From the NCBI GenBank assembly GCA_963920765.1, contig OY987245.1, forward strand, positions 1,118,501 to 1,182,500: DNA of 64,000 bases, written 5' to 3'. The position numbers and the translations under genes were made by a program. The notes beneath the pieces are model-generated. The model saw nothing but the letters and a program-made list of their open reading frames with translations, had not been told where the DNA came from and did no database searches. Origin of the DNA: Ulota crispa (lineage: Eukaryota; Streptophyta; Bryopsida; Orthotrichales; Orthotrichaceae). How positions within the stretch are numbered: the first letter of the stretch is position 1; every line of letters starts with the position of its first letter. Shown here piece by piece: positions 1-64,000 of the stretch.

Positions 1-98
1 TTCCAGGATCAAACACTTGCAACCCTTAAAATTTGACATTTGCATATCCGGCTATTTGTGGGCAGACTTGGGACAGCTAGAGTGTAGACGTATAATAC
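1..98. other. 5' edge of window, no gene seen
   Basis: This is the flank upstream of the small ORF that starts at 99. I see no coding pattern, repeat or recognisable regulatory site in it. Confidence 0.4.
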
Positions 99-364
99 AT
101 GGATACTACAATAGCAAGGTTGGCCAAGGCCATTGCTAATTTACCGGACTCCTTGCAGGGTGACTTGTTCTGTACTATTTCACAATTTTCCGCCATTACT
201 ATGTCCATTCTGGAAGCAACCGCTAATGAGCTTGGGAGGGTTTATGATAGCAGCCGCGCAAATACCAGCAAAGTGCCCAAGAAGATCGAAGCAGAACCAC
301 CACAGAGGAGTTATAGGTCCAGACGTAATTCCGAGAAAATAGTGAACATCAACGATGACAGTGA

Positions 365-588
365 TGTTACAAACTAGTTCGTAATGACGGTTACGTTGGT
401 TAGAGGTTGGTTACTCTTCCTCTTTCCTTTTTAAACCAAGTGAGGAGGTTTGTTCCTCACTTGACATTTTGCTTAATACAATGGAATACTTTCAATGTCA
501 CCTTTGCGTCTCTTAGTGTTTGTTTCTACATTAGGTTATGATCTCAAAATAGGAAAGGAATGTCGACTCTTGATCTTGTATCGTAACA
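365..588 (+). repeat. 5' LTR of the chromovirus
   Basis: The 224-bp sequence starts TGTTACAAAC and ends GTAACA. It matches the copy at 6294-6517 with ten differences counted by eye, nine of them transitions. Confidence 0.95.
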
Positions 589-1078
589 TAATGTCAAGTT
601 CTTGAGAGTCCACATTTGGATGAGGATGCAACTGGATAGGGATGTATTTGGTTTTGACAAATGTGGGATGTTGCCTTTTAGGAAATTATTGTGAAGTAAA
701 TATGCTCAAGAGTTCTTGCAAATTTTCTATGGTGGTAGGAGTAGCAAACAATTTGTGCGGTTTTCTTTTTCCAAAATTTTGGCATGTTCTACTCAACGTT
801 TCAAAGCGTTCTTAGGGTTGTTTATTGGTTCTATTGAGGAGGTGATTTTAAGTTTTGATGCATTCACCGTGGTTGGTAGGTAGAATAACGGCCAATTAAT
901 TGGTAGTGATTAGGAAGAAAAGAAAAGTAGAGGCATAAATGAAATAAAGTTAGGGTTAGGAAATACTTGCATCAAGTAAATCATGTTGCAAGTTTCAACA
1001 ATGCTTGTCTACAATGGCAAGATTGTGGTGGATGAAGAAGGTTGGAGAAGTCATGTTGTGAAATTAGGTTGAGCTACC
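589..1078 (+). other. Retrotransposon leader between LTR and gag
   Basis: This stretch lies between the 5' LTR and the gag start codon. It has no long ORF and no recognisable primer-binding site. It probably holds the RNA leader and packaging region. Confidence 0.6.
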
Positions 1079-2161
1079 ATGGATCGTGAGCACGTAGCCG
1101 GAGATCCGCGAAGGCTTACAATACCGGAAGGAGTGGAGTCGGAGTTGGCTTCATTCATACAACAAATTCAAAATGTGTTTCAAGCGGCGATCCCCCACTT
1201 GGTGCAAGAACTTTTAGAGCGTGCGACGTTGGGGCCAAGATTGGTAGCGTCATCCACATCCGGAGAAGAAGGACAAGCACCAAGAAGAATGGAAGAGCCT
1301 CGAGGTGATGAATTTCATATCAAGGAATCAAAAGTAGCAGAATTGAATAAATTTTCCGGAAGGAAGAGTAACGAGGTGTACCGGTGGCTTGCACAATTGC
1401 GTTTGGTATTCCGAGGTAAGCCACGCGCTTATAATTTTGATGCCAATAAAGTCGCTTATGCTCTTTCATATATGACAGGGGCTGCACAAAATTGGGCAAT
1501 GCCACTTTTGCAAGTCCTTGATGAAAGACGTGATCATGAGCTGTTGACAAATTATGATGCTTTCCGGAAATCCATTATTGGAGTTTACGGTGACTTGGAT
1601 AGACAAGGTAATGCAAAAGACCATTTAGGTCGGCTTAGGCAAACCGGTTTGGCGGCATCATATATTTCTACATTTAATGAATATGCCGCTCAAGTCGAAT
1701 GGAATGAAGCTAGCTTGGTGGCTCGGTTTCGAGGAGGACTCATAGATGAGATTTTGGATTCCATAACCGCCGCAGAGACCCAACCACAAAGACTTCAAGA
1801 TTGGATGGCAATAGTGTTCCGGATTGATGAAAGGCTATGGGGCCAACGGCAAAATTAGCGGGTACAATCTGATTCCCAAAATGTTAGAATTCCAACCGCT
1901 CCTTTTTGTAATCCAAGTGCAAGGTCTCAAGCAAATTCGGGCCCACTGCCTATGGAGCTTGGCGCGACTCGAGCCACGCAAGCTTCGGCAAAAACGGCAG
2001 CAGAACGGCTAGAGTATCAACGCCAGGGGCGATGTTGGAGTTGCGGCAAACTAGGACATATTAGAGCTAAGTGCCCCACAAATCCCTCTAAGCCACTTTC
2101 AATTTTGGCTACCATGAAGATGGAAGAAACAACCTCGAGAAAAGAGGAAGCCCGGGACTGA
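1079..2161 (+). pseudogene. gag: Gag of the chromovirus (internal stop)
   Basis: The frame runs from ATG 1079 to TGA 2159-2161 with one internal TAG at 1856-1858, which sits where a CAG codon would fit. The N-terminal two thirds resembles the retrotransposon Gag capsid domain. The C-terminal part carries a CX2CX4HX4C zinc knuckle (CWSCGKLGHIRAKC, near 2032-2073) that binds the element's RNA. The downstream pol reading frame is in a different phase, so an indel or frameshift site lies around 2100-2160. Gag would form the cytoplasmic particle in which reverse transcription occurs. Confidence 0.85.
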
Positions 2162-3438
2162 GTGGGAGGATTCAGTACCCGGGCATTGTCCAGACGGCGG
2201 CGGCTACAATCCCGAAACAAAGCAAGAGCACAAAACGAGGGGATGATGAGCTTGATCATGAGCAAGGTTTGCAATGGAAAGAACCTCTAGTGATCCACGA
2301 GTATCCGGGAAATGTATTGACTCCATTAATTCTATGGGCTACCTTGGATCCGGAGGCCCATGTAACATTGGATGCTACAATCAACTCCATGGCGGCCTCC
2401 ACCCTAGTGGGCTCAGGAGTCACAAGAATCTTCATGCATCCTAGGTTTGCAGAGGAGATCAATGCAATCCTAAAACTCAAGGGAGCACCAAGAGAAGTCC
2501 GGGTGATTGATAGCCAAATGATTAATTCCGGACTTATTACATACAAAGCGGTGGTTGAACTTGTAATTGGAAGTCATCGTAAGAAGTTGGTAGCAGATAT
2601 CACCAACACAGAAAGATACCCATTTATTTTGGGCATCTCTAAGTTGATTCGTCACAACCCAACTATTTGTTGGTCACAAAGGAGTACAATATTTAACTCA
2701 GCATATTATAGGGCAAATTATACAATGCCTGAAATTATGAGCCTCCATTCCGGAACTGGGAATGATGCTTGGCGACAGTCAACGGATGGTGGGATTACCG
2801 CAAGTGCACTACATTCACAAAGCAAAGTTTACGAAGGAAGAATTGAAAAAGAAATTAGCAAAGGAGGAGGCGCCGCGGGCCTTGCAGGCGCTGCGGGCTT
2901 GTCAGGGCCCACAAACAGCCTACGCGTTGGCGCTGCAAGCCTGTCGGGGCTTGTAGGCAACCCAGGCGCTAGCGCTACGGTCCTGCCGGGACTGCTGGGA
3001 CCTGCCGGGCGGGCCCAGGCAGTGAGCCCGGCCCCGCCACCTGGCAACCGAATGCCGGCTGCCGACTGCGTGCTGGCGGCTGAGGGCATCCCTGCCCTGA
3101 TACCCTCCCCGACACCCGGCATAGGGATACCGAGTGCAAAGACTGGTAAGGGGCTTAGGGGTATAGGGCCTGGTAAGCTAATAAAAGGTACTGGGCCCGT
3201 TACAAGAAACTTAATTGCCTTAACGCACTCCTTTGTGTTAGCGACCGCTTTTTGTTTTTCGGCAAAAAATGCGGAGATTTATGCACTCGATATTTCTAAG
3301 GTGAGTCTTTCTAGTACAAAGAATTCTTCAATTCCAGAGGAATACTGCAATTTGAGTGGAACTTTTAGTGAGCAGGCATCAAATGAGTTGCCAAAACACG
3401 GCGTGGCGGACATGAGGATTGAATTCAAGCAGAGCTAG
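2162..3438 (+). pseudogene. Aspartic protease region plus odd GC-rich insert
   Basis: The open frame from about 2160 to 3438 contains a retropepsin-like domain. The active-site region reads VGSGVTRIFM where a functional enzyme has a DSG motif, so the catalytic Asp is replaced by Gly. The sequence after about 2865 is a GC-rich Gly/Ala/Pro-rich stretch unlike protease or reverse transcriptase (see separate entry). The frame ends in TAG at 3436-3438. The enzyme normally cleaves the Gag-Pol polyprotein; this copy should be inactive. Confidence 0.75.
2865..3190 (+). repeat. GC-rich imperfect repeat inside pol
   Basis: A block much richer in G and C than its AT-rich surroundings, made of imperfect GGCGCTGC/CTTGTCGGGGC-like units. 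It translates to a Gly/Ala/Leu/Pro low-complexity segment between the protease and reverse transcriptase. It is not a known chromovirus domain and looks like an expansion or inserted foreign segment. Confidence 0.6.
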
Positions 3439-4167
3439 GAGCCACAAAATACTGGTCTGCGGCCTATGTCACCGGCGGAATTAGAAAAGCTTCGCAAGTA
3501 TTTAGAGGAAAATTTAGGGAAATGATGGATTTGACAGTCCAAATCCCCGGTATCGGCACCAATTGTATTTGCCAAGAAGAAAGATGATTCCATCAGAGTT
3601 TACGTGGATTATTGAAATTTGAATAAAGTTACAATCCAAAATTGCTACCCGTTACTCCTTATTTCGGAGCTCACAGACCGGTTGGTGGGAGCAAAGATTT
3701 TCACTAAGCTGGATATAAGACAAGCATACCACCGAGTGCAGATGGCATTGGGACATGAGTTCAAAACGGCATTCAAAACACAGTATGGGTTATTCGAGTA
3801 TTTAGTGATGCCTTTTAGATTAACCAATGTGCCTGCCCAATTTCATTCTTACATGCAAGGGATCTTTGAAGATCTATTGGACATTTCCATAGTAATATAT
3901 TTGGACGACATCCTCATTTTTTCAAAAGATCTGGAAGAACATGTACAAGTCGTGCAGGAAGTTCTTCAACGATTGAAGAAACATGGACTTTATGTCAAAG
4001 AATCAAAATGTCAGTTTCATTGTCAATCTGTTGAGTTTTTAGGGATGGTGGTGTCTGCTAAAGGGTTGGAAATGTGCCAAAACAAGATTCAAACCATTAA
4101 AGATTGGCCCACACCAAAAATCGTAAAGGAAATGCAAGCATTCCTTGGCTTTGCCAATTTTTATTGA
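3439..4167 (+). pseudogene. Reverse transcriptase domain
   Basis: Ty3/Gypsy reverse transcriptase. The N-terminal part (about 3460-3618) is broken by several stops and a frame change, but the LRPMSPAEL-like and VFAKKKDDS-like blocks are readable. From 3619 the frame is open and carries the fingers and palm with the TKLDIRQAYHRV block and the catalytic YLDD motif (near 3900-3911), then the thumb-proximal FLG segments. The frame stops at 4165-4167 at a block that normally runs into RNase H. It would copy the element's RNA into DNA. Confidence 0.9.
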
Positions 4168-4779
4168 TGTTTTATATGTGATTATTTTAGGATTGCCGTT
4201 CTCCTTATCATGCTGACAAAAAAAGATAAAAAATTTGAATGGACTATAGAAGTGGATCGGGCTTTCATGGAACTTTGATCAAGATTTCTCCAAGCACCGG
4301 TATTGCTCCACCTTAATTTTGAACGACCTTTCATTGTAGAGGCGAATGCATCCAATGTGGCAACATGAGCTATTCTTTCACAGCACGAGGATGATGGGCA
4401 TCTCCACCCTTGTGCATTTTGTAGTTCAAAGATATCTCCAGCAGAACAAAACTATGATATCTATGATAAGGAGCTCTTAAGTATAATTTTGGCGTTTCAA
4501 GACTGGCGGGTATATTTGGAAGGATCACCGGATCAAATTCGGGTATTTTTGAACCACAAAAATTTGAAGTATTTTCTTACTACAAAACAATTAAACCGAC
4601 GCCAAGCTCAATGGTCTAAATTCCTATTTGCTTTTAACTTTGAAATTCACCACCGAGCAGGATCGCTAAATGGAAGGGCAGACAGTCTTTCTGAACAAGT
4701 GGATGTCACCGAGGGACAAAATAAAGAGAATCAACCCTTATTGCAATTGGCTGCGCTTGAATCTCATGAACCGGTATAG
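4168..4779 (+). pseudogene. RNase H domain
   Basis: This is the continuation of pol. The block PFIVEANASN (near 4330) is the start of the RNase H fold, where the usual catalytic Asp is Asn, followed by an in-frame stop. From 4489 the frame is open and shows the VFLNHKNLKYFL and HHRAGSLNGRADSLS blocks typical of the C-terminal part of Ty3/Gypsy RNase H. The frame ends at TAG 4777-4779. Confidence 0.85.
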
Positions 4780-5562
4780 GCGGATGTATAGATTATAGAA
4801 CGATTTAAGACAGCGTTGCAAGAGGATGCCACTCTACAACCACTATTGTCATTTTTCAAAGACAATTCCAAGCAACCTCCCCGAGATATACGCCAACGAC
4901 TTCAGGGTTACACGTTGGATAATAGAATCCTTCGTTTTAAGGATTTGATATATGTACCAGACGATGAGGAATTCAAGCGGCAATTTTTGCAATCTCGGCA
5001 TGATGCACCAGCCGCGGGACACCAAGGGAGAGCTAAAACTTTGAATTTGGTTAGCCAAATTTTTTATTGGCCCACATTACGCCGCTATGTTCACCTGTAT
5101 GTTGAGGGATGTGACTTGTATCAACGGTTGAAATCAACTCACCATCCTAGATATGGACTAATGCAACCCATTTCGGCCAGTCATGCACCGTGGAAAAGAA
5201 TTTCTACCAATTTCATAATAAAATTACCAAATAGCAGTGGACATGACTCTATCATGGTAGTGGTCAATAAAAACACAAAACTAGGTCACTTTATTCCTAC
5301 AAAGAAAACGGTTACCTCCAACGAAACCGCTTCATTATATTTACATAATATTTGGAAGCTTCATGGCATACCGGAGGAGGTAATTTTGGATCGTGGACCA
5401 GTTTTTGTTTCTAAGTTCATAAGAAAACTTTGCGAATTCCTTAGGATTCGGCCATCTCCAACCACGGCTTTTTATCCTCAAGCGGACGGACAAACTAAAA
5501 GGGTAAATCAAATGCTTGAGCAATTTCTTCAAACTTTCACTACAACTCGGCAAGATGATTAG
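4780..5562 (+). pseudogene. Integrase: zinc-binding and catalytic core
   Basis: The open frame from 4816 to 5562 holds the integrase HHCC region (HDAPAAGH, then YWPTLRRYV and GCDLYQR, in which the second Cys is Tyr) and the DDE core. Two of the three acidic residues are changed: the first Asp reads VVVNK and the final Glu reads QTKRVNQ. The middle Asp survives in LDRGPVF. Both changes fit G-to-A transitions. A TAG ends the frame at 5560-5562. It would insert element DNA into chromatin; this copy is inactive. Confidence 0.88.
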
Positions 5563-6290
5563 GCCGATTTCCTCCCAATAGCGGAATTTGCGTATAACAA
5601 CGCAAGTCATTTTGCAACAAGATTCTCTTCTTTCTATGCCACTTATGGTTATCATCTTGCATTTTTGATTTCTACATCAACCACATCTACAGTGCCTGCG
5701 GCAGAAGACCGAATGCAACACTTACAACAAGTCCACAAAGAATTTAAGGTCATGATAAAAATTGCAGAAGAGGACGCCAAACGCAACTATGATCGCAGGA
5801 TACAATTACAACCAACATTTCAAATAGGCAATAAGGTTCTTTTTTGACACGATAATATAACAACAGAACCGTCTCGGAAACTAGCTCCAAAGTTTTTGGG
5901 ACCATTTACAATAATTGCTAAACTCTCTGATGTTGTTTATTGCTTACAATTACCAAAAACATTGCAGATTCATGATGTGTTCCATGTCTCCTTACTTGAA
6001 AGATATTGTCATGATTCCATTCCGGGACGACGCCAATTACCACCTCCACCGATTACCACTCCTAATGGAGATGTTGAATGAGAAGTCCACAAAGTTATTA
6101 ATTCACGGATTTTTGGTCGGGGAAGAAGATTGCAATATCTAGTCTCTTGAAAGGGCTACGGACCAGAAGAGAATTCTTGAGAGCTGGCGGCAAATTTTAA
6201 AAATGCACCACTAGCGGTGGCAAAGTTTCATAAGAAGCACCCTGGGGCACTGGCACCAAACCGTAAGAAAACTCTACCTAAAAAAGGGGA
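5563..6290 (+). pseudogene. Integrase C-terminus and chromodomain
   Basis: After the core, the frame carries the GPF-type C-terminal module (MGPFTIIAKL, then HDVFHVSLLERY near 5971-6006). It continues, across a stop at 6079-6081, into a chromodomain: EVHKVINSRIFGRGRRLQYL, then KGYGPEENSWE, then KFHKKHPGA. Two stops interrupt it at positions consistent with Trp-to-stop changes. Chromodomains steer chromoviruses to heterochromatin. A purine-rich tract (AAAAAGGGGA, 6281-6290) just before the 3' LTR is the likely polypurine primer. Confidence 0.85.
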
Positions 6291-6293
6291 TAA

Positions 6294-6517
6294 TGTTACA
6301 AACTAGTTCGTAATAACGGTTACGTTGGTTAAAGGTTGGTTACCCTTCCTCTTTCCTTCTTAAATCAAGTGAGGAAGTTTGTTCCTCACTTGACATTTTG
6401 CTTAATACAATGGAATACTTTCAATGTCACCTTTGCGTCTCTTAGTGTTTGTTTCTACATTAGGTTATGATCTCAAAATAGGATAGGAATGTTGACTCTT
6501 GATCTTGTGTCATAACA
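6294..6517 (+). repeat. 3' LTR of the chromovirus
   Basis: Second copy of the 224-bp LTR, preceded by a polypurine tract and followed by the AATGA target copy. Confidence 0.95.
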
Positions 6518-6688
6518 AATGAGGACCCTTCTTTCCACAATGAAGAGGAGACAAATGAGGAATCCGTCAAGGAGGGTGCCAACGACGCAAGTATGACTTA
6601 GAAGGTTAGAATAATGTAAACCTCCTTTTTAGATTATTCATGCGTTGTGCTTTACTAATTAGGGTTTTCATTTTTCTAACCGGACTCA

Positions 6689-7015
6689 TTGCAGGAGATC
6701 CAAAGTCGGAAGAATGAACCATTGAAATGGAGGGTACAAGGCCGCCTTGAACCCAAAGATAGCAAATTGGTAGCGAAGAATGCTGCCCCACTGGATCTTC
6801 AGGTGCCGGAGGTTTCTCCCTCAAGCTTGGACGACCTGCCAATGGACACGGAATGGCCGGAGGAGGAGGATCAGGGAAGTAGTGCAAATGATGACAACGG
6901 AAGGCGTGGAAAAGAATATCAGAACAAAGTCGTGCTTTGGTTGGAGTTGCAAGAGATTGCTATCCAAAAGCAAATGGCAACAAAGGGCATCTTCCCCAAG
7001 CAACTCCAAGAGTAA
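6689..7015 (+). CDS. Hypothetical exon-like ORF
   Basis: An ORF of about 107 codons that begins just after a good acceptor-like TTGCAG (ending 6693) and ends at TAA 7013-7015. The predicted segment is charged: a basic start, an acidic EWPEEEDQ patch in the middle and a Gln/Lys-rich amphipathic end. No ATG opens it, so if real it is an internal or terminal exon. Its neighbour is the ORF split by the retrotransposon. I do not recognise a family; it could equally be a remnant of a transposon. Confidence 0.3.
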   Translation: MQEIQSRKNEPLKWRVQGRLEPKDSKLVAKNAAPLDLQVPEVSPSSLDDLPMDTEWPEEEDQGSSANDDNGRRGKEYQNKVVLWLELQEIAIQKQMATKGIFPKQLQE

Positions 7016-7291
7016 ACAAAGAAATCTTTCCATGTTGCACACAGGAAGGGCAATGCAAATGAAGGGGAGCCATCTTGAGCTTGGGAGTTAGAGCAAAAAG
7101 AGTCAGGGATGGACCACGTCGACCAACACAGCTCAGAAGCAGCAGCAAGTGCATCAAGGCATTGCAAAACTCCAAAGTGGGTTGAAATTGACCCGGACAG
7201 AAACCCTGTAGGTAGAAATTGCGCAAGCTGGCTAGCAAAGCTCTGGGGGTTATTGCAGAATCTAGACTAGAGTTTTGATAATTTCAAAGTC

Positions 7292-9720
7292 CACCATTGT
7301 GAGTCCTAGATTCAACACCAAAAGTCTTGAATTTCTTTTTTGTTTTACTTAGCATTGAATTTACATTAATATAAGTGGAATAGCCATTTATGTTGATATA
7401 GATTGGTTAGACCAAATGGTTAGCAATACGCCATTTATCCTACTCCATTTGCTAAGTCATCAAGAGAGATTTAGTGAGAATTAGTAGTTTTTAGTTAATT
7501 TGAGCAAAACACCTACTAGGGGCTTGGGATCCCCTCCCAAAGTCCCCACTAGCCTAATTAGAGAGGATTAATTTAGGAGTAAATTAGTAACGCCATGGCC
7601 AAGGGCCACAGCACCTAGTCTAAGTCACATTATCCATGTGGTGAGTCTATAGCCAAGGTCCCCAAGACCTGCTTTTCAGAGAGCGTGATTCCAAGCAGGT
7701 AATCCTACTAGGCTACCAGCCAACTTTGGTCAAAGGAGGTTGACAAATGGCAGTAAAATGCCACCAAAATTCATGGAAGAGTTTCTCAAGGATTTATGAA
7801 GATCCCCCAAGTTTCAAGTTGTTTAGATAGTGGCAAGACCTCAAACAACAACATCCATCCAATTTCAAAAACATGCACAACATCCGATTTCAAGATTGTA
7901 TCCATTTGAAGCTCAATTGACAGAAGCAAGGAGTGTTTCCTGGCTCCCCCAAAAATGTTGGAAGACCTCAGGAAGTCAATTTCTCAATTTGGGATGAATT
8001 CCCAATTCTGGGTTTTTCATCCATCTGCCTTTAACCCTTCATTCAAGTTTTCCAACGCCCTGTAGCTTGGAATTGGGAGTGTGAACAACCAAAACCAGCT
8101 ATTTTGGATCCAAGGAATCCAATGCCACTGTTTGTTTGTTGTTTGAAGCTACTCTCCAAAAGTCATGACAAATTCATCCAAATTTCATCCATTTTTGGTT
8201 TTTCTTAGATTTTAGGTAGATTTCAAGGGATCTATGGATCTCCTAGATAGAGGGCCGAGGTGGCCACCCCTCAAAAGTATAAAGGGAGGCCCACCTCCTC
8301 CCAAAAACACTCCTTGGCCATTTATCACTCGTCCCTTGTAACCACTTCCCTTGTCATTTGTTACCTCTCATCACTTGGGCTCCTCCCCTCCATGCTTAGA
8401 GCCTTTCTTTTGATCACTCACCCTTGTCCCCACTATCCACTTTTCTTTAGCCTCCCTCTCACTTAGCCCCACCTCCCACTCCTCTCATCTCCTTAAACTC
8501 ATCATGGTTTTCTTAGTGGGGATTAGAAGTGTCTTACTAACCACTAGGGGGTTGGATTACGACTGGCGATGCCGCTTTTCCATACCTCCTAGAATTCCCC
8601 ATTAGTCATTGTGGGTCTAGTTAGTCCTTAAACTCATAGTCAGAGAGGCATCAGGGTCCATAGCCTTGGCTTACCATTCCCTTACCAGAACCTTACTAGA
8701 ACACCGTCCTCACCTCACCACTGCATCGCAAGCCCTTCCAGCAGCTCTTGGAGAATCCTGACAACTCAGCCTCACATTGGCCAGCTCCCTCGATTCCATA
8801 GTCTAGCTCTTTGAGAAGCCACTCTGCTAATTGAATCTCTTAGCTTGAGGCCTAGCCTTGCCCATAGATTCCTTTGGCATGTGACACGATCCATCGTCCC
8901 CAACAGGTAGCCGCCTCCCCTTGAGATTGAGTTCTCGGCGTTCTCACTCCCAAGTTAGCCCTTGGCTACTCTCAATTCTAATTCTAGCTCTTAGTGCTCT
9001 CACGGTTTGCCGAGCCCCTTGGCTGCTTCCAATTTTGAAACTAGCTCTTGGCATTTTTCATTAGTCTAGCTCCTTGGCTGCTCTCAATCTGAGTCTAGCT
9101 CTTAGTTTTCTCCCAACCAATCGAGCCCCTAGCTGCTCTCAATTTTGAGCCTAATTCTCAATGTTCTCACAAACAGCCAAGCCCCTGGCTGCTCTCAATT
9201 TTTTGTCTAGCTCTCTGCATTTCCACATCTCCTAGCTGCCTCTCAATTTGAATCTAGCTCTCGGCATTTTCATCAGTCCAAGCCTCTCGGCATTCCCACT
9301 TCCCCAGCTGCTCTCACTTTTGTGTCTAGCATCTCGACATTCCCATCAATGCAGCCTTTGGCTACTCCCAATCTATGCCTAGCCTCTTGGCATTTCCATA
9401 TCCCCAGCTGTCGTTCAATTTGGTTCTAGCCTTTTGTTGTTCTCACAATCAACTGAACCCCTTGGCTGCTCTTAATTCTGGGTCTAGCCTCTCAGCATTC
9501 CCATTAGTGCAGCCTTTGGCTGCTTCCAATCTGTGTCTAGTCTCTCAGCATTTTCATTAGTCCAACCCTCAGCAATCCCACATCCCCAACTACTCTCAAT
9601 CTGTGTTTAGCCTCTAGCGTTCCCACAATCATTCCAGCCCCTTGACTGCGCTCAAATTTGAGTCTAGCTCTTGGCATTCCACTTCTAACCTAGCTCTTGG
9701 CCCCCGGATATAGCCAGCCT
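7292..9720. repeat. Left long inverted arm of the CACTA-like element
   Basis: The first kilobase is a reverse-complement match to 15150-16183, about 80-85 percent identical by eye (for example 7365-7420 against 16060-16110, and 8221-8300 against 15170-15240). The outer part is AT-rich. The inner part, from about 8900, turns into a C/T-rich minisatellite. Confidence 0.8.
8930..9720. repeat. Minisatellite in left arm
   Basis: Degenerate tandem units of about 55-60 bp with the recurring words CTAGCTCTTGGCATT and GGCTGCTCTCAATT, more than ten copies. Subterminal tandem repeats are the usual transposase-binding sites in En/Spm elements, so a binding role is plausible by analogy. Confidence 0.75.
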
Positions 9721-9839
9721 AAGTACTAGCGGGTCTGGGTACCTCAAGTCCCCCCAGGAGCTCGGTCCTCCACCTCCAATACTCAGCCGCCCCTCAAACT
9801 ACGGATTTGCTGCCCCTGCTAGGACAAGGGTCCCCCCCC

Positions 9840-10561
9840 CTCTCATGACAATTTTTGACTTTTTGAATTGTTAAATCAAACCCTTAATTGCCCTTACCAA
9901 CCTCTAGGCTTAACACTAGTAAATTAACCATTGTTCTAAAGCATGTAGAGATCTTTGGATTTGCTTTTGCGTCATATTGCACACGGAAACCCGCAACCCG
10001 TCATATTTCCCTATCTGACTGGATAAAGGGATATCTTGTGACTAACCCAAAGGATTAGGATAATCCTTGATCCCGGGTCATTGAAGCCGGTTTATGTTGT
10101 GATTATTCGTCTCAAGGTTCTAGTGCAGACCGATCCATTAGAACGGATTGATGTATCAACCCAATAGAGTGTTGTGATTATTTGTCTCTAGAATAAAATT
10201 ATTATTATAATGCCCAATCCAGCACGCGCACAAGAGAATGGAAGCCGCTCACCATCCAGCCAAAGGATATGTCAAGCCCCATGATGAGGTATGACCACTT
10301 ATGCTTTGATTGCTACTAGCCATGCTTGACGTGTCGAATCAATTAATTCTTTGCTCATCATTATATGTTGTAGGTTCATTAGAAAAGATCCATTGCTTGG
10401 AAGGCATTTTTAGTTGGAATATTTACAAACCAAACCCACCCTCATGCTATTTTTTCACGCTTTTCTCAATTCCAGCTAAGATTAAAACTTGGTTGTGCTT
10501 GCGTTTACTTCTCAAGAGGGAGGTTTGAGCACTCACAACCCCTGGCCCCTTCTGCTAGCCA
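9840..10561 (+). other. Interior of CACTA-like element, no clear exon
   Basis: Spacer between the left arm and the first recognisable coding block. Short ORFs occur but show no family signature. Confidence 0.4.
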
Positions 10562-10987
10562 TCAAGAACATAATGGCGGCCTCATTTGATTACAAGGGGG
10601 CTATGCAATGTCCCAAAGGAAAACTTCTTCAAGATCATGAAGAAGCAAATGTGGACAAAGTGGTCAAACGTCAAGAAAAAACTTGACAAAGGGAAACCCC
10701 TTCCCCCAAACGTGAAGAGGGGCCACACTAAGAACTTCAAAAAGCTCATTGTTCAAAGTGACATAATTGCAAAGGCGGAGCGGATGAAAAATGCACGCCG
10801 AAGTCTTCAAGCCACATCTGCATCAAGAAAATCAGAAGGCTCAAGCACGTCTCAACTAGTGAGTGTGTCGACCAACTTTGGATACATTGCATGCGCATTG
10901 TCATTGCCAGAGAGAAAATTTCTCCACATCAATAACCTCCCTATACATATGTGGAGTGCATTGGGGCCACACTCTTGGCTATTCTGA
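10562..10987 (+). pseudogene. Ptta/En/Spm-type transposase-like exon
   Basis: The open frame ending at TGA 10985-10987 encodes a basic segment with KWSNVKKKLDKG, then PPNVKRGHTKNFKKLIV and KAERMKNARRS. The order (a Trp/Lys-rich helix, a P-x-V start, a Leu-Val strand, then a basic asparagine/arginine stretch before Ser-rich sequence) resembles the plant transposase_24 (Ptta/En/Spm) domain. The frame lies inside the CACTA-like element, which supports this reading. Exon borders are not resolved and the protein is likely incomplete. Confidence 0.5.
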
Positions 10988-11106
10988 CTTGTATGCGTGA
11001 TTGTATCCATACTACAAACGTGATGGAGCCATATACGTGCTTATAGTCATATGACTACCCATTGTCATATGACTATATATAGTCATGTTAACATTTTTTT
11101 AATGAC

Positions 11107-11433
11107 ATGTTGCAGCTTGTTTTGGTGCAGGCTATTGAGATGTCCAGCCCTCTGAAATGGAAGGGAGGCAAGCAACGCAATTTGTCACAGAAAAACACGA
11201 AGCTACAAAGGCTGACAATGTCTAGGGGGGCCATTCACAACCAAAACGCAATGGATCCAGAGTTTGTAGAAGTTCGGCAGGAGATGACAGAGCTGAAGGA
11301 AGAAATGCGGAAGGAGGTGAAGCAGCTTAAGGACAAAGTCAGCGCCAACATGCTGGACTTCAAAGGAATGATGGAGCAGCTCATCCAAGAGGTGCGCGGC
11401 AGGCCTCGGAGTGGCACGTCCCCTTCTACTTGA
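11107..11433 (+). pseudogene. Coiled-coil exon of the CACTA-like element
   Basis: This 108-codon ORF begins with a basic Lys/Arg/Gln stretch and continues into a heptad-like Glu/Lys/Leu helix (EVRQEMTELKEEMRKEVKQL), predicted to be a coiled coil. Plant Ptta/En/Spm proteins often end in such coiled coils. An acceptor-like TTGCAG precedes it at 11110-11115. It is probably one exon of the same gene as the block at 10562. Confidence 0.45.
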
Positions 11434-11877
11434 AGAGAAGCAACGGCCACACCAAAATTACTAGAACCTTCAAAGCCTGCACCACCTATTCAAATTGTTA
11501 CAGACCCAATGTGGGCAGGGAAGACCAATGCTACTGCCACTGATGAAAAGAGGGTCCTGCACTCCATCCCTTCAGGAGTCTCGATAAATGGGAAGGGTAA
11601 AGGGAAGATCTTGGACGACAAAGAGAGTATGGAGGAGTCCCTACAAGGCGAAGAGGAAAATGTGGCGGGGAAATGTTAAAACTGCCCTCTAGAAGAGGCA
11701 CGTCCACAAGGCAAAAGAACTAGAGGGCAGAGAAACCCGATGCACAAGTGTCTCATCAGCCAACTTGTGCAACGGCAGCTTGGGAGAAGGCCAAGGAGAA
11801 AGCAAGGAATGAGGACGCCGCTATTGAGGTCCTTTTAAATTGCTACAACTGTCGCCTATAATTTCATGTACTAGTGG

Positions 11878-12198
11878 TTGTTTCTATTTAGTACCAGCAT
11901 CAACACCAGCATCCATACTAAGTTTGTGTGCCAAATGTGCACGCAAGTTGGCCTTGCCAAGAGTTTGAGTGACCAGGACAATGTTGATGGTGGAACAACG
12001 TCTGACTTCCAATTGACAAAGGGGGCGCACAAGAGGGTTGGAACGAAGACAAACCTTGCGCCAAAGAAGAAGAAAACACTCTCTACTTTGAGTTTTCCAC
12101 CTATGAGGTTGTCAAAGGAGAACAAGAAGAAGGTCCTTGTCTTGAACGTAGTGGGCCTGCTTTGCAATATGCGACCACTACACAATAGAAGGGATTAG
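11878..12198 (+). pseudogene. Lys-rich exon remnant of the CACTA-like element
   Basis: An ORF with a strongly basic patch (NLAPKKKKTLSTL, then KENKKKVLVL). I recognise no domain. It sits between the coiled-coil block and the next transposon exons in the same direction, so it is best read as part of that gene. The opposite-strand ORF here is a shadow. Confidence 0.3.
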
Positions 12199-12355
12199 GG
12201 GGGCAGATTTGACAACGCTCTACGCAAAGGACCACAAGCTCAAGGTAAAAAGGCGGAATGGATGCGGAGCCTTTTTGACCGCCCTACAAAATAACTTTGA
12301 TGTGGGCATTTGGTCTCCAGTGGAGGATGCCTTTCTACATTAGGTAGCTGACTTC

Positions 12356-12727
12356 ATGGGGGTTGGGACCAAAGCTAAGTGGTGCTTCATGTGGGGGAAG
12401 GAGTTGGGGGGGGGGGATGTTAGGGACTTGCACGACCTCACAAGCATGGTGCCCAATCCCTCAAACGCGAAGGCTCGATTCTTGATGGTGGATTGGGACA
12501 CAAACATGATAGAATTATCTCCCCCTCAAAATGTACTCACCATTTGCAAGTGGGACCCTCTAGTGGAGGAGGATGAGTTTCTAACCAAAGTCCTTGATGG
12601 TTTTGCCGCTTTTGCTCAAAACCCTTCTGATGTCAAGTATGCTAAACCTTGCCTAGAGAAGACATTGCTTGAGGAAGCAAGTATTCAACCTTTGGTACGT
12701 CCCTACAACCTCAACGCATTGTTTTGA
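12356..12727 (+). pseudogene. Transposon-encoded exon, unknown function
   Basis: The open frame starts around ATG 12356 and ends at TGA 12725-12727; in-phase coding-like sequence (FDVGIWSPVEDAFLH) precedes it after one stop. The segment has DLHDLTSMVPNPSNAKARFL and ICKWDPLVEEDEFL. I see no catalytic motif. It lies upstream of the DUF8039-like block and is probably part of the same protein. Confidence 0.4.
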
Positions 12728-12891
12728 AAATTTGGCTATTCCTCTGAGGCTGGTTAGAACTAGGAGTGCACGACTTGCTTCACGCAGTGGTCAACTATGC
12801 CTCTGTAGTGCCGTGGAAGGTGCCTTCTTTTGAGTTAATTGCTTACAAATGCATGTGACCCTTTGTGTAGGACGCGGGGAAAACAAAGGCA

Positions 12892-13227
12892 ATGGCGGTG
12901 GTTATAGACAAAGACAATGGCTTGCCATCCAAACCTCCAATAGCCGCGGGCTTGAAGGTCAAGGTTTTTGACCTTGATGACAACAACAAGGCCATGGATA
13001 CCATTGTTGCCCATGGAGAAATTGTTAGCCTTGCCGGTGGCATGTTGCATGAGAGGATAATTGAGGAGGGCAATTTATCCATTTCAATAACATTGGTGGT
13101 TCCATGGAAAGAAGGTGTTTTTCTCTTTGAAGGGAACAATAAGGACAACCCTCCAATGGTGCGCTTGGGCGACGCCCTGAACTTTGTCATGAAGTGGTCA
13201 ACCAAGGCCATTGCTTATTTGCCGTGA
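12892..13227 (+). pseudogene. DUF8039-like domain of a plant transposon protein
   Basis: The 111-codon frame contains an AHGEIVSLAGG-like start, EGNLSISITLVV, and a terminal MVRLGDALNFVMKWSTKAI. The last block resembles the 'LGDALGxFVxWPxxLI' signature that closes the DUF8039 domain of plant transposase-associated (Ptta/En/Spm) proteins. This strengthens assignment of the whole 8.9-kb unit to the En/Spm group. The frame ends at TGA 13225-13227. Confidence 0.55.
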
Positions 13228-14189
13228 TGAAGTAATGCAGATGCGAGTCCTCTTGTAGGCACAAAATGCAAAGCACATACATTTTGTTCTACTTGTTTAA
13301 TGCATTTTGGGACGCCTAAATGGTGATGTGCTCCACCACATTGCTATTACATGTTTGTGCATTGATGGAGATGTTGATTCCTACAGCGTTGTTTGAAATT
13401 ACCGTTAGTCCTTATGGTGGAAGCTAGAATGAATTAGCCTAAACCTGAAAGCTTCAAATGAGGACCATAGAAAATTACCAAAATTCAGTCTACAACTGAG
13501 CCATGAGGAACAAGTTTGTGGACCCCCAAATTGTAATACTGCATAGGCAAATCCCCCCCCAAATACCCAAAATGCAGTAAACCTTGAAGCCAAGGAAGAT
13601 ATGACTGAATGAAGTCACGTACCATTTAATATAAGCACAACAACATGACTCCAAATAATCACGTGTAGATGGAGTTACATGGCAGAAACGGCTCTATCTA
13701 GTCACATATTGTATGATTGAAATCAGTCATCTCCAATGTGACAATTGAAGAGAAGCAGTCCACCTCATCCATTTTAGATGTCCACGTCATCAATATCAAT
13801 ATCCACATCTACAATCCTCAAAATTGATGTCAGAGACATTTGACAATGTGTGTAACCATTGTTAGAAGTCTGCGTTCTCGGATGTCAGCAATAATTTGCT
13901 GTCAGAGTTTATTGACAAATACATCAGAATCTGACAGTCTGCGCGGGCATCTATACAAATAATGTAGGGAGCGTATATATTTGTGGGAACGCGCCAAATA
14001 CCCACATCAAACTCCGATTGTACATGACAGCCTGACAGGGCAAATGGCTGTCCAAATAAGGGACTCAAAATGAATGACAAGTTCAAGTGATATGTACCGC
14101 TATATTACTTTGAGAAGGTGGAGCCATATTATGAGTCATGCGGCTTCTAAACTGACTCTGCATAGTCATATTGTAGAGTCACAAAATGC
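13228..14189. other. Interior of CACTA-like element, non-coding
   Basis: Spacer between the last transposon exon and the right arm. No convincing ORF or repeat array. Confidence 0.4.
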
Positions 14190-14770
14190 TGCTATTGTTG
14201 TAGTGAGATGTCTAGGATTGAGTGAGCAATGGCTGAGCTCTAGGCTACCAATTTGCAGAGAGATGTCTAGGATTGAATGAGCAGTTACAAAGCTCCAGGC
14301 TGCCAATTTGCAAAGACATGTCTAGGATCAAGTGAGCAATTGCGGAGCTCTTAGCTATTGGCTGATAGGATTGGTGAGCTACAATTGGGCCCTGAAGCTG
14401 CTAGCTGCTATGATCAGTGAGCAACGACTAAGTTCTCGGCCGCTAATTCACAGGGAGATGTCTAGGATCAAGTAAGCAATGGCTGAGCTCTAGGTTGCTA
14501 GTTTGCATGGAGATGTCTAGAATCAAGTGAGCGCTGGCTGGACTCCATATTGCAAGCTGCTAGGATCAGTGAGTAATTGCTGAGTTCTAGGCTGCTAAGT
14601 CACAAGGAAACATCTAGGATCAAGTGAGCATTGGCTGAGCTTTGAAGCTGCTAGCTGCTAGGATCAGTGAGCAACAATTGAGCTCTGAAGCTACTAGCTG
14701 ATAAGATTGAGTGAGCAAATGCTGAGCTCTTGGCTATTGGCTGTTGGGATTGGTGAGCTATGCTGGTGAG
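14190..14770. repeat. Minisatellite in right arm
   Basis: Degenerate tandem units of roughly 60 bp with the recurring words TGTCTAGGATCAAGTGAGCA and GCTGAGCTCTAGGCTGC. It is the inverted counterpart of the array at 8930-9720. Confidence 0.75.
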
Positions 14771-16183
14771 TGAACAATGATGTAGACACTAGTCATGAGA
14801 GGTGGAGGGGCAGGTATCATACCGTAGCTGAGAGAATCTTGGGGCCAAGCTAGGCCTCAAGCCATATGGACTCTATGAGCATACAAATTCTCAGAGAGTT
14901 GCCAAGGAATCGAGAGAGCTGGCCGAAGCTGAGCTAAAGGGATTCCCCTAGAGCTGCTATGAGGGCTTGTTCTAATAAGGAGACTTGAGTTCTGGTAGCA
15001 AACTAGTAAACTAAGTGGAGGGGGGACTCTACCAAGGATAAGGCACAAGAAAGCTCAAGACAAGTAATGCTATGGATTAAGAGGAATGGAAAGTGATCAT
15101 GGAAAAAGAAGTACAAGTGATAGATTACAAATGAAAGGAATGATACAAGTGGTAAGTGATGGTTTGGGGAGGAGGTGGGCCTCCCTTTATACATTTGGGG
15201 GAGGACACCTTGGTCCTCTATCTAGGAGATCCATAGATCCCTTGAAATCTACCTAAAATCTAAGAAAAACTCAAAATGGATGAAAGCTTGATGAAATCCC
15301 CATAACTTTTGGAGCATATCTCCAAACAGCAAACAAACGGTGGTATTTGATTCTTTGGCCCCAAAATAGCTGGTTTTGGTTGTTCACAATTCCAATTCCA
15401 AGCTACAAGGCATTGGAAATCTTCAAGGAAAGGTTAGAGGTGAATGGATGAAAAACCCAGAATTGGTAGTTCATCCCAATTTGCAAAATTGACTTTCTGA
15501 GGTCTTATGAAGTTGTCGGGGAAGGTGGAAAGCACTCCTTGCCTCAGTCAATTGGACTCCGGATGGTTGATAACTTGTAATTTGATGTCATGCAAATTCT
15601 TGATGTTAGTTGGCAGTTGTTGTTTGGAGCCTTGCCGCTATCAAAACAACCTCAAACTTGGGGAAGTGTCTTGAATCCTTGAGAAACTCTCCCATGAATT
15701 TTGGTGGCATTTTATTGCCATTAGTCAACCCCCTTGGCCAAAGTTGGCTAGTAGCTTAGCAGAGTTGACTGCTTGGAATCATGCCTTCTGAAATGCAGAA
15801 GGTACTAGGAACCTTGGATAAAGACATACCATACGTTGTTGTTGCAGTTGTTGATTTGCAAACTGGTGATGTGGCTATTGGCCATGGCATAACTAATCTA
15901 CTCCTAAACTAACCCTCTCTAATTAGGTTAGTGGGGTCTTTTGTTTGGATCCCAAGCCCCATGGATGTGTGTCACTCAAACTAATTAAAAACTACTAAAC
16001 CTTGCTAAATTATTCTCTAATGACTGCCAAATGGAATAGGGTAAATAGCATACCGCTAACCATTTGGTCTAACTAATCTAAATCAACATAAATGGCTATT
16101 CCACTTATATTAATGCAATTTCAAAACTAAGTAAAACAAAAATAAATTCAAAACTTTTGGTGCTGAATTTGGGACTCATAGTG
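14771..16183. repeat. Right long inverted arm of the CACTA-like element
   Basis: Reverse complement of 7292 to about 8900, with matching blocks in the same order, ending in GGACTCATAGTG at 16172-16183. Confidence 0.8.
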
Positions 16184-16186
16184 GTC

Positions 16187-17886
16187 ATTAAAATTTTTCT
16201 TCATTCTGATATTTTATGAAGAAGTTATGCATGAATTTATGAAAATTTGGGGAGGATTGCCTGTTTGGGCAGCCCAAAAACTTCTTTGAAAATTATGTTT
16301 TTTAAAATAAAAGTTTGAAATTGGTTCTTTGGGTTTTTTTTTAATTTATGAGAAGCTTTAAATCATTCAATTTCAATCAATGACATTAAGGTTATGAGGA
16401 GTTTATGTTTGTGGACAGTTATGGATTCTCTACTCTAAAATAAAGTTTGAAATCCTTTAGTTTACTAAATTTTCAATATTTTGGAAAAGTAATTAAACTA
16501 AAGGAAGTAGATTGTTTATCACAACATTATCATTGTTGGGATTAGCATTTTGCATTTCAATAATTAAATTCTTAACAATTTATTGTATTGACTCATTCTC
16601 TACTTTGTTTTACTTACTATTTTTTCCCATGTCTTGTAAAGTTCCAATTGAATTGAAAATTCTTGCACACATACCTAACTTGATCTCCTACATGGAAAAA
16701 ATAAAGTGCAACATCGGATAGAGCAGTTTTTTTGTTAACCCCTAAACTACCAAGCCCATTTTTTGCCAAAAACCACTCAAAACTGCCCCTATTTTTGTGT
16801 TCATCAAAAATTCCAACAAATGCTTTTCTTGTAAATCTAACCATAAGATATTGTGATGCACTTGTAGAAGAAGAAGTGGTAAAAATTTTGTGACATTTGA
16901 TCACACCAATTGAAAATTATGAGCATTTGAAGGGAAAAGTTTTTCTTTTCCCATGGTGCCCAAAAATTTCAGATGGCTTTGACCACCATTTGCTGATTTT
17001 TTTTGCACTACAGATCGTGAATTTCTAATTTTATTTTATAGGTAATCAAGTTAGACCTTTGTACACGTATTTTCTAGGCAATCAAAGACACAGATCACAT
17101 CCTAAAAAACATTGCAATGCCACTATATGACAAGTTTTGCAAATACACTATGACAATTTTGAGTGAAGTTTCCCACCAAATGTTTTTAGATATGGAAAAT
17201 CCAAATGGTACGTTTGAAGATAAATATGTACTTCAAATGTCAAAAAAAAAAGTTAAAAAACTCAAAATCTCTAAAATTTAGAAGCTCCCAAAGCCAATTT
17301 GACCTCCTAATTGGAAATGAAAGGGGGCAATTATGAAGTCATGGGGACCACTAGAGCAACATGTGGCAACCCCTCCTTGCTCCCTCTCCTCCAAAGTCAA
17401 TATCTTTTCCCTTGCCCAAGCTACCCCTCAAACTGCTTTTGGCCAAAATAAGCCCATAACTTGTGAACCGTGTGACATAATTATATGATTTTTTGCATTC
17501 ACAAACCTTATACATTCCCACACACCCATAAAAAATTTCAAAAATACATGTCAAAAATTGAGGTCACACAAGCCTACCCAAAATCCCAAAAGTCCCTCGA
17601 GGGGACTTTGGTCCTTTAGGGGTTAAAAGAGTGGTCAAAGGCTTCTAAATTTTTTGGGCAGCATGGAAAAAATCTTTTTTTTTTCACTTTAGATGTAAAT
17701 ATCTCACTCCTCTCCTCTTAGAATGAGCTAATTTTTTTCCCACAATTTCCTCTTCCAATCCAGGGCAAGTTCCTACAATCGGATTTCTCAAAAACAAAAC
17801 ATAAAATCCCTTTTCTCTAAACCTCCTAAAAGTGACAATTTTTAGTGATTTTGGCAAATAAAAGGGCTTGATCCTTTAGGGGTTAA
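16187..17886 (+). mobile_element. TTAA-flanked element, left end missing, carrying a nested insertion
   Basis: From 16195 the sequence matches the family at 36150-36993 and 52270-53086 (TTCTTCATTC block, GGGGAGGA block, TTTATCACAACATTA block) and ends in CCTTTAGGGG-TTAA at 17873-17886. Its left end is lost: the CACTA-like element borders it and no matching left part lies beyond that element. A second element (16735-17626) sits inside it. Non-coding. Confidence 0.75.
16735..17626 (-). mobile_element. Nested TTAA-flanked element
   Basis: Begins TTAACCCCTAAACTACC and ends GGTCCTTTAGGGGTTAA. Its insertion point is shown by paralogous copies near 36715 and 52824, which read uninterrupted through the same site (GTTATAAGAGTGG). 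Removing the insert leaves GTTAAAAGAGTGG, a single copy of TTAA. The right end carries the GTCCC/GGGGAC subterminal hairpin that marks the other end in forward copies, so it is inserted in reverse. No ORF. Confidence 0.85.
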
Positions 17887-18284
17887 ATAGTGTAAAATGT
17901 TAAGGAATTTTTATGGCGCAACCCAAATGCACTATTTGGTGTAGAGTCACTCTTGGGCAACTTCAGTTTACTCATTTTTGAGAAGGCGGGAACTGTTACA
18001 ATTTGCTGGAGCAGTATAAGCTTATAGTAGCTTTGTCGGTTACCTTCCTTTCCTTTTTATTCTTTTATTTTTTAATGTTCTACCTCGTCAGCTTCTCGGC
18101 TGGCACGGTTTTTTTTATGTTATTGCTGTCGCTATCTGTTTGTATTATTTAGCTTTCACTAAGGTAGGGAACTAGGGAATAGGGATACTCAAAAGTGAGA
18201 GTGCAGCCAAAATCTTGCCCTACCCCCTGGTAGATGGTGCATAGGTACTCCTTGGGGAATATTTAGCTTTGAAGACATTGAAAT
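17887..18284. other. AT-rich spacer, nothing recognised
   Basis: No gene or clear repeat boundary is visible apart from general similarity to the surrounding repeats. Confidence 0.4.
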
Positions 18285-18614
18285 TAAGGTAGAAGGCTCG
18301 AAAACCGTCCACGCTCGAAAATCGCTCACCCTCCAAAATGTTTTTATTCTGTACATGTATTTTTTCATAGATTTATATAATGTACAGCACATGTATATTT
18401 GAGGAGGTGCACCATTTTAGAGCTTTATGATCTTTTCACTTCAAAATTTCACAACTAATTTTACAAAACTCCAAAAAATATGAAACAACTTGGGTTAGAT
18501 GTCAATTTTTCTTGTCTTTCAAGGAAATTTTACTAAAAATTATTTCAAGAAGTTCTACCTCCCCGAAATTCAGTTTCAACCCTTAGATGGTTAGTTTTTG
18601 AGCCTTTTACCTTA
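18285..18614. mobile_element. MITE with TAAGGTAG ends
   Basis: Inverted ends: TTAAGGTAGAAGGCTC at 18284 and GAGCCTTTTACCTTA ending 18614. The interior matches the reverse complement of 34040-34262 (TTTGAGGAGGTGCACC block). The related hairpin at 51584-51811 has similar ends. Non-coding. Confidence 0.6.
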
Positions 18615-18743
18615 GGGCTCAGCTTTAGAGAAATTCTCAAGCTAACTCTGACCCTGATGACTTTTGCATGCAAGTTTGAGTTACTTTTTTATTTGACTTG
18701 AGTTGAAAAGTTTCTCTTCTTTTTTGACTTTCTCAACAAAATA

Positions 18744-19103
18744 CTCCCTCCGTCCCAAAATGATCTTCCTGTTACACAAAATGTTGTAGATTAGACTTGG
18801 AAAGAACCATTTTTCAAATTTTTTTTGGACCTGTGAATAGAGTTTGACGTCCTCCTATTGTTCTGAAATTTTGAGTTCCAAATTGGTTTTCAAAGTGTGG
18901 TTTCAAAGTGCTTGAAAATTGAATTTTTGAGGCATTTTTGAAGAGCACCGGTGGCCACTCACTTGATGGCATGGGATTGGTTAGCATGCCCATGCTTTTG
19001 GACTATGTGCAAGTGTCAGTACCTCCTTTCTTCCCCCAACAAGAAGATCATTTTGGGACACTAAATAAATGTCAACAAAAAGATCATTTTGGGACAAAGG
19101 GAG
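18744..19103. mobile_element. Stowaway-like (Tc1/mariner) MITE
   Basis: A 360-bp element with ends CTCCCTCCGTCCCAAAATGA and, inverted at the right, TCATTTTGGGACAAAGGGAG. TA dinucleotides at 18742-18743 and 19104-19105 form the target duplication. The CTCCCTCCGTCCC start is the hallmark of Stowaway elements of flowering plants. A second internal AGATCATTTTGGGACA at 19046 duplicates part of the right end. Non-coding. Confidence 0.85.
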
Positions 19104-19105
19104 TA

Positions 19106-19945
19106 TCTTACATGGAGGAACAATAGGGGTAGTCACAATTGGTCTGAGATTGATTGAAATTTCCATGAAGATTGAGAAATGGTTGAGTGAACGTAGGAGC
19201 CAATGGAAGCACTTCTTCATGGAAGGAGGTGTGACACCCCTTTTGTGGGTGATGGAGAATGAAGAATGGAGAATGGAGAATGTTTACTTAGAGAAAGGCA
19301 ATACAGCCACCAATTGGAGGAGCAAAAAAAGCAAGGGTGAAAAGCAACTCACGAGTGAGTAAGCAGTGGACCATGGTAAGAATTTTCACACAAATAATAT
19401 TCTCACGCCATTTTCTCCACGCTTAGGGGACAAGAATTATTTTTCTCCATCTTCACGGAAATGACCTCTTGCCACTCGCAAACAGCACGGCATGTCAGAT
19501 TTTTGTAAAGATGGAGAACGGCAAAAACGAACTATGACTACCCCTAATGTGTATAACATTCTTTTCAACATATAAGGTAGAAGAACCAAAAACTAACACT
19601 TACTTCAAATGTGGTCATTTTGAGGGTCTTTTGAAAAACTAATGGCATGCACTTGTTAGGAAATGGACACAGATGCAAGCAAAATTGTTTCTAAAATTTT
19701 CTAAGATTGTATGAATAAATTACAAAATGTTGAAAGTGACTCCCTAAATTGACCTATTGTTGACACTAGACCCCCAAAAAAGTGACAAAAAAAGACCATG
19801 TCACATGCAACCCTAAACAGTCACCTACACAATTTGTGTTCCCTTACATTTACTTGTGTGTCTGGTTTGGGTCCAACAATGCTTACAATTAGGTTTCTTT
19901 TTAGATGTCAAAGAATTGCTTGTGTTAGTTTTAGGTTCTCCTACC
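19106..19945. other. Intergenic, nothing recognised
   Basis: Short ORFs only, with GAATGGAGAATGGAGAATG microrepeats near 19260. No gene is supported. Confidence 0.4.
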
Positions 19946-20887
19946 TTAACCCCTAAAGGCCCAAATGTATGTTCAACATCCACTTGAGAACTTGGGTAGG
20001 GTCACATGGAGCCAACTTTTATTGGATGTTCTCATAGTTGTTACACAAGGTGTAAATAGGTATCCTCCAAGTGGATATATCATTTTTTCCCCAATTGGAT
20101 GTTCAATTCAAAAGTTGTGCTACCCAAAAGAATTTGGGTAACTTGGGTAGTTTGGGCATCTTTGGAGAATCTTATGCTAAAACTCTCATCAACTTTTGAA
20201 ATTTGGCAAGTATAACCAAAAAAACATGGTGTTCAATTGTCAGAAAAAAATGAGCTCTCACATATCATTCTAAAGGGAGTCAAACTTTGTTTACTATGTT
20301 TGGGCAATTTCAAGAAAAAATGTTTTCCTATAACTTTAGGCCTATTATCTTTCAATCTATAAATCTAGAGCTCTTGAATTTGTTTTTCAAACAATCCAAA
20401 TGTTTGTCTCTAACTTTTCACCATTTAGATTTCAAATAAAAGATGTCCTCAATGCACAAGAAATCATGAAAGAATGACTAATGCATGTATTGCTAATTCA
20501 CTTGACCTCCTTATATTGCAGGGCAATTTAGAGTAAGCTAGGCTCATAATTTGCTCTTGAAACTTTTCATGAGTGTACCTAACAAGATTTAGATATCAGA
20601 AGAAAAAAAACTTTAATTCATGCCAACCAAAAATTTGACTCCAAAGAGGCTCAAAGTTTGCTGACCCATTTGGGCAGGGACAATTTTTTTTTATAATAAA
20701 TTTCACATGCTATAATCTTTCAATCTATGTGGTCAAATGGGCTGAAATTTTTTGCACTCAGTACTGAATTATTTTATTACAACTTTTTATGGATGAAGTC
20801 TCAAAAATAGTTTTCAAATTAAAATTCACATTAACATATTGAAAAACACAAATTTTTGCAATTTCTAGTGAAAACTTTAGGGGTTAA
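19946..20887. mobile_element. TTAA-flanked element
   Basis: Begins TTAACCCCTAAAGGCCC and ends AACTTTAGGGGTTAA, 942 bp including both TTAA. No ORF longer than background. The interior differs from the 36039 subfamily. Confidence 0.7.
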
Positions 20888-23876
20888 AATAAAGTGATTT
20901 GCGTGAATTTGTTATGAGCCTTGTTTTTTTATAATAAAACAAGTTAGTAAATAGTAACCCATTTAGGACTTTAAAATATGTATTTTACAAAATTTTGGCT
21001 TATCACAAGTTTCATCAAAACTTTTGCTGCTAAAATTTTTGTTACTTAAGGGGATGTTTTTTAGCATGAAAGATGTGCATATGGATGTTTCCTACATATC
21101 TATGGAATCAAATCTCAAAAATTCATCACCAACATTTTTCAATAAATCATCATGTAAACCCATGAATTTCTTACAAAACAATTCACCAAAAATGGAGTTT
21201 TCATTTTTAAGAACTGAAATTTGATATACATGCTTTATATTGCATAAGGATGCAACGATAATTTTTCCCACCAAAATTGATCAACACTATGTTTAAACAG
21301 AAAAAAGCTAATTGATTCATACTCGGAATTCGTAACTGGTCGGCACCCTACTGTACGCTATAGAATTGTTTATGTTTGCTGATTGTGCAAAACTTGCAGT
21401 CGTAGAACCCATGGCGCTAAGGTCCTTTTGGATATATGATGATTCATTACATGTACAGTATTGTTCATCTAGAATAAGAACAAAACATCACAACAGTGAC
21501 AACATCAATCATAATTTCTGGCAATTATTTTCATTTCTGGACGGGGATCATAATCTAATCCTAAATCTCTCTAAATCGTGAAAGCTCTATTTAGTTGAAA
21601 AGCCTTGGTTTAGGTTCATATAAATTTGAAGTTGTTTCCGAGGGAATGTACAACAAATATCTATAAAATAGTAATCAAATCTTTGGATGTGAAAACATCG
21701 TCATAACTTTTAGTAAGATTCCTCTTCAGCGCTACGGGCTTAGGCTTCCTTCAAAATGTGTTCAAAATATTCCCAAAGACTAAATTAAATTTAGCATGCA
21801 TGATAGATTCCAAATCATTGGTCGGCAACATACTGCAAACATATATTCAAGGTGATGCTTGCCTATGCTGACAAGATGCAATCCCATTTGGTCAAAATCC
21901 TTCATACCCTTAGGAAAGCAGGGAGAAATCTTTCCAAGTATTGACTGTGCACATCCAACAAATATGTGCATGCTTGTTGATTCTTTACAACTAATATCCA
22001 TTTTCATATCGAGCTTTTAATACTCTACAACTCATATTTGCCTAAAGCTTTGATTGTATTTAACAATTAGGTAGTTGAAATTTTGAAATGGCTTAGTGGT
22101 TGCCTCTCTCTGAGCTTAATTGAAGGATTCATTAAGCCAACACGGCGGGTAGCTGCAATCCTGCAAATGTAAACTCTACAAAATCCAAACTTCCTTCAAC
22201 CCAAAGTTATTGTCATTCTACAAATCGTTTAACCATACCCAATAGCCCAAGTAGTACTTGAACACATTGTAACCAGGTTGTCATGCGCAGGTGTGCAAAG
22301 ATCCCAGTCACCCAGCTTGAAACGCCCTTACTAGTTTCAGGAGAAGAAGGGAAGAGTTTTTAAACTGCTTTGGTTGTACTGTATAACCGTTGCTATGGGG
22401 CAAGCCTCTAATGAATAATTCTCGGGCAAAAATTCCCCATGAATGTGAGTGTCCGTTCATTTTGCATGATATCTGATTTCAAACCAAGCTCGATCGCATG
22501 ATTCGCATCACCCACTTGGCCACGAGAATGACGACTGACGAGACCCCGTTTTCATGCAAGGATCAACAGGGAACTGATCCTAGATTCCTAGTATCCTACT
22601 TCTGTACTTCCTACCATAATTTTCTAAAACTTCCGGAACTAATCCTGTCCTAAGGCTAAACCCTGCTTCTCGATAGTACCAACCCAGGCTATAGACAAGA
22701 CAGACAGCCTGGATCGACACACTGCAACTTGTTCAAGGTTCACAGTACGTCAGCAGGACAGCTTTTGCTGATCCTCCGGAGTCCCCCCTAAAGAAAGCAC
22801 ACACAGTGACACAGGTCACAGCGCACGGTAATTCCAACCAAAGACCGGTTGACTTGGTGAGCGAGATTCGCCTTGACCCTACACAACAGCACGATATTCT
22901 CTCATAGCATAGCTGATTTAACACGTATCTCACTCAGTGCAAGTTGGAATTTACTTAACAGTGGCCATTGGATGCCCTCCAGGTCAACTTGCATCCCGGG
23001 AATGAGGAGCGTTGGAGGAGCCGCACCAGAATTGCTAAGCAACCCGGGGTTGCCTAGCAGTAGTTTGTGGAATTATTGTGTGGACCGCAGAGAGAGGTCC
23101 TGACTGTTGCAGAGCCGTTTCGACGTTTTCGATGCTGTTTCTGAATACCTCCGGATCAGTTCGTAGCGTTCTGATTAGCACAGACTGTTGTATGTTGCCA
23201 GTGTCGATATGCGAAACCCGTGTTGTTGGAGCCTGAACCTCATTGGCTCAGTGTGCGACTGGCAGTGGAGCACACAAGCAGTCAATCAATTATGTGGAAG
23301 CTGCACACTTAGGCTGCGACAAGGCCGTAATTCTACCAGTTGGTGAGATCCGTTCAGGAGTAGATAATTATGTAGTATCTGACTATCGATCTTCTGTCGA
23401 GACCGCCGACATCGTTTCTCAATTGTTGTGAAGGAGAGCTAGGAGCAGGTGTACGTCTCGATGGGTACAGCCAAAGGTGTGGGACGTTCTATCAAGCAAA
23501 CAGCAGGTCAGTATGTGTACAAATCTAGCTTTCTGCTGTTGCATGCTAACATGCCGGGATACAATAGCATTTTACCGACAAACCGAAGATAAAATTTGCA
23601 GGTCGGAGTTTTTATCTTAGATCTTCGTCGCAGTGTTTCGTAATATGCACCCTTGGTGGACACCGAGCTTGCCGCAGTCAACGTGGTTCAGAATTGAGAA
23701 TATTTCATGGCGAGGCAGTCATCGTCTGTATCTTTTGCACCAACATGGACGTAGAGAGTAGGGTTGAATTGCAGTGGCAAGTTGTGTGAATGGTAATTTG
23801 AGGTGCTGGTTTTTCATTCTTTTGTCACAAGATCAGAAGTGGGTTGAATACAGGTCAAAGAGTGTGGATACTACCA
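20888..23876. other. Upstream flank and probable promoter of the receptor kinase
   Basis: About 3 kb without a supported coding region. From about 22500 the base composition becomes less AT-rich, as expected for promoter or 5' UTR of the gene starting at 23877. A 14-codon upstream ORF starts with an ATG near 23742 and ends before the main start, and could lower translation. Confidence 0.4.
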
Positions 23877-33061
<9,185 letters not shown>

Positions 33062-34037
33062 AGTATACCCGATAATTATCGACCTGCCCGGACCTGCCGC
33101 TCCTGCCCCACTTGCTTTGCTGCATCCGATTTGCTAGATTGCCCAAAGATTGATTGCAATAACAACAACAGGCTCCGGTGTACTTGTAGAATTTTTTTTT
33201 CCTTACACGATAAATTTTTTACTGTTGGAAGTTTGTTCACTGGAACCCTTCGGAATAAGTAACTTGGCTGAAGAAGTTGCATACGTTACTGAAATTACTT
33301 GCGAAGTCCCCTCTGGTCTGTACATTCTGTTGACTTCGACAGATTTTCCATTGTGGCTTGATACCAGTTTGTTCTGCATGTTCTCTCAACTTGATTCTGA
33401 GTTTCATCACAAATGCCTTCCTTCAATAGATTTAGTCATGGTTGTCACATTAGGCAAGATTTGACTATTGGACAAAACAAGCAATCACATGACAAGCAAT
33501 CACATGAAATGGGTGATATGGATGGACTTGATTCCCACTCTTGCATTTTAGGGTTTTTAACCTAAAAATATATAACCAAATTAACATCTTTCATTTTTAT
33601 TAAGCGATATGGTTTTAAATCACGTTTTGACTTCATATTGTCAAGTTGACAACAATATGTATCACCTCTACATCAAATGGACATGAGCTCAGTTGGGCAC
33701 TTCTCCTGGATGACGAAGTGGATGGACAAGCGGTCCAGTGAGACAACCATGGTTTCAGTTTTATTGCACTTCAGTCAAAAGGAGAAGTGATTGTGTCTCT
33801 GCGGAATAACATCAACAAAATATTCTTGATTTTTATGAGTGTGAAGTGCTAGTTATGTGTGCTCCTCTTGCACTTTTTGCTAGAATGAGAGGTGATGTCG
33901 TGGACACTGAACATGTCACACTAATATAAGAAAGTCATAAAAGTTAACCTTTTTGAAAGATGGGAAAGATATTTAAAAAAAGCCTTAAAGTTTTTCTTGA
34001 TTCCTCATTGTCACATGGAGCAAAGGCATTTAGTATA
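33062..34037. other. 3' flank of the receptor kinase with a reversed repeat copy
   Basis: The 3' UTR and flank of the kinase gene. About 33480-33745 is a reversed copy of the second intronic repeat family (TTTTGACTTCATATTGTCAA block). No further gene seen. Confidence 0.45.
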
Positions 34038-34338
34038 AGGTAGGAGGTTCTAAAACAGAGCGTTTAAGGGTTGAACTGAATTTTGGGGAGGTGAAATTTT
34101 TTGAAATATTTTTTAATAAATTTTTTTTGAAAGACAAGAGGAATTGGCATTTAATTCAAGATGTTTCATATTTTTTTGAGTTTTGTGAAATTAGTTATGA
34201 AAATTTGAAGTGGAAAGGCCATAGGTCTTTAAAGTGGTGCACCTCCTCAAATATACATCACCTGAACATTGTTGAAGGGCTATGAAAAATAACATGTACA
34301 TATTGAATACGTTTGAGGAAGTGCACTGTTTTAGAGCA
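34038..34338. mobile_element. TAAGGTAG-family MITE, approximate borders
   Basis: Starts TAAGGTAGGAGGTTCTAAAA. The sequence to about 34262 is the reverse complement of 18390-18614. A further partial unit with TTTGAGGAAGTGCACTGTT follows at 34310. The right end is uncertain. Confidence 0.5.
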
Positions 34339-35334
34339 TGCAAATTTCAACCGTACAATCTTGTAGTGTGCATGTTGTGGATGATACAGATAAGATTTGG
34401 GGCCATTTGATCATATAGATTGAAAGATTATAATGTTTTAGTGTTGAAAAAAAATGCTGAAATTTTCCTAAAAACACATTTGGAGGTGAAATTTGATTTC
34501 TAAACCTACTCAAATGAAAAAAAAATGTAAAGTGATTCAAACCAATATACAAACACATTGGTGAAAGAAAATATCAATTAACATACTCATTTTGTTTGCA
34601 AAATTGTTTTGAAATGCTTCTCATTCACTTAGAACTTCTTGGATTGATATGAAAATTTAACCACAAAAACAAGACTAGCATATGCAACTTATCCAACAAA
34701 TATTGAAAACAATGTATTTATGAAGAAGTTATAAGCCACCAAATTTCATTGTAAAGCAAGAATGTGTGGATTTTGAACTTTGAGTTGCTCCCAAACATTC
34801 AAGAAAACTTAGACTAACATGAAAATTGTACCACAACTACTAGACTTTAGGGGGAACAAAATCCATCAAATTTTATTGAAAACAAACATTTGATGAAAAA
34901 GATACAAGCCCCCAAAGTTGCAGTCATCACAATGCAATGTGGTGAACTCAAATTGACCTTGTGAACTTTGAATGGTTTTAACAAACTCAATATGTCTTAG
35001 ATTGAGCTGAAAATTCTATCCTAGAAACTAGACTAGCATGCGCAACATTGACAACAAAGTTTATTGAATCTAGACAATAACGTAGGAGTTACAACATTTC
35101 TAGTAGAAGGGATGGATTGCTAGGGGACACTTTCTGTTCCCTTAGGCAATGAGGAGTTAATGTACTTTTTACTTACCATCCCTTTCTTTTTGTTCCACCC
35201 TTGGCTATTCTTTTTTGCACAATTTACAATTTATAATCTCAAAGCTTGCAAGTTTTTATGGAAATGTTTTTAAACAACTATAATGAATTTTTTAGTGAAA
35301 TAACTATAATGGCAATATATGTTAAGTATAGCCC
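34339..35334. other. AT-rich intergenic, nothing recognised
   Basis: No coding frame. Internal words such as TGAAAATT(G/C)TA(C/T)C(A/C) plus ACTAGACT recur loosely at about 34650, 34830 and 35010, suggesting an old degenerate repeat. Confidence 0.35.
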
Positions 35335-35821
35335 TTAACCCTTGAGCAACCCAGAGATAGTATATTGTCTATGGGGATTAGAAAATAGGGTCCTATGTCT
35401 TGCTTGTACAATGTACTAGAACTAGGGTAGGGTGGTACAAGAGTGGTAGGGAGTGGAGTACTAGGGTTCCTAGTGATTATGATTGGTCTCACATGAGTTA
35501 TCTCAATTTTGTAAAAACCACATGCTTGTGAGTGTGAGTAGGTTTGCCTAAACCAGATTTTGAGATGGGTGCTCAGGGATTAACCCATGAGCACCCAACT
35601 TGTGATTCAACATTTGGAGACTAGATGGGGGTTTAGGGTAAGAAATGGGCATCAAAATTTGAAAATTGACATAAAAAAAATGTGACCTTAGAACTAGAGT
35701 ACCCCACTCCCCCTCTCCCTTTGCACCCCTGTACCCGCAGCAGTATAACCTTGACACATAAACAAAATTTATTTTCAATCCCCACCGACAAGATCCCGTC
35801 TTTGGGGCGCTCAAGGGTTAA
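35335..35821. mobile_element. TTAA-flanked element with CCCTTGAGC ends
   Basis: A 487-bp unit: TTAACCCTTGAGC on the left and GCTCAAGGGTTAA on the right, a perfect 13-bp inverted end including TTAA. Non-coding. It looks like a separate subfamily of the TTAA group. Confidence 0.7.
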
Positions 35822-36038
35822 GATTCTACTTTCAAATTATCACTATTATCAAAATCCCTTCTACTGTGAGTTCTGTTATTTTGTGATTAATAAAAAATTC
35901 CATGATTTTTGACATTTTTTGCACACAAGTAGTTGTATTTAGCAAACAAAAAAAATACTAATCTCCTATGCATAGGAGGACCAATTGAACATAATTGCCA
36001 AAAACCTAAAAGCTCAAAATCAATGTTTTCTTAACCAT
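35822..36038. other. AT-rich spacer
   Basis: Short gap between two TTAA-flanked elements. Nothing recognised. Confidence 0.4.
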
Positions 36039-36993
36039 TTAACTCCTAAAAGACCATTGTCCCTTTGGGGGACAAGTTGGACTTCAAGCATTTACCTATG
36101 GTTAAACTACTTTGTGTGATTTTTTGAAACTTTTGTTGAAGATGGGGAATTCAAATATATATGTAGGCATCCTATTTTTTCTTCATTCCAATATTTGATA
36201 AAGAAGTTATGTATTAATTTATGAAAATTTGGGGAGGACTACCCATCCGGGCAACCCAAAACATTTTTTAAATTGCTTTTTTTAAAATAAAGATCTGAAA
36301 ATGGTTATTTAGATTCTTTTATGCATAAGAAGCTTTGAATCATTAAATTTCAATTAATGAAATGAAAGTTATGAGGAATTTTTGTTTGCAGGCAATTATG
36401 GATTCTCTATCCTAAAATAAACTTTGAAGTCCTTTATTTTACTCAATTTTCATTATTTTGGAAAAAAGGTTAAACCAAAGGAAGTAGATCGTTTATCACA
36501 ACATTACGACTGTTGGGATTTTTATTTTTGATTTCAATAATTAGATTCTCAAAAATTTAGTGTTTTGACTCATTTTCTACTTCTTTTTACTTACTATTTT
36601 TTCCCATGTGTCGTATAGTTCCAATTGATTTGAAAATTCTCCCACACATACTTAACTTGATCTCCTACATGGAAAAAATAAAGCGCAACTTTGGGTAGAG
36701 CAATTTTTTTGTTATAAGAGTGGTCAAAGGCTTCTAAAATTTTTGGGTAGCATGGAAGAAAAACTTTTTTTTTCACTTTAGATGTAAATATCTCACTACT
36801 CTCCATTTGAAATGAGCTGATTTTTTTCCCACAAGTACTTTGTCCAATCTAGGGCAAGATCCTATAGTTGGATTTCCCAAAAACAAAACATAAAATCCCT
36901 TTTTACTAAACTTCCTAGAAGTGGCAATTTTTAGTGATTTTCACCAAAAAAAAAAAAAAAAAAAAAAAAAACATTGGGTCCTTTAGGGGTTAA
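36039..36993 (+). mobile_element. TTAA-flanked element, reference full-length copy
   Basis: 955 bp from TTAACTCCTAAAAGACC to GGTCCTTTAGGGGTTAA. Next to the left end lies a hairpin, GTCCCTTTGGGGGAC, shared with copies at 52148 and 57422. A run of about 29 A interrupts the right end near 36943-36971. At about 36715 it keeps the uninterrupted site that is occupied in the copy at 16735. No ORF. Confidence 0.85.
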
Positions 36994-37124
36994 GGACCAA
37001 GCAAGTATAGAACCATATTTTGATTGCAGAGAGTGTGGCATAAAGAGTGAAACCACTCAACAATTTGGAAATTGGCCTTCAATAATGCATATGATCACAA
37101 GAACTTTGCATCCAATTAAAAAAA
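36994..37124. other. Spacer
   Basis: Short stretch between repeats. No feature seen. Confidence 0.4.
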
Positions 37125-37435
37125 GGAAAATTTCATGGATACCCCTAAAGTTTGCAATAATTTCATAGATACACTTGCTTTTTCAGATATTTCACAGATA
37201 CCTTTGGACCAACATTTTCAGGTTTTTTTTGTTGTGCATGCCACTTCTTTTCTTTCCTTGTGCACACACATAGCAAAAAGAAGTATTGAGCACACAAAGG
37301 AAGAAGGGAAGTGACATGCACAACAAATAAATTGCTTGAAAATTTTGGTCCAAGAGTATCCGTGAAATTTTGGAAAAAGCAGGGGTATCTATGAAATTAT
37401 TGCAAATTTGAGGGGTATCCATGAAATTTTCCCTC
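37125..37435. mobile_element. Hairpin MITE with GATACC repeats
   Basis: The left arm (GGAAAATTTCATGGATACCC...) and the right arm are inverted copies of about 100 bp, each with three TTTCA(T/C)(A/G)GATAC-like units. The loop contains further imperfect inverted sequence around GTGCATGCCACTTC / GAAGTGACATGCAC. Non-coding. Confidence 0.7.
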
Positions 37436-37494
37436 AAAAAAAAGACAATGGAATTGGGTATGTGAGTTGACAAATGATGGTGTTTATACATTAT

Positions 37495-37697
37495 CACTAG
37501 AAGAAAAACAAGGATAAACGACTACCATAAATCACAATGACTAGGTCACCAAATCTGCCTTGCAATTGCACAAACAACAACACAACAACTGCACAACTAG
37601 ATTGTAGTTGTGCAAATGTTGTGCAGTTGCAAGGCAATTTTGGTGACCTAGTCGTTGTGATTTGTGGCAGTTGTTTATCCTTGTTTTTCTTCTAGTG
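37495..37697. mobile_element. CACTA-ended hairpin MITE
   Basis: 203 bp, beginning CACTAGAAGAAAAACAAGG and ending in its exact inverse. The triplet TAT is duplicated at 37492-37494 and 37698-37700. Inverted similarity continues for most of the length, so the whole element can fold into one hairpin. Both the ends and the 3-bp duplication fit the CACTA superfamily. Confidence 0.85.
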
Positions 37698-37700
37698 TAT

Positions 37701-39591
37701 GGTCTCAAAATATGTATCCATTTTTTGTCAAAGATGGATCAAAGCAACAATATAATACGTCAAATATACAAAAAGGATGTCACATTTCAATTGTGCAATC
37801 CTAAAAAAAATTCAAATTGCTTAAGAAATATGCGCAAGTTATTTTTGTATATAGTAGTAGTATAATTGTAGTATTTTAAGATCTATTGGAATGGTGCTGT
37901 CCTTTCATTTTTAAAACTTGTCATCCTACATTTAAGGCCAATTCTTGATTGTATTTACTGATTAGATTTTCCATGGCACTTATCAAATTACTTGTAGAAC
38001 TATGTTAGGGTAGCAAATAGAATAAGATTTTTGACCCCTTTTGTCCACTTAGCTACACTTTGTGATTGCCATTTTAATCTATTTTGTGTGAAACTAGTGT
38101 TATTAGCAAGGTGGGAAACCTTGCTTTCTATCAATACAAGGCTCTTTTCAAGCACATCTTTCATGAAAAGTCAACATTCAAAACCATACAAGCATGTAAA
38201 ACTAAAGATTTTCCGCGTATTGCTCACTCAATTGTTATAATATTTCACATCCAAGAGTAGATTTGGTTGAAATCTTGATATTTTGCAACAAACAAGTTGT
38301 TCTTCCCATTTGTACGGTTAGATTATTCAAATTGGATCCCTATATGATTCAAAGGCACATCTAAGTTTACCACCCCTATTTTTAGTGGATTTGTGAAATA
38401 CGTGTGGTCCTTAACAAGTTAAGGCTAATGTCAATTCACAACATCAAATGCACCACATACAACTTCAATCTCATTAATTCCTAAAACCCCAAGTAATGTC
38501 ATTCTTGACTCTTAAATGCTAAAGATGCTATTTTGTGGAGTTGAGATGAAAATTTTGATACTAGATGACAAAAGTAATGATTTCTCATCCAAATTATATC
38601 CAACTAGATATTGAATGCATAGATGACAAAAGACGCCTTTTTAGTGTGCTTCACCACTTCTATCTCCTTGCTCTTAAATTAGAATCTTAGTTATGAAAAT
38701 GATGTTTGAAATTCCAGCCCAGTTAATGAAATGTAGCTTAGTAAGAGTCCAAATCTAGTATACACCAATTTAAAAATTTGAAACTTTCCATATTTGGGAT
38801 ATTATATTGCAATGTGAACCTTATGCCTATTGATGATCTAGTTATGACAAAAAAATTTGGTTAACTCCAAAATGTTTCATATCATAATTTATACCCATGG
38901 TGAAACTTTCAAGCTTGTTTTACATTTGATATGAATTTTCTTTCAAAAACTCGTCGTATATCAAATTCCACCATCAAATCTAAAAAGGGTACTTATAAAC
39001 ACATGTGATATTATCTCCAAGAAAAGAAAAAAAATTGATCCCATTTCAATTGTAATATAGTCCATATAGAAAATTCTGGAACTTAAACCTCATGGTCATA
39101 GGCTTAGCATTTAGGGGTTTACTAGATTTTGTACTAAGGTAACCTTACCTATAACCAAGCATTTCATAATTTAGAATACTTCTAGGTCTTGGAAAATTTA
39201 AGAAATAAATCCGTAGGATTAGTCTTTCAACAAACTATCATGAAACATCATTTTTGTGGAAAAAAGTATTATAGAATATTTTATATTAAAGGGCAAAGTT
39301 ATAGCCTATAGGGCCCCTAAAAGCAACTCTAGACTAACCTTGAAGCTGTTTGGATGTGTTCCTATAGCGGCACTTGATGGTCCCAATCCCAACCCTCCCA
39401 AACTAGCTTAGCACTTGACATGTGACAAGATTTGCTTGTGCAAGTAGAATTCACTATCTCACTTTGAGTTCAATAGTGTATGATGAAACCCTTAAATCTA
39501 GGGTGCAAGATTGAGTGCTACTTGGGATTGGGTGTGTTTACCTTACTTGTGCAATTTGAAAGAACATTTTCAAATTATTGGAAGATTTCTT
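37701..39591. other. AT-rich intergenic, nothing firm
   Basis: No coding frame. TTAATTCCTAAAACCCC at 38474 and CATTTAGGGGTTTA near 39110 could be ends of a degenerate TTAA element, but the right side lacks an intact TTAA. Confidence 0.3.
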
Positions 39592-41205
39592 AACCCATTA
39601 ACGACTAAGGTTCAGAGAATACGTAGCTAAAGAATGGTGTGGAATTTCCAGACCATTCCCTTGGAGGGAGGGCAGCCTTGAGTAGTGCTACGGAAAGTTA
39701 TGAACGTTGTGATCCACATCGGCACAATCAATCAAATGCTAATCTATGCTGTCTGGTTTTCTGACAACGTATGCCCAACAGCTGGCATATTGAAAAATAT
39801 TGCCACATGGGAATTTGTTAGGGACATAACGTGAGGATATGGTCCCGATTCTCAGCTCTCCACCACTCAAATTCTCAGTTTTCAATAAAACCCAAGACGT
39901 AGTGTAATCTGATTTGAGGTAGACAAAAAACATCTCCATTCACGATACACAAATTGAACCGGTATCAACAAACAGTCCCCGGAAAATTACTATATCAATT
40001 CTCATAGACATGTCAAGTGAGGGGTATGAGGGGTACATGATATTTGAATGCGTCACAACTGACACGATTGCTCTAGATTCATTCTTGAAGAGCCCGAATT
40101 CCTTACTCCAATCATAGCTCACATACACCTGGGACTCAACCTTACCCAAGCCTATCTCTACTACTTCCTTAGAAGTAGCAGAGGTGCGCATTAATATCTC
40201 TGATGACACACTCAGAGTTGCAGCAACCTGATGAACTGTACCGTGGCTTCTGCCATTATGAATAGCACCACGCATTGATTGCGGAAGTCTGCAACATGAA
40301 TGCCTCGTTACTTGAACTGAGAGCCTTACTAATAAGCACAGACCTGTCAAGAGTAAACCATATCTGACTATCGTAACCTAGGTATGAATGCAGATGATGA
40401 GAACCAAACACACACGCGCACGGGGCCCAATAACAAAGCAAAGACCAGCAAGTGCAAATCTGAGCGTATCCAAAAAAGTGCGCATGAGAGAGAAATGACA
40501 CGAGACAAGGAATAAGCAGTAACACTAAGGTATTATTCAAATGCTAAATCGGAGAGTAGCCGACTGAGATGCGAGATTAAATAAATTCAGAGTACACTAG
40601 ATTAATCAGTAAAATTCCATCGGTCCTACAAAAAAAATCAAAAAAATCAAAAATGGGCAGTTCATTATATCAGAGGGTACAAGAGAGCAACATGCAGTGA
40701 GAGCCTCCAGATCACCCTCGTCTGAACTCCACCCACCTGAAGATAGAAATATGACACAACAGTTGAAAGAATAGGAAACTCAATAAATGTCAATCACTAA
40801 ACAAACCCACGCAACCACGAGCTGTGCCACAGCATGCAGGGGTCAAGTGAGGCAGTCCGATACATCCAAGGGGGCGCAGTATGCCATAAAAGAGCAATCT
40901 TTGATTGCCTGGTGTCTAAGAGAGAGCCCATTGGGAAGAGAGAGATAGGACAAGGTTTACCCACATCTTACCACAAAAGAGTAACCACCGTCTCACGAGA
41001 GAGAAGAGATAAACCTTCCAATATCTGTCTACTCCCTAAGCAGAACCTTTCACCACATGCACCACCTGTTACTATTTTGTTCCCAACCCTGCCTAGCGCA
41101 GTTCGAACAAATACGCCATCTTCTCACCTGCCCTTGCCGCTTTGTCCACAGAATGTCTGGTTCCCGGCACATCTCAAAGAAAGCTTATGACTAGATTCAA
41201 GTTTA
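39592..41205 (-). other. Downstream flank of the LRX-lectin gene
   Basis: Likely 3' UTR and flank of the minus-strand gene. On the minus strand one frame stays open from 40350 to 39739 with a single TGA at 39940-39942, about 200 codons. Its sequence shows no family signature. It may be chance, a decayed ORF or part of the 3' UTR. Confidence 0.3.
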
Positions 41206-44200
41206 TTACCAGTCAGGAATACATGTGCCAGCTCCGTCTGGCTTGTACCCGTCACTACAGCCGCACACGTACTCTAAGGGAGATTGAGGCTGGGAGTAAC
41301 ACTTGGCCCCCCAATCGCCTTCCGATTTGCACGTCTCCTTTAGATCACAGCCAGAGGCGTTGCATGCTGTCAGTGCACAAATGAAGGGCAAATTTACATC
41401 GCAGCTCAGGTCGTTGAACATGTAGGGGAGCTTCTCCGGGTTACGAGCCTGCTCGCGGGACTCAAACTTCACAGTTAGACAACCCTCATAACCTCCCCGG
41501 TTGTTCGGCTCACCGTAATTCCAGAAGGTCTGATTAAAGCCAACGCAAGGCGATAGAGGGTAATTCCATCCCCTGGTTGTTGGGCTGATTGTGTACGGTC
41601 TCCGGCCTCCCAAGTAGCAGCCCAGTCCCAAAGGGTTGGTCATATCACCAAACACCGTCTCATTTGACTTGTAACACATATGCCCAACGTCTCTGAGCTC
41701 CGCCCAGTTGGAAACTGCTGCCAAGTGCCCATTGGAATGTCCCCGGCAGTAATATTCAGCATCCACCCACTTCATCGGCTCCTTGACCAACATAAAGCAT
41801 GTCCCTGACTTCCGTCCCGCCTTGTATCCCGGAGGACAGCCAAACGGAGGAGGAGGAGGAGGAGGAGAGCTGACGGGAGGGGGTGGAGGGGGGGAAGCGG
41901 TAGGAGGTGGCGGTGATAGGGCAGGAGGAGGTGGTGAGTAGGTAGGAGGTGGGGGTGACAGTGTGGGAGGAGGAGGGGGTGGTGAATAAGTAGGAGGAGG
42001 AGGTGACATTGTGGGAGGAGGAGGAGGAGGTGACAATGTGGGAGGAGGAGGTGACAAGGTAGGTGGAGGAGGTGAAAAGGCAGGTGAGGGCGGAGACAGG
42101 GTGGGGGGAGAGGGTGTCACAGGCGTCGGGGTAGGCGTCCCAGGCGTTGGAGTAGGCGTCCCAGGCGTTGGGGTGGGTGTCCCAGGCGTCGGGGTAATGT
42201 CAGGAGGTGCATAGAACGCAGCACATGTGGCGGTATCCTTCTGCCCAGCAGAGCCAGGAACACAATTGCCCGTGAGAGAAATGATGTCGCCAAGCGCAAA
42301 ACATGAAGAATCGGCTCCAGTGAAGTAATTGTCGTCGAGCACAACAGAATTCAGATTGTCAAGTCCGCAGAGATCATCCGGCACTCTTCCACTGAGCTTG
42401 TTCTTGTTCATGGCAAAAACCTCCAAGTCCCGCATGTTTTTGATGCTGGACGGGATCTCTCCAGAGATGCGATTGTCACTGTAGTCGAAGAGATGAACTA
42501 AACCCAGGCTACCGATTTCGTCTGGAAGTTCACCTTCAAAATTGTTGTTCAGAGCCACCAACTCCTCCAACGTCTGATTCAGATTCCCAATGGACTTCGG
42601 AATGTCTCCATAGAAGTTGTTGTTCGCGAGAACCATCGCTGATGTCCGGGCATTTCCAAACGTATCCGGCAGCTCACCCTCGAAGTTACAGTTGTTCACA
42701 AAGATCGCATCGAGAGGCTTTAAGAAAAGCTCCCTGGGCAACTTGCCGTAAAACTCGTTGAACCGGATGTCCAGGTAGGTGAGGTTAGGGATGTCTAGAA
42801 CCACATCGGGAAAAGCGCCACCAAACAAATTGTTGCTGAGATCAAGTTCGAGCAGCGTCTTCATGTACTTGAAGGTTTCTGGGATATATCCACTGAATCT
42901 GTTGCTGTTTAAATGGAACAGACCAATTTCACGAAGCAGGCCTAGCTCCGGAACCAGCTTACCCTTTAAGTTAGCATCGTTCAAGTCGATGCCAGACACA
43001 ACCTCAAGGTAGGCGAGATTCGGATCTATCGGAGGAGAGCAGAATACTCCTTCGTAGTCACAGACATCGGTCCCCACCCAAGTCTTTGTGATCCCTTGAG
43101 GATCGTCAGTGATAGCCTTCTTCCAGGCCTGCAAAGCTTTCCAGGCCCTCCATTTGCTCCATGCGGGCCCGTGACGACCCACACCATAGGGATGGTGGCC
43201 AACGCCCGGAGGGTGAGGTCCACCAGGGGCAAATCCAGGGCTGTCCTCTGTTAAAGAGATGAGAGAGTATCAGTACCAGTACAGTACGAAGCAGATCAAT
43301 CACATCAACTTTACAATCGATCGAAATACAATATCAACTCCATAACGTCATCCACAGATGCAAGAACACCAAACTGTTAAACCGAAAAGACGTACCAACA
43401 TTAGTACGCTAAATAAAATCGGATCTGCGAAAGCGGAAGCAGGACAGAACAAGTTATCTTACTAACGGACAGACCGAGTTTTCCGGAATCCAGGGCCTAT
43501 AATTACGGGTGGATTGTTCGACTATATCCTCCATGCCATAGCTCAAGACTCTTCCAGAGGAATCAATTGTAGCAAATGTACGATTAAATCTCTATCCACA
43601 TCCAGATGATATAGAAGAAAACGAATCAGGTAAAGCTCAGTTCACGGCCTATCGTGCCAGTGTCCATTCAGTTAGTCTATACAGGAAGATTTGAGATTAG
43701 TCGAAAGAGACAGTTACGAACTAATGTCACACTATCTACCAATTAGCATAGCCTCCCTACGCCGAAAAACACCCATCCAATAGATCGCCCTTCTACCAAG
43801 ATGGATACGCTGGGTCATGGCAGTACACAATGCTCCACGCTCCACAAGCAGGAAAGGTACTCAAACACCCGACCTAATTTTCTTAGATTGAGGCTCAGTT
43901 TCTGTTCTTCGTCTCAGAAGAACGAATCGGTTTAAGGAACCCTTGGCATTTGAGTAACTACGAAGGGATATAGCATTCCTTAAAGAACCTACATTGCGAT
44001 GCATCTGTCGGACGTTGATAAGCCCAATATGCCCGCCACACAAACAGAGAAAAAACAACCACACTCACTCACAAGTACAGAAACTCGGAAGAGAGAGCTG
44101 CGATAAGGCTATCACAGCACACAAAGATAGTCCTTTTACCAATATCAAATCTTCTTTGAGATGAAAGAACAGAACTTACCAATAGCTGCGAACCCAGAGC

Positions 44201-44240
44201 ACAAAGAGGCCAACACGGATAGCAGCAACAGCGTCTTCAT
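41206..44240 (-). CDS. Secreted LRR-extensin fused to C-type lectin and EGF-like domains
   Basis: A 700-residue protein in two exons: 44240-44180 and 43247-41206, joined across a 932-bp GT-AG intron in phase 1. Residues 1-19 are a signal peptide. In-frame upstream ATGs (44303, 44291) would only push this signal inward, so 44240 is preferred. Residues about 58-362 are the LRX N-terminal module: a WVGTDVCDYEGVFC cap, ten or so LRRs including LFHLNSNRFSG and LDIRFNEFYG blocks, and the closing Cys cluster (336, 349, 362). Residues 370-398 are TPTPG repeats; 399-488 are SPPPP-type extensin repeats with two TYSPPPP sites. Residues 491-645 are a C-type lectin domain with EPN (600-602) and FND (631-633) calcium-site motifs; 649-696 are a Cys-rich EGF-like tail. 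No membrane segment. Likely hydroxyproline-glycosylated and wall-bound. Land-plant LRX proteins bind RALF peptides; whether this one does is inference. Confidence 0.93.
43248..44179 (-). other. Intron of the LRX-lectin gene
   Basis: Donor G|GTAAG at 44179 and acceptor TTTAACAG| at 43248. It separates the signal-peptide exon from the rest and splits a Glu codon. No repeat or ORF of note inside. Confidence 0.85.
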
Positions 44241-44900
44241 AGTCGCCCTAGGCTGAGAGCAGGTCAATGCGCATGCTTTCCACGGCGCCATGCACCGCAC
44301 CATCACAGTGGGAGAAACCCACCACGGCCACTTTCGCAAGCTCCCCCGAGCCTAACTCCTAGTCCCAAGTCTCTGCACTACTACTGCATGCAATGATCCA
44401 GCACTCAACACCAATGCAAGTTCCACCACCTCTGCAACAGCAGCAGCAGCAGCAACGACAGCTACACAAGCAATCTAATGCCAACAATGCCACAACGGCG
44501 CACACCGGAAAACGGACACCTTGAGTGGAGCTAGCTGGGGAGCGTGCGTGTACCTGAAGGGGGGGCAGTACTAGAGGTGGTAGAGGGCGCTTCAGATGCT
44601 GTCAGGGAGAAGAACCAGCTCAGGCGAGGCTGCTGAGCTGCTGCTGCTGCTCTTGCGGCCACCTTAGGCTGCTAGCCGATGGGAGAAAAAGAGAGAGAGG
44701 GCAATGGCAAAGAGAGCATGGAGAGCAGAGCAAGGGCAAGGGAGGTAGCAAGCGAGGTCGCCAGCAGCAGCAGCGGCAGCAGCGCGCATGTGGTGCATGC
44801 CGGCGCAAGGTGAGGGGGGGAAGAGGAACGATGCCGCGACTTCCTGCCCCCGGCGCCGAGCGGCCATTACGTGGGTGCCGCGGGCATTCCGCGCGGCGTT
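44241..44900 (-). promoter_or_regulatory. 5' UTR/promoter region of the LRX-lectin gene
   Basis: Clearly more GC-rich than the surroundings, with CTG/CAG triplet runs (44437-44455, 44630-44655 and 44762-44782 on the + strand) and a GA-rich stretch at 44688-44700. Position and composition fit a promoter and leader; no specific box is identified. Confidence 0.4.
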
Positions 44901-45514
44901 TCAGTACCGTCGTCGCTACCCACCCCTTCCGCTTCCCCCACTTAATTACCCCCATTAACTGCTGTCCTTTCTCGGTTTCACCTGTCTGCCCTATCGCCGT
45001 TCCCCCTTCTCTACCCTAGTGCTGCTTCCCTCTTTTACCCTTATAAACCTAATTTTGGGGATGCAGACTTAATTGCAATGCAGAATACGATGGCACCAAG
45101 ATCTCGGCTTCAAACAAAAATACTTTTCCTAGTCGTGTGACAACTTTGTCAACACGTCCTAAACTAGCTACAAAATGTATAAACTATCATATTTTGTTGT
45201 AAGTACTTTTTCCTACCATTTCTTTTTGTAAAGATAACTTTAGCTACCTCAATGTCTTCAATTTAGTGCATTTTGCGACTTAAAAGCAATACACAAACAT
45301 GTCATCATTGGATGACTGATTTTTTGATTATCTTGGGTACTAGGAATATTGCATCATTTTTTAACAAATACACATTCTAGCAACGAGTGACTAGTATGCC
45401 ATTCAATATTAAACAACCAATATTTATTAACAAAAACACTAATTTGTGGTGTTTTTAGTGATATATAATAAGGCAAGTGTTTCACTAAACAAGACATCCA
45501 TACGTTATGTGCCC
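44901..45514. other. Intergenic, nothing recognised
   Basis: Transition from the GC-rich promoter region to AT-rich repeats. No gene. Confidence 0.4.
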
Positions 45515-46431
45515 TTAACCCCTAAAGGACCAAGCAAAGTTTTTACCAAAAACTCTTCAAAACTACCATGTTTAGAGCATCAACCAAATTTGAAAACAAA
45601 AACATTTTTATGCATATGTGACCATAGGATCTTGTAGAAAAATGGTTTGAGAAGATGTGGAAAAAAATCAAGAATTTTCCACCACATGGATTGGAAGTTA
45701 GGTTTGAATATTCAAAAACGTCTTGTGAAAAATTGGGCAGCTACCCTTCAAAAAGTGAAATTCCTAAGGAAAAAAGGCCATGTGGGTGCTTCTCTAAATT
45801 CCTTATTCCACCTAAGTAAAGCACATGTCAAAAAAGTTTCAAATCATTTGGAGTTGTATAACATATGGAAAAAAATTAGTAAGTAAAAAGAAGTAGAGAA
45901 TGATTCAAAACACTAAATTGTTAAGAATTTAATTATAGAAATGAAAAATGCCAATCCCAATGGTCATAATGTTGTCGTAAACAATATTCATCCTTTTAGT
46001 CTAGTTTTTTTTTCCAAAATGTTGAAAATTGAGTAAAATGAAGGACTTCAAAGTTTATTTTGGAGTAGAGAATCCATAACTACCCGCAAACAAAAAATCC
46101 ATATAACTTTCATCTTGTGGATCCAAATGGAATGATTCCAAGCTTCCTACATTCATATAAATCTCCAAACCAATCTAAATTTAAAAAAATTGAAAAAAGT
46201 GATTTTTAAAAATTTGCCAGGCTGCCCAATGAACGTAAAAAACAACATATTATGCCATAACTTTTTACTCATAATTCCAAATGTCATGAAATTTAGTGCA
46301 TATGAAAGACAAACCTCGTCCCCACATTCTGTTAAAATTTCAACTTAAAATATGAAAAGCTCCAATCACAGGTACTTGCCCAAAATCGCTATGTTTCTTA
46401 AAAAAAAGGGGTCTCATCCTTTAGGGGTTAA
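45515..46431 (-). mobile_element. TTAA-flanked element
   Basis: 917 bp from TTAACCCCTAAAGGACCAAGC to CATCCTTTAGGGGTTAA. The interior is in reverse orientation relative to 36039 and is closest to the unit 60383-61313 (GCCCAAAATCGCTATGTT near the right end). The short ORF at 45647 is not convincing. Confidence 0.8.
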
Positions 46432-46596
46432 TAAATACTTATGGAACACCAAAGTAAATAAATTGAGTGCATTCAAACTAAACATTATAGTTACTAACTA
46501 CATACAATAAAGGCATACTTGTTTGTGAAAAGCACTTTTGGTAAGTTCATTATTCACCTTCAATGAAGGACCAAAATTATCTCTATTGTTCTTTAC
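46432..46596. other. Spacer between TTAA elements
   Basis: Short gap; no feature seen. Confidence 0.4.
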
Positions 46597-47517
46597 TTAA
46601 CCCCTAGAGAACCGAACCATTTTTTTAGTGAAAATCACTCGAAACTGCCACTTTTGGGGGGTTCGTAAGAAGGTAATTTTTTTTGAAAATTTGGGAAATC
46701 CAAACGTAGGATCTTGCCCTAGACTGGATTAGGTACTCGTGGAAAAAAATCAAGTCATTCTAGATGGACATGAGTGAGATATTTACATCTAAAATGAAAA
46801 AAATAACTTTTTTTCATGCTGCCCAAAAATTTCAGAAGCCTTTGACCATTCTTACATGAAAATAATTGCTCTATGCAACTTTGCACTTTTTTTTTCCCAT
46901 GTAGGAGATCAAGTTAGGTATGTGTGGGAGAATTTTCAAATCAATTGGAACTACAGAACACATGAGAAAAATCAATAAGTAAAAAGAATTAGAGAGAGTG
47001 TCAAATCACTAAATTGTTAAGAATTTAGTATTAAAATGAAAATTGCAAATCCTAATGGTCAAAATGTTGTGATAAACAGTTTACTTCCGTAGGTTTTGTT
47101 TCTTTTCCAAAATAATGAAAATTGAGTAAAATAAAGGACTTCAAAGTTTATTATAGAGTAGAGAATCCATAACTGCCTACAAACAAAAACTCCTCATAAC
47201 TTTGATCTCATTGATTGAAATTGAATGATTCAAAGCTTCTCACCTATAAAAAAATCTAAAGAACCAATTTAAAAATTTAATTTTTAAAGAAGTTTTTGGG
47301 CTGCCCGAGCGGGCAATCCTCCCCAAATTTTCAGCAATTCTTGCTTAACTTCTTCAATAATTGTCGGAATGAGAAAAAAGTTAAATGCCCGCATAGATTT
47401 TTGAATTCCCCACCTTCAATAAAAGTTTCAGAAAATCACACAAAGTAGCTTATCCAAAGGTACATGCCCGAACTCCCCACCTGTCCCCCGAAAGGACAAT
47501 GGTCCTTTACGGGTTAA
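46597..47517 (-). mobile_element. TTAA-flanked element, reverse orientation
   Basis: 921 bp from TTAACCCCTAGAGAACC to GGTCCTTTACGGGTTAA. It is the reverse complement of the 36039 subfamily (GGGCTGCCCGAGCGGGCAAT block, GAGTAGAGAATCCATAACT block). The GTCCCCCGAAAGGAC subterminal hairpin is at the right end, as expected for reverse orientation. Confidence 0.85.
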
Positions 47518-50500
47518 GGTATTGTCAACTGATTACAATTGAAGAAAAGTCGAAGAAATTGACCAAAAACAGTTTTTGTTGCCACTAAAACCCCGATCGA
47601 GATGTCAAAAGAGCTTCCAGCGGGTCAAACCAAAAGAAATTAGAGGATGAACACTAGGGGAGTTCAAAAACCCCCAATCCATGCTTCGTCCACTGTGCCA
47701 GCTCAAGGACTAGGACATCAGGTGGGCCAGTGGTTGTATTCCACGTCATCCACACCTCACAAGCGCGTGGAATACTGGGTCCCAATGCCAGCCAAACTCT
47801 AGCTCCATCCAAGTCACTAATAAGTTGTTAGTATCTATTTTAAACTACTTCCTTTTACTAACTTTGCTAATCGAGTGGCCTTTTCTGATTAATCACCGAG
47901 CCTGGGCTGACAATCACAGGTTAAATTAACCCTTAATTCCTCAAATCAGCGTTGTTGTCGTTCTTCTACGCATAGATATCTGTGCCAGCTGCTAGGAAAT
48001 TTCTTCTGCTTCTCTCTCGCTCTATCTGTTTCCTCTTCCTTTTTATTTTCAACTTTTGTATTTTGACCTCAAAAATGCAGTCGCTCTGCATGAACGATTT
48101 GGAGGAAAAAGGATGGGCGGATTCATCGGTGCCTCCCTCTTGGAATGGGCGTAAGTGGCTGCAACTGCGGTCAGGGTCTTTTTGTTTTTGTGGACCTTGT
48201 TTTGGAAAAAACGAATTGGAAATTTTTGAAAAGCTCTCCTCATTTCATATCTAAACTGACGAAATCCATCCAAAATCCACTCCAAACCTACTACAAAAGT
48301 AGAATCACATCCGTCACAATTGTATGAATCAATGAATTATAGGCATGTCCAAAAACCTTTCAAAAAACAGCTCGTGAAATTATTGTAAAATTTCCATATT
48401 TTTTACAATGCAAAAACCAAGGATTTCAAGGGATGTTCAAAGAAGGTATTTTCTTTTTTTTAGTTTGTTTGATGGTTACTGATTAGGCACTGCAATATGA
48501 TGAACCTGTTAGTCGACTAACAGAGGTTGAAAATCAAATCCTTGATTTGGGCAATGCTTATATACATAGGGGATATTCAACAACTTTTTGTACTTGATAG
48601 GCGATTTGCAGTTCGTCCTGATTGACAAATGAATTTTCAAAATTAAATTGCTTGCATGGTTAAAAATTAGGGTTTACAGTAGCACATTATGTCTCAAGTC
48701 TCAACTTTTAGGGCATTTTGAACTACCTAGATGACAGCGCTTTTTAGATGCACTGGCCCTACGAAAGTGGAACTTCTATAAGTTGGGTGTGGTAAAAGAA
48801 AGCCTAGTTCAATCTTGGATTTATTTTTATTTTGTTGCATTTTTTAATGCAAGCAACTAGTCTTAAAATAATCATTTTTGCCCAACATGTATAGTGCAGC
48901 AAAGTCAGGAACACATATTGAATTGGAACTTGGTAGAGTGGATACATGGGACATACTTAGGGGCATTTTATACTATGAACTTCATCCATCAGAACTTGAA
49001 GCAGTTTGTACTAAGAACATAGCACAAATTTGCTTAGAACATCTCTTGCAACCTTCCAAATGTCATGGCCCCTCTCAAATTTGGATGAAAAGCAACCAAT
49101 TCTAGCAATGTCAGCCTCTACATTAACCTTCCACTTTTAAATAAGCCATATTTGAAAGGGTCTCTAAACCCTCTACAAGCTATATTTTCTTATTAACAGA
49201 TTTACTTTATTGCTTTCAAAAGTTCCTTGACTTGTGATTGGTTGGCATAGTACTTAGCAAGCTGTATTGTTAGGGATACAAGTGGCCATCCCTTCTTAAA
49301 CAGACAAAGAGAAGTTGAAGGGACCAGGACAATTGCAGGGTTGCAAGACATGTTAATAAGGCCCCACACATTAACTAAAATAAGTGTACAACAAGGGATT
49401 TTCTCTTGTCTCAAAGGGCCTTGAGCCCAAAACCTTAAGGCCATGACTATAAAAATAAAGAGTCAGAAATTTTAAAATATGATGAAGGAGATCAGGTAGA
49501 ACCTTTTGAATTTTTAACTTTTGTTTTATACTATTGAATTTTCCCCATAGAGAATGCACACATATTGAAATCGTTATATTTCAGGTCACAGATTGGCCGT
49601 CCATTTGCAATGAAACCCAATTCTTAGGGACAAACCATGAAATCATTTTCTTAGACTTGAAATATTTTTCAGAATTTTGGCAGTGACTTGTAATGTAAAG
49701 GACTTGGGCTTGGGACTGATTACAGAGACGAGAGGCAAGCATTGGGGGTGGGGGGTGGTCAGGAAGGGGCTTGATTGACTGCCGGTGTGAAAGGGGCGTG
49801 GGTGTGAAATGATGCCATGGCAGAGTCGGGCACCACGGGGCTGACCTGACTTGACTGTGAGCCTCAGCAGACTGAAAGTGCGAAGGCCTTGTTTTACATG
49901 TAATGCGGTTTGGACGGGGGCCAGGAGCGTAAGCTTACTGGAGTAGGAGGCTGCTGTATTGCGTTTAGGTTGTCCCACACTAATTTCTCAACATTTCACA
50001 CTATTTAAATATTTACTGTTGTTCCAGTATTTTTCATCCAAAATTGTTGCAACAAATCATTTTTAGAGGGCCTATCAACAACAATGAAGTTGAAAAAAGA
50101 CAAACTAGTGGCTTCTAAGTCATAAATCATGTGAAATCTAAATATTAATGAGTTTATTTAGTGAGTTGCATAGGCTTCCAAGTGACCAAATGATGAGTAA
50201 TGAGGTAACTCACCAAGGTAAGGCAACCCATTTGTCAAGGCAACCTAAATGCAATACTCAGTGTAAGTTAGAGCAGGTCAACAGAGGCCTAATGGCTAAT
50301 GGGGAGGAGGGGCATCAATTATTGGCTGGCAGGTCTAAATTAGCAGGGGCAGCCCTCATCCTTGGCTTGCGCCCTTGAACGCTCTCTCATGATGCCAGGC
50401 ACGTCAGAAATAGGCTTTTCCCCCACTCCCTCCTATCCCCTCCCTCCGCCTTCCACGCGTTTGAAGGGACGGGTGCAGGCCTTATATACCTCCCGCTTTG

Positions 50501-50762
50501 CCCTGCATCCCTTGCACCTCGCCTATGACCAAACCATCGTCCCTTGAAGGACCAAGGCTATTTCAGATTTCATACAATGCAAAGATGTGTGATTCAATGC
50601 AAGCAATAATTACAAAGGTTAAAATGATGACTTGTCAAGAAATGGTTTCTTTGACAATGACTCATAGATTGCATGGAGATTCCCAACTCATGGCACAAAA
50701 TCACAAAACAATTACAAAACACATAAAAAGTCATCACAAATAGGGGCTCATCCGTAGTAACA
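47518..50762. other. Intergenic with weak exon-like sites
   Basis: About 3.2 kb with no supported gene. A short ATG frame at 48113 (MGGFIGASLLEW) runs into a good donor, GTAAGTGG, at about 48151, which could be a first exon, but no matching downstream exons were found. Other ORFs here have no family features. Confidence 0.3.
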
Positions 50763-51498
50763 TTAATCCTTAAACTTTGTTGGAGCCATTTTGTGGCTTT
50801 TAAATGACTGAAAAATGCTCTGATGGTGGAATAATATTGTTTTTCATCTGAGATTTTGTTAGGATATGAATAGTGCAATCTAGAGCATGTAGATAGATTA
50901 CTTTTGCATGCATAATGTTCACTAAAGGGTCCCACTTGCCAATTGAGTAGTAAAGATGCACCACCGTGTAGTGTACTTTGAATTTTGAGTATCTTTTTAC
51001 CAAAACTCAATATGAGTTATTAAAATCATGTGTATTTAGTTTGAGCATAACTAGCATTAGAAAGTTTACCGAATCTAGTTTCTCCTTGTACTTTAAGATA
51101 TGAAAATTTTTAAGTTTTAAAATTTTTATTATTGTCACAAGTTGAGTACCTATTACCATGGAATGGTTACTTTTTCTAATTTTACCAACATGGGAAGAAA
51201 AATTCCATCACAATGATCTTCACCATGTTTCACATCCACAATAAAAAAAAATTGGCATAATTGAATACATATTATAATTAATATGAGTTTCTTTAGTATT
51301 TGCTTCAAAAATTTACAATAATTTCAAATTTTCTCCAAAATTTATGAACATTTTTATACAAGTAGTATGCACATACCTTCTTCTATTGAAATTATAATAT
51401 TGAAATTTGATGTTGATTACATTGCCAAAATAACTCCTAGAATATGATTGCAATTCCATGGAAAATTCATGGTTGTAGGCCTGTCCTTTAAGGGTTAA
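50763..51498. mobile_element. Possible TTAA-flanked element
   Basis: The right end TCCTTTAAGGGTTAA is clear; the left end TTAATCCTTAAAC is a weaker match. Coding potential is absent. Confidence 0.35.
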
Positions 51499-51583
51499 TA
51501 TCTTTGGCTAATTGCTTGTCCCTGCCCTTTGTCCATCATTGGCAGCGCTACATTTCCTCATTGTTGCTTGTAGTTCAACATTT

Positions 51584-51811
51584 AAGGTAAGAAGGGCTCT
51601 AAAATGGAGCTTGTTCTAAAATTGTGCACTCCTAGGAATGGCTGACATGTTCCCCTCAAATATCTATTACTGTTATTGATGAGTTAGGTGGGCTTCATCT
51701 ATGCCCACCTAACTCATCAATGACAGTAATAAATATTTGAGGGGAACGTGTCAACCATTCCTAGAAGTGCACGTTCTAGAACAAGCTCCATTTTAGAGCC
51801 CTCTACCTTAG
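51584..51811. mobile_element. Hairpin MITE, TAAGGTAG family
   Basis: Two inverted arms of about 108 bp, roughly 90 percent identical by eye, around a 9-base loop (TTCATCTAT, 51694-51702). The ends resemble those of the MITEs at 18285 and 34038. A transcript would form one long hairpin. Confidence 0.85.
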
Positions 51812-52147
51812 TAGCACCCATGCTCACTAGGGTATTCATGGATATTACCTACTCCTCTGTCAAATTGTCAAGGATTGACAAATATTAAAAAATTGGTTAT
51901 GGGTGACTTAGTGATGATTTTGGGTGACTAGCATGATGGTTTTGAGTGCCACATCTCATTATTTAACCTTTGAACGGCCCAGAGACTCATTTTGGCCATA
52001 TGTCCAAGATTATCACGTATTCAAGCAACCTCATTGCATTTTTCAGAGTTTAAGGGCCACTTTACATATGCGGGCCAAGCCAATTTGCCTGACCAATTGC
52101 CTCAAATTTCAGCCGACATTTTTCTTAAGGCCGGCCTCCACTACTAA
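51812..52147. other. Spacer
   Basis: No gene. GGTTATGGGTGACTTAGTGATG-like wording recurs near 56300-56360, suggesting a small dispersed repeat. Confidence 0.35.
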
Positions 52148-53086
52148 TTAACCCCTAAAGGACCGTTGTCCCTTCGGGGGACAAGTTGAACTTCATGCAT
52201 ATACCTATGGCTATACTACTTTGTGTGATTTTTTGAAACTTTTATTGAAGGTGCGGAACTCAAAGACCTACGTAGGCATCTAATATTTCCTTCATTTTGA
52301 CATTTGATGAAGAAGTCATGCTTGAATTTAGGAAAATTTGGGGAGGACTGCCCACTTGGGCAGCCCAAAAACTTCTTTAAAAATTGCTTTTTTTAAAAAT
52401 AAAATTTTGAAATTTGTTCCTTAAATTTTTTTATTCATGAGAAGCTTTGAATCATTCAATTTCAATCAATGACATGAAAGTTATGAGGAGTTTTTGTTTG
52501 CAGGCACTTATGGAATCTCTACTCTAAAATAAACTTTGAAGTCCTTTATTTTACTCAATTTTCATTATTTTGGAAAACAAATTAAATGAATAGAAGTAGA
52601 TTGTTTATCACAACATTATCACCGATGGGATTAGCATTTTCATTTCCATAATTAAATTTTGAATAATTTAGTCTTTTGACTCATTTGCTACTTCTTTTTA
52701 CTTACTATTTTTTCCCATGTGTTGTAAAGTTCCAATTGATTTGAAAATTCTCCCACACATACCTAACTTGATCTCCTACATGGAAAAAATAAAGCGCAAC
52801 TTTGGGTAGAGCAATTTTTTTGTTATAAGAGTGGCCAAAGGCTTTTGAAATTTGTGGGCAACATGGAAAAAAACTATTTTTTTCACCTTAGATGTAAATA
52901 TCTCACTACTCTCCATTTGGAATGAATTGATTTTTTTTTCCCACAAATACCTCTTCTAGTTTGGGGCAAGATCTTATGGTTGGATTTTCCAAAAACAAAA
53001 TACAAAATCCTTTTTTTCTAAATCTCCTAGAAGTGGCAATATTTAGTGATTTTGGCAAAAAAAGGGCTTGGTCCTTTAGGGGTTAA
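52148..53086 (+). mobile_element. TTAA-flanked element
   Basis: 939 bp from TTAACCCCTAAAGGACC to GGTCCTTTAGGGGTTAA, same subfamily and orientation as 36039. Subterminal GTCCCTTCGGGGGAC hairpin at the left. The site corresponding to the nested insertion at 16735 is uninterrupted here (about 52824). Confidence 0.88.
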
Positions 53087-54558
53087 AAAAAGATTATTGT
53101 GGGGGCCAATTGCCTCATATGTAAAGGCCTTAAGACCAAGGAATCGGGCCAATTCAATAAAGTTAAGCCATCTTTACACTAGAGGTGAGAAGTTGTGACA
53201 AATATCTCTTATGGGCCATGGTTTGTTTTCAAAAAGCTAGCCCTTGGAGATAGTGGCTTCTTGTTGCAATATAAAGTGAGAATAGGCCACAATGTTTTTT
53301 TAAATGAATTAGTTTCTTTATTTTTTACTTTTTACTTTTTATTTTTTAACTTGAAACAATGACATGATGATAGACACCAACAAAATAGAATTAGGCAAAG
53401 GGGGACGTTGCTAAAATGTGCACAAATTCTAAACTTGAAGTTTGAAACAAACTCTTAAGTTTTTTGTTTGCATTATCAAGGTTTTTTATTCCAATTGCCT
53501 TCATTTATTTTCTTTTTATCAACCACAAAACAACTATATTATTTTTGCCTATTAATTAGTTCTTCCAGAAATCAAGTTCTATGCAAACAATATCTAGCAG
53601 GATAAATATTATGAGTTATAGATCATCAAGAATATCTTGCATAAAAGATGATAGAAAAAAAATCAACATATCAACATATGTAAGGCTTACATAAAGACTT
53701 CATGAGAAGCATAGAAGGAAAAAATGATTTGCAAATAGATACAAAATATACAGGCCTAGTGTTTTTATACACATAAGAACTAGTTTAGCAAGCTAAATAC
53801 CCCATGCCCCCCCATGCTCCCATGCTATGGCTTCTCTTGTGCCCCCCTAGCTTCTGGTGTAACAAATTCTATTGGAGAAAAAATAATATTTTATGATTTT
53901 TTTTAATGAAACTTGACATTGGCTCCAAGGCCAAGAATTGGCCTCCCACTTTGGGTGCACCCAATTCAGTGAGCTTGGGCCATGTCAGATCTTGTCTTTG
54001 TTGAATAAAATATTCATTCCACCAAATTGGCCTATACTTTAGGTGTAAAGGAGTTGGGGCTGATTTCAGCCTTTTGTCCAATCATAAGTGAGGATTCTTG
54101 ACCTCTGACATAGGAAATTGGCCTTGCCCCCATATGTAAAGCGGCCCTAATCTGTATAGGAAAGTTATGGTTTAGGGTTGTACAGAGCAAAAGCTGCTTC
54201 ACAATTCCCAAAGTACATAGTAGAATAACGCGGTTTGGTGAAAATACGCATGTCAGCATACAATATGTGTACTACTTTGTATTTCATGGCACCTAGTTGT
54301 TGGACAGGTTCAAGGGCAAAAACATAAGCTACAAGTAGTGTTTTTTTTTCACCTACCACATGCCGCATGCCCTGCCAAGAATGGAGTATTCTGAGAGGGA
54401 GAGACACACATTGGTTTAATTTATGATAGGGTGGCCTCATGAGGCCCAAAAAAAACAATGGCTACTAGAGTCTGTTTAGGATTTAGGCGAGGGAGGAAAG
54501 GAGTCATGGCAGACAGGATACGGTCTCGTAGCTCCAAAGCCCAAGGGTGGTTAAAGAG
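53087..54558. other. Intergenic, nothing recognised
   Basis: About 1.5 kb. A (TTTTTAC)n-like microrepeat lies at 53320-53345. No supported ORF. Confidence 0.35.
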
Positions 54559-54790
54559 TTAACCCCTGAGCATCACAAAAGCCCTTTGCGGTCGTATATA
54601 TGGCTGTATGTACAAACATATTTGAGCTGCTTTGAGGGCTTTCCAAAAAAAATTATGCACCCATCATCATACAACCCTTCAGTATGTATGGTTGCAACAC
54701 TTAATTTCTAGCTAATTCAAACTTCTGGATATTGGTTGCGACCGTATTTGGTACCGTAAGTCCAGAGCCCACGGGTCCTTTAGGGGTTAA
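54559..54790. mobile_element. Short TTAA-flanked MITE, copy 1
   Basis: 232 bp from TTAACCCCTGAGCATC to GGTCCTTTAGGGGTTAA. It shares its whole interior with 59299-59517 (AAGCCCTTTGCGGTCGTAT, GTATTTGGTACCGTAA). Confidence 0.85.
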
Positions 54791-55511
54791 GAACTTCTCA
54801 AGTTATAATTATGAGTGCATGAGCACGCAAAAGACATCTTCTACACACAACTTTACATTTGCAGTGATTTTGGACTTTGAAAAATCTTTGTAAATAAATG
54901 CTTGCAATTGAAACTTTGAAACTAATATTAGTATTTTTGGTTTCCTCTTGCTAGCTTGAAAATATTTTTTTCAATGTTCATTAATTGATTATCCTACTCT
55001 AAAATCCTTAGTTCCACACTTATGGGTGCTGCTGCCTTAATACTTCCAAAAATCCTAGTCAATCAATAATGCTCAAATGTGCAAATTTTGTGTCCATTCT
55101 TATTGCATTTTCCACATCTTGATTGTTAGTTCTTTTTTTCCAACAAGAAAAAACGATCAAGCTTGCTAATCAATAGTACAACAAGCATTGTTGTGGTTGT
55201 GTCCTTGTATGTAATTACTTTCAATTATGTATCTAGTTGTAATTGTTTTGTGATCCTGAACTCTTATTTGAAAATTCGATTGATTTATCTTCCTATAGTT
55301 GAGTCTACATTTGCATTCGCTCATTTATATTTGAGACAAATTGTTGAATCTTCTTTTTTTTAATCGATTGCAATTTGAGAATTTTTCATTTTTACAAAAA
55401 TAAAAAATTCTTTGATGTGTTTAGAGTTTTTGGGTTTTATTTTTCATCTTTTTGAAAGACATTTGTATCATGATTGTTTACTATGAGATTTTGACAACTC
55501 ACTTTTTGGTA
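54791..55511. other. AT-rich intergenic
   Basis: Partly repeated at about 56400-56600 (CACAACTTTACA, GTGATTTTGGACTTTGAAA, TTTCCTCTTGCTAG-like words). No gene. Confidence 0.35.
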
Positions 55512-56819
55512 TTAATCTCTAAAGGACCAAGGAGCCCAGTTTAGGCTTTCCGAATATTTGGGCTAGCATTTTCTGTGTGAATACTTGAGATTAGAGTATG
55601 AAAATAAGGGTGTATGTGTTCATATTGAAAAGTTTGCATTTCTTTCAAAAAATTTAGAATTGAATATTTTTTTAGTGAGAAATGGTACCATATGTGATTT
55701 AGGTGTTAGCACGGGCATCCCTAAAAAAATTAGAAACAAAGAGATTTAGAAGGGTATTGCCCACAAAGTGTTTAAAAGCACTTTATAGGGGCATGGTAAA
55801 TGGATAAAATTTGCAATCAACTCTCCTTAACAACGTAATAACTTCTATTTTAAATTTTTATTTTTAGAAAAAAACTCCTTTGGCAAGTACTCTACATGAT
55901 GTTCAAGGTTTACAGTTTACGGATTTTGTACATGAGATTATTGTAAGAATCTCTTCATTGAAGTTTTCTTAGAGTAATGACAAATTCTACAAAGTAGCTT
56001 CCACTTCAAAACAAATTCACTATGTTTTAAGCTTTGGATGATCATTAAATTTGTGCAGCACATAATATACTTCATGCTCTACAAGAAATTTGAATTGCAA
56101 AAGAAATTTATAAAGTGGGAGAAATCATTTGGGATGACCAAAATAAAAATTGACACTCTGAAGAAGCTTCAAAAAAAGTTTGATCCTACTTTGAGTGTTA
56201 AGGTATGTACACCCATAAGTGTCACTGTCCTCATGGGCGTCACCTGCCATGTCATGTATTAAAAAATACATAATCAAATGCTTACGGATGCCAAAGTGAT
56301 GGTTGTGGGTGAGGAGTGATGGTTATGGGTAACAAAGTGGTGGTTTTGGGTGACTAACATGGTAATTTTGAGTGCCTCATTTCACTATTTAAGAAACAAT
56401 AAGCATTGTTTTTAGCATCTCTTACTCACAACTATACAACTTTAGTGATTTTGAACTTTGAAACTTCTTTGTGAACAAATGCTTAGAATTGGAAGTTTGA
56501 AATTGATGCCGATACTTTTGATTTCCTCTTCCTAACTAGACAATATTATTTCAAAGTTCATCAATTAATTTCCAACTCCAAAATCCTTAGTTTGAGGCTT
56601 ATGTGTGTACATACTTTATTATCTAGTTTATTATCTAATGAAGTATGCCCATACAAAGTCTGAAATTTTGAGAGGTAGTACATAAGTAAGCAAAAAAATA
56701 GATCTTAAGATTGAAATATTGAAAAAAACTCAAAATTTTGATCCAGTAATCATTTTATAGAGAGAGGTCAGTTTCAAGCCATTTGAGCATGTAAATACAA
56801 AGGAATTTTGAGGGGTTAA
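55512..56819. mobile_element. Possible TTAA-flanked element
   Basis: The left end TTAATCTCTAAAGGACCAAGG is a good match to the family. The right end TTGAGGGGTTAA at 56816 is weaker. The interior includes the repeat shared with 54791-55511. Treat the borders as tentative. Confidence 0.35.
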
Positions 56820-57421
56820 AAAGCTAGTTTTGAAATACAACTCACTTGTACTACAAATGGAACTCGTGATGGAACTATTGGAGGGCTATGTACAAAAATG
56901 CTAGAAAGCTAATGTAATAATCAAACAACACATGGATGAATGAAACATCCAAAATTTGCATGCATAGGAACGATTTATATTCATTTATTGTTTAAAACTT
57001 TCATGCATGGTTATGAGACATTTCACACCTTGTTGTGTATGTGAATGCCTTTTGAGCATCTCTTGCAGCACATTAGAACATTCCTTTGCGTTCAATTCGT
57101 AATGGCTTCTTTGATTCAAGTCCCCAACAGCACTTGACATGTCCTTGTGCAGGTCGTGGGGCCTTCAGATTGAGACGCATACCCCTCAAATTTCAACTTT
57201 CTCCAGGCCCCTTTGCGGTCTTTGGCAAGCACTTTTCACTCACAATCCCACTCCATAGCTAAGTGTACCTATGCGATTTGTTATAACGCAAGTGCAGGTC
57301 CGGAAGGTTTCAAGGCTACAGTAGAACTTCAAACCTCGTTGTGAAGGTTCGCGTCATTCTCCCTGTGAAATCTCATTTATCCAAGTGTTAAAAAGCATGT
57401 TGCATGAGATGCCCTTAGGGG
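56820..57421. other. Spacer
   Basis: No gene. It ends in GCCCTTAGGGG directly before the TTAA at 57422, so the end of another TTAA element may abut here. Confidence 0.35.
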
Positions 57422-58345
57422 TTAACCCATAAAGGCCCAAGTGTCCCCTTAGGGGATGAATGGATTTGAGGCATGCACTTATGCATAACTAGTTTGCGAG
57501 ATTTTTTTGAAACTTTTATTGGAGATGGGGAATTCCAAGACCTACGTAAACATCTAATTTTTTCTTCATTCCGACATTTGATGAAGAGGTTATCAAGAAC
57601 TTCTTGAAACTAGGCGAGAAGGGGTAGTTTGGGCAGGCCCTCTTCTTTGTAAGTGGGTGTTGACTCCAAAGAAGGTCAGCCCTTGCGGGCACAAGGTGTC
57701 GACACTTGGGCAAAGGCGAGTGGATGGAAGGTGCCCATCTTGGGGGATTTCCAAAACTCCATTCTTTTTGCCCCTTGTTTCATTTGATGCTTTGATTTTT
57801 TGAACGGTTTGAGTATTTGTTTTTTGATTAATTTTTTTCCCATGTTGTGGTAAGCTAAGATTCCTTTGTTTTTGCTATTTTGATCAATGTGATCTGAATT
57901 TTTGAACTTTACACAAATCCGCCAATTTTGCCTAGTGTATTTGCAAATTTCATGACCTTCCAGCATTCAAAAATTTTATGAAATATGTTGTACACTTTTG
58001 ATTCATTTGAAAATTCTCTCACATATACCTAACTTGGTTTTCTACATGGAAAAAATAAACCTCAACTTTGTGTAGAACAATTTTTTTGCTATAAGAGTGG
58101 TCAAAGGCTTCTGAAGTTTTTGGGTAGCACGGGAAAAGCTTTTGTCACTTTAGGTGTCAATATCTCACTCCTCTGCATCTAAAATGAGCTGATTTTTCCC
58201 CAAAAGCACCTCCCATAGTCTAGGGCAATATCCTTTGGTTGGATTTTAGAATAAAACAAAAAAATATATTTTTCTACTCATTCTTCAAGAAGTGACAGTT
58301 TTCAGTGACTTTCATAAAAGTAGGGCTTGGGCCTTTACGGGTTAA
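57422..58345 (+). mobile_element. TTAA-flanked element
   Basis: 924 bp from TTAACCCATAAAGGCCC to GGCCTTTACGGGTTAA, same orientation as 36039 but more diverged, with an unrelated insertion in the middle (about 57600-57960). Subterminal GTCCCCTTAGGGGAT hairpin at the left. Confidence 0.75.
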
Positions 58346-59298
58346 TGAAGTCTTCAAACCTATATGGTCGAGAAGTTCAAGAATTTAGATTTGTGTCTTT
58401 AAACTACGATTTATGGTTCAATTGTATGCAGTAAGTGTAATCTTTTTTTTTTTTTGACTTCAAAATCTAAATTTCAATTTGGAAGCCATGTATAAAAAAA
58501 TTGAATAAAACATACACACAAGTGTATATACATGCACACTTATATGTATAGACATAGATGTGTATGTGTGTGCATATGTGTATTTCTAAATAAGTATGAA
58601 TGATTAGATGATTTTAGAGTCACTCTGTCACGCAATGCTTGCTTAGAAACTTTTAGTGCAATAAACGGATGGAAATTTATTTTGGTTGAGAAAAAACAAA
58701 TAGTTGGTAAACTCCCAATTAAATTATTTTATCCAAACATAAACGAAACTTCAGTTTGAAAAAAAATCCCCCATGTGCCCAAATTATAATTACATGGGTG
58801 CATAAGTCACCTTCGTCATGAACACACATCTCATACGTTCTTTGCTCAATAGTAAGAATGTGCCCAATTTATATTACTGGCATGCTTACGATTTGGAAAA
58901 GTGATCAGTGAATTACTTTTTTTCTAAAATCAATAATTGCATTATTTGTATCCAAAAAAGAAAGATTTGTTCATCATTATCCCGTTTACCCTTGAAAATG
59001 ACATGGACTTTTTACTTTGTTATTATAATTAATCACTTGTATTTGGAAATAGCATTGTTAGTAACAATGTCTAACAATAAATCTTGCAGAAAACAAATGC
59101 AGTCTTCATTTTGTTTTGAAAAAAACTCTTTAAACCTTTATATCTGTAAATAAATATAGCAAAGAGTGGTATAAATGGACTTCATTCTTGTAGGTATATA
59201 TGCATGACTAGAAGTTGAAATTATCACAAACAACTATTTCAATTACCTGCGGTAAAACTCAAATCCACAATATGATGCTTGTAAAACATGTATTTTAA
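58346..59298. other. AT-rich intergenic
   Basis: A degenerate (TG/CA/TA) microsatellite lies at about 58500-58585. No supported ORF. Confidence 0.4.
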
Positions 59299-59517
59299 TT
59301 AACCCCTGAATGTCACAAAAGCCCTTTGCGGCCATATGTATAGACATATTTGAGCTGTTTTGAGGGCTTTCCAAATTTTTTATGCACCGACCATCATACA
59401 TCCCTTCAATATGTATGATTGTAACACTTAACTTCCAATTGATTCAAACTTCTGAATATTGGTTGCGACTGTATTTGGTACCGTAATTCCAGAGTCCAAG
59501 GGCTCTTCAAGGGTTAA
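59299..59517. mobile_element. Short TTAA-flanked MITE, copy 2
   Basis: 219 bp from TTAACCCCTGAATGTC to GGCTCTTCAAGGGTTAA; same interior as 54559-54790. Its right TTAA (59514-59517) is also the left TTAA of the next element. Confidence 0.82.
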
Positions 59518-61313
59518 CCCCTAAAGGACCCATGCCAGCTGCTTTTTTTTTGGCAACATAGCAATTTTGGGCAGGTACATATAATTGGAGATGTTAATAT
59601 TTCAGGCTGAAATTTTAACAAAAGGTGCAAACAAGGAATACCTTTCATATGCGCTATATTTCATGTCATTTGGAATTATGTGTAAAAAGTTATGGCTTGA
59701 TTTATAGCTTTTTCCCTAGCTAGGCAATCGAAATAGCTTTAAAAAATCATTTTTTAAGAATGAAAATTTTGAGATTGGATTTTGTAGATTTACCTGTATG
59801 TTGAATGGCTTAAATCAATCCATTTTGCTTAATGAGATGAAAGTTGTGAAGAGTTTTAGTTTGTGGGTAGTTTTGGAATCTATCCTCTAAAAATACTTTG
59901 AAGTTAGTATATTTAACTCAATTATCATTATTGTGGGAAAAAATAAAATGAAAGGATATAGATTTTATATTACAACATTACAACCATTGGGATTGGCATT
60001 TTTCATTTCCATAATTAAATGCTTAACAATTTAGTGATTTGAATCATTCTCTAATTCTTTTTACTTACTATTTTTTACCCATGTGTTGTACAATTCCAAA
60101 TGATTTGAAAATTTTCAAGTGTGTACTTAACTGGCTTTGAAGAACAAATCCAAAAAATCACAACCATTTTGGAAAAAACTTCATACAAATATGACCATGT
60201 AAAGAATGTTTGTTTTTTCGGTTTGATTTGGAGAGACCTCTAAATTTTTTGGAAGCTAGCTAGTATTTGATGGGATGTATCTAAATTAGTCAATGTCAAA
60301 ACCCAAATTTTATTATGTTTTCATAACAATAGTTTCGATTCCCTTCAAATCGTAAGAAAGGTATGGTAAAATTTATTGTCTATTAACCCCTAAAGTCCTA
60401 AGCTAAGTTTTCCATCAAAACCGCTCCAAAATTGCCATCTCTAGTACAAGTACCAAATTTTAGAAAAAAAAAATTGTTGACACATTTAGTTGTAAGATCT
60501 TTTACTACAATAGTATCAAAATATGTGAAAAAAAATTAGAAAATTTCACTATGTAGATTGTAAGATACTTGAGTTTGAATTGACTAAAAGCCTTTTGTTG
60601 TCCCTGCAAAAATCTAGGCATCTGAACTTTACAAGGTCAGATTTGTATGAAGTTTTTGCCAAAATGGTTGTGATTTTTTGGATTTGTTCTTCAAAGCCAG
60701 TTAAGTACACACTTGAAAATTTTCAAATCATTTGGAATTGTACAACACATGGGTAAAAAATAGTAAGTAAAAAGAATTAGAGAATGATTCAAATCACTAA
60801 ATTGTTAAGCATTTAATTATGGAAATGAAAAATGCCAATCCCAATGGTTGTAATGTTGTAATATAAAATCTATATCCTTTCATTTTATTTTTTCCCACAA
60901 TAATGATAATTGAGTTAAATATACTAACTTCAAAGTATTTTTAGAGGATAGATTCCAAAACTACCCACAAACTAAAACTCTTCACAACTTTCATCTCATT
61001 GATCAAGATTGAATGATTCAGAGCTTCCTATGTTTATAAAAGAATCTAAAGAACCAATTCCAAAATATTATTTTTAATAAATACAATTTTTAAAGAATTT
61101 ATTTGTCTACCTGAAGAGCAAAGAAAACTACATATTATCCAATAACCTTTGAACCATGAAGTCAAATGTTATGAAAACGATTGGGCCTTAAAGCTACTCC
61201 TTGGACACATCATTTGTGAAAATTTCAAAGAAAAAAATAGAAAGCCCATTAGTAGTGAGCTGCCCAAAATTGCTATGTTGCCAAAAAAGGATTTTCAAGA
61301 ATTTAGGGGTTAA
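59514..61313. mobile_element. Fold-back of two TTAA-family units
   Basis: 1.8 kb, TTAACCCCTAAAGGACCC at the left and TTTAGGGGTTAA at the right. An internal TTAACCCCTAAAGTCC at 60383 marks the start of a complete reverse-oriented unit (60383-61313, like 45515-46431). The left half is a forward unit without its right end. Arms 59832-60190 and 60641-60999 are inverted copies of 359 bp with one mismatch seen by eye, while the outer parts are clearly diverged. Confidence 0.85.
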
Positions 61314-63179
61314 AAGACCAAACTTAATTACTAGATTGTTGCCGTGTGCATTGCAGATGCATTTAGCCTAAATGAGGTACTTCCGCATATATCAATAGTC
61401 CGGCATCAGGCATAACCTGCAGGTAGTGGATGTGGCACCGCTCCACCAATTGTAGATGGATTGCAACATACCCTTAGAGCACCTCTACTAGACTAGGTAG
61501 ATTTAGGCTTCAGTGAGCTAGTTGTCAAGGCTAGGGAGGCGGTTTAGGCCGGGCTTGCGCCCCAATTTCCCAACGGTGCTACACGGGCTAGCAGGTTCTT
61601 GGGCCCCTATTTCTAGAAAAGCATTGCTTTAATGCTTGTGATTAGGAGTAGCATGACTAAGTTAGGGTTGGGGGCCCGAGACAAGAATCAAGGACATGAA
61701 TTAGTTTGCACTTTGTTAGATGGATCGGGATTTCAGCTCGCCAAAAAAACTAAGAAGCTCGGGAGTTCCTTGTCCCCAAAGCTTTGCTTAGCAAGGCTAG
61801 TGAGTTGCTTCAACGGGGCAAGGCACTGGTGGAGATTTGATGTTGCAAAAGTGCCATTCGGCCTCGCCACCCCCCCCCCCTGGCTGGAGTCAGTTGGTAG
61901 AGATCCTCTTAGGATATGTTTGCACTTGGTGTTAAGAGTGGTAGTAGCAAAGGAAAATTAGATGCATTTGGACACACCTTTAGACTCCATTCATATTGCT
62001 AATACCTCTCCTAACACCAAGTGTGAAATACCCTTAAGGCTAATTCAGAGTGGGAAGTGGAGAAGATTTCATAGCATGTTATTGGCTAGTTGGAGGGTTT
62101 TGTTTGCTGGAGCTTTCAAATTGAAGCAGACAGCCGGTCAATGGAAATGCCATATCATTGCCTTTTTCCACCAAACTTAGAGAGAAGCTCACTTGCAGCG
62201 ATCAAGATTTAGGGTCACCTCCCAAGGTGACCCTAAATCTTGGTCAACGGACAAAACACTCCTTATCAGTTCATGTGAGGTAATGACAAAATCATGTCAA
62301 CTAAGAATAAGGAAGGAAGAAAAATGCTCCTCCACTGTATGTTTGGTGCCCGGTGTACAAACATGCACCTGACGGACAAATCCATGATGACATGACAATT
62401 ACCCTCCAAACTCAACTGGATGAAGCACCGGACAAGGGCTTGTGTCCGGTGGCTCCGGACGTCTTGGTCTGAATCGGCCAAACTCTCCAGCATTCCAGCA
62501 CTACAGCTACCCATCGGCAACGCGCATCGGCACAGTGTTTTTCACCCGTAAACTGCGCAAGGAGGCAGGAAAATGAGCGAGAGTGCCATGTCATGCCCTG
62601 CCCTGCCAGCGCAAGGCCAGCCAGTTACATGAAGGGGGTTACTTACCGTCGGAGATAAACAACTGTTTGTTGAAATCGTCGCAATCATGTTTGTGTCGTT
62701 GTTTCTGTTTCGGTACATTTGCCCGTTCATGCCCGACTGGACAGCCCTCACAGCCGGCGGGGCTGGTGGACCTGTGGAGACCTTGCCCAGGCTTGCCGCT
62801 GTCGTGCCCTTGCCAGCCAGCCAGCCAGTCAGCAAGGTGCATTTCATCGTCGTTTCTCAAAGTCTTCGTTGTTTCGACAGGTCCGATGCTGTTTCTCTGT
62901 TGCTTCTCCGTAGCTGCACGTGGTCGTGTTTGTCAAAGTCTTCGGTTGCTGGTCCTTCGTCGATGTTTTGGGGAGATTGAATGACAACGATCTCTTCTTT
63001 CTTTTTCTCTAACTTGAGTTGAGGGATGAGGGATCTCAAGATTCTCAACCCCCCCCCCCCCCCCCTTCCCCCTGCTACGCTAATGGAATAGGTTCGGTGC
63101 ACCTACCTCAGATACTGACGTGGCTGTGACAAAGAATATGGTGGCATGAGAATCAGGATGAAAAAGGGGATTTCTTTAG
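61314..63179. other. Intergenic, no supported gene
   Basis: Less AT-rich than the neighbouring repeats. It contains an inverted pair at 61923-61938 / 62005-62020, the short perfect hairpin at 62203-62242, a (CCAG)n run at 62812-62830 and a C run at 63049-63065. ORFs overlap on both strands without family features; I take them as chance. Confidence 0.35.
62203..62242. repeat. Perfect 18-bp hairpin
   Basis: CAAGATTTAGGGTCACCT and its exact inverse are separated by four bases (CCCA). Possible transposon junction or RNA hairpin. Confidence 0.9.
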
Positions 63180-63892
63180 GGTATTGATATGTGCACACCC
63201 GGGGGTTTGGTATAAGGTAGGAAGGGTTTTTAACATGATGACTATTAATGAACATTTAGCTAATTATACGATCCTGTCAGCAACACACAAAAATAATGAG
63301 TTTGCACTTCTGAATGTATTATTTGGATACTATGAGAATAAGTTGTGAATTTTTAAAGAGCGGATTGTCATTGTACTCATAACCAACACTAAGGTTTCAT
63401 GTTCACATGTTATACATTCTTGTAATTACATCTTTTTACTTCTATAGATTTTTCAAGATTTCAGAAGTGACAGTTATGGGAACACAAACGCTTATGGGTG
63501 TTCCTACCTTATGCACACCCCTCGCTGGGTAGATTCAAGATTTTTACCATCAAAAAGTTGAATTTGAAAATTTCGAATTCAAATTTGGATTTAGAGACCT
63601 TCATCTAGTCTACAATCAAAAAGGTAGTTAGAATTGAACAACACCCAATGAAAAAGCTTATGTAGGGTGCAAACTATTACTTTTACTTTTATTTGTAAAA
63701 AAAGGTAAGCTTATTCATTAGGTGTCGTTCAATAGTAATTTCCTTTATGGTTATATATTAAATAAATGTCTCTTAGTCCAAGTCTGAATTTGAAATTTTC
63801 AAATTCAACTTTTTGTTGGTAAAAATCTAAAATTTACCCCTCGTGGGGGGGGGTGCATATATCAAACCCCAAGTGTGCACATATCAATTTCC
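63180..63892. repeat. Large imperfect palindrome
   Basis: Outer ends GGTATTGATATGTGCACACC and, inverted, GGAAATTGATATGTGCACAC. Inner inverted blocks include TACCATCAAAAAGTTGAATT / AATTCAACTTTTTGTTGGTA and CACCCAATGAAAAAGCTTA / TAAGCTTATTCATTAGGTG. Fold-back MITE-like; target duplication not clear. Non-coding. Confidence 0.65.
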
Positions 63893-64000
63893 TTTAAAAA
63901 AATGGGAATTGATATTTGTACCACACCAAGGCTTTTTTTGGCTTTTTGGTGCTAGATTGCACCCAAAAAACATCTGGCTAAGAAATGTAAAAGAATATGC

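Follow-up and report, generated by a model that had tools for sequence, protein, structure and literature searches.

On the minus strand of the window (the whole 64-kb stretch of Ulota crispa DNA that was analysed, 64,000 nucleotides) lies a two-exon gene for an LRR-extensin (LRX) protein that continues, after its Pro-rich part, into a C-type lectin domain (CTLD). All features of this gene given below are on the minus strand. Exon 1 (44180-44240, 61 nt) comprises an ATG at 44240, the signal peptide MKTLLLLSVLASLCSGFAAI and the first base of codon 21, and a check of sequence and splice signals places its donor side at ATTG/GTAAGT. The intron (43248-44179, 932 nt) is of the GT-AG type, contains in-frame stops and ends at an acceptor at 43248 that reads TTTAACAG/AGGACAGC. 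Exon 2 (41206-43247) holds the remaining coding sequence through a TAA stop, within a frame of 687 codons that is open without interruption over 41206-43269. The spliced frame has 2103 nt and encodes 700 amino acids plus the stop. The first-pass annotation had assigned the protein to a single exon, which is correct for everything after residue 20 but not for the leader, encoded by exon 1.

The 700-residue protein is ordered into a leader (residues 1-20), a segment of PPGVGHH-type motifs (21-49), an LRR domain (50-366), a Pro-rich rod (367-488), the CTLD (491-645) and a Cys-rich tail (648-700). Judged by eye and by hydropathy, the exon 1 leader is hydrophobic (core mean KD of 1.99), ends in SGFAAI and provides the N-terminal signal peptide that belongs to an LRX. 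No membrane anchor is suggested past residue 40, where the best 19-residue hydropathy mean is 1.15, and we infer that the protein is secreted. The lectin part is unlikely to be spliced out, since the frame is open across the junction and relatives have the same order. A tblastn search of the 64-kb window for a close paralog returned only the gene itself and a chance piece (24.6 bits, E 0.12). Elsewhere in the window, on the plus strand, we noted Ty3-type retrotransposon pieces at 1073-5562, whose separate open frames match gag, reverse transcriptase and integrase, and a probable receptor-like protein kinase exon (Pkinase) at 29449-29955.

An LRX-type LRR domain behind a PPGVGHH-type segment

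The mature part of the protein starts with the segment DSPGFAPGGPHPPGVGHHPYGVGRHGPA (43162-43245), a tandem of PPGVGHH-type motifs seen in the sequence. Tandem motifs of the HPPGVGHHPPGVGRH type precede the LRR in the window protein and in database relatives P0002-P0007 and P0009-P0011 (the relatives are described below). HPPGVG is present in 9 of the 10 relatives, out of 12, that reach this segment, the Physcomitrium patens protein P0013 having a looser form; the Marchantia protein P0015 has five HPPGVG copies. The motif resembles a consensus that we take to be the PGxSPGVGH core of CEP peptide hormones, an apparent likeness that we treat as a resemblance only. P. patens is reported, in the available text of one study, to be without CEP genes (PMC4197245).

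The LRR domain (42211-43161), with Cys at both ends, was identified by Pfam, by sequence match to the PDB and by modelling. Pfam placed LRR_1, LRR_8 and LRRNT_2 above their curated cutoffs on the open reading frame; NCBIfam gave weak LRR matches only, far below cutoff. The closest solved structure by sequence was Arabidopsis LRX2 (PDB 6qxp, E 2.4e-90), followed among the LRXs by the LRX8 entries 6qwn (E 1.7e-82) and 6tme (E 3.5e-82). When the 679-residue part after the leader was modelled with AlphaFold, the 10-residue pLDDT means in the LRR were mostly 77-96, with one block at 60. Furthermore, a Foldseek search with the modelled LRR returned chains of 6qxp, 6qwn or 6tme at all of ranks 1-15 (TM by target length 0.84-0.92, rmsd 1.6-3.6). 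Sequence match, Foldseek and the LRR tree described below all identify the domain as an LRX-type LRR, and the first-pass annotation was right in recognizing such a module. Entry 6tme is titled 'Monomeric LRX8 in complex with RALF4', and the likeness of fold leads us to predict RALF binding by the window LRR.

A Pro-rich rod devoid of YxY motifs

Directly after the LRR comes a hydroxyproline-type Pro-rich rod (41845-42210), presumably hydroxylated, in which TPTPG repeats (42118-42195) are followed by SPPPP repeats. It holds 10 SPPP+ repeats in 124 residues, so that Ser-Pro(3-5) extensin modules follow the LRR as in other LRXs and its description as extensin-like stands. The further claim that the rod is crosslinkable fares poorly. 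The window rod contains two isolated Tyr and no YxY, and among 13 rods (those of the window and 12 relatives, 33-124 residues long with 2-10 SPPP+ repeats) YxY was found in none and Tyr in only three, being entirely absent from the other 10; none of them qualifies as a classical crosslinking extensin. According to the available text of Liu et al. 2016, YxY occurs mainly in classical extensins, P. patens has no classical extensins, and its five LRXs cluster together (PMC4769139).

The same text places the EXT domain of the LRX class at the C-terminus or close to it (PMC4769139). The statement that known land-plant LRXs end in the extensin part agrees with that class description but fails for the CTLD-bearing LRXs of mosses. 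In the window protein the extensin domain is not the C-terminus, as 212 residues follow the rod, and the protein is therefore filed as an LRX variant and not as a typical member.

A divergent CTLD with an intact calcium/sugar-site motif

The CTLD (41374-41838), with 9 conserved Cys, was identified by Pfam and by a profile search of the PDB. Lectin_C scored 24.4 bits on the whole open reading frame against a curated cutoff of 22.6, with 134 residues aligned to 104 profile positions, and 29.6 bits (E 1.2e-6) on the isolated domain; the domain search proposed with the first-pass annotation thus bears out its C-type lectin domain. Lectin_C was matched by 12 of the 13 family members at E up to 0.1, one being missed, and precomputed Pfam lists record it for only one of the 12 relatives (P0001), which shows that this CTLD is a divergent one. 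At an E threshold of 0.001, a profile built from 11 of the 13 CTLD-plus-tail sequences retrieved 34 PDB sequences, the best at 2e-6; all of them are snaclec-type, Reg/PAP or C-type lectin receptor entries, proteins that share the CTLD fold. These matches were mostly partial, covering the first ~60 residues or a stretch within 91-157, and only four Reg3/PAP rows spanned 1-157; the best were to the N-terminal part of snaclecs. Structure prediction had been suggested for both modules, and succeeded for the LRR, modelled as an LRX fold, but left the CTLD at low pLDDT: in the first of two AlphaFold models its 10-residue means were about 22-38, and the second, made with 13 sequences only, had an overall mean of 41.6. 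A phage collection gave no match to the CTLD and tail.

The sequence of the CTLD includes an EPN motif at residues 600-602 (41503-41511), with Glu 608 eight residues beyond Glu 600, and an ND motif at residues 632-633 (41410-41415), the latter presumably the counterpart of WND in animal lectins. The calcium/sugar-site signature, EPN (or QPD) together with ND, is thus complete in the window protein, and we take the EPN, E at +8 and ND positions to be those of the calcium-site-2 ligands of mannose-binding lectin. Over the 13 sequences these five positions are E in 12, N in 12, E in 13, N in 12 and D in 13. The exception is P0011 (612 aa), which reads Q, D, E, S, D: EPN is replaced by QPD, which in animal lectins is the galactose-type motif, and ND by SD. 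The change in P0011 may have altered the predicted sugar choice, or the loss of Asn from ND may have abolished calcium binding. One or the other is hence not fixed in the family.

The protein ends in a Cys-rich tail (41209-41367) with 7 conserved Cys, including a C-x-C. It had been named an EGF-like domain, a weaker call, since the matches to cEGF (17.8 bits, cutoff 26.6) and EGF_3 (15.3 bits, cutoff 28.5) both stayed below threshold. Altogether, at least 12 of the 13 rows share each of 16 Cys columns, of which 9 fall in the CTLD and 7 in the tail.

Relatives, trees and constraint

A database search with residues 489-700, run over proteins of similar length (132 candidates), yielded 11 proteins of 553-688 aa with E from 5e-117 to 1.7e-65, two of them from Ceratodon purpureus. 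The LRR matched 1857 proteins at E up to 1e-30, and the best 120 of these included the same eleven together with P. patens P0013 and Ceratodon P0012; P0013 carries the CTLD, yet had been missed by the search with residues 489-700. A rod-less LRR+CTLD profile, scored against the 7989 candidates sharing most words, gave 1073 matches, and the best 120 of them contained no new CTLD-bearing protein; the Marchantia protein P0015, which is among the best 120 LRR matches, is not among these. When a CTLD profile was run over the 181 proteins collected, 12 of them, P0001-P0011 and P0013, proved to have the domain, and the remaining 169 gave no match at E up to 1. Outside mosses, no CTLD-bearing LRX was found among the best 120 of the 1857 and the best 120 of the 1073 matches. 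The search for LRR and lectin in one protein therefore produced 12 database proteins with the LRR-rod-CTLD order, from P. patens and, twice, C. purpureus among others. Such a layout is not due to chance, and the architecture is not the one-off that it had first appeared to be: it is a real, conserved variant of the LRX family.

Two further records touch on this family. P0015 is partial and stops soon after the LRR. P0012 (C. purpureus M758_1G050100) has an LRR identical to that of P0010 and matches it up to the rod, after which its lectin region is read in another frame, either through a real loss in one isolate or through an error in the repeat. As for the N-terminus, P0002, P0003, P0005, P0007, P0010 and P0011 open with leaders similar to that of the window protein, P0004, P0006, P0009 and P0013 start without one as recorded, and P0001 and P0008 are truncated there. 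Leader and body are contiguous on the short contigs of P0002 (2907 nt), P0003 (2794 nt) and P0007 (up to 3551 nt), which is suggestive of spliced transcripts, and P0006 and P0009, on longer contigs, open with non-leader stretches that look suggestively like intron read-through. P0011 runs against a simple equation of short contigs with transcripts, having a leader though its longest contig is of 53834 nt.

An LRR tree of 34 chosen proteins and the window, rooted at its midpoint only, placed the window and P0001-P0013 (14 rows) on one side of a branch with support of 100/99, next to P0015. The 20 other rows, among them lycophytes, ferns and seed plants, are all without a CTLD. The window LRR was closest to those of P0001-P0003, and the tree suggests that most CTLD-bearing relatives are mosses. 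Ceratodon belongs to the Dicranidae and Physcomitrium to the Funariidae, different moss subclasses; if inherited, the layout is therefore at least as old as their split.

Over the 78 pairs of 13 sequences, mean identity was 72.3% for the LRR (57-87), 71.8% for the CTLD (56-92) and 57.1% for the tail (38-78). The CTLD is conserved equally with the LRR, which indicates that the lectin head is under constraint. Pair identities in the LRR and CTLD gave a Spearman coefficient of 0.71, for pairs that are not independent. The LRR and CTLD trees both group the window with P0001-P0003 (86/89 and 96/93, respectively). In the LRR tree a single branch (98/98) sets apart a five-row group that includes Ceratodon P0005 and P0010; in the CTLD tree this group requires two changes, and P0010 and P0011 are found there on a long branch. 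We read this disagreement as a probable sign of faster CTLD evolution in P0010 and P0011; a domain swap or conversion may also lie behind it.

Comparison with known proteins

The window protein shares with LRXs such as Arabidopsis LRX2 and pollen LRX8 the leader, the LRR fold, the Cys at both LRR ends and the SPPPP rod that follows. Unlike them, it adds a CTLD and a Cys-rich tail after the rod and a PPGVGHH segment before the LRR, and its rod is without YxY. Langerin/CLEC4K and mincle, animal lectins of the mannose type, have EPN and ND as their site motifs, and the CTLD resembles them in profile match and in both motifs, although the similarity is only about 19-23 bits and the animal proteins have other domain partners. 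Like the plant C-type lectin receptor kinase, it is a receptor-like plant protein with a C-type lectin domain; the LRR and rod replace the kinase, a distinction drawn by description. C-type lectins had been called rare in plants, in line with a review whose available text gives a single gene for them in Arabidopsis (PMC7313013); here this domain is employed in a wall-type protein of mosses. Within the green lineage, the Chlamydomonas mastigoneme protein MST3 also joins C-type lectin domains to poly(Pro)-rich, hydroxyproline-type stretches (PMC11015965, available text). MST3 differs, as far as it can be compared by description, in its length (8572 residues), its five lectin domains, which lie towards the N-terminus, and its PKD2-like membrane part, with no LRR in its domain list.

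We found no description of an LRX with a lectin head in the literature searched, which covered titles and abstract openings, with subscription papers mostly outside coverage. The words 'extensin', 'LRR' and 'leucine-rich' do not occur in the available text of a plant lectin survey (PMC6362431), nor does 'lectin' in the main text of PMC4769139. The public records of the named relatives call them 'hypothetical', 'uncharacterized' or 'cell wall hydroxyproline-rich glycoprotein'. The sequences are therefore known, and the architecture appears to be undescribed.

Possible role of the lectin head

The gene structure, the identity of the domains by profile, the conservation of the layout, the LRX fold of the LRR model and the intact calcium/sugar-site motif are established, and the combination of an LRX fold with a lectin head of the EPN type is read most simply as a RALF dock tethered to glycans. 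We propose a moss LRX whose RALF-docking LRR would be fastened to glycans of the mannose/glucose type through calcium-dependent binding by the lectin head, and give this reading, in which every binding step is predicted, a probability of roughly 0.55. The protein would be secreted to the wall, where its LRR domain would dock a RALF peptide and work with CrRLK1L receptors like the Arabidopsis LRXs. The Pro-rich rod would span the wall and the C-terminal CTLD would bind a mannose/glucose-type glycan in a calcium-dependent manner. In this way the grip of the sensor on wall polysaccharide or on the glycans of glycoproteins would be reversible and sensitive to calcium, and would not depend solely on covalent extensin crosslinks. 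For the putative lectin head, then, we infer Ca2+ binding, sugar binding and an anchoring role.

Published work gives this proposal its setting. LRXs bind RALFs and are not easily extracted from walls (PMC12034098), and they connect functionally to FERONIA-type receptors (PMC12034098; PMC7618880). The available text of the former adds that no LRX-RALF-CrRLK1L ternary complex has been observed so far, and that the LRX and receptor branches may run in parallel. RALF peptides act in P. patens, where they modulate immunity and where five CrRLK1Ls are reported (PMC9933782). Furthermore, a non-covalent anchor is conceivable given that the rods of the family are free of YxY and that P. patens is reported to have no classical extensins.

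The CTLD could instead be a structural or protein-binding module, stabilising the C-terminus or attaching to a protein partner or to the Hyp-arabinosides of the protein itself; like many C-type lectin-like domains of animals, it would then bind no glycan at a calcium site. A disulfide-rich domain with an insert is suggested by the 16 conserved Cys over CTLD and tail and by the 134 residues aligned on 104 Lectin_C positions; P0011 keeps the domain without the EPN and ND forms, and the snaclecs, which supplied the best PDB matches, mostly do not bind sugars. A structural role alone, however, needs none of the site residues E, N, E, N and D, kept in 12, 12, 13, 12 and 13 of 13 sequences, and we consider it rather unlikely. 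A lectin head with a mannose-type EPN motif might also serve as an immune sensor for microbial mannan or related glycans, as animal EPN lectins bind microbial mannans, the LRR-RALF side alerting CrRLK1L receptors. Many immune recognition domains are more variable, whereas this CTLD varies no more than the LRR does; even with RALF peptides modulating immunity in P. patens (PMC9933782), we find such a sensor improbable.

The repetitive rod would be a likely site for a false junction between an LRX and an unrelated lectin, whether made in assembly or in gene prediction, and otherwise nothing favours such a chimera. It is already contradicted by the uninterrupted frame, by the 12 database proteins in the same domain order and by the LRR and CTLD trees, which both place the window with P0001-P0003. 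We therefore regard its chances as close to nil, in agreement with the first-pass annotation, which had dismissed a gene-prediction chimera.

The reading that we favour, an LRR held on glycans through the CTLD, could be carried further. The lectin head would then be an alternative anchor by which mosses hold LRX-RALF sensors on mannan-type glycans through a calcium-gated grip. This may be the older condition, the head having been lost in vascular plants once crosslinking extensins took over, with sugar choice diversifying among paralogs (EPN mostly, QPD in P0011). As a whole, this extension is speculative and on balance unlikely. How LRXs link the wall to RALF/FERONIA-type signalling is described as still puzzling in the available text of a review (PMC12034098), and a conserved LRX with a putative sugar-binding head would give a direct handle on the wall-anchoring question in the gene-targetable P. 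patens, through P0013. In addition, a protein of the moss Physcomitrellopsis africana, Pa1_19801.1, has been reported as a horizontal gene transfer candidate with a match to a mannose-binding C-type lectin (PMC11228847), and may belong to the moss LRX-CTLD family instead of being a recent transfer.
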